Shown one piece after another: positions 1-36,923 of a stretch of 36,923 nt of DNA (position 1 is the first letter of the stretch; every line of letters begins with the position of its first letter). This DNA is from Rhizobium sp. (GTDB taxonomy: Bacteria; Pseudomonadota; Alphaproteobacteria; Rhizobiales; Rhizobiaceae), in contig DPXQ01000080.1 in the NCBI GenBank assembly GCA_003527225.1, positions 1 to 36,923 on the forward strand, in the 5' to 3' direction. The position numbers were made by a program, and so were the translations under genes. A model generated the notes under the pieces. That model saw only the letters and a list, made by a program, of their open reading frames with translations, had not been told where the DNA came from and searched no databases.

Positions 1-1574
<1,574 letters not shown>

Positions 1575-1594
1575 GAGGTTGCGAAGAAATTGAT

Positions 1595-1622
1595 TCAGGC
1601 GCGTGCCGCAAGCGCCTGATTT
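1595..1622 (+). terminator. Hairpin just after metH, possible first terminator
   Basis: An 8-bp perfect stem, TCAGGCGC (1595-1602) with GCGCCTGA (1612-1619), has a 9-nt loop and is followed by TTTC. It lies 20 nt after the metH stop. The T-run is short, so this is weaker than the next hairpin. Confidence 0.45.
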
Positions 1623-1655
1623 CAGATTCAATTCAGTAGGCGCTAAGAAATCTGG

Positions 1656-1688
1656 GCCGCCGCTTTCGCATGAAAGCGGCGGCTTTCT
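1656..1688 (+). terminator. Strong Rho-independent terminator after metH
   Basis: A perfect 12-bp GC-rich stem, GCCGCCGCTTTC (1656-1667) with GAAAGCGGCGGC (1672-1683), has a GCAT tetraloop and is followed by TTTCT. It sits between convergent genes (metH on plus, the PP2C gene on minus) and could serve both. Confidence 0.85.
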
Positions 1689-1696
1689 ACTGTTTT

Positions 1697-1744
1697 GATT
1701 CATGAAATTGCCAAAACGATTCAGATTGTTGGCATGCCGATTCA
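1697..1744 (+). repeat. Three GATTCA hexamers at exact 21-bp spacing
   Basis: GATTCA begins at 1697, 1718 and 1739, so adjacent copies are 21 bp apart. Two more copies begin at 1592 and 1625 without that spacing. They lie between convergent genes, where no promoter for either neighbour is expected. The function is unknown and chance recurrence of a hexamer is possible. Confidence 0.4.
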
Positions 1745-1797
1745 GAGAAAGCCGGTACCGCATTGTTTGTGAATCCGAAACACGCGTCCAATCGGGC

Positions 1798-2676
1798 TCA
1801 ATCTACAGTGAGCCGCAGCAGGATCGCCGTCGTATCGTCGCTCTGCTTGAAGCGGGGGAAGCGCTGCCCGTCCGGATCGATCTCCCGTTCGAAATGACGG
1901 AGTTCGTCGACCAGCGAGGCAAGCCCCGACATCCTTGCAGCCTCGACCAGTCCGGCCGCATCATGGGCGTGATAGAGCGCGACGAGATCGGCGAGACCAT
2001 CAGAACAGACGATCGCGGTCGCCGAACTCTTCAGCGGCAAGGGGTGAATGGTGAGATGGTTAGCCGCCTCCGGGACCAGGCCCAGCGTCCAGACATCGCC
2101 GCCATCTGTGTTCTGTCTTTCGCGATGGCGGCGCAGTCCGGCCAAGGTCGTTGGATCGTCATTGGCAGCGCCCGATGGGCCGATGCCGCCAACGCGAAGG
2201 ATGTGTTCGCGTGCCGCCGCCTGTTCCCGCTGGAAGGCGTCGGGAATGGCCATGTGGATCTCGGCCTCGCCAGTGTCGGGCAGGAGATAGAGGCAACAGT
2301 CGCCAAGGCCGATGAATTCGAAACCCTGGGGCGTCGCCCTGGCAGCCGCAAGCGCTGAAAGTGGCCAGGCATAGCGCGGCTGGTCGCCGGCGATACTGCG
2401 GAACTCGTCTGCGGCTTGCCTGCAGATTTCCCGAATCACTGTGCGCACATCGCATGTGCCGGTCAGATTCTCGCGCAGGCGCAATGCGCTGAAAGCGGCA
2501 ATCCAGGCCGCATCGCTGCCATGGCCGGGCATGAACTGCCGGTCGCCCAGGCCGGTGGCGCCATCGACCACGAAGGCACTGTCGGCGTTGTGGCCGAAGC
2601 TGTCCTCATTGGGGCGGGTCAGCTTGCCCGGATCCGTGATGGCGTCGAGGATTTCAATGCGATACCGCGTACTCAT
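1798..2676 (-). CDS. PP2C-type serine/threonine protein phosphatase
   Basis: This is a 292-residue metal-dependent phosphatase of the PPM/PP2C family, expected to remove phosphate from Ser/Thr of unknown protein partners in the cytoplasm. The family's acidic metal-binding motifs appear in order: RPNEDSFG (about 21-28), VVDGATGLG (about 36-44), CSDGLADL (about 220) and SDDTTAILLR near the C-terminus (Asp281). There is no transmembrane or sensor domain, so it is a catalytic domain alone. It lies 113 bp downstream of the ABC ATPase gene on the same strand, and no clear terminator separates them, so read-through is possible. The ATG at 2676 has only a weak GGAA-type ribosome site. No partner kinase is visible in the window, so its pathway cannot be named. 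Confidence 0.85.
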   Translation of the reverse strand: MSTRYRIEILDAITDPGKLTRPNEDSFGHNADSAFVVDGATGLGDRQFMPGHGSDAAWIAAFSALRLRENLTGTCDVRTVIREICRQAADEFRSIAGDQPRYAWPLSALAAARATPQGFEFIGLGDCCLYLLPDTGEAEIHMAIPDAFQREQAAAREHILRVGGIGPSGAANDDPTTLAGLRRHRERQNTDGGDVWTLGLVPEAANHLTIHPLPLKSSATAIVCSDGLADLVALYHAHDAAGLVEAARMSGLASLVDELRHFEREIDPDGQRFPRFKQSDDTTAILLRLTVD

Positions 2677-2789
2677 TTGTCAAAAATTCCCTACGATTGC
2701 GCGGCCTGGCATCGGGCGTCCCTATGGCGCTGGCTGGCGAGTATCGGGGTCAGCGAGCGGCCGAGCTGCGACGGCGGCAAGCCGATCGG

Positions 2790-3848
2790 CTAGTCCCGCA
2801 CGACGAGGAGATCGCCGGAATCGATCTTCAGCGACACGGTGTCGCCGATGGCCGGCGGAGTGATGCTTGGATCGTTGAACATGTCGAAGGAAACGGTATT
2901 TCCGGCGACATTGATGCGGGTTCGGATGACCGAGCCGAGGAAGTGGCCCGACACGACCTGACCGGTCAGCGTCGTATCGCCCTTGGCGCCGTCGAGAATG
3001 GAGCCTGCTTCCGGACGCATCGCGAGCTGGACCGTGCTGCCCGCCGGAACGGTGATCTTTTCCTTTAGCGCGACCGTCAGGTCGCCGATCGCGACGGTGT
3101 TGTTCTGCGGATCGACGACCTTCGCTTCGATCAGGTTCAGGGTGCCGACGAAGGAGGCGACAAAGCGGGTTGCCGGGCGATTGTAGATCTCAAAGGGTGT
3201 GCCGATCTGATCGGCGCGGCCGGCATTCATCACGACGACGCGGTCCGATATCGACAGCGCTTCTTCCTGGTCGTGGGTGACGAAGACCGTGGTGATGCCG
3301 AGCTGGCGCTGGATCTGGCGGATTTCCTCGCGCAGGGAAACACGGATCTTGGCGTCGAGCGCCGAGAGCGGCTCGTCGAGCAGCAGCACCTGCGGCTTCG
3401 GTGCAAGCGCCCGGGCGAGCGCCACGCGCTGCTGCTGGCCACCCGACATCTGGTAGGGATAGCGGTCGGCGAGATGTTCCAGGTGAATGAGTTTCAGCAT
3501 CTCCGTGACGCGTGCCTGGATTTCGTCCCTCGGCTTACCGGCCACCTTCAAACCGAAGGCGACGTTGTCGAACACGTTCATGTTGGGAAACAGCGCATAG
3601 GCCTGGAAGACCATGCCGATGTTGCGCTGGTTCGGCTTGAGGCGCGACTGGTCCTTGCCGTCGATGACGATCGTGCCGCCCGACGGGGTTTCGAAGCCGG
3701 CGACCATGCGCAGGATCGTCGTCTTGCCGCAGCCGGACGGCCCGAGGAAGGAGACGAACTCGCCCTTGTCGATCGACATGTTGAAATCGTGGACGACTTT
3801 GACCGCGCCGAAGGATTTTTGGATATTCGTCAGGGTCAGGAATGTCAT
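2790..3848 (-). CDS. ABC transporter ATP-binding protein, PotA-like
   Basis: This 352-residue protein is the ATPase of a periplasmic-binding-protein-dependent importer. Walker A is GPSGCGKTT (about 36-44), followed by the Q-loop in VFQAYALFPN, the signature MSGGQQQRVALARAL, Walker B in VLLLDEPLSALD and the switch histidine in VTHDQEEA. The last 110 or so residues form a TOBE-type regulatory domain, as in PotA, FbpC and UgpC. It is the last gene of a four-gene transport operon and starts 10 nt after the second permease. The substrate cannot be read from the ATPase. The superfamily includes polyamine, iron(III) and 2-aminoethylphosphonate importers. Confidence 0.95.
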   Translation of the reverse strand: MTFLTLTNIQKSFGAVKVVHDFNMSIDKGEFVSFLGPSGCGKTTILRMVAGFETPSGGTIVIDGKDQSRLKPNQRNIGMVFQAYALFPNMNVFDNVAFGLKVAGKPRDEIQARVTEMLKLIHLEHLADRYPYQMSGGQQQRVALARALAPKPQVLLLDEPLSALDAKIRVSLREEIRQIQRQLGITTVFVTHDQEEALSISDRVVVMNAGRADQIGTPFEIYNRPATRFVASFVGTLNLIEAKVVDPQNNTVAIGDLTVALKEKITVPAGSTVQLAMRPEAGSILDGAKGDTTLTGQVVSGHFLGSVIRTRINVAGNTVSFDMFNDPSITPPAIGDTVSLKIDSGDLLVVRD

Positions 3849-3858
3849 AAATCTATCC

Positions 3859-4650
3859 TCAGGCGGGGCGTTGGGTTGTCTTTTGCAGGCGTGAGACGAG
3901 CTGGATCAGTACGAGGCAGCCCCAGGTGATGCCGAAGGCGATTACCGACAGCGCGAAGGGTTCGTAAGCCTTGTTGGCACCGATGCGTTGCAGGTAGGGG
4001 CCGAAGGCGGGCCGGTCGAGCAGGGAGGCGAGGGTGAATTCGCCGATGACGATGGCAAAGGTCAGGAAGGCGCCCGACAGGACGGCGGGTACGACATTCG
4101 GCAGAATGACCCGACCGAGAATGGTGACCCAGCCGGCGCCGAGGCTCTGTGCCGCTTCAGTCAGCGTGGCGACGTCGATGGTCCTCAGCCCCGTGTCTAC
4201 CGCACGGTACATGTAGGGCAGGGCAAGGATCGTGTAGCCGAAGGCTAGCAGGAGATTGGTGCCCAGAACCGAGCCTGTCAGCGGCAGCCAGCTCGACGTG
4301 TTGTAGAGGCGGATATAGCCGAACACGATGACGATGGCCGGGATGACGAGGGGCATTAGTGTCAGGAATTCGACGTAGGGGCGGGCCCAAGGCATCTTGA
4401 GCCTGACCCAGAAGGCCGTCGGCACGACGAGCAGGACGCCGATCACGATCGTTAGCAGCGCCATGACCACCGAATAGGTGAAGGTCTGCTGGAACTGCGG
4501 GTCGGCCAGGACCTTGGCATAGGCGTCGAACGAATAGACGCCGCGGCGCGCCTTCAGGGAGAATTCGAACAGGCCGCCGAGCGGCACGAAGAAATAGAGC
4601 AGACCAAAGATCAGTGCGGCCCAACCGGTGATGCGTGCCCAGAAGCTCAT
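3859..4650 (-). CDS. ABC transporter permease, second subunit (PotC-like)
   Basis: This is a 263-residue inner-membrane permease with about six hydrophobic segments. It carries the cytoplasmic EAA loop (TEAAQSLGAGWVTILGRVIL), which docks on the ATPase. The frame is open further upstream, but that stretch is the neighbour's antisense. The ATG at 4650 gives MSFWARITG, directly before the first membrane helix. It overlaps the previous permease stop in an ATGA, which indicates translational coupling. Separate permease genes resemble the PotB/PotC layout rather than a fused FbpB-type iron permease. Confidence 0.93.
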   Translation of the reverse strand: MSFWARITGWAALIFGLLYFFVPLGGLFEFSLKARRGVYSFDAYAKVLADPQFQQTFTYSVVMALLTIVIGVLLVVPTAFWVRLKMPWARPYVEFLTLMPLVIPAIVIVFGYIRLYNTSSWLPLTGSVLGTNLLLAFGYTILALPYMYRAVDTGLRTIDVATLTEAAQSLGAGWVTILGRVILPNVVPAVLSGAFLTFAIVIGEFTLASLLDRPAFGPYLQRIGANKAYEPFALSVIAFGITWGCLVLIQLVSRLQKTTQRPA

Positions 4651-5522
4651 TTCAGCCACCTTTCGGCGCGTACGCGCAGCCAGATGTAAACGACGTTGGC
4701 GATGGCGGTGACGACGATCATGCCGAAGGCCATGGCATAGCCGAGATGCGGATTGCCGAGCACGTCGCCACGGATCTGGGCGTAGAGCTGGATCGGCACG
4801 ATATTGAGGCTCGAACCGGTCAGCGCGATAGCTGTCGCGACGGCGCCGAAGGCATTGGCGAACAGCAGGGCGAAGGTGCCGAGGATCGACGGAAAGAGGA
4901 TGGGCAGGGCGACCATGCGCCAGTACTGAAGCGCGGTTGCGCCTAAAACCTCGGCCGCCTCTCGCCATTCGCGCCGCAGGCCCTCGAGCGCGGGCGTGAT
5001 GATCAGGATCATGAGCGGGATCTGGAAGAACAGGTAGGTGATCGTCAGGCCCCAGAAGCTCAGGATGCTGAAGCCGAGATCGCGCTGGAGGACGATGCCG
5101 AAATTGTTGCGCAGCAGGACGGTGACGAGGCCGACGGGGCCGAAGGTCGCCAGAAAGGCGAAGGCGAGCGGCACGCCGGCGAAATTCGAGGCGACCCCGG
5201 AAAAGGTTAGCAACGGCGACTTGATCCAGCGTGGCACGGTGCCGAAGACGACGGCCGCCGCCATGCCGAAGCCGATCAGGCAGCCGAGCGCGGCCGAGGC
5301 GACTGAGATCTTGATCGAAATCCAGTAGCTTGAGGGAATGGTGCCGGAGTTCAGGTCAATGATGTTCTGCAGAGTGAACGCGCCGTCGCGGGTCTGGAAG
5401 GCGCCAATGACGATGTGCATCGTCGGCAGGACCAGAAACATCACCACGAAGATCACGAAGGGCAACAGACCCAACCAGGTCAGCGGCAGGCGCAGTCGGC
5501 GCGCGGAGGGAGCTTGGTTCAT
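4647..5522 (-). CDS. ABC transporter permease, first subunit (PotB-like)
   Basis: This is a 291-residue integral membrane protein. A short basic N-terminus (SARRLRLP) precedes the first helix, with about six membrane segments overall, and there is an EAA loop (EWREAAEVLGATALQYWR followed by ALP). It pairs with the next gene to form the membrane channel of the importer. The ATG at 5522 is the natural start, and the stop overlaps the start of the second permease by four bases. The gap back to the binding-protein gene is 118 bp and holds a strong hairpin, a common way to keep binding-protein expression above that of the membrane subunits. Confidence 0.93.
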   Translation of the reverse strand: MNQAPSARRLRLPLTWLGLLPFVIFVVMFLVLPTMHIVIGAFQTRDGAFTLQNIIDLNSGTIPSSYWISIKISVASAALGCLIGFGMAAAVVFGTVPRWIKSPLLTFSGVASNFAGVPLAFAFLATFGPVGLVTVLLRNNFGIVLQRDLGFSILSFWGLTITYLFFQIPLMILIITPALEGLRREWREAAEVLGATALQYWRMVALPILFPSILGTFALLFANAFGAVATAIALTGSSLNIVPIQLYAQIRGDVLGNPHLGYAMAFGMIVVTAIANVVYIWLRVRAERWLK

Positions 5523-5593
5523 ATTCGCGAGTCTTCGCTAAAAGGCGTGAATGCAGGTCCGGCAAAGTATGGCCGGTGCTTCAGATATGGCAA

Positions 5594-5622
5594 GCCCCGG
5601 CCCGATGGTGTCGGGCCGGGGC
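5594..5622 (-). other. Intercistronic hairpin between binding protein and permease genes
   Basis: A perfect 12-bp stem, GCCCCGGCCCGA (5594-5605) with TCGGGCCGGGGC (5611-5622), has a 5-nt loop. Read on the minus strand no T-run follows, so it is more likely a 3'-end stabiliser or partial attenuator for the binding-protein message than a full terminator. Confidence 0.7.
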
Positions 5623-5640
5623 CACAGGCTCGTGGCCTGA

Positions 5641-6747
5641 TTACTGGACGTTGGCGCCGACGACGCTGTCCCAGCCACCGGTTACGACTGTCTTGTTGGC
5701 GTTCTGCTCTTCGACGGTCGGGAAGACAGCGGCTTCGTAGCTAGCGGCCGGCGGCAGGGCATCCAGAAGTTCCTTCTTGATGTTGCCTGCCTTGGCCATG
5801 GCGTTGAAGCGGGCCGGGTGGCAATAGCCCTTGAGCCACAGGTTCTGGCCTTCGTCCGAGTAGAGGTATTCCATCCACAGCTTCGCAGCGTTCGGATGCG
5901 GAGCAAAGGCAGAGATGCCCTGGACATAGACACCGGCGAGGACGCCGGTCTTCGGAACGACGACCTCGACCGGCGGGTTGCCGGCGAGTTCGTCACGCCA
6001 TGCCAGCACGTTGTAGTCCCATGCGACAGCGATCGGGGTGGCGCCCTGCGCGATGGTGCCGGCCTTGGCGATAACCGGAACGAAATTGCCGGCCTTGTTC
6101 AGCTCGGCGAAATATTCCAGACCAGCCTTGCCGGATTCTTCACCGGCCTTCGCACCCTTGTGCAGGCCAGCGGCGAGAACGCCCAGGATTGCCTGGTTCG
6201 AGGCACGCGGGTCGCCGGCGAGTGCGACCTGACCGGCATATTCCGGCTTCAGCAGGTCGGCCCAGTCCGCCGGAGTGTTCTTGACGAGGTCCTTGTTCAC
6301 GATGAACGAGAGAACGCCGTAGTAGTCGCCGTACCAGTAGCCTTCGGCATCCTTGATGGTTTCCGGGATTTCGTCCCAGGTGGAGACCTTGTAGGGCTGC
6401 AGGAGGCCTTCGGACTTCATCTGCGGACCGAAGGCGAGGCCGACGTCAACGACGTCCGGAGCCTGCGGGCCCTTGTTGTCCTTGTTGGCCTTGATGGCTT
6501 CGACTTCGTCGGCCGAGCCGGCGTCCGGGTTGAGTTCGTTGACCTGGATTTCCGGATATTTTGCCTTGAAGCCGGCGATAACGTCGCCATAACCGCACCA
6601 GCTGTGGGGCAGGGCGATCGTGGTCAGGTTGCCTTCTTTCTTGGCGGCTTCGATCAGTTCGGCGCTCGGCTCGGCAAAGACGAGCGAGGTGGAGGCGACG
6701 ACCATTGCGGTCGACAGCGAGAGCATGCGGCGAAGATTAGTGGTCAC
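5641..6747 (-). CDS. ABC transporter periplasmic substrate-binding protein (family 1)
   Basis: This 368-residue protein is the ligand-binding component of the importer. It begins with a Sec signal peptide (basic LRRML, hydrophobic core, likely cleavage after SLVFA). The mature start EPSAELIEAAKKEGNL is typical of family 1 solute-binding proteins related to iron(III), polyamine and 2-aminoethylphosphonate binders. Other features include DVVDVGLAFGPQM and YWYGDYYGVLSFIVNK. The start is a GTG at 6747 preceded by AAGGAG seven bases upstream, which fixes it. It is the first gene of the four-gene ABC operon and lies 164 bp downstream of the RpiR gene on the same strand. I cannot name the ligand. 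The tandem tyrosines of classical iron binders are not obvious. Confidence 0.92.
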   Translation of the reverse strand: MTTNLRRMLSLSTAMVVASTSLVFAEPSAELIEAAKKEGNLTTIALPHSWCGYGDVIAGFKAKYPEIQVNELNPDAGSADEVEAIKANKDNKGPQAPDVVDVGLAFGPQMKSEGLLQPYKVSTWDEIPETIKDAEGYWYGDYYGVLSFIVNKDLVKNTPADWADLLKPEYAGQVALAGDPRASNQAILGVLAAGLHKGAKAGEESGKAGLEYFAELNKAGNFVPVIAKAGTIAQGATPIAVAWDYNVLAWRDELAGNPPVEVVVPKTGVLAGVYVQGISAFAPHPNAAKLWMEYLYSDEGQNLWLKGYCHPARFNAMAKAGNIKKELLDALPPAASYEAAVFPTVEEQNANKTVVTGGWDSVVGANVQ

Positions 6748-6911
6748 TGGATTTCTCCTTGTTGGTTCTACTGCGGCGATGCGGACTGTTATTCGGGTTG
6801 TATGATAGTTATGTGACGGCTTGCATTTGCCTCGCGTAGGGCTGGCCAGCTCGTCGTTGCTCTTGAAAAATAGGACGTCTCTTCTCTCCCCTGTTGTGTT
6901 TATCTGTTTAA

Positions 6912-7784
6912 TTACCGCGGCTTGCGAAACAGCCGCGCCTGCTCGAAGAGCCCTTCGAGGGTATTCATACGTTCGCGGGTCTCATCCCACGCCAGGCTCT
7001 GAACTGCCTCGATCAGAGCTTCCACCACGAATAGCGTCACGACGGAGGAGTCCCAGGCCGAGGGCGCTTCTATCTGCACCTTGAAACTGTGCTGCGCGTA
7101 CTTGGCCACGGGTGATGTCCATTGATCGGTAAACAGCACTATAGTGACGCCGTTGGACTTTGCCACGTTCGCAAGCGTCGCCATATCGGCCTCATAGCGA
7201 CGTATATCGAATATTACGAGGACATCGCCGGCGCTCATGTTGAGCATATGCTGTGGCCAGGCGCTGGTATTCGACGACATCAGCGTCGTTTTCGGCCGGA
7301 TAACCTGCATATGGGTGAAGAAATATTCCGCCAGCGCGCCCGTTATGCGTCCGCCGACAAAATATATGCTGCGCTTGCGGTCGGCGAGCAGCTTGGCCGC
7401 TTCGTTGAATGTTTCCGTATCGAGTTCGCTGAGGGTCTGGCGCATATTGTTCATCACCGCTTCGGCGAAGCGGTTGAGAATGTGCGTGCCGGGAGCATTT
7501 GACGCCCACCGGTCATGCTTGGCGATCGGATTTGAAATCGATGCTTCCAGTTCCTGGTGCAAATGCGCCTGGAAATCCTGATAGCCCCTGTAGCCGAGCT
7601 TCTGCACCATGCGCGCAACGGTCGGGGTGGACACGCCGGCATTTTCCGCGATCGTCGTGATGCTGCCCAAGCCCGAGACCGGATAGTTGTCGAGCAGGCT
7701 TTCCGCAAGTTGGCGCTCGGCGCGGGTCAACCCGGCGAAATGGGCATGGATTACGTCCGACACTGTTTTCGACGTATTTCGCAC
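6912..7784 (-). CDS. RpiR-family transcriptional regulator (HTH plus SIS domain)
   Basis: This is a 290-residue DNA-binding regulator. The N-terminal RpiR-type helix-turn-helix covers about residues 1-75 (LTRAERQLAESLLDN, ITTIAENAGVSTPTVARMVQKLG). A SIS domain covers about 115-255 (SIYFVGGRITGALAEYF, DVLVIFDIRRYEADM); in this family it usually binds a small ligand, often a phosphosugar but not always. The start is a GTG at 7784 with GGGGAACT upstream. It is divergent from the amidohydrolase/TRAP operon (175 bp gap) and upstream of the ABC operon on the same strand, so it could control either or both. The divergent layout and the dyad motifs in that gap favour the plus-strand operon. Confidence 0.92.
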   Translation of the reverse strand: MRNTSKTVSDVIHAHFAGLTRAERQLAESLLDNYPVSGLGSITTIAENAGVSTPTVARMVQKLGYRGYQDFQAHLHQELEASISNPIAKHDRWASNAPGTHILNRFAEAVMNNMRQTLSELDTETFNEAAKLLADRKRSIYFVGGRITGALAEYFFTHMQVIRPKTTLMSSNTSAWPQHMLNMSAGDVLVIFDIRRYEADMATLANVAKSNGVTIVLFTDQWTSPVAKYAQHSFKVQIEAPSAWDSSVVTLFVVEALIEAVQSLAWDETRERMNTLEGLFEQARLFRKPR

Positions 7785-7865
7785 GTGCTTGTAGTTCCCC
7801 TATCCGGTCTGTGCCGGCTATCGGAAATTTATCAACCGAGCATCCGGACCTGTCAATGCGCAACT

Positions 7866-7921
7866 GAAGAGAAATTTTCAGAACCCGGTTGACTTGCGGC
7901 CAAACGTGAAGAATTCTCTTC
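7866..7921 (+). promoter_or_regulatory. Putative RpiR operators and promoter of the catabolic operon
   Basis: Two similar 14-bp motifs are seen: GAAGAGAAATTTTC (7866-7879) and GAAGAATTCTCTTC (7908-7921). The second is a dyad with 5-bp arms; the first has one mismatch. Their starts are 42 bp apart, about four helical turns. A TTGACT at 7889-7894 lies between them and could be a -35 element; a -10 about 17 bp later would fall inside the second motif. Assignment to the RpiR protein is inference from position. Confidence 0.4.
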
Positions 7922-7959
7922 GTCGTTAAGGTTTCGTTTGTTTCTCGGAAGGCGGGGGC

Positions 7960-8742
7960 ATGCTGGTACGTTCGGACATTCTGACGGCGGCGGACGGAGA
8001 GCCTGTTGCCGTGGAAAATTCCGATGGCAAGGGCGCCGTGCTACTGGTCTGCGAGCACGCATCCTCGACGCTGCCGGCCAGTGCCGGCGATCTGGGCTTG
8101 AGCCGCACGGCGCTCGAAAGCCATATCGCGTGGGATCCGGGCGCTCTTGCAGTCGCCCGGCTGCTGGCGGATAGCCTTGACGCAACGCTGGTTCACCAGC
8201 GCTTTTCACGCTTGATCTATGACTGCAATCGTCCGCCAGAATCGCCGGCCGCGATGCCGGAGACTTCGGAAATCTATCGCATTCCGGGCAACGAAGGCCT
8301 TAGCGTCGCTGAGCGCTATGCCCGGACCGCCGCACTCTACATTCCCTTCCATGACCGGATTTCCGGCATCCTGGCCGGGCGCCGCGCGCGCGGTCAGAAG
8401 ACAGTCGTTGTCACTGTACATAGCTTTACACCGGTCTACATGGGCAAGCAGCGCGACGTCGAGATCGGCATTCTGCACGATGTCGACAGTCGGCTGGCTG
8501 ACGGAATGCTCAAGGCAGCCGAAGGCGGACCATATCGTGCCGAGCGCAACGAACCCTATGGACCAAAAGACGGGGTAACCCATAGCCTGAGGCTCCACGC
8601 GCTGCCTGGCGGGCACCTGAATGTGATGATCGAGGTCAGAAACGATCTCATACGCGACGAGGAAGGGCAGCGGGTGATTGCCGATTATCTGGCGGGGCTG
8701 CTGCGGACCGGTCTGGAGGCGCTTTCGTCACAGCAGAACTGA
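7960..8742 (+). CDS. N-formylglutamate amidohydrolase (HutG/FGase) family hydrolase
   Basis: This is a 260-residue cytoplasmic metal-dependent hydrolase. Family motifs run in order: VCEHAS (about 29-34), WDPGA, SRLIYDCNRP, VHSFTP and IEVRNDLI. Characterised members cleave N-formyl-L-glutamate in histidine degradation, but no other hut gene is here. It is instead the first gene before a TRAP transporter, a GS-like ligase and two dehydrogenases. In that setting I infer it hydrolyses a gamma-glutamyl product, for example gamma-glutamylglycine to glutamate and glycine. The ATG at 7960 follows a GGCGGGGG purine stretch. An earlier start is unlikely because the region upstream holds the likely promoter. 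Confidence 0.85.
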   Translation: MLVRSDILTAADGEPVAVENSDGKGAVLLVCEHASSTLPASAGDLGLSRTALESHIAWDPGALAVARLLADSLDATLVHQRFSRLIYDCNRPPESPAAMPETSEIYRIPGNEGLSVAERYARTAALYIPFHDRISGILAGRRARGQKTVVVTVHSFTPVYMGKQRDVEIGILHDVDSRLADGMLKAAEGGPYRAERNEPYGPKDGVTHSLRLHALPGGHLNVMIEVRNDLIRDEEGQRVIADYLAGLLRTGLEALSSQQN

Positions 8743-8784
8743 TACGAAAATCTGGCATGGTTTTATAAAAGAAGAGGGGAACGG

Positions 8785-8868
8785 ATGCCGATACGAAGAG
8801 AGAGAGACGTTGCGCCGCATCGGCCCGCGATGGGCCGCGCGACCGACGGGGGCTGCGTACATGCCTAA
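8785..8868 (+). CDS. Possible 27-codon leader ORF overlapping dctQ start
   Basis: An ATG at 8785 has a good ribosome site (AGAGGGGAACGG) and reads 27 codons to TAA at 8866-8868. The product is short and basic (begins MPIRRERDVAPHRP). The stop overlaps the first codons of dctQ, whose own ribosome site is poor, so translation of dctQ could be coupled to this leader. The peptide itself may have no function. The alternative is that this ribosome site is fortuitous. Confidence 0.35.
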   Translation: MPIRRERDVAPHRPAMGRATDGGCVHA

Positions 8869-9370
8869 CGCCTTCAAGACCTACGTGCGCGTGGTTGACG
8901 GCTTCAACCGGCGCGTCGGCCGCATTGTGATGTATGGCATCTTTCTGCTAATGGGCATTCTGCTCTACTCGTCGATCTCCAAGGCAATGTTTCTTCCTGC
9001 GCACTGGACGCTGGAGATGGCGCAGTTCGTCATGGCGGGTTATTTTCTGCTCGGCGGCGCCTATTCGCTGCAACTCGACAGCCATGTCCGCATGGACCTG
9101 CTCTACGGCAAATGGTCGCCGAAGACCAAGGCGGCGGTCGATGTCGTGACCATCTTCATGCTGTTCGTCTATCTGTTCTTCATGCTCTACGGCGGCGTAT
9201 CCAGCACGGCTTACGCGCTGAAGTTCGGCGAGACCAGCTATTCGGCCTGGTCGCCCTACATGGCGCCAATCAAGATCATTATGGTGATCGGCATCTTCCT
9301 CACATTTCTTCAAGCGACATCGATCCTGATCAAGGACGTAGCCGTGGCGATCGGGAGGCCGCTCGCATGA
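8861..9370 (+). CDS. dctQ: TRAP transporter small permease (DctQ)
   Basis: This is a 169-residue, four-helix membrane subunit of a tripartite ATP-independent periplasmic transporter. Hydrophobic segments lie at about 23-43, 53-73, 95-117 and 135-158, and the family signature is around QLDSHVRMDLLY. The ATG at 8861 (MPNAFKTYVR) precedes the first helix directly. The frame stays open upstream, including a TTG at 8810, but that extension is not helix-like. The last four bases overlap dctM as ATGA. DctQ bridges the binding protein and the large permease; sodium-coupled uptake is usual for the family. Confidence 0.9.
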   Translation: MPNAFKTYVRVVDGFNRRVGRIVMYGIFLLMGILLYSSISKAMFLPAHWTLEMAQFVMAGYFLLGGAYSLQLDSHVRMDLLYGKWSPKTKAAVDVVTIFMLFVYLFFMLYGGVSSTAYALKFGETSYSAWSPYMAPIKIIMVIGIFLTFLQATSILIKDVAVAIGRPLA

Positions 9371-10692
9371 GCTATGAAATGATCGCACTTCTGATGTTCT
9401 CGTCGATGATGATGTCGATGTTGACCGGCCAGCGCGTGTTCGCGGCCATCGGCTTCGTCGGCGTCGTCGCAGCTGCGCTTCTCTGGGGTAATGGCGGGTT
9501 CGAACTGGGCTTCTCGGCCAATATGAAGCTGATGAAATGGTATGCGCTGCTGACGTTGCCGATGTTCATCTTCATGGGCTATATGCTGTCGGAATCCGGC
9601 ATTGCCGAAGACCTCTACAAGGCCTTCCACGTCTGGTTCGGTGGCCTGCGCGGCGGTCTGGCGCTCGGCACGATCGGGCTGATGGTCGTCATCTCCGCCA
9701 TGAACGGGCTCTCGGTCGCTGGCATGGCAATCGGCGCAACTATCGCGCTCCCGGAACTCCTGCGCCGCGGCTATGACAAGATCATGGTGTCCGGTGTCAT
9801 CCAGGCGGGCAGTTCGCTGGGCATTCTCGTGCCGCCCAGTGTGGTGATGGTGCTCTACGGCATGATCGCTCGCCAGCCGGTCGGCCAATTGTGGCTCGCC
9901 GGCGTGTTCCCGGGCCTCTTGCTTGCGCTGCTGTTTGCCCTCTACGTGGTCATCCGCTGCCGCATCAATCCGGCGCTCGGCCCGGCGCTTCCCAAGGAAG
10001 AACGGGACATGCCGCTCGTCGACAAGCTCAAGCTGGCGCGCGCAGGAATCCTGCCCTTCCTCATCTTCTTCCTGATGATGGGCCTATTCCTGATGGGCGT
10101 GACCAGTCTCGTGGAGAGCTCGGCTGTCGGTGCCCTCGGTTCGCTGTTCGCCGCCTGGTTCAAGGGGCGCCTGACCTGGGCGATGTGGAACCGCGTGCTC
10201 GAGCAGACGCTCGGCATCACCTGCATGTTCATGTGGATCATCATGGCGGCGCTGTGCTTCGGCGCTGTCTTTGACGGGCTCGGTGCGGTGAAGGCGATCG
10301 AAGGGCTTCTGGTCGGCGAATTGGGTCTCGGTCCCTGGCAGATCCTGATCCTGATGCAGATCTCCTTCCTGATCATGGGTGCCTTTCTCGACGATACCGC
10401 CATGCTGGTCATCGTCGCGCCGCTTTACATCCCGCTGGTGGGCAAGCTCGGCTTCGATCTGGTCTGGTACGGCGTGCTCTACACGATCACCTGCCAGATC
10501 GCCTACATGACGCCGCCGTTCGGCTACAATCTCTTTCTTATGCGGGCCATGGCCCCGCCGGAGATTTCACTGGTCGATATCTACCGTTCGGTGTTCCCGT
10601 TCGTGGCGATCATGATTCTCGGCATGATCATCATCATGGCCTTCCCACAGATCGCGCTCTGGCTGCCGCAGCACGTCTATGTCCGGGGGTGA
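9367..10692 (+). CDS. dctM: TRAP transporter large permease (DctM)
   Basis: This 441-residue protein with about twelve hydrophobic segments is the transport channel. Family features include SVAGMAIGATIALPELLRRGYDK, here split as SVAGMAIGATIA and LPELLRRGYDK, then GSSLGILVPPSVVMVLYG and a late MTPPFGYNLFLM loop. Longer upstream reading is antisense or off-frame sequence of dctQ; the ATG at 9367 overlaps the dctQ stop. Subunit order Q-M-P is complete here, so this is a whole TRAP system. The substrate is inferred from the adjacent enzymes and the unusual binding protein. Confidence 0.95.
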   Translation: MSYEMIALLMFSSMMMSMLTGQRVFAAIGFVGVVAAALLWGNGGFELGFSANMKLMKWYALLTLPMFIFMGYMLSESGIAEDLYKAFHVWFGGLRGGLALGTIGLMVVISAMNGLSVAGMAIGATIALPELLRRGYDKIMVSGVIQAGSSLGILVPPSVVMVLYGMIARQPVGQLWLAGVFPGLLLALLFALYVVIRCRINPALGPALPKEERDMPLVDKLKLARAGILPFLIFFLMMGLFLMGVTSLVESSAVGALGSLFAAWFKGRLTWAMWNRVLEQTLGITCMFMWIIMAALCFGAVFDGLGAVKAIEGLLVGELGLGPWQILILMQISFLIMGAFLDDTAMLVIVAPLYIPLVGKLGFDLVWYGVLYTITCQIAYMTPPFGYNLFLMRAMAPPEISLVDIYRSVFPFVAIMILGMIIIMAFPQIALWLPQHVYVRG

Positions 10693-10743
10693 GTGGAAAC
10701 CAACAATGTAAAGAGGTCCGGTTGAACGGCCCGTTCAGTACTG

Positions 10744-10766
10744 GATCCGCCGATGGCCGGCGGATC
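10744..10766 (+). other. Intercistronic hairpin between dctM and dctP
   Basis: An 8-bp stem, GATCCGCC (10744-10751) with GGCGGATC (10759-10766), has a 7-nt loop and no T-run. It lies just before the dctP ribosome site. It may define a processed 5' end that favours high expression of the binding protein. Confidence 0.5.
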
Positions 10767-10798
10767 AAGGTTCACAGAAACAGAAGAGGGAAACAGAC

Positions 10799-11845
10799 AT
10801 GAACAGCAGAAGACATTTTCTCAAGAAGGCCGGTCTGGTCGCCGCCGCCTCGCCGGTCGCGCTCGCCGCACCTTATGTAAAAGCGCAGGACAAGAAGATC
10901 ACCTGGCGTCTCCAGACCTATGCCGGTGCAGCACTTGCCGAATTCGTCATCCGCCCGGCGGTCGATGCCTTCAACAAGGCGGCCAACGGTGAGATGGAAA
11001 TCCAGCTCTACACGGCCGATCAACTCGTCCCGACGGGGGAACTGTTCCGCGCCATGCAGGCCGGCACGATCGACGCCGTGCAGTCGGACGACGACTCGAT
11101 GAACTCGCCGGTGGACATCAAGGTGTTCGGTGGCTACTTCCCGTTCGCGTCGCGCTACAGCCTCGACGTCCCGACCCTGTTCTACGAATACGGCCTCGCC
11201 GAGATCTGGGATGAGGCATACACGGAAGTGGGCGTGAAATGGCTCTCGGCAGGCGCCTGGGACCCGTGCAACTTCGCCACCAACAAGCCGATCAAGTCGC
11301 TCGCCGACCTCAAGGGCCTTCGTGTCTTCACCTTCCCGACAGCCGGCCAGTTCCTGGCGCAATTCGGCGTCGTTCCGGTCACCATTCCGTTCGAGGATGT
11401 GCCGGTCGCGATGCAGACCGGGGAGATTGACGCGATCGCCTGGTCTGGCATCACCGAGGTGCACACCTCCGGCTGGGTCGATGTGACCAAGTACTTCCTG
11501 ACCAACAACGTGTCGGGCGGCTGGGCCGGTTCGTTCTTCGCCAATGCCGACCGCTGGAATGAAGTGCCGGAGCACCTCAAGGTGCTTTGGCAGATGTGCA
11601 TGGATTCATCGCACTATCACCGCCTGCACTGGTACTGGGGCGGCGAGGCCCGTCTTCGCGCCGAGGGCGGCAAGCTGGAACTCACCAGCATTCCGGATGC
11701 CGAGTGGAAGACGGTCGAGGATGCCGCACATGTCTTCTGGGAAGAGATCGCCAAGCAGACGCCGCGCACGGGCAAGGTCGTCGAGATCCTCAAGAAGTAC
11801 AATGCCGACATGGAAAAGGCCGGCAAGCCTTATCGATACGGCTGA
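10799..11845 (+). CDS. dctP: TRAP transporter solute-binding protein (DctP family), Tat-exported
   Basis: This 348-residue periplasmic protein captures the ligand for the DctQM permease. The N-terminus has an exact twin-arginine motif, SRRHFLK (residues 3-9), and a hydrophobic stretch, with cleavage likely near VKAQ. The fold is the DctP type, with KGLRVFTFP (172-180) at the position where most family members have the conserved arginine that clamps a ligand carboxylate. By eye that position is Phe177. Loss of this arginine suggests a ligand that is not a simple carboxylate. From memory, unchecked, a TRAP binding protein of Chromohalobacter salexigens was crystallised with ethanolamine. The start at 10799 follows AGAGGG. 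Confidence 0.93.
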   Translation: MNSRRHFLKKAGLVAAASPVALAAPYVKAQDKKITWRLQTYAGAALAEFVIRPAVDAFNKAANGEMEIQLYTADQLVPTGELFRAMQAGTIDAVQSDDDSMNSPVDIKVFGGYFPFASRYSLDVPTLFYEYGLAEIWDEAYTEVGVKWLSAGAWDPCNFATNKPIKSLADLKGLRVFTFPTAGQFLAQFGVVPVTIPFEDVPVAMQTGEIDAIAWSGITEVHTSGWVDVTKYFLTNNVSGGWAGSFFANADRWNEVPEHLKVLWQMCMDSSHYHRLHWYWGGEARLRAEGGKLELTSIPDAEWKTVEDAAHVFWEEIAKQTPRTGKVVEILKKYNADMEKAGKPYRYG

Positions 11846-11866
11846 TACGGCGCAGGACCGAAGATA

Positions 11867-11927
11867 GTGATCCGGGGGGCTTGCCCCGGATCACGCCGAA
11901 CCAAGAACAATTCCGGGTCATACCCGG
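11867..11927 (+). other. Two hairpins between dctP and the GS-like gene
   Basis: The first is an 11-bp perfect stem, GTGATCCGGGG (11867-11877) with CCCCGGATCAC (11884-11894). The second is CCGGGT (11913-11918) with ACCCGG (11922-11927). Neither is followed by a T-run. They probably set the 3' end of the dctP message or reduce read-through into the enzyme genes. The first resembles the terminator stem at 15891-15919. Confidence 0.6.
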
Positions 11928-11951
11928 CCAGATTGACACTAGGATTTTCCG

Positions 11952-13322
11952 ATGGCCGCGCAGTACACGTTTGACGAATTGAAGAAGGATGTTGCCGAAG
12001 GCCGCATCGACACCGTTCTCGCCTGCATGGTCGACATGCAGGGCCGTCTCATGGGCAAACGGTTCCATGCGCAGTTTTTCGTCGACAGCGGCTACAAGGA
12101 AACGCACAGCTGCAACTATTTGCTGGCGACCGACATGGAAATGGAGACCGTGCCGGGCTACAAGGCGACAAGTTGGGAAAAGGGCTATGGCGATTATGCG
12201 CTGAAGCCGGATCTTGCAACACTGCGCCGCGTGCCTTGGCTGGAAGGTACGGCCCTAGTCCTTTGCGACGTGCTGGATCACCACACCCACGAAGACATTC
12301 GCCATTCGCCGCGCGCCATCCTGAAAAAACAGGTTGCAAGGCTGGAAGCCATGGGGCTGAAGGCCTTCATGGCCACCGAACTGGAATTCTTCCTGTTCGA
12401 CCAGACCTATGACGACGCGCGCGCCTCCGGCTATCGCGACCTGCAGCTCGCCTCCGGCTATAACGAGGACTACCACATCTTCCAGACGACCAAGGAAGAG
12501 GACGTGATGCGGGCGATCCGCAACGGGCTCCAGGGCGCCGGCATTCCGGTTGAAAATACCAAGGGCGAGGCGTCGGCCGGGCAGGGCGAAGTCAACGTGC
12601 GCTATGCCGACGCACTGACCATGGCCGACCGACACGTGATTATCAAGAACGCCTGCAAGGAGATCGCCTGGCAGCGCGGCAAGGCGATCACCTTCCTCGC
12701 CAAGTGGCACTACAACGCGGCCGGCTCGTCGTCGCATATCCACCAGTCGCTCTGGACCGTCGATGGAGGCACGCCGCTGTTTTTCGACGAGAATGGCGAG
12801 CATGGCATGTCGCCTACGATGAAGCACTACATGGCCGGTCTCCTCGCACATGCCAGCGAGATCACGTATTTCCTGGCGCCCTATATCAACTCCTACAAGC
12901 GCTTCATGGCAGGCACATTTGCGCCGACCAAGGCGATCTGGTCGAAGGACAACCGCACGGCCGGCTACCGGCTCTGCGGCGAGGACACCAAGGCGATCCG
13001 TGTCGAATGCCGTGTCGGCGGCTCGGATCTCAATCCCTACCTCGCCATGGCGGCACTTATTGCCGCAGGGATCGACGGCATCGAGAAGAAGCTTGAACTG
13101 GAACCCGCCTTCGTGGGAGACGCCTATGGTGCCCGCGAGGTCCGCGAGATTCCGCGCACGCTCCGCTCGGCCGCTGTGGCACTCAGCGGTTCGGTCATGC
13201 TGCGCGCGGCCTTCGGCGGCGATGTTGTCGATCACTATGTCCGCGCCGCCGAATGGGAACAGGAAGAATACGACCGCCGCATCACCGATTGGGAAGTGGC
13301 GCGCGGTTTCGAAAGAGCATGA
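11952..13322 (+). CDS. Glutamine-synthetase-like gamma-glutamyl amine ligase (GlnT/PuuA/GlnA4 type)
   Basis: This 456-residue ATP-dependent ligase has the GS fold. Metal and ATP residues are kept: TELEFF (Glu143, Glu145), Glu206 and Glu213 in EASAGQGEVN, HIH (262-264), SKDNRTAGYR (331-340) and NPYLAMAA (361-368). The residues that handle ammonium in true GS look replaced. The loop normally reading FDGSS reads PGYKATSW here (about 68-75), and the flap GYEAP is GTFAP (321-325), so the catalytic flap Glu is Phe. The adenylylation tyrosine segment of GlnA is not seen. This matches enzymes that join glutamate to amines or amino alcohols. Followed by ALDH and Fe-ADH genes, an amino alcohol such as ethanolamine is the likeliest partner. 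The ATG at 11952 has TAGGA upstream. Confidence 0.88.
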   Translation: MAAQYTFDELKKDVAEGRIDTVLACMVDMQGRLMGKRFHAQFFVDSGYKETHSCNYLLATDMEMETVPGYKATSWEKGYGDYALKPDLATLRRVPWLEGTALVLCDVLDHHTHEDIRHSPRAILKKQVARLEAMGLKAFMATELEFFLFDQTYDDARASGYRDLQLASGYNEDYHIFQTTKEEDVMRAIRNGLQGAGIPVENTKGEASAGQGEVNVRYADALTMADRHVIIKNACKEIAWQRGKAITFLAKWHYNAAGSSSHIHQSLWTVDGGTPLFFDENGEHGMSPTMKHYMAGLLAHASEITYFLAPYINSYKRFMAGTFAPTKAIWSKDNRTAGYRLCGEDTKAIRVECRVGGSDLNPYLAMAALIAAGIDGIEKKLELEPAFVGDAYGAREVREIPRTLRSAAVALSGSVMLRAAFGGDVVDHYVRAAEWEQEEYDRRITDWEVARGFERA

Positions 13323-13347
13323 ACATCGAAAAACAGGAAGTCAGGTC

Positions 13348-14733
13348 ATGACAATGATCCAATGCATTTCGCCGATCGACGGATCGGTCTACGCCGAGCG
13401 CCCGGCCATGTCGCTCGAAGCCGCCGCCGAGGCGGTGGCTCGCGCGCGCAAGGCGCAAAAGGCCTGGGCGCGCCGCCCGCTTGAGGAGCGCGTCCAGCTC
13501 GTCCTCAAGGGCGTCGCCCGCCTTAACGAGATGTCCGACGAAGTTGTGCCGGAACTCGCCCACATGATGGGCCGCCCGGTGCGCTATGGCGGCGAATACA
13601 AGGGCTTCAACGAGCGCTCGAACTATGTTGCCTCGATCGCTGCCGACGCCCTGAAGCCGCTTGTCATCGAAGAGAGCGCCTCCTTCGAGCGCCGCATCGA
13701 GCGCGAACCGCAAGGCGTCGTCTTCGTCATCGCGCCTTGGAACTATCCCTACATGACGGCGATCAACACGGTTGCTCCAGCGCTGATGGCCGGCAATACG
13801 GTCGTCATCAAGCATGCGACGCAGACCCTTCTGGTCGGCGAGCGCATGGTCCGCGCCTTCGTCGAGGCCGGCGTACCGGACGACGTGTTCGTCAACCTCT
13901 TCCTCGACCACGCCACCACCTCGGCGCTGATAGCCACTGGCAATTTCAACTTCATCAACTTCACCGGTTCGGTCGAGGGTGGACGCTCGATTGAGCGCGC
14001 AGCTGCCGGTACCTTTGCTGGCCTCGGGCTCGAACTTGGCGGCAAGGATCCGGGCTATGTGATGGAGGATGCCGATCTCGATGCCGCCGTCGATACGCTG
14101 ATGGATGCCGCCACCTACAACTCCGGCCAGTGCTGCTGCGGCATAGAGCGCATCTATGTGCATGAGAGCCTCTACGACGCCTTCGTCGAGAAGTCGGTCG
14201 CCTGGGTGTCGAACTACAAGCTCGGCAATCCGCTCGATCCGGAAACGACGCTCGGGCCGATGGCGCACCGCCGCTTTGCCGCGCATGTGCGCGAGCAGAT
14301 CGCCGCCGCCGTTGCGAAGGGTGCGAAGACGCTCGTCGATCCGAAGCTCTTCCCGCAGGATGACGGCCACGCGTATCTGATGCCGCAGATCCTGGTTAAC
14401 GTCGATCATTCCATGTCCTTCATGAAGGACGAGACCTTCGGTCCGGCCGTCGGCATCATGAAGGTCAAGAACGACGAGGAAGCGCTGGAGCTCATGAACG
14501 ATAGCCCCTATGGCCTGACGGCATCGCTGTGGACCCAGGATCCGGCACGCGCCGCTCGGATCGGTCGCGACATTGAGACCGGTACGGTCTTCATGAACCG
14601 CGCCGACTATCTCGATCCGGCTCTGTGCTGGACCGGTTGCAAGGAAACAGGCAAGGGCGGCTCGCTCTCCGTTCTCGGCTTCCAGAACCTCACCCGTCCG
14701 AAATCCTACCACCTCAAGAAGGTCACGAAATGA
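13348..14733 (+). CDS. NAD(P)-dependent aldehyde dehydrogenase
   Basis: This 461-residue ALDH-superfamily enzyme oxidises an aldehyde to an acid. The catalytic cysteine is Cys263 in YNSGQCCCG, and the general base is Glu229 in LELGGKDPG. The cofactor region has APWNYP (129-134), VIKHATQT and FTGSVEGGR. The frame is open far upstream inside the previous gene, but MTMIQCISPIDG at 13348, 25 bp after the GS stop with AGGAAGTCAGG before it, is the standard ALDH start. In the proposed pathway it turns gamma-glutamyl-aminoacetaldehyde into gamma-glutamylglycine. Its stop overlaps the Fe-ADH start (ATGA), tying the two oxidation steps together. Confidence 0.94.
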   Translation: MTMIQCISPIDGSVYAERPAMSLEAAAEAVARARKAQKAWARRPLEERVQLVLKGVARLNEMSDEVVPELAHMMGRPVRYGGEYKGFNERSNYVASIAADALKPLVIEESASFERRIEREPQGVVFVIAPWNYPYMTAINTVAPALMAGNTVVIKHATQTLLVGERMVRAFVEAGVPDDVFVNLFLDHATTSALIATGNFNFINFTGSVEGGRSIERAAAGTFAGLGLELGGKDPGYVMEDADLDAAVDTLMDAATYNSGQCCCGIERIYVHESLYDAFVEKSVAWVSNYKLGNPLDPETTLGPMAHRRFAAHVREQIAAAVAKGAKTLVDPKLFPQDDGHAYLMPQILVNVDHSMSFMKDETFGPAVGIMKVKNDEEALELMNDSPYGLTASLWTQDPARAARIGRDIETGTVFMNRADYLDPALCWTGCKETGKGGSLSVLGFQNLTRPKSYHLKKVTK

Positions 14734-15875
14734 ACATCGTCGCAAACTGGAGCTATCCGACCGCCATCAAGATGGGCCGAGGCCGGATCAAGGAACTTGC
14801 TGACGCCTGCAAGTCGCTCGGAATGAAGAAGCCTCTCCTGGTCACCGACCGGGGCCTGGCGCCGATGCAGATCACCCAAGCGGCGCTCGACGTGCTGGAA
14901 GAAGCCGGCCTCGGCCGCGCGATCTTCGCTGACGTGGACCCCAATCCGAATGAGAAGAATCTCGAAGCCGGCGTAAAGGCCTTCAAGGACGGCGGCCATG
15001 ACGGCGTCGTTGCCTTTGGTGGCGGCTCCGGTCTCGATCTTGGCAAGTGCGTCGCCTTCATGGCCGGGCAGACGCGCCCGGTCTGGGATTTCGAGGATGT
15101 CGGCGACTGGTGGACGCGTGCCAATGTGGACGGCATCGCTCCCATCGTCGCCGTACCGACCACGGCAGGGACCGGTTCGGAGGTTGGGCGCGCCAGCGTC
15201 ATCACCAATTCCGAGACGCATGTGAAGAAGATCATCTTCCATCCGAAGTTTCTCCCGGGCGTGGTCATCTGCGACCCGGAACTGACGGTCGGCATGCCGA
15301 AGGTGATCACCGCGGGCACCGGCATGGATGCCTTCGCCCACTGCCTGGAAGCCTATTCCTCGCCCTTCTATCATCCGATGTCCCAAGGCATTGCGCTGGA
15401 AGGCATGCGGCTGGTCAAGGAATTTCTGCCGCGTGCCTACAAGGATGGCACGGATATCGAGGCGCGCACCAATATGATGTCGGCCGCTGCGATGGGCGCC
15501 GTCGCCTTCCAGAAGGGGCTCGGGGCGATCCATTCGCTCTCGCATCCGATCGGGGCGGTCTACAACACCCACCACGGCATGACGAATGCTGTCGTCATGC
15601 CTCCGGTGCTGCGCTTCAATCGCTCGTCAATCGAAGACAAGATCGCGCGCGCGGCCGCCTATCTCGGCATTTCCGGCGGTTTTGACGGCTTCTACGATTA
15701 CGTGTTGTCGCTGCGTGCCGAACTCGGCGTGCCGGACAACCTCACTGCTATGGGTATCAAGCCGGACCGTATTGATGAACTGACCGCCATGGCGATGGAG
15801 GATCCGAGCTGCGGTGGGAATCCAGTCAAAATGACGCTCGAGAATACCAAGGCACTGTTCCTCGACTGCTTCTGA
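14730..15875 (+). CDS. Iron-containing alcohol dehydrogenase
   Basis: This 381-residue group III (Fe-dependent) alcohol dehydrogenase has a nucleotide-binding segment (FGGGSGLDLGK, about 96-106) and PTTAGTGSEV (143-152). The four metal ligands fit the FucO-type pattern: Asp200 and His204 in MDAFAHCLEA, His268 in AIHSLSHP and His282 in NTHHGM. The start MNIVANWSYP at 14730 overlaps the ALDH stop by four bases. Its likely role is oxidation of the free hydroxyl of a gamma-glutamylated amino alcohol to the aldehyde used by the preceding ALDH. It is the last gene of the operon and a terminator follows. Confidence 0.94.
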   Translation: MNIVANWSYPTAIKMGRGRIKELADACKSLGMKKPLLVTDRGLAPMQITQAALDVLEEAGLGRAIFADVDPNPNEKNLEAGVKAFKDGGHDGVVAFGGGSGLDLGKCVAFMAGQTRPVWDFEDVGDWWTRANVDGIAPIVAVPTTAGTGSEVGRASVITNSETHVKKIIFHPKFLPGVVICDPELTVGMPKVITAGTGMDAFAHCLEAYSSPFYHPMSQGIALEGMRLVKEFLPRAYKDGTDIEARTNMMSAAAMGAVAFQKGLGAIHSLSHPIGAVYNTHHGMTNAVVMPPVLRFNRSSIEDKIARAAAYLGISGGFDGFYDYVLSLRAELGVPDNLTAMGIKPDRIDELTAMAMEDPSCGGNPVKMTLENTKALFLDCF

Positions 15876-15890
15876 GACCAGGACCGCTCC

Positions 15891-15926
15891 ATGATCCGGC
15901 ACCCCAGGCGCCGGATCATTCTTTTA
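15891..15926 (+). terminator. Rho-independent terminator of the TRAP/gamma-glutamylation operon
   Basis: A perfect 10-bp stem, ATGATCCGGC (15891-15900) with GCCGGATCAT (15910-15919), has a 9-nt loop and is followed by TCTTTTAC. It starts 15 bp after the Fe-ADH stop. Confidence 0.85.
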
Positions 15927-15985
15927 CTGTTTTCTGTCCGCCGTGGGCCGGTCATTTCAAATCATCATTTTGAAGAGGTCTTTTC

Positions 15986-16363
15986 ATGAAGAAGTCGATA
16001 GCCTTCGTCATAGCGCTGTCTGCCAGTATGCTCGCCACCGGTGCTGCCGCCGAGAGCTTCACGAGCCTGGTCAAGAAGGGCTATGTCGTCGGCAAGATGA
16101 GCCAGGGCAAATCCGGTGCGCTTGGCTGGGTGCTGAGCAGTAAGGATGGAAAGCAATTCTGCAAGACGAAGGTCAGTCTAGCTTATGTCGACGCGAAGAG
16201 GATGGTGAGCATTCTCGCCAGTGGCCGCATGGTGTCCATGGACCGGGCAACGTTCGAGCAGAGCCTCGGTGGGCCAGATCCCTCCATCCCGATGCTGGCC
16301 GACCTGAAGGCGGGGCGCATTCAACCGCAGCATGTCGGCGCCTGTACGCCGCTTCGTGGGTGA
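15986..16363 (+). CDS. Small secreted protein of unknown function
   Basis: This is a 125-residue protein. A clear Sec signal peptide (MKKSIAFVIALSASMLATGAAA) ends with an AxA-type cleavage site near residue 22. The mature part, about 100 residues, has two cysteines (Cys59 in QFCKT, Cys120 in GACTP) that could form one disulphide, and no lipobox. I do not recognise a domain. The ATG at 15986 follows GAAGAGG. It stands alone between the Fe-ADH terminator and the ParA-like gene, so its neighbours do not suggest a role. Confidence 0.75.
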   Translation: MKKSIAFVIALSASMLATGAAAESFTSLVKKGYVVGKMSQGKSGALGWVLSSKDGKQFCKTKVSLAYVDAKRMVSILASGRMVSMDRATFEQSLGGPDPSIPMLADLKAGRIQPQHVGACTPLRG

Positions 16364-16551
16364 CCCCGAGGCCAGGTTCCTGCTGCAATCATTGCGTTTA
16401 GGCGTCTGCTCTCTCATTTTTAGGGAGGGCTGGCTCGGCTCCGTTTCCGGTTTGTTAACCACATCTGGCAATGATGAGCATATGCCGTCGGAATGAAATG
16501 GACTGCCTGAGAGCGATGAGCCGCTCGGACCTGACCTCCCAAGGAAACAGC

Positions 16552-17271
16552 ATGCCAGTCATTTCTTTTGCCAATACCAAGGGCGGAGCGGGCAAGACCA
16601 CCGCAGCTCTTCTTCTTGCCACGGAACTGGCACATCAAGGTTATCGCGTCGCCATTCTCGATGCCGATCCGCAGCGCTGGATCACCCAATGGCATGAAGT
16701 CTCAGGCAGGCAGCAAAACATCGAAGTCATATCTGAAGTGTCCGTCGCCTCGCTTCACGGGCATCTTCGTGATCTCGCCCAGACTTGCGACTATACGATC
16801 ATCGATCTTGCCGGTGCCCGCGACGCCATTGTCACCACCGCGATCGGCCTTTCCGACCATGTGATGATCCCCGTTCAGGGCTGTGCCATGGATGCGCGCG
16901 GCGGGGCACAGATCCTCGACCTTATCAAGCTGATGGAAGATACCGGGAAGCTGAAGATCGCCCACTCGGTCGTCTTGACCCGGGTCACATCCATGGTGAC
17001 GACCCGCGCGCTTCTGACGATCAAGGGGCTTCTCCAGGCGCGCGGCGTCAATGTCATCAACACCCCGATCGTCGAGCGTGCTGCCTATCGTGAAATTTTC
17101 GATTGCGGTGGTACCCTTTATACCATGGATGCCGCGCGGACGAGCAATCTCGACAAGGCGCGCGACAACGCGCGGGTCTTCGCGCTCGAGGTCATGCGCC
17201 TGCTGCCGGTGAGGGTGGTGCGCTCACAGCCGGCGCGCCGCTTTCTACGCGTCGTTAGCAACGCCGCCTGA
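16552..17271 (+). CDS. ParA/MinD-family ATPase, solitary
   Basis: This is a 239-residue P-loop ATPase of the ParA group. The deviant Walker A KGGAGKTT lies at about residues 10-17, with ILDADPQRW (Walker A' Asp) and [12 protein letters not shown] (Walker B region). An in-frame ATG lies earlier at 16471, but [12 protein letters not shown] at 16552 is the normal family start and has AAGGA before it. No ParB or centromere-like repeat is adjacent, so this is probably not a replicon partition system. Orphan ParA proteins often position other cellular cargoes. The last 25 residues are arginine-rich ([16 protein letters not shown]), which may aid DNA or membrane contact. Confidence 0.88.
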
Positions 17272-17288
17272 CATCCTTAGCAAATGAA

Positions 17289-17334
17289 AATCCGCCGCTC
17301 CATATAGCCAATGAGGCGGCGGATTCTCTTTTCT
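17289..17334 (+). terminator. Terminator between parA-like gene and the L,D-transpeptidase gene
   Basis: A 10-bp perfect stem, AATCCGCCGC (17289-17298) with GCGGCGGATT (17316-17325), has a 17-nt loop and is followed by CTCTTTTCT. It separates convergent genes and may work in both directions. Confidence 0.75.
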
Positions 17335-17371
17335 ATCGTTGGCTGCTATCAACAAGCGCGCAGCGCTCCGG

Positions 17372-18730
17372 TCAGTCGATGAACTCGACGCTGACACCCG
17401 GCTTCACCATCTTGGCAAGTTCGGTCGCGTCCCAGTTGGTCAGGCGGATGCAGCCGTGGCTTTGCGTACGGCCAATCTTCGATGGCTCGGGCGTGCCGTG
17501 GATTCCGTAAGTCGGTTTGGACAGTGCCATCCATACGGTACCGACGGGCCCGTTCGGACCCGGCGGAATGTTCAGGACCTTGTCGTTGGCCCCTTGCTGG
17601 AAATTGATCTTCGGATTGTAGGTGTAGCCGGGGTTGAGGGCGACGCGTTCCACGGTCACATTGCCGGAAGGCGACGGCGTATCCGCAGAGCCGATGCTTG
17701 CCGGGTAGGCCGCGACCAAGGCCCCGTCCTCGCCATAGGCGAAGACCTGTTTCTTTCCCTTGTCTGCAATGATCCGGCTTACCGTCGCACTCTTCGGCGT
17801 GCCCGGGTCTATGACCTTGACGATCGTGCCGGGGATCGTGAAATCCACACCCGGGTTAAGGGTCCGCAGATAGTTCTCGTCCATGTGGAATTTTTCCGCC
17901 AGCATTTCGGCGGTGGAGGAAAAAGCGAGCGAGGGCAACTGGGCCTTCAGGCTATAGTCTTCGGGAATGGACGCGACATAAGGACCGGCGGCGTCGCCCG
18001 GGGTGATCGTATAGGATGTGACGGCAAGGCCGCCCGAGAGCCGAAGGCGTTCGAGGATGTCTTCGGCATTGTTGGGATCGAGCGTCTCGCCCGTCATCTC
18101 CTGCCAGGCGACGAGCGCCTTGTTGACGTTCTGGCCCATCTTGCCGTCGATGACGCCCGGCGAAATGCCCTGGCGGTCGAGAAAGACCTGGAGAGCCGTG
18201 ATCTCGAGCTGCGACAGGTTGCTTTTCACGGGGATGGCGGGTGTGACCACGGTCGGTGTCGCCTGCTCGACTGGTGGCGGCAGATCCGGGCCGCCCGAGG
18301 GCATGTCCGGCAGCGGCTGGTCGAGGGGGGCGCGATCGATCGTGCCAGGGGACGGAATTGCGCCTGTCACGACGCCATCGTCTTCCCAACCGGGCTCGGG
18401 AGCGCCGAAATCGTCATAAGCAGCAGGCGCGCGCGCCTGCTGTTGGCGAGGGTAATAGGTCTCGGCCGGGACTTCCGTCGCGATGAGATTGCCATAGTGG
18501 TCGATCAGGACGCGGCGACCCATGCGGTCGCGGCTGATCACCACTTCACCTTCTTCCGGGGTATAGCCAAGAAGATCGCCTTCCGGGGTGACAAGCAGGG
18601 TATCGGTCCTCTGGTACGGATATCGATCCTGGGCACCTGCCGGCACGGCCAGCGCCACCGGGACGGCCGTGAGCGTTGCCAGTATCAGTCCTGCTTTCCA
18701 TATGTCGACCACGATCTCGATGTTCCTCAT
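17372..18730 (-). CDS. L,D-transpeptidase with peptidoglycan-binding region (YkuD family)
   Basis: This is a 452-residue envelope enzyme that forms or edits 3-3 cross-links, or attaches proteins to peptidoglycan. An N-terminal signal sequence or anchor (about 10-33, ending AGAQD) is followed by a proline-rich low-complexity stretch. Next come a peptidoglycan-binding-like region (about 175-215, ALQVFLDRQGISPGVIDGK) and the YkuD catalytic domain. The active site is complete: His411 in IHGTPEP and SHGCIR with Cys427 and Arg429. It is a single gene, convergent with the parA-like gene and divergent from the DUF4432 gene. The ATG at 18730 has no strong ribosome site; the GTG at codon 7 is a possible alternative start. 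Confidence 0.93.
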   Translation of the reverse strand: MRNIEIVVDIWKAGLILATLTAVPVALAVPAGAQDRYPYQRTDTLLVTPEGDLLGYTPEEGEVVISRDRMGRRVLIDHYGNLIATEVPAETYYPRQQQARAPAAYDDFGAPEPGWEDDGVVTGAIPSPGTIDRAPLDQPLPDMPSGGPDLPPPVEQATPTVVTPAIPVKSNLSQLEITALQVFLDRQGISPGVIDGKMGQNVNKALVAWQEMTGETLDPNNAEDILERLRLSGGLAVTSYTITPGDAAGPYVASIPEDYSLKAQLPSLAFSSTAEMLAEKFHMDENYLRTLNPGVDFTIPGTIVKVIDPGTPKSATVSRIIADKGKKQVFAYGEDGALVAAYPASIGSADTPSPSGNVTVERVALNPGYTYNPKINFQQGANDKVLNIPPGPNGPVGTVWMALSKPTYGIHGTPEPSKIGRTQSHGCIRLTNWDATELAKMVKPGVSVEFID

Positions 18731-18900
18731 AGTGATAGGGTGGGGACAAACGCGACAAATTGGACACTAATGTGAAATAGATGAATTCATGGTGAACGTT
18801 AAACTAATCGTGATCGTTCCAGACTATATCGCTCGTGGTGGGCCAGCTCCCGCAAGTGCGCGAAAACAGGCAATATCGCGTCAGTGTCGAGGAAATTTAA

Positions 18901-19737
18901 ATGATGGAATTCAAAGCACTCAGAGGTCCTCGGCTCACGCTTGATCAGGGTTCTGTTCTCGATATCGGTGCGTGTGTCGTCGATGGCGTGGATATGGCGC
19001 CGGGAAGAGCGATACCCGACGATGGCGATCCGCGAATCGACCATTCGCTCGAGGGATTTCTCTTCACTTGCGGCCCTGATCACATCCGCCATCCGGAATT
19101 CATCGGCGGCGGCAAGGCGGGCAAATATCCACTTCACGGCTCGTTCTCATCGCATCCGGCACGCGACGTTTTTCTTGCGAGCGAGGGCGATGATGCCGAG
19201 TGCCGGGCCGTCGTCGACGTGCGGCTCGCTGATGGAGGAAGCGCACGCCTCGAACGGTCCTGGCGCATCAACGGCGCGACCGGTGAGGTGAAGCTTGCCG
19301 ATACCGTGACCAACACCGGCACGGCCGCGTTCCCGGCGATGCTGATGTATCACATGAATATCGGCGCCCGGCATTTGGACGACGGCGTGCGGCTCGAAGG
19401 CGCCATGCTCGAAGGCGGCGGTTTTCCCTGGGCCTTCGGGGAAGAGCCGGGCGGCGTCTTCTGTGTGCCGGCGAAGAAAGACGGGCGGGAGTGGGCCGAG
19501 ATTCGCCTCGGTCCGATAGCGGTAATCGGAGGCAGGACGCTGAAAGTCCGTTTCCGCACTGATACGCTGCCGTTCGTGCAGGTGTGGCGCAACCAACAGG
19601 CTCCGGCGCATGTGCTGGGCATCGAACCCGCCTCGCATCGCTGGGAGCTGCGCAGCGAACTGGCAAGGCGCGGCGAACTGTCACCGCTGACACCGGGCGA
19701 GAGTCGGGATTATGCTCTGTCTTTCGCCTTTGTGTGA
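18901..19737 (+). CDS. DUF4432 / aldose-1-epimerase-like protein
   Basis: This is a 278-residue protein with the beta-sandwich character of galactose mutarotase relatives. It carries LEGFLFTCGPDHIRHPE, YPLHGSFSSHPARDV and LMYHMNIGARHLD, and the His and Glu residues in these segments resemble a mutarotase active site. The closest description I can support is DUF4432, whose members are thought to act on sugars; the substrate is unknown. The start at 18901 (ATG ATG) follows GAGGAAATTTAA. No sugar kinase, dehydrogenase or transporter adjoins it, so context does not refine the call. Confidence 0.75.
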   Translation: MMEFKALRGPRLTLDQGSVLDIGACVVDGVDMAPGRAIPDDGDPRIDHSLEGFLFTCGPDHIRHPEFIGGGKAGKYPLHGSFSSHPARDVFLASEGDDAECRAVVDVRLADGGSARLERSWRINGATGEVKLADTVTNTGTAAFPAMLMYHMNIGARHLDDGVRLEGAMLEGGGFPWAFGEEPGGVFCVPAKKDGREWAEIRLGPIAVIGGRTLKVRFRTDTLPFVQVWRNQQAPAHVLGIEPASHRWELRSELARRGELSPLTPGESRDYALSFAFV

Positions 19738-19818
19738 TCTGGTGCGGAGACGGGCGATTGACGCCTGCAGACATGCATCGTAGAGCTTTGACACTAGTCA
19801 AGAAGGGAGCGCGCAAAC

Positions 19819-20157
19819 ATGGACATCAAGTCGATCAATGACGAATACTCCGTGACCGGTCAGATCACAGTGTCGGATCTCGACACAATCAAGGCCCTTG
19901 GTTTCAAGTCGATCGTGTGCCATCGTCCCGACCATGAAGAGCCGGGCCAGCCGCTTTTCGCCGAGATCGAACAGCGCGCCCACGAACTCGGACTGAGCAT
20001 CACCCACGTGCCGATCGGCCCGACGGGCGTCACCCCCGAGGCCATATCGGGTATGGTAGACGTTCTCGACGATTTCGATCGTCCAATTCTCGGCTATTGC
20101 CGCTCGGGGGCCCGTTCCACCGCCGTCTACCAGAAGAGCCAGCATCTGCGCGGCTGA
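19819..20157 (+). CDS. TIGR01244-family sulfurtransferase/phosphatase-like protein
   Basis: This is a 112-residue protein with the DUF442/TIGR01244 fold (dual-specificity-phosphatase-like). The active-site loop is YCRSGARS with Cys94. The spacing C-x4-R is closer to rhodanese-type loops than to the C-x5-R of protein tyrosine phosphatases. In other alphaproteobacteria this domain is fused to a persulfide dioxygenase-like hydrolase and linked to sulfide detoxification; here it stands alone. AAGGGAG precedes the ATG at 19819. The RidA gene follows 45 bp downstream on the same strand, so the two probably share a transcript. Confidence 0.82.
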   Translation: MDIKSINDEYSVTGQITVSDLDTIKALGFKSIVCHRPDHEEPGQPLFAEIEQRAHELGLSITHVPIGPTGVTPEAISGMVDVLDDFDRPILGYCRSGARSTAVYQKSQHLRG

Positions 20158-20202
20158 ACCCCGAATTTCGTTTTCCGTAATATTGTCAAACAGGAGTCTT
20201 CA

Positions 20203-20544
20203 ATGAGCATCAAGCGCATCGAACCCGGCGCACGCATGAGCGGCGCGGTCGTTCATGGCAACACCGTCTATCTCGCCGGACAGGTCGGCGAAGGCGCGAC
20301 CGTCACCGAGCAGTCGAAGTCGGCGCTGGCCGAAGTCGATCGCCTGCTGGCCGCTGCCGGTACCAACAAGTCGAAGATCCTGCAGACGATCATCTATCTC
20401 TCGGACATGTCGACTTTCGGCGAAATGAACGCCGTCTGGGAAGGCTGGATCGACCCCACGAACCCGCCGGCCCGCGCCACCAGCCAGGCCGCGCTCGCAA
20501 CGCCGGCCTACAAGGTCGAGTTCATCGTGACGGCTGCTCTCTGA
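20203..20544 (+). CDS. RidA family (YjgF/YER057c/UK114) protein
   Basis: This is a 113-residue protein of the reactive intermediate deaminase superfamily, whose members hydrolyse enamines/imines made by PLP enzymes. Visible features are GNTVYLAGQVGE near the N-terminus and PPARATSQAALATPAYKVEF near the C-terminus, including the arginine of the P-x-R-A-T type region. The C-terminal strand ends KVEFIVTAAL. It may belong to a Rid subgroup other than archetypal RidA. CAGGAG lies just before the ATG at 20203. A terminator follows. Confidence 0.88.
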   Translation: MSIKRIEPGARMSGAVVHGNTVYLAGQVGEGATVTEQSKSALAEVDRLLAAAGTNKSKILQTIIYLSDMSTFGEMNAVWEGWIDPTNPPARATSQAALATPAYKVEFIVTAAL

Positions 20545-20564
20545 GCCTTGACGAAGTGATTCCG

Positions 20565-20601
20565 AAATCCGGCGCATCGCATTGATACGCCGGATTTTTT
20601 C
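20565..20601 (+). terminator. Terminator after ridA-like gene
   Basis: A 10-bp perfect stem, AAATCCGGCG (20565-20574) with CGCCGGATTT (20588-20597), has a 13-nt loop and runs directly into TTTTTTC. It lies between convergent genes. Confidence 0.88.
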
Positions 20602-20607
20602 TTGGCC

Positions 20608-21432
20608 TCAGGCGAAGTGCGAACGCATGAAGTCGACATAGTCCTGGTCGGCCATTTCGTGGCGCGCCTTGATGAAGCCACGTGCGTCGTCTCCGACGAA
20701 GTAGCGCAATCGGCTGGTTCCGTCAGTTGCGGCCTCGTGCACCACATTTGCCACATCCGGGGATGTCATGGTCAGAGCACCACCCATTCTGGCGAACGCC
20801 GCGGTGGAGCGTTCCAGGAATGGGCGGTAATCGGTCGGCGTGCCCTCGTTGGCGAAGTCGTCGGCCGCACGCTTCTGGAACGAGGTCTCACCCACGCCGC
20901 CATGCGGGATGACGAGCTTCACACCGATGCCGAGCGCGAGCAACTCATAGGAGAGGGCCTCGGAAAAACCTTCGAGCGCGAACTTGCTGGCGCAATAGGC
21001 GGAGATCATCGGCAGTGTGAAATGACCGGCGCCAGAGCTCACGTTTATAATCGTGCCGTTGCCCTGCCGTCGGAAGTGCGGCAGTGCCGCACGGACTGTG
21101 TCCATCACGCCGAAGACGTTGACGTTGAACTGTTGCTGCAGCTTTTCCTCGGGGATCGACTCGAAGATGCCGTAGAGACCGTAACCGGCATTGTTGACGA
21201 GAACGTCGATCCCGCCGAAGCGCTCGACACCAGCAGAGATCGCGGCCCCGATGCTTTCCTTTTCCTCGACGTCGAGCCGCGTCACCAGCACGTTCGGCAG
21301 TTGTTGCAATTCGGCGCCGGCCTCGGGCTTGCGCATGGTTGCAACCACATTCCAGCCTTTTTCATGAAAGAGCCTGGCCGACGCCTTGCCGATGCCGGAG
21401 GATGCGCCGGTGATGAAAACTGTCTTAGTCAT
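20608..21432 (-). CDS. Short-chain dehydrogenase/reductase
   Basis: This is a 274-residue classical SDR. The cofactor motif is TGASSGIG (about 8-15), followed by NNAGYG, and the catalytic pair is in the SSGAGHF and YCASK segments. The substrate is not evident. The frame continues upstream; MTKTVFITG at 21432 has GCGAGGC before it and is the usual SDR start, while MSEAI-MTK at 21447 is the alternative. It is divergent from the LysR gene by about 105 bp, the classical arrangement of a LysR regulator and its target. Confidence 0.9.
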   Translation of the reverse strand: MTKTVFITGASSGIGKASARLFHEKGWNVVATMRKPEAGAELQQLPNVLVTRLDVEEKESIGAAISAGVERFGGIDVLVNNAGYGLYGIFESIPEEKLQQQFNVNVFGVMDTVRAALPHFRRQGNGTIINVSSGAGHFTLPMISAYCASKFALEGFSEALSYELLALGIGVKLVIPHGGVGETSFQKRAADDFANEGTPTDYRPFLERSTAAFARMGGALTMTSPDVANVVHEAATDGTSRLRYFVGDDARGFIKARHEMADQDYVDFMRSHFA

Positions 21433-21483
21433 AATTGCCTCGCTCATCTGGGTTGAATTCCAGAAGGATAGATAGGTCGCTGG

Positions 21484-21540
21484 CATTGTCCTGATAATTG
21501 GCATATTATTACACAACATGATGCATGACATGAGACAATG
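21484..21540. promoter_or_regulatory. SDR/LysR divergent regulatory region
   Basis: The 105-bp gap is AT-rich. ATAAT-N6-ATTAT (21494-21509) is a 16-bp dyad of the general shape bound by LysR regulators. A 7-bp inverted repeat, CATTGTC (21484-21490) and GACAATG (21534-21540), reaches into the LysR start codon. Both are candidates only. Confidence 0.35.
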
Positions 21541-22437
21541 AAGAAGACCGGACTGATTGAACTGCACGCGGTCGCGGCCGTCGCGGCGGCACGGAGCTTT
21601 CGAGCGGCGGCCACGGAGCTGGGCATGTCCGCTTCGGCGCTCAGTCATGCGATTGCGGCGATCGAGGCCCGAATGGGCGTCAAGCTCTTCAATCGCACGA
21701 CGCGTAGCGTCTCGCTGACACAAGCCGGCGAGCAGTTCCTCGACAAGGTCGGGCCGGCGCTGAAGGAGATCGAGGCGGCGATGGAGAGCGCTACCCAGTC
21801 GCGCGCCACGCCGGCCGGGCGGCTGCGCATCAACACCTCCGAGGGGGCCGCGCGGGGCTTGCTGATGCCTATTGTGCTCGAATTTCTCCGCCTCTATCCG
21901 GATGTCCATGTCGACATCGTCAGCGAAGGGCGCATGGTCGACATTGTCGCCGAAGGCTTCGACATCGGTATACGTCTGATCGATGCGGTGCCTCAGGATA
22001 TGATCGCCATTCCGCTGACCCGACATGAGCGCTTCCTGGTGGTCGGATCACCGTATTATTTCGAACGACACGGCAAGCCGCTGGTTCCGGCGGATCTGAC
22101 CAAACATGCCTGCCTGCGTCTGAGGTTGCCGGGCGGGACGATCTATCGCTGGGAATTCGAGCGGCACGGTGAGGAGATCCGTGTTGATGTCGGTGGTCCG
22201 CTGACGCTGCAGGATATGGACCTGATGCGCGAGGCGGCGATTGGGGGCGCTGGACTTGCCTATATGACCGAACGAAATGTTGCGGCCGACCTTGCGGCCG
22301 GCCGTCTCGTTACAGTGCTCGAGGAATGGACGCCGCCATTCCCAGGATTGTGTTTCTACTATTCGGGCCACCGGCACCTGCCGCCAGCTCTGCGAGCCTT
22401 TGCCGATCTGGCTCGCAAGATGCTGAGGAAGATTTAG
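21538..22437 (+). CDS. LysR-family transcriptional regulator
   Basis: This is a 299-residue regulator. The N-terminal winged helix-turn-helix covers about residues 5-65 (AVAAVAAARSFRAAATELG, SASALSHAIAAIEARMG, LFNRTTRSVSLT). The LysR substrate-binding domain starts near 90 (GRLRINTSEGAARGLLMP). It probably controls the divergent SDR gene and itself. The ATG at 21538 has only a weak ribosome site. Its stop overlaps the end of the convergent thiamine-diphosphate enzyme gene by four bases, so there is no room for a separate terminator and the two transcripts must overlap. Confidence 0.93.
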   Translation: MKKTGLIELHAVAAVAAARSFRAAATELGMSASALSHAIAAIEARMGVKLFNRTTRSVSLTQAGEQFLDKVGPALKEIEAAMESATQSRATPAGRLRINTSEGAARGLLMPIVLEFLRLYPDVHVDIVSEGRMVDIVAEGFDIGIRLIDAVPQDMIAIPLTRHERFLVVGSPYYFERHGKPLVPADLTKHACLRLRLPGGTIYRWEFERHGEEIRVDVGGPLTLQDMDLMREAAIGGAGLAYMTERNVAADLAAGRLVTVLEEWTPPFPGLCFYYSGHRHLPPALRAFADLARKMLRKI

Positions 22438-24086
22438 GTTTTTTCCCGAATCTGAGTCAGCGTCCTGGTGGGCGTGATCGCTTCCGGGTCGAGCTTGATC
22501 TCGATGATTGAGGGCTTGCCGGAGGCGCGGGCGCGCTCGAAGGCGGGGGCGAAATCCTCGGTCTTTTCCACCACTTCGCCATGGCCCCCATAGGCGCGGG
22601 CGAAGGCGGCGAAGTCGGGGTTCGTCAGGTCCGTGGCGCTGACACGCCCCGGATATTCGCGCTCCTGGTGCATGCGGATCGTGCCATAGATGCCGTTGTT
22701 CACCAGGCAGACGATGATCGGCAGGTTGTAGCGGATGGCGGTCGCGAATTCCTGGCCGTGCATCATGAAGCAGCCGTCACCGGCAAAGCAGATGACTTCC
22801 CTGTCCGGATGCAGCGCCTTGGCGGCAACGGCGGCGGGCAGGCCATAGCCCATCGAGCCGGAGGTTGGGGCCGCCTGGGTGGCGAAGTCGCGGAAGCGAT
22901 GGAAGCGGTGGACCCAGGTGGCGTAGTTGCCGGCGCCGTTGGTGAAGATCGTATCCTCGGCGGTGTTGGCCTCGATCCAGTCCATGATCGGCCCCATGCG
23001 GACGGCACCGGGGCCTTGGGTCGGCGGCGTCGACCAGGAGCGATAGGCCGCGTGCATGGCCTCGGTGCGGGCGGCCCAGACGGGCTGTTCCGGCGCCTTC
23101 AGCGACTTCAGCGCGCCGACGAACTCGACCGGGGCAGCGCAGATGGCGAGGTCCGGGCGATAGACGCGGCCAAGCTCGGAGGGATCGGGATAGACATGCA
23201 CGAGCGTCTGCGACGGGTAGGGGACGTCGAGCAGCGTGTAGCTCGAGGACGGCATTTCGGAGAAGCGTCCACCGATCAGCAGCACTAGGTCCGCCTCCTT
23301 GATCTCCTTGGACAGCGCCGGATTGATGCCGATCCCGACATCGCCCGCGTAGGACGGGTTCAGATGGTCGAACAGCATTTGGCGACGGAAAGAGCAGCCG
23401 ATAGGCAGCTTCCAGCGGCTGGCAAAATCCTCAAAATCGGCGACGGCCTCCTTCGTCCAGCGCGTGCCGCCGAGAATGGCGATCGGGCGCTTGGCGGCCT
23501 TGAGCATCTCGCCCAGCCGCTCGATCTGCGCGGGGCCGGGATGGGCTTCGACGGGCATGGCGGGTTTGGCTGCCGGCGCCTCGACCTTGTCCACCAGCAT
23601 GTCTTCCGGCAGGGACAGGACGACCGGGCCGGGGCGGCCCGACGTCGCGACCGCAAAGGCGCGGGTGACGAATTCCGGGATGCGGCGGGCGTCGTCGATC
23701 TCGCCGACCCACTTGGCGAATTCGGTGAAGGCCCGGCGGTACTCGACTTCCTGGAAGGCTTCCCGCTCGCGCATGTCACGGCCGACCTGACCGATGAACA
23801 GGATCATCGGAATCGAATCCTGCCTGGCGATGTGCAGGCCTGCCGAGGCGTTGGTAGCGCCCGGACCACGGGTCACCATGCAGATGCCGGGCTTGCCGGT
23901 CAGCCGGCCCCAGCAGTCGGCCATCATCGCAGCGCCACCTTCCTGGCGGCAGACAAGGGTCTCGATGCCGCTGTCACGCAGCGCATCGAGGACGGCGAGA
24001 TAGCTTTCGCCGGGCACGCAGGAAACGCGTTCGACGCCGTTGGCCTTAAGGGCGTCGACGATCAGTTGTCCGCCGGTCTTTTTCAT
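22434..24086 (-). CDS. Thiamine-diphosphate-dependent enzyme, acetolactate-synthase-like
   Basis: This is a 550-residue enzyme of the acetolactate synthase/oxalyl-CoA decarboxylase superfamily with all three domains. The catalytic Glu49 is in CRQEGGAAMM, and RGPGATNASAGLH follows. The ThDP/Mg motif GDG...NN is present (GDGCFMMHGQEF, then VCLVNNGIYG, 24 residues between GDG and NN). No regulatory-subunit gene (ilvN) is near, so biosynthetic acetolactate synthase is unlikely. MKKTGGQLIV at 24086 overlaps the stop of the CoA-transferase gene in an ATGA. Coupling to a class III CoA-transferase suggests an acyl-CoA or 2-oxo acid substrate, as in oxalate or 2-hydroxyacyl-CoA metabolism; that is inference. 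Confidence 0.88.
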   Translation of the reverse strand: MKKTGGQLIVDALKANGVERVSCVPGESYLAVLDALRDSGIETLVCRQEGGAAMMADCWGRLTGKPGICMVTRGPGATNASAGLHIARQDSIPMILFIGQVGRDMREREAFQEVEYRRAFTEFAKWVGEIDDARRIPEFVTRAFAVATSGRPGPVVLSLPEDMLVDKVEAPAAKPAMPVEAHPGPAQIERLGEMLKAAKRPIAILGGTRWTKEAVADFEDFASRWKLPIGCSFRRQMLFDHLNPSYAGDVGIGINPALSKEIKEADLVLLIGGRFSEMPSSSYTLLDVPYPSQTLVHVYPDPSELGRVYRPDLAICAAPVEFVGALKSLKAPEQPVWAARTEAMHAAYRSWSTPPTQGPGAVRMGPIMDWIEANTAEDTIFTNGAGNYATWVHRFHRFRDFATQAAPTSGSMGYGLPAAVAAKALHPDREVICFAGDGCFMMHGQEFATAIRYNLPIIVCLVNNGIYGTIRMHQEREYPGRVSATDLTNPDFAAFARAYGGHGEVVEKTEDFAPAFERARASGKPSIIEIKLDPEAITPTRTLTQIREKT

Positions 24087-25285
24087 TTGTTTCTTTCCCT
24101 TTCGATCTCGGCCAGTTCGGCGAGAATTTCCTGTTGATGCTCTCCGACTCGCGGGCTCGGGCGCTCGTAGCGCAGCGGCGTTTCGGACAGCACGATGGGC
24201 GTGCGCACGCCCGGAATGACGTTTCCGTCGGCATCCGCGAGTTCGATGCGCAGTTCGCGGGCCTTCACCTGCGGGTCGTCGAACATTTCGGCAATCGAGT
24301 TGATCGGGCCGGCCGGCACGGCATTCGTCTCGCAGGCGGTCAGGAGATCGCGCTTGGCCCACTTCGCAGTCTCCGCGGTGACGATGCGGCGTACCTCGAC
24401 CTTGTTGGCGACGCGGGCCTTGTTGGTCGAAAAGCGCTCGTCCTCGGCGATGGCGTCGATGCCGAGAATAGTGCAGAGCCTTCTGAACTGGCCGTCATTG
24501 CCCACAGCGAGGATCAGGTGGCCGTCGGCGGTGGGTACCACTTCGTAAGGTGAGATGTTCGGATGGGCGTTGCCGAGGCGGACCGGCGCCTTGCCCGAAA
24601 CCAGGTAGTTGAGGTTCTGGTTGGCCAGCACGCCGGCCATTACGTCGAGCAATGCCATGTCGATGAACTGGCCTTCGCCGGACTTCATCGCGTGGATCAG
24701 CGCCGCCTGGATGGCGGTGACCGCATAGATGCCTGTGAAGATATCGGCGATAGCCACGCCCGCCTTCATCGGCTGGCCGTCTGGCTCGCCGGTGATTGAC
24801 ATGAAACCCGACATGCCCTGGACGATGTAGTCATAGCCGGCGAATTCGGCGTAAGGCCCGTTCTGGCCGAAGCCGGTGATCGAGCAGTAGACGAGCTTCG
24901 GGTTGTCCGCCTTCAGGCTTTCATAGTCGAGGCCGTATTTCTTCAGGCCTCCGAGCTTGAAGTTCTCGATCACCACGTCGGAGGTTGCCGCGAGCCGGCG
25001 GACGATCTCCTGGCCTTCCTCGGTCTTCAGGTCAACGGCGATCGAACGCTTGTTGCGGTTGGTCGAGTGATAATAGGCGGCGGACAGGTTTTCGCCGTCC
25101 TTACCCTCGACGAAGGGCGGGCCCCAGGCGCGGGTGTCGTCTCCTCCTTCCGGGTTCTCCACCTTGATCACGTCGGCGCCCATGTCGGCGAGCATCTGCC
25201 CGGCCCAGGGGCCGGCGAGCACGCGTGCGAGCTCGAGTACGCGGATGCCGGCCAGCGGCGGTTTCTTCGGTTGCGTATCGGTCAT
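24083..25285 (-). CDS. Class III CoA-transferase (CaiB/BaiF family)
   Basis: This is a 400-residue enzyme that moves CoA between carboxylic acids via an aspartyl thioester. Typical features are LAGIRVLELARVLAGPWAGQ (about 11-30), MGADVIKVENPEGGDDTR, YHSTNRNKRSIAVDLK and IDMALLDVMAG, whose second Asp is at the catalytic position. The family includes formyl-CoA:oxalate, carnitine and succinyl-CoA-dependent transferases; the acid used here is unknown. The ATG at 25285 has AGGA six bases before it. An ATG at 25300, overlapping the EamA stop, would add five residues. Confidence 0.9.
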   Translation of the reverse strand: MTDTQPKKPPLAGIRVLELARVLAGPWAGQMLADMGADVIKVENPEGGDDTRAWGPPFVEGKDGENLSAAYYHSTNRNKRSIAVDLKTEEGQEIVRRLAATSDVVIENFKLGGLKKYGLDYESLKADNPKLVYCSITGFGQNGPYAEFAGYDYIVQGMSGFMSITGEPDGQPMKAGVAIADIFTGIYAVTAIQAALIHAMKSGEGQFIDMALLDVMAGVLANQNLNYLVSGKAPVRLGNAHPNISPYEVVPTADGHLILAVGNDGQFRRLCTILGIDAIAEDERFSTNKARVANKVEVRRIVTAETAKWAKRDLLTACETNAVPAGPINSIAEMFDDPQVKARELRIELADADGNVIPGVRTPIVLSETPLRYERPSPRVGEHQQEILAELAEIERERNK

Positions 25286-25296
25286 GGAATGTCCTG

Positions 25297-26259
25297 TCAT
25301 GGCGCGAGCGTGGCGTTTTCGGAGACCGGCTTCGAGGAGAAACGGCGCTCCCGCCAGATGATGAAGAGGCCGGAGCCGATGATGATGGCGATGCCCAGCC
25401 ATTTGACCGGATCGGGGAAGTCGCGGAAGACGAGCCAGCCGAAGATCGTCGTGGTGACGATTTCGAGATATTGCAGCGGTGCGAGCGTGGAGGCGGGGGC
25501 CGAGCGATAGGCGTAGACGCCGAATATGCCGGAGATTGCCGCGGCCAGGCCGACGCCGAAGAGCCAGACCATGGTCGTCGAATCGGGAATGCTCGGAGCG
25601 AAGGTGGCGGGGCCGGAACGGCCGAACAGGACAATCGCAGCGATCGAGATGAGCAGGCCCCAGAAGCCTGTTTCGACCTGCATCGACCACGGATCCTCGC
25701 TGTGGGAGAGCTTGCGGGTCAGGATCGCGAAGATGGCAATGCAGAAGGCGGTGACGACGGGAAGGAGGGCGATGTAGCCGACTTCCTCGAAGGTCGGCTG
25801 GATGATCAGGAGCGCGCCCAGGAAGCCGACGGCACAGGCGGTGTAGCGACGCCAACCGATGGTCTCCTTGAGGAAGATGCTTGAAAGCACGGTCAGTATA
25901 ATCGGCTCGACGAAGAAGATCGCCAAGGCATCGGCAACCTCCATGACCGAAAGAGCGGCGACGTAGCTCACCATCGAAAGGGAAATGAGGCTGCCCCGGG
26001 CGATGTGGTAGATCGTGTTGCGGCGGGAGAAGCGGGGCCAGGTCCGCCGCCAGACGAAGATCGGCAGCATGAAGACGATCTGGAAGAAGAACCGTACGGC
26101 GGTGATCTCCATCGGCGAGGTCGTCTCGGTCGCCAGTTTGGAGAAGATGTCGATAAACGGAGCGATCAGCACTGCGGCGACCATGAGCAAGAGGCCGACC
26201 GTCACATCCGCGGACGGGGCGGGCATGGCCTGCGCGGGTTGTCCGGGGGGCGTGGTCAT
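25297..26259 (-). CDS. EamA-family (DMT superfamily) permease, first gene of the CoA-transferase operon
   Basis: This is a 320-residue membrane protein with about ten hydrophobic helices arranged as two EamA repeats. Repeat 1 includes SPMEITAVRFFFQIVF and ALAIFFVEPIILTVLSS; repeat 2 ends STLAPLQYLEIVTTTIFGW. The first 20 residues are proline- and alanine-rich and precede helix 1. EamA proteins export or import small metabolites. Tight coupling to the CoA-transferase and ThDP enzyme suggests it carries their substrate or product. The stop overlaps the alternative CoA-transferase start (ATGA). The 200 bp before it, free of genes, presumably holds the operon promoter. Confidence 0.9.
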   Translation of the reverse strand: MTTPPGQPAQAMPAPSADVTVGLLLMVAAVLIAPFIDIFSKLATETTSPMEITAVRFFFQIVFMLPIFVWRRTWPRFSRRNTIYHIARGSLISLSMVSYVAALSVMEVADALAIFFVEPIILTVLSSIFLKETIGWRRYTACAVGFLGALLIIQPTFEEVGYIALLPVVTAFCIAIFAILTRKLSHSEDPWSMQVETGFWGLLISIAAIVLFGRSGPATFAPSIPDSTTMVWLFGVGLAAAISGIFGVYAYRSAPASTLAPLQYLEIVTTTIFGWLVFRDFPDPVKWLGIAIIIGSGLFIIWRERRFSSKPVSENATLAP

Positions 26260-26459
26260 CGCGGGTCTTGCTCTCGTGCAGTGCGGGATGCGGTCGGTCG
26301 GTCCGATCTCGGACTTACCAACAGGATTCTGTTGTTCTATCTATAGCTTCCGGCTTGCGCGGAAGCACTTGAATTTCTCTCATGGGATCATTCCGTTTCG
26401 GACATTTTCCGCATTCGGCAAACTAGGGCGGGGCGTGTCTCAGGGAATCTGATCGTCCG

Positions 26460-27398
26460 TCAGGCGCGCGCGACGTCAACAGCCCGTTCGCACCATGCGG
26501 CGAAGTCGGCCGTGGCCTGCTCCCTACCGATCTCGTTGAGCGTCTCATGACGCATCTCGTCGTAGATCCTTGTCGTTACGTCGTGGAAGCCATTTCGCTT
26601 CAGATGCCTAGCGAGCCAACGAACTTCCTGGCCGCCGCGTGTCGCCGGATCCTGCCCGCCGCCGACGAGATGGATCGGCAGGTCCTTTGGCAATCGGGCG
26701 AGTGCTCCTGGCGCAGGCGCCCTGAACGTCAGGGCGAAGACATCGAGCCACATTGAGACGCTTGCCTCGAATTGGCAAAGCGGGTCCCTTTCGTATTTTT
26801 CCACTTCCGCCCGGTCGCGCGACAGCCAGTCGCCTTCGCTCAGGTGGCCCGGGATGGACTTGCCCCAAGCCTGAAACGTCGCCTTGGGCAGTATGGCACT
26901 CGGAACGTCAGAACCTTTCAGCATCCGCTCGGCAAGAAGGACGCTTTGCGCAAAACGACCGGCGAGACCCGGATTGAAGTTTGAATTCCAGATTGCCAGT
27001 GCCTGAAAAGCCCGCGGATGGGATACCGCCGTGTTCAGGGCGATCAGGCCCCCCATCGAATGACCGAAGAGGATTATCGGCAGATCGGAGTTTTCCTGGG
27101 ATGCCATGTCGCGCATCGCCTTGACGTCGGCGATCACTGCGTCCGCGCCGTCGCTTTCGGCAAAACGGCCGAGGGGCGCATCGGTCGATTTTGTCTCGCC
27201 GTGGCCGCGATGGTCGTGGGCGTAGACCTCGAAGCCATGTTCAGCCATCGTTGCGGCGAACTCCCGATAACGCTTCGAATGCTCGACCATTCCGTGACAG
27301 ATCAGAAGTGTCCCACGAGGTTTCTTGCGCGCCGGCTCGTGGTGATAGGCAAGAAGTGCCCCGCTCGGGCTCGAGAAGCGCCTGGTCTCGGCGAACAT
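26460..27398 (-). CDS. Alpha/beta hydrolase, lysophospholipase/monoacylglycerol-lipase-like
   Basis: This 312-residue serine hydrolase resembles PldB and monoacylglycerol lipases. It has CHGMVEHSKRY (oxyanion region), HDHRGHGET, the nucleophile elbow GHSMGG with Ser114, an Asp in GGGQDPAT and a His in EMRHETLN. No signal peptide is visible, so it is probably cytoplasmic. The ATG at 27398 has AGGAG upstream. It is transcribed alone and divergent from ettA. The natural ester is not known. Confidence 0.9.
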   Translation of the reverse strand: MFAETRRFSSPSGALLAYHHEPARKKPRGTLLICHGMVEHSKRYREFAATMAEHGFEVYAHDHRGHGETKSTDAPLGRFAESDGADAVIADVKAMRDMASQENSDLPIILFGHSMGGLIALNTAVSHPRAFQALAIWNSNFNPGLAGRFAQSVLLAERMLKGSDVPSAILPKATFQAWGKSIPGHLSEGDWLSRDRAEVEKYERDPLCQFEASVSMWLDVFALTFRAPAPGALARLPKDLPIHLVGGGQDPATRGGQEVRWLARHLKRNGFHDVTTRIYDEMRHETLNEIGREQATADFAAWCERAVDVARA

Positions 27399-27644
27399 GT
27401 GGGTCTCCTTGATCGTCGTCCATTAGAAGAAGCGATTTTTCGCGAGCCCGCAACGCAACCGCGACGGCTATACCAAAAAAGGTCCAGGAACCAAACCTGT
27501 CAAAAAATATCACGTCCGGTTTGCGCACGTCCTTAGGCCACCCGGCGATAATTGGACGGAAAGACCAGTCAGCGATTGCCCCGGCGGGAGCTTTCGCCTA
27601 CATAGCGGCAAACCCCCTTTCAGCCCGCGGAGCAATTCAAAACG

Positions 27645-29294
<1,650 letters not shown>

Positions 29295-29338
29295 CAATCG
29301 GACAACCGGCCCGCGGGGCGGGTCGTGACAGTGAAACC

Positions 29339-29372
29339 AAAGCCGTCGGGGAGAACCTCGGCGGCTTTTTTC
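29339..29372 (+). terminator. Terminator after ettA
   Basis: A 7-bp stem, AAAGCCG (29339-29345) with CGGCTTT (29362-29368), is partly extended by further pairs toward the loop and runs into TTTTTTCC. It lies 45 bp after the ettA stop. Confidence 0.8.
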
Positions 29373-29489
29373 CATTGTTTCCATCGACATAATTTGAGCT
29401 CCTCAGGTGGCGAGTCAACTTATTGGCAAGGAATTACCGTCATTGTCGCGGCAGGAGCACCATGCCTTGAATTTCAGGTGGCTCGGCAT

Positions 29490-29502
29490 CGTCATGATGA
29501 CG
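29490..29502. promoter_or_regulatory. Palindrome upstream of the chemoreceptor gene
   Basis: CGTCATGATGACG is a perfect 13-nt palindrome around a central G, 26 bp before the MCP start codon. It could be an operator or a small leader hairpin. No regulator is adjacent. Confidence 0.3.
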
Positions 29503-29528
29503 AGGTTTCCAAAACAAAGGTTTGAGGT

Positions 29529-31838
29529 ATGCTCCGCGCATTGCAGAAACTTCCTTTTCGGATACTGATGACCATCCTGTCGGTCGTTCCGCTTCTGGCC
29601 GTGCTCATTCTGGGCGGCTGGCTGAGCTGGGATGCCTACCGAGGCAGCGTGGCCTCGGCGGATGCCGTGAAACTCGCGCAACTCGCGCGCAACGGCATCG
29701 GCATCGCACTCACCGTGCCGAACGAGAGCAATTCTCCGAAGGACAAGATTTCGGAGGCCCGCCAGCGAACGGATGCCGCTTTTGCCGAACTGAATGACGC
29801 CTACACCGCCGTGCTGGCGATCGGTTTCAATGACCCGGCGCTTGCGGCGATCAAGGGGGAACTGGGGAAGCGGGCGAGCCGGATCAGCGAATACAGGACG
29901 AAGACTGACGAGGGCAACGCGCCGCCGCTGATGGCGCTTGAGGTCATGCAGCCGGTCGTGGCGGCCAGCGCCGACCTGACACGGCGCACGGGCATGCTGG
30001 TTTCCGACCCGGAACTGGCGAACGCGATCTCCGGCTACTTTGCGATAATGCAAGTGAGCGACGCCTATCAGATGCTCAACCGGCTGGGCCAGCAATACCT
30101 GAAGGATGGTACGCTGCCGATCTCCGGTTTCGGGGTGGTGCAGCGCAGTGACTACATGATCGGCGCCTCTTTCAAGGCCATGGCGGAACAGGTTCCGGCG
30201 GACATCGTCGCGCGATACCGCGCCTTCTTCGACGGTCCGCATGGCAAGGCAATCGAGACGATTCGCGCCTCGCTGCTGAAGGGCGAGAACTATCAGGCTG
30301 CCGCCGGCGAACTCGAGGCCTGGGTCTCGGCCCATGGTGAGCGCCGCGTGCAGGTTTCGGAGATGATCCGCCAGACCGGCGAACGGATGATGACGATGAT
30401 CACCGCCAAGGCGGAGGCACAGGAACGCTCGTTCTATGTGCTCGTCGCACTGGTTGCCATCATGGTCGTGGTCAGCGTCGGCCTTTCCATTCTCGTCTCC
30501 CGTGTCCTGTCGCGCTCGTTCAGCGGCTTGGCCTTCAGCATGAAGGCGCTCGCGGATGGCGACAGGGCCCGCGCAATCCCCTATGTCGGCCGCAAGGACG
30601 AAATCGGCGACATGGCGCGGTCGGTGGAGGTGTTCCGGCAGGCGGCGATACGCAATTCCGAACTGGAGGCAAGTGCCGAACAGAACCGGCTTGCCGCCGA
30701 GCAGGAACGGGCGGACGTGCAGCGCCGCGCCGAAGCCGAAGCCGAGGAACGGCTCATCCAGGCAACCGGCTCGCTGGCCACCGGCCTTCGCCAACTCGCC
30801 TCGGGCGATCTCGTCTGCGAGATCGACGAGCAGTTCGCTCCGCAGTTCGAAGCGCTCCGTCACGATTTCAATGCATCGGTTCAACAGCTCCGCGAAGCCA
30901 TGCAGAGTGTCGGCCAGGTGGTCGGGTCCGTCACGAACGGCAGCGGCGAGATTTCCCAGGCCTCCGACAATCTGGCAAAGCGGACCGAACAGCAGGCTGC
31001 CTCCCTCGAAGAGACCGCCGCGGCGCTGGAAGAGATTACCTCGAACGTCACCGCCACGTCGAAGCGGACGGGCGAGGCGCGCGATCTCGTTCGCACGACG
31101 CGCGAGCAGGCCGAAAAGTCCGGTACGGTTGTCAACAACGCCGTGTCGGCCATGGAGAAGATCGAGCATTCGTCGCGTCAGATCAGCCAGATCATCGGGG
31201 TGATCGATGAAATCGCCTTCCAGACGAACCTGCTTGCGCTCAATGCCGGCGTTGAGGCGGCGCGGGCAGGGGATGCAGGCAAGGGCTTTGCCGTGGTTGC
31301 CCAGGAAGTCCGCGAGCTCGCGCAGCGGTCCGCCAATGCCGCCAAGGAGATCAAGGGTCTGATCGGCAATTCCGAAGTCGCGGTGAACGAGGGCGTGAAG
31401 CTCGTCAACGACACCGGCGAAGGCTTGAACACAATCGCGGGACTGGTGCAGGCGATCAACGCGCACATGGACGCGATCGCGACGGCCGCGCAGGAGCAGT
31501 CGGTAGGCCTCGGCGAGGTCAACACGGCTGTCAACCACATGGACCAGGCGACGCAGCAGAACGCCGCGATGGTCGAGGAAATGAATGCTGCCGGGGCTAG
31601 TCTCGCTCAGGAAAGCGGGAGACTGGCCGAATTGGTCGCCCGGTTCCGTACTGGCGAGAGCGTCATGGTGCAGCAAAAGCCGGCGGAACCCGCCAGGGCG
31701 CCTGCGGCGGCACAGCGTCGCCCTGCTCCGATTGAACCATCCAGCCGACCCGCTCCGGCGACGCGTGCGCGTCCCGCGACGGCAAGCCTGGGCAACACAG
31801 CACTGGCGACCAAGATCGAAGATTGGGAAGAGTTCTGA
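29529..31838 (+). CDS. Methyl-accepting chemotaxis protein with C-terminal CheR-tether motif
   Basis: This is a 769-residue chemoreceptor. Transmembrane helix 1 is at about 12-33 and helix 2 at about 302-324. They enclose a periplasmic, mostly helical domain of about 270 residues, possibly of the NIT type. A HAMP domain follows (about 325-378), then a coiled-coil signalling domain with the conserved tip [20 protein letters not shown]. Methylation regions are rich in Gln/Glu/Ala. After a Pro/Ala-rich linker the protein ends in DWEEF, which fits the xZxxZ pattern (Z aromatic) of pentapeptides that bind CheR. No che genes adjoin it. The ATG at 29529 follows GAGGT very closely. The ligand is unknown. 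Confidence 0.95.
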
Positions 31839-31862
31839 TTTTCAGATCGCCTAATTGTAACG

Positions 31863-31895
31863 AGGAGCGGCCGTGCGCAACGGCCGCTCCTTTCG
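31863..31895 (+). terminator. Terminator after the MCP gene
   Basis: A perfect 12-bp stem, AGGAGCGGCCGT (31863-31874) with ACGGCCGCTCCT (31880-31891), has a 5-nt loop and is followed by TTCG. The T-run is short but the stem is very stable. Confidence 0.75.
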
Positions 31896-32004
31896 CATCA
31901 TGGGAGCGGATTGCCAGGCCCTCAGCCTGCAGGGTTAGCCTCCCCGGGGTCCCGTTCGATCGACGACGCCAAAGATTTACGCTTGCAAGAATCGCGTGAA
32001 TGAC

Positions 32005-32020
32005 ATAAAGATATCTTTAT
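32005..32020. promoter_or_regulatory. Perfect 16-bp palindrome, likely SahR operator
   Basis: ATAAAGATATCTTTAT is a perfect inverted repeat ending 18 bp before the start codon of the ArsR-type regulator gene. Its position suggests autorepression by steric block of the sahR-metF transcript. From memory, SahR sites in alphaproteobacteria have this type of sequence; I could not check that here. Confidence 0.75.
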
Positions 32021-32038
32021 ATCTTGATTGGGGCGGGA

Positions 32039-33043
32039 ATGGCGGAATCAATGAAGTTTGGCGTGGATGCACTTGTCGAGCTGCTCAAGGCAGCGGGCGA
32101 GCCCACGCGGCTTAGGCTTCTCGCGCTTCTTTCCGCCGGCGATCTGACGGTCACTGATATGACCGAAATCCTCGGGCAATCACAACCGCGCATATCCCGT
32201 CATCTCAAGCTTCTGACGGAGGCCGGCCTGATCGACCGGTATCAGGAAGGCGCCTGGGCCTATTTCCGGCTGAAGCAGGAAGGCGATGCGGCTGCGCTCG
32301 CCAATGTGCTTCTCGCAGCCGCCTGCGAGGACGACCAGGTTCTGCTGCGCGACGGCGAGCGGCTTGCGGCGGTGAAGCGCGTGCGCGCGGACCGGGCGCA
32401 AGATTATTTCAGCCGCAACGCCTCCGAATGGGATGAGTTGCGCCGGCTGCATGTCGATGACGGCCAGGTCGAGGCAGCGCTCGTGGACATCATCGGGCCG
32501 GAGCAGGTGGACGCCCTTCTCGATCTCGGAACAGGGACCGGCCGCATTCTTCAACTGCTGGAGAAGAGCTATCGTCGCGCGGTGGGCATCGATGCCAGCC
32601 GTGACATGCTTGCCGTGGCGCGCGCTAATCTCGACAAGGCCGGCATCCTCAAGGCAGCCGTTCGCCATGGTGATATCCTCAACCTGCCGCTCGACGGCAA
32701 TGAATACGATATCGTCATCATCCATCAGGTTCTGCATTTCCTAGTCCAGCCCGAACTGGCGCTCAGCGAGGCGGCGCGCATGCTGAAGCCCGGCGGGCGC
32801 TTGGTGATCATCGACCTTGCGCCCCATGGCCTGGAGCATCTGCGCGACGAGCATGCTCATGTCCGGCTCGGCTTTTCTCATCAGACAATGGCAGAGTGGT
32901 TGGGCAAGTTCGGCCTCAAGGTCGAGAAGGCTGTTGATCTGCCTCCGGCGAGCGCCGCGACACAGGCGCTGACGGTGACCATCTGGCTCGCGCGCCAGAG
33001 CAACGGGGCAGTCCCCGATACCAATTTCGGATCCACGACGTAA
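32039..33043 (+). CDS. sahR: ArsR-type regulator fused to SAM-dependent methyltransferase (SahR-like)
   Basis: This is a 334-residue two-domain protein. Residues about 5-85 form an ArsR-type winged helix (EPTRLRLLALLSAGDLTVTD, split here as EPTRLRLLALL and GDLTVTDMTEIL, then SQPRISRHLKLLTEAGLI). Residues about 120-330 form a class I methyltransferase-like domain with motif I LLDLGTGTGRILQ and GGRLVIIDLAP. In Proteobacteria SahR represses methionine-cycle genes and responds to S-adenosylhomocysteine; the fused domain would be a natural SAH/SAM sensor. metF follows 16 bp downstream. The frame opens at a TTG (32024), but the ATG at 32039, after GGGGCGGGA, is preferred; an ATG at 32051 is also possible. 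Confidence 0.85.
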   Translation: MAESMKFGVDALVELLKAAGEPTRLRLLALLSAGDLTVTDMTEILGQSQPRISRHLKLLTEAGLIDRYQEGAWAYFRLKQEGDAAALANVLLAAACEDDQVLLRDGERLAAVKRVRADRAQDYFSRNASEWDELRRLHVDDGQVEAALVDIIGPEQVDALLDLGTGTGRILQLLEKSYRRAVGIDASRDMLAVARANLDKAGILKAAVRHGDILNLPLDGNEYDIVIIHQVLHFLVQPELALSEAARMLKPGGRLVIIDLAPHGLEHLRDEHAHVRLGFSHQTMAEWLGKFGLKVEKAVDLPPASAATQALTVTIWLARQSNGAVPDTNFGSTT

Positions 33044-33059
33044 AACCGGGAGTACTTAA

Positions 33060-33968
33060 ATGGCGCGAGACGATCGAAGCCGGGACGGGAAGGCGCGGCT
33101 GCGCATCTCCTTCGAATTCTTTCCGCCGAAAACGGAAGAGATGGAAGGTCAGCTCTGGAGTACCATCAAGGAGCTATCCGCCTGGAATCCCGATTTCGTC
33201 TCGGTAACCTATGGCGCCGGCGGTACCACGCGGGCACCGACGCTGACGACAGTACGTCGGCTGGTCGCCGAGACGACGCTACCGACGGCAGCGCATATCA
33301 CTTGCGTCGGCGCGACGAAGGACGAAGTGCGCCATGTGGCCGAGGAGTTCCTGGCCGCCGGCGTCCGTCGCTTCGTTGCCCTGCGCGGCGATCCGCAGGG
33401 CGGCATGGGTACGGCCTATGTTCCCCATCCCGGAGGCTATGCCAATGCCGCCGAACTCGTCGGCGGTCTGCGGGAAATGGGCGATTTCGATATTTCCGTT
33501 TCGGCCTATCCGGAAAAACACCCCGAAAGCCCGGACGTTGCCGCCGATATCGACATGCTGAAGCGCAAGGCCGACAATGGCGCCACCCGTGCGCTGACGC
33601 AGTTCTTTTTCGACAACGATGTCTTCGAGCGCTATCTCGAACGGGTGCGCGCCGCGGGCATCGATATACCCATCGTTCCGGGCATCATGATGATCCAGAA
33701 CCTCATGCAGCTGAAGCGCTTTGCCTCGCTGTGCGGCGCGGGCATTCCTGTGCGGCTCGACGAACGTTTCGCCGGTCTCGACGACCAGCCGCAGGCCCGG
33801 GCAGAGGTTGCAGCCGACGTGGCGGCAGAGCAGATCGAGGATCTTGCCCGGCGGGGAATCGCGGATTTCCACCTCTATACGATGAACCGGGCACCGCTGG
33901 TTTCAGCAACGCTGGAGCGGCTCGGATTTGCGCGCGCGGGCGCAAATTTGTCAGGGGCGGCCGCCTGA
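33060..33968 (+). CDS. metF: 5,10-methylenetetrahydrofolate reductase
   Basis: This is a 302-residue FAD-dependent reductase that makes 5-methyltetrahydrofolate, the methyl donor for MetH (whose 3' end is at the start of this window). Family motifs include SFEFFPPKTEEME near residue 17, FVSVTYGAGGTTR, HITCVGATKDE, ALRGDP and FFFDNDVFERY. Length matches bacterial MetF. The ATG at 33060 lies 16 bp after the SahR-like gene with GGGAG before it, so the two form an operon controlled from the palindrome upstream. A strong terminator follows. Confidence 0.96.
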   Translation: MARDDRSRDGKARLRISFEFFPPKTEEMEGQLWSTIKELSAWNPDFVSVTYGAGGTTRAPTLTTVRRLVAETTLPTAAHITCVGATKDEVRHVAEEFLAAGVRRFVALRGDPQGGMGTAYVPHPGGYANAAELVGGLREMGDFDISVSAYPEKHPESPDVAADIDMLKRKADNGATRALTQFFFDNDVFERYLERVRAAGIDIPIVPGIMMIQNLMQLKRFASLCGAGIPVRLDERFAGLDDQPQARAEVAADVAAEQIEDLARRGIADFHLYTMNRAPLVSATLERLGFARAGANLSGAAA

Positions 33969-33977
33969 GTTTGCACG

Positions 33978-34016
33978 AAAAGGCGCATTCCGATTGCCTC
34001 GGTAATGCGCCTTTTC
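33978..34016 (+). terminator. Strong terminator after metF
   Basis: A perfect 12-bp stem, AAAAGGCGCATT (33978-33989) with AATGCGCCTTTT (34004-34015), has a 14-nt loop and ends in the T-run CTTTTC. Its A and T flanks make it a good terminator on either strand. Confidence 0.9.
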
Positions 34017-34091
34017 TAGATTGCTGAACACCATTTGCCTTGATGGACGCTTTCTCATGTCCCTCTCTGGCCTCTGTTCATCTATGGTGTC

Positions 34092-34169
34092 TCAGATGAA
34101 CAGCATCGTTGCTATGAACACAAACGCTGCACCGACGATCAGGACATTCAAAGAATTGGTAAGTCCCAT
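34092..34169 (-). CDS. 25-residue single-pass membrane small protein
   Basis: This small ORF lies in the 431-bp gap between metF and the EamA gene. It starts with ATG at 34169, preceded by a near-ideal ribosome site AAGGAGG with 5-nt spacing, and ends with TGA at 34092. The product begins MGLTNSLNVLIVGAAFV, and residues about 8-25 form one strongly hydrophobic helix with no charged residue in the whole chain. The metF terminator, read on the minus strand, lies about 75 bp downstream and could end its message. I do not recognise it. The ribosome site and the clean amphiphilic-free helix make chance unlikely. It could be a membrane regulator peptide or a type I toxin-like protein. Confidence 0.65.
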   Translation of the reverse strand: MGLTNSLNVLIVGAAFVFIATMLFI

Positions 34170-34399
34170 GTCTGCCTCCTTGCGTTGACCGTTAGATACT
34201 ATGTCGGTTTTGTGTCGGATGAAAAGAAAATTGTGTGCTGCGATGCAGTGACGGGAAAGGCAAAAGCCCAGTCAATTCGTCGCATCACGTTGAATTTCAA
34301 CGCCAAGCGGAAAGTGATTTTTGGTTAATTTCGGTCAATAAATTTGTCGGAAACGTGCCAAATCAGCAGCGGCCTGTGCCAAAATGGGACGCGATCCCG

Positions 34400-35341
34400 T
34401 CAGGAGACGTCCCGTGGCGGCGCGGAGACGGCAGGCGATCCGATCCTGATCAGGCGCCCGTCCAGCACCAGCAGCCCCGCGCCGATCATCGCCATGCCGG
34501 CCATGTCGACAACCTGAAGTCTCTCACCCAGGAACAGGGTCCCCAAGAGGATGGCACTCGGTGGCACGAGCAGCGTGACCAGGGAAGCGTTGGTGGCGCC
34601 AGCGAGCGCCATGATGCGGAAAAACAGAATATAGCCGAAAGCGGTGGAGACCAGAGCGAGCGCCAGAATCGCCAGCACAACGTGCTGCGGCGGCATGGCC
34701 AACTGCCAAGGACGATCCATGGTAAGCGCAAGCGGAAGCATCACAAGGGTGGAGGCAGTCAGCTGGCCCGTTGCCGTTACAGGTGCCGGCAGGCCACGGA
34801 AACGCTTTCCGTAGGTGGACGCGAAGCCATAGGAGATTGCCGCCCCGATCGGCAACGCGACCGCCCAAAGCGGCGCCGACGCAACTGACAGGGCACTCGG
34901 GCCTATGAGAGCAACGGTCCCCGCGAGGCCGAGCAGGCATCCCGCGAGTTTGGAAGCCGACATCTTTTCGTCCGCCGTCAGCTGATTGGCGATCAACACG
35001 GTCCAGATGGGTGTCGTGGCATTGAGTATCGCAGCCAGCCCGGCGCCGATCTGCGTCTGACCGAAGAAGATCATCGTGTGCGGAATGACGTTGTTGATCA
35101 GTCCGAGAATCAGGAATTGCCGCCAGTTCGATTTCAACGTTTCGTAGAGGCCTAACCGGCCCCGAAGGTAGATATGCAGGGCCACGGCGGCCAGCGAGAC
35201 CCGCAGGAACACCAGGGTCAGCGGAGGAACATGCGGGACGGCGACGCGCGCGAAGAAGAAAGACCCTCCCCAGATCAGTCCGAGCAGGACCAGGAGTGCC
35301 CAGGTCAGGGAATTCAGGCGATAGCCAGTTGTCAGTGTCAT
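34400..35341 (-). CDS. EamA-family (DMT superfamily) permease
   Basis: This is a 313-residue membrane protein with about ten helices in two EamA repeats: LLGLIWGGSFFFARVAVPHV and LAAILNATTPIWTVLIA in the first, TNASLVTLLVPPSAILLG in the second. It is likely an exporter of a small metabolite or amino acid; no enzyme gene adjoins it to suggest which. The ATG at 35341 (MTLTTGYRL) has GGAG six bases upstream; earlier in-frame ATGs at 35353 and 35389 are less likely. It is divergent from the CPA2 antiporter gene. It is not closely similar by eye to the other EamA protein in this window. Confidence 0.9.
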   Translation of the reverse strand: MTLTTGYRLNSLTWALLVLLGLIWGGSFFFARVAVPHVPPLTLVFLRVSLAAVALHIYLRGRLGLYETLKSNWRQFLILGLINNVIPHTMIFFGQTQIGAGLAAILNATTPIWTVLIANQLTADEKMSASKLAGCLLGLAGTVALIGPSALSVASAPLWAVALPIGAAISYGFASTYGKRFRGLPAPVTATGQLTASTLVMLPLALTMDRPWQLAMPPQHVVLAILALALVSTAFGYILFFRIMALAGATNASLVTLLVPPSAILLGTLFLGERLQVVDMAGMAMIGAGLLVLDGRLIRIGSPAVSAPPRDVS

Positions 35342-35456
35342 TAATCGCTCCATCTGTTGCCGGGGCCAAACTACAGACAGGCTTGGCATTTGCCACCCGT
35401 TTCCTGCCTGTGCAAGATGTCACCGCAGAAGGATTCGCGACAAGAGGACTATTCCA

Positions 35457-36818
35457 CTGGAAACCGTCGTCTCGGAAAATGCCGGCCATGCCGCGGCTCT
35501 CGTCGGGATTGCCGCCGTGGTCGCGGTCGCGACGTTGCTCGGCCTGCTGTTCCTTTGGCTGAGGCAGCCGCCTCTGGTCGGGTTCATAGCAGCTGGCGTG
35601 GCGCTCGGGCCAACAGGCGCCGGGCTCATCTCCAGTTCCGACAATGTGGCGGTACTTGCGGAGATGGGCGTTGTGGTCCTCCTGTTCTTCATCGGCATGG
35701 AACTGTCGGTAAGAGCGTTCATCCTTTCCCTCCGACAGGCTCTCGTGGTCATGTTGGGGCAGTTGCTCGCCGGAATGGTGCTTGCCGCCGGTATTGCCGG
35801 TCTGACCGGCGCGTCTTCGTCGGAGACGATCATTCTCGGCTTCATCATCGCGATTTCCTCGACAGTCGTCGCGATGAAGATGCTGGAGGAAATGGGTGTC
35901 CTTCGCGGCGAGGCAGGACGGATCGCCGTCGGTGTGCTGATCGCCCAGGACATCGCCGTGGTGCCGATGCTGATTTTCGTGTCGAGCCTTGGCGGCGAGG
36001 CAATCGACTATCGCGTCATCGGCATCAAGATGGCGATCGCGCTCGGCTTGCTCGGCGGCCTGCTCTGGTGGTTCGGGCGTCATGCAAAGCTCCGGATACC
36101 CTTCGCCGAACGGGTCGAAGACAAGATCGAGATCCTGGCGCTGGGTGCGCTTGCCCTGTGCTTCACCGCCGCCGCAATATCGGGTGTGGCCGGACTTTCT
36201 CCGGCCTACGGCGCCTTTCTGGCCGGTATCGTCGTGGGCAACTCGACGCTTCGCAGTCGCGTCATTCCCGTGATCGAGCCGATCCAGAGCGTGCTGTTGG
36301 TCGTCTTCTTTCTGTCGATCGGATTGCTGATCGATCTTGATTTCATCGCCAGTCGGATCTGGCAGGTGCTGCTCGTGTCGCTGTTCGTCATCGCGGCGAA
36401 GACGGTTCTCAATATCTTCCTGTTGCGACGAACTGGATCCAGCGCGCAGACCGCGCTCGTCGCCGGGCTTTCGATGGCACAGATCGGCGAATTCTCCTTC
36501 GTGCTATCTTCGGCCGGTTATGCATCCGGTGCGCTCGGATATGATCTTTTCCGGCTTTCGATTGCGGTGTCGGCAGTGTCGTTGCTGGTGTCGCCTCTAT
36601 GGGTGAACGTCATGCACCGGCTGGAGAACATGGCGGCAGAAAGCCTGGGTACCTATCGTCAGGCACTGGCGATTGCCTACGCCCATGAACTGCACGAGGT
36701 CAGCCGCGGACGAGACGCACTCGCCCGCTGCCTGAACTGGGCACGGGTCAGATATCGCGCCGTGCGTGTCGCTTTCGACCAGCGCCGCCAAGCCCGCGAC
36801 GTCGACGACAGCCAGTGA
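35457..36818 (+). CDS. CPA2-family monovalent cation:proton antiporter (KefB-like), non-canonical start
   Basis: This is a membrane antiporter with about twelve helices, of the KefB/CPA2 group that exchanges K+ or Na+ for H+. Features include PLVGFIAAGVALGPTG, ELSVRAF and IAQDIAVVPML; it lacks the C-terminal TrkA-N domain of full KefB. The first conventional start is a GTG at 35517, but it would cut into helix 1. The frame is open upstream and encodes a good N-terminus (LETVVSENAGHAAALVGIAA). I therefore place the start at CTG 35457, eight bases after GAGGA; ATT at 35451 is an alternative. With CTG the protein has 453 residues. The C-terminal 60 or so residues are hydrophilic. Confidence 0.85.
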   Translation: METVVSENAGHAAALVGIAAVVAVATLLGLLFLWLRQPPLVGFIAAGVALGPTGAGLISSSDNVAVLAEMGVVVLLFFIGMELSVRAFILSLRQALVVMLGQLLAGMVLAAGIAGLTGASSSETIILGFIIAISSTVVAMKMLEEMGVLRGEAGRIAVGVLIAQDIAVVPMLIFVSSLGGEAIDYRVIGIKMAIALGLLGGLLWWFGRHAKLRIPFAERVEDKIEILALGALALCFTAAAISGVAGLSPAYGAFLAGIVVGNSTLRSRVIPVIEPIQSVLLVVFFLSIGLLIDLDFIASRIWQVLLVSLFVIAAKTVLNIFLLRRTGSSAQTALVAGLSMAQIGEFSFVLSSAGYASGALGYDLFRLSIAVSAVSLLVSPLWVNVMHRLENMAAESLGTYRQALAIAYAHELHEVSRGRDALARCLNWARVRYRAVRVAFDQRRQARDVDDSQ

Positions 36819-36830
36819 GCCAAGGGTGCG

Positions 36831-36923
36831 TCAGAGCGCCCCGAGAAGCGCCGGCGTCGCCCAGCCGTCGGCAGGCATGCCGAGGCGCTGCTGCTCCTTC
36901 TGGATCGCAATGCGCGTGCCCGA
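36831..36923 (-). CDS. Lytic murein transglycosylase, C-terminal end (5' part outside window)
   Basis: Thirty codons and a TGA (36831-36833) remain in the window. The reading ends GTRIAIQKEQQRLGMPADGW followed by ATPALLGAL. That is the typical end of a peptidoglycan-binding domain (QxxLG-PADG-xTPALL) as found at the C-terminus of MltB-type lytic transglycosylases in rhizobia. It is convergent with the CPA2 gene, 12 bp apart. The catalytic domain is not visible, so the enzyme type is inference from this tail. Confidence 0.6.
   Translation of the reverse strand, partial: SGTRIAIQKEQQRLGMPADGWATPALLGAL

Follow-up and report, generated by a model that had tools for sequence, protein, structure and literature searches.

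A predicted operon for ethanolamine uptake and gamma-glutamylation in Rhizobium sp., a likely counterpart of the published eto operon

Which compound is handled by a TRAP importer, a glutamine synthetase (GS)-like ligase, two dehydrogenases and a hydrolase that are encoded side by side in a Rhizobium sp. genome? The window, a stretch of 36,923 nucleotides (contig DPXQ01000080.1, assembly GCA_003527225.1) analysed here as a whole, has all seven genes on one strand at 7960-15875, as stated in a preliminary description of the sequence. We read them, with a probability of roughly 0.93, as an operon for ethanolamine uptake and oxidative breakdown via gamma-glutamylation that corresponds to the eto operon of the literature; the substrate, each enzyme step and control by an RpiR-family regulator are what we infer. 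The pathway is already published for other bacteria, with the same genes, and is not new here.

In the proposed scheme EtoX (DctP) would capture periplasmic ethanolamine and EtoVW (DctQM) would carry it into the cell, where the GS-like ligase would join it to glutamate using ATP. The iron-containing alcohol dehydrogenase (Fe-ADH) would convert the alcohol to the aldehyde, the aldehyde dehydrogenase (ALDH) would yield gamma-glutamylglycine, and the FGase-family hydrolase would free glycine and give back glutamate. The route laid out in the preliminary description, from ethanolamine through gamma-glutamylethanolamide, the aldehyde and gamma-glutamylglycine to glycine and glutamate with a dedicated TRAP importer, is the one assigned to the Phaeobacter sp. 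MED193 operon (PMC10132767). It is supported because the MED193 route, the identity to 4UAB, the ligase residues, the gene order and the rarity of EutB agree.

Organization and conservation of the locus

Table 1. Features of the locus, in window coordinates.
Feature	Position	Strand	Basis
RpiR-family regulator gene	6912..7784	-	Pfam HTH_6 4e-15 and SIS 1e-26
Palindrome TGAA-N8-TTCA, candidate operator	7865..7880	.	kept across intergenic regions
Candidate promoter: TTGACT, then near-palindrome GAAGAATTCTCTTC (7908-7921)	7889..7921	+	motif conservation
FGase-family hydrolase gene	7960..8742	+	PF05013 2.6e-41
TRAP small permease DctQ (EtoV)	8861..9370	+	PF04290 7.7e-18
TRAP large permease DctM (EtoW)	9367..10692	+	PF06808 9.1e-67; ATGA overlap with DctQ
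TRAP solute-binding DctP (EtoX), predicted ethanolamine binder	10799..11845	+	PF03480; 4uab match
Hairpin in the dctP-ligase gap, no T run	11867..11894	+	folding energy
GS-like ligase, predicted ethanolamine gamma-glutamylase	11952..13322	+	PF00120 3.4e-101
ALDH, predicted for gamma-glutamylacetaldehyde amide	13348..14733	+	PF00171 1.6e-117
Fe-ADH, predicted gamma-glutamylethanolamide dehydrogenase	14730..15875	+	PF00465 2.5e-48; ATGA overlap with ALDH
Terminator-like hairpin, then TTCTTTT	15891..15919	+	-19.9 kcal/mol, z -5.60

The RpiR gene lies divergently upstream of the seven-gene set, outside the stretch covered by the preliminary description. Both ATGA overlaps reported there were confirmed, at 9367-9370 (dctQ/dctM) and 14730-14733 (ALDH/ADH). 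The first enzyme of the set, initially labelled amidohydrolase-family, is a hydrolase as claimed, but its family is that of N-formylglutamate amidohydrolase (PF05013), which we take to be distinct from the family usually named the amidohydrolase superfamily.

The gene set and its order, headed by RpiR, are those listed for the eto operon of MED193 (MED193_10021-10056; PMC10132767), namely RpiR, hydrolase, EtoV, EtoW, EtoX, ligase, ALDH and ADH; the comparison is one of gene order and involves a marine Roseobacter, unlike the Rhizobiaceae host of the window. Proteomic induction on phosphorylethanolamine is reported for five of the MED193 proteins (PMC10132767). In the literature consulted, support for the dehydrogenase and hydrolase reactions of relatives comes from induction and from prediction. 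The four families of enzymes are also named for C. salexigens in a review (PMC9397018); one paper presents its pathway as an in silico prediction, while PMC10132767 calls the same pathway demonstrated. The likeness of the window to C. salexigens (4uab, 5dm3) and to A. tumefaciens Atu2144 (2odf) is drawn from single proteins, not from loci.

A search for the gene set in other genomes, suggested in the preliminary description, contradicted the alternative that these genes are not conserved together: of 77 related loci, 38 carry all seven in the same order, which puts the arrangement beyond chance. Each of the 38 complete loci has the divergent RpiR gene beside the set, the hydrolase gene in first position and the ALDH gene between those of the ligase and Fe-ADH. 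The operon block, and with it what we regard as the published ethanolamine gamma-glutamylation route, is conserved in Rhizobiaceae, Rhodobacterales and Devosia loci. EutB is mostly absent (found in 1 of the 35 full-cluster genomes searched), in keeping with the earlier claim of a route without EutBC. Ethanolamine ammonia-lyase systems of the EutBC type act on the same substrate by cobalamin-dependent lyase chemistry.

The gap between the ligase and ALDH genes measures 25 bases in the window; it spans about 0.87-1.1 kb in nine loci and, as judged from best hits, 0.67 kb in another (L034). An extra gene at this position was considered and set aside in view of the short gap in the window; the ORFs listed for those loci are no more than scattered, one of them (L023) with helix-turn-helix matches.

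The TRAP importer and its substrate

The window DctP matches 4UAB (Csal_0678) with an E value of 7.2e-158 and 219 of 318 positions identical. This C. salexigens binding protein is reported with bound ethanolamine, and EtoX of MED193 is described as binding ethanolamine with a Kd of 7.9 uM and as being also increased without phosphate (PMC10132767). The window protein has the features of an EtoX-type protein, a Glu at residue 220 (4uab chain position 217), equated with the published Glu220 platform by our own matching, and no TRAP Arg, with Phe177 found where TTHA0766 has Arg. Glu220 was discarded as a substrate discriminator, since the Rhodobacter group (8 of 8) keeps it without exception, as do two Frigidibacter loci; because the TRAP proteins of the Rhodobacter group share it, Glu220 alone is no proof of ethanolamine. 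A close relative of the TRAP set is encoded directly before EutB in two Gammaproteobacteria loci (L048 and L054), a neighbourhood that gives independent support for ethanolamine as the importer substrate.

The enzyme chemistry would suit other amino alcohols and Glu220 is not a specific marker, so that the pathway might serve mainly another short amino alcohol (e.g. 2-amino-1-propanol or 3-aminopropanol), with ethanolamine as a secondary substrate. This is very unlikely given the closeness of DctP to two proteins reported as ethanolamine binders and the position of close TRAP relatives before EutB. The analogues named for MED193 EtoX (PMC10132767) include no other amino alcohols and hence do not exclude them.

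Near relatives of this TRAP set are encoded beside either the gamma-glutamyl enzymes or ethanolamine ammonia-lyase, and this pairing is a separate argument for the predicted substrate of the importer. Two Martelella loci (L022 and L024) have the TRAP genes without the gamma-glutamyl enzymes within the stretch examined, and Rhodobacter-group loci code for a TRAP of 61-64% identity with different neighbours; the TRAP set is thus not tied to these enzymes everywhere.

The ligase, hydrolase and dehydrogenases

The ligase is 66.9% identical to 5dm3, which we take to be the C. salexigens enzyme. Its metal ligands are all retained, while the ammonium-site residues D50, Y179 and E327 of GlnA are represented by P, E and F, respectively, the D50 column varying among loci and being less surely aligned. 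As judged from sequence, these residues would suit an amine larger than ammonium. S. coelicolor GlnA4 is likewise reported to have Phe for E327. A GS fold with every metal ligand present, together with matches to the NCBIfam models of GlnA, type III GS and PuuA, would also fit a canonical glutamine synthetase or polyamine ligase whose neighbours serve an unrelated alcohol. Such an assignment is extremely unlikely: the three scores (257.7, 241 and 203 bits) are all below their cut-offs (429.15, 469.6 and 650), E327 and Y179 are replaced, identity reaches just 27.4% to E. coli GlnA and 28.2% to E. coli PuuA, and the ligase gene stays beside TRAP in 38 of 77 loci.

The predicted ethanolamine gamma-glutamylase finds parallels in two known pathways. 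That of S. coelicolor GlnA4 (PMC6529630), likened here by its description, also gamma-glutamylates ethanolamine and has a proposed FGase-family hydrolase; its cluster as listed differs from the window by another transporter and a short-chain dehydrogenase. The E. coli PuuA-PuuD putrescine pathway likewise proceeds by gamma-glutamyl protection, oxidation and release, but it uses the oxidase PuuB and the hydrolase PuuD where the window has Fe-ADH and FGase.

The hydrolase, identical to Atu2144 (PDB 2odf) at 167 of 254 positions, is predicted to be a gamma-glutamylglycine amidohydrolase. Its Pfam family would also accommodate a true N-formylglutamate deformylase present here by chance. This is scarcely credible for a protein that scores 19.5 bits against the HutG model (cut-off 278.75), heads the set in every complete locus and has a MED193 counterpart induced along with the pathway (PMC10132767). 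Deduction of the substrate from family models alone was dropped, as among the NCBIfam matches listed (for ALDH, 25 of 44) none exceeds its cut-off for the hydrolase, ligase, ALDH or ADH.

Regulator, promoter region and hairpins

The divergent RpiR protein is probably a repressor, which would hold the operon off through the conserved palindromes as long as ethanolamine and pathway intermediates are lacking. Its putative binding site TGAA-N8-TTCA occurs in 35 of the 39 regions between the RpiR and FGase genes, against a mean of 0.1 in shuffles. The candidate promoter is not among the promoter-scan output; a looser motif, TGAAGAANNNT, fits 33 of the 39 regions. A strict version (TTGAC, 14-22 bases, TGAA[GC]AA) was rejected since it fits just 3 of 39, the window not included.

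The usual RpiR phosphosugar motifs of the SIS domain, which we take to be G-x-G-x-S and S-x-S/T-G-x-T, are present in E. coli HexR and AlsR and, less exactly, in MurR. The window RpiR has GGRIT and FDIRRYE in their place and so lacks the signature of a phosphosugar sensor; GGR[IF][TS] and FD[IVM]RRY[ED] are found in all 41 orthologues. Four other RpiR paralogue loci (from two related genomes) also deviate, each differently as seen by eye, and motif loss per se is therefore not special to the regulator of this operon. The chances are about even that this RpiR forms a subtype of its own, in which a SIS domain devoid of phosphosugar motifs senses ethanolamine or a gamma-glutamyl intermediate, and that the regulator acts via two promoter palindromes, TGAA-N8-TTCA ahead of the -35 and GAAGAATTCTCTTC close to the -10. 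Conservation of the promoter palindromes and replacement of the SIS motifs are findings of the present analysis.

The preliminary description had the transcript end at one terminator. The hairpin with a T-rich tail after the ADH gene agrees with this (0 of 200 shuffles were as good), although it is absent from the output of a simple terminator scan; a second strong hairpin, between dctP and the ligase gene, had been overlooked. The stretch that holds the latter (11855-11905) folds with -25.1 kcal/mol (z -3.97), and the hairpin is a possible RNA stabiliser or attenuator.

The operon and its counterparts

The seven genes that the preliminary description had placed on one strand, and read as a candidate gamma-glutamylation pathway for an amino alcohol, perhaps ethanolamine, with its own TRAP importer, are all present with families assigned by Pfam (see table), and this observation is confirmed. 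Both ATGA overlaps (DctQ/DctM and ALDH/ADH) were seen. The single terminator claimed for the operon end holds in part: a hairpin with a T-rich tail, missed by a simple terminator scan, lies 3' of the ADH gene, but another strong hairpin, this one lacking a T run, is found between dctP and the ligase gene.

Coordinates of the features discussed
Feature	Sequence	Position	Strand
C-terminal part of methionine synthase gene	window	15-1574	+
ABC importer genes	window	2790-6747	-
RpiR gene, divergent, outside the stretch of the preliminary description	window	6912-7784	-
Second near-palindrome, after TTGACT at 7889	window	7908-7921	
FGase-family hydrolase (PF05013), TRAP DctQ, DctM and DctP, ligase (PF00120), ALDH (PF00171), Fe-ADH (PF00465)	window	7960-15875	+
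Start of DctP	window	10799-10890	
Hairpin with T-rich tail, 3' of ADH gene	window	15891-15919	
Downstream palindrome	window	15971-15986	
Small ORF	window	15986-16363	
Ligase and ALDH genes	L034	10138-12969	
TRAP-EutB stretch	L048	7095-12408	
TRAP-EutB stretch	L054	7600-12471	
TRAP neighbourhood	L066	2142-10047	
Hydrolase and GS-like genes	L070	10120-12784	

A gene arrangement equal to that of the window is published, with its pathway, for the eto operon of Phaeobacter sp. MED193, given in sections of PMC10132767 as RpiR, GGAH, EtoV, EtoW, EtoX, ETAGA, GAADDH and GETADH. A table there reports GGAH, EtoX and the three other enzymes upregulated on phosphorylethanolamine; EtoX is up without phosphate too. 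The paper describes the pathway of Chromohalobacter salexigens as demonstrated and also names Agrobacterium tumefaciens C58. Parts of PMC6529630 term the C. salexigens pathway an in silico prediction, propose the same steps for Streptomyces coelicolor and show that its GlnA4 glutamylates ethanolamine. For C. salexigens, a table in PMC9397018 lists PF00120, PF00465, PF00171 and PF05013. The pathway is therefore already in print: the pathway interpretation is supported, and the ethanolamine gamma-glutamylation system of the window is already known. The remaining interest lies in the RpiR regulator and in the swapping of catabolic modules behind one importer.

The preliminary description had proposed a search for the same gene set in other genomes. 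Scanning genome contigs with the window DctP yielded 77 loci, with best-segment identities of 61-97% (L001-L076) and 24% (L077). Neighbours were tallied by tblastn of the window proteins (identity at least 40%, coverage above half; RpiR exempt from the 40% limit). All seven genes occur in order on one strand at 38 of the 77 loci, a fraction biased, like the others from this set, by the choice of loci through peptides of the query, and RpiR is divergent in 38/38. The count includes L034 (Marinicella sp. W31), despite two-frame matches for both its ligase and its ALDH. High identity of the window to L001, L002 and L020 points to Ciceribacter-like Rhizobiaceae; L001, titled an Arenimonas MAG, is probably a mislabelled contig.

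Upstream in the window, the binding protein and ATPase of an ABC importer are closest to 2-aminoethylphosphonate models, under the cut-off; the binding protein adjoins the operon in 24/38 complete loci. For the cobalamin-dependent methionine synthase fragment, 519 aa from the first in-window start codon, the match to the MetH model begins at position 726.

The ligase and the importer

Sequence identity of the ligase is 66.9% with 5dm3, 27.4% with E. coli GlnA and 28.2% with PuuA, and its scores against GlnA, type III GS and PuuA models fall far under the cut-offs. Among 19 GlnA positions compared, it retains the metal ligands E129, E131, E212, E220, H269 and E357, together with G265, H271 and arginines 321, 339, 344, 355 and 359, and has a Tyr aligned with Y397. 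D50, S53, Y179, N264 and E327 are replaced by P, K, E, A and F, respectively; among the aligned ligases, the columns of D50 and S53 differ, and their alignment is less sure. The roles of these positions are partly confirmed by PMC6529630. Phe at 327 also occurs in 5dm3 and in each of the eight full-cluster loci compared, and the residue is Trp in three aligned sequences of the Pseudomonas kind; PMC6529630 gives Phe for S. coelicolor GlnA4 and Trp for PauA7.

Among solved structures, 4uab is the closest to DctP (E 7.2e-158; 219/318 positions identical). This protein, Csal_0678, was crystallised with ethanolamine, its amine and hydroxyl held by Glu220 (PMC12410723, in part); passages elsewhere call the ligand unusual owing to its positive charge (PMC5812351) and describe the protein as without the usual TRAP Arg (PMC4646407). 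In the alignment DctP Phe177 takes the place of the TTHA0766 Arg. The Glu at DctP residue 220 aligns with 4uab chain position 217, which by our own matching would be the published Glu220. It occurs in 61/61 sequences (the 38, 18 of the Pseudomonas kind, three of the eutBC kind, the window and 4uab). It is likewise invariant in 8/8 Rhodobacter-group and 2/2 Frigidibacter sequences, whose neighbours differ, and is therefore ruled out as a substrate discriminator.

DctP of Vibrio hannami (L048) and Aliagarivorans taiwanensis (L054) is 69% and 68% identical to that of the window, and an EutB gene directly follows their TRAP set (Pfam 7.6e-221 and 2.6e-219). EutC also follows in L048 (7.6e-90); in L054 it was judged by eye only. 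This adjacency is an independent line of evidence on the importer substrate, and the TRAP relative is here coupled to another catabolic route (EutB, with EutC in L048). An AraC-type regulator lies upstream of the L048 TRAP set.

The N-terminal sequence of DctP, SRRHFLKKAG, resembles a twin-arginine signal; 4uab carries the twin-arginine pathway in its name.

The RpiR regulator

In the SIS domain of the window RpiR, GGRIT and FDIRRYE replace the usual phosphosugar motifs, and GGR[IF][TS] and FD[IVM]RRY[ED] occur in 41/41 orthologues (window, the 38, L064 and L065). The replaced motifs are those seen in HexR and AlsR of E. coli and, in a less exact form, in MurR; four other RpiR loci in two related genomes deviate in other ways, as judged by eye. 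Among the matches listed in a literature search on RpiR/SIS domains with ethanolamine or effectors, no paper besides PMC10132767 concerned the operon RpiR.

TGAA-N8-TTCA is found in the RpiR-hydrolase intergenic region of 35/39 sequences (window and the 38), a count whose independence is overstated by many closely related loci; 200 base shuffles gave 0.1 of 39 on average. The motif was not found in the corresponding regions of L047, L057, L058 and L061. We infer that RpiR would bind these conserved palindromes and the second near-palindrome of the window as candidate operators; what it senses is likewise a matter of inference. The only other occurrence in the window, TGAAGAGGTCTTTTCA, overlaps the start of a small ORF with a signal-peptide-like beginning and no Pfam match.

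EutB and exchange of catabolic modules

A route without EutBC agrees with the genomes: EutB was found in one (L034) of the 35 full-cluster genomes searched (12 + 23; L001, L008 and L057 left out) and not in the other 34, the control being positive in 1/14 genomes, E. coli. The two-frame matches of the L034 ligase and ALDH may mean that a redundant route is decaying there, or may stem from errors in sequencing.

Sixteen of the remaining 39 loci, of the Pseudomonas kind (L035-L039, L041-L046, L049-L051, L053, L056), combine TRAP with ALDH and ADH at 52-58% identity; a GS match reaches only 31-34% in 14 of them and is absent from L036 and L038, and tblastn found no match to the PF05013 hydrolase. 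Ten of their genomes were searched for EutB: eight matched below 1e-200, L038 weakly with a stop, and L037 lacked it. Among L035, L041, L043 and L053, which were read, L041 has a class-I glutamine amidotransferase directly 3' of ADH, perhaps a local hydrolase.

Nine loci show DctM and DctP alone under the tally limits, one (L040) being on a 3.7 kb contig, and six DctQMP alone (L022, L024, L048, L054, L055, L060); EutB is present in the L048, L054 and L055 genomes. L007 and L014 have DctQMP, GS, ALDH and ADH on contigs ending on the left side; L064, L065, L075, L077 and two Frigidibacter loci with other neighbours complete the 39.

The Rhodobacter-group TRAP, with DctP 61-64% identical to that of the window, may import a different solute, uncharged or cationic; EutB was not found in the L066 genome. 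An FGGY kinase and FAD oxidoreductase lie beside it in L066, and a DeoR regulator in L072. In Frigidibacter (L068 and L070), two genes on the opposite strand adjoin TRAP and perhaps belong to another gamma-glutamyl amine pathway: one encodes a hydrolase, which in L070 is assigned to PF05013, and the other is GS-like but distant (26-27%).
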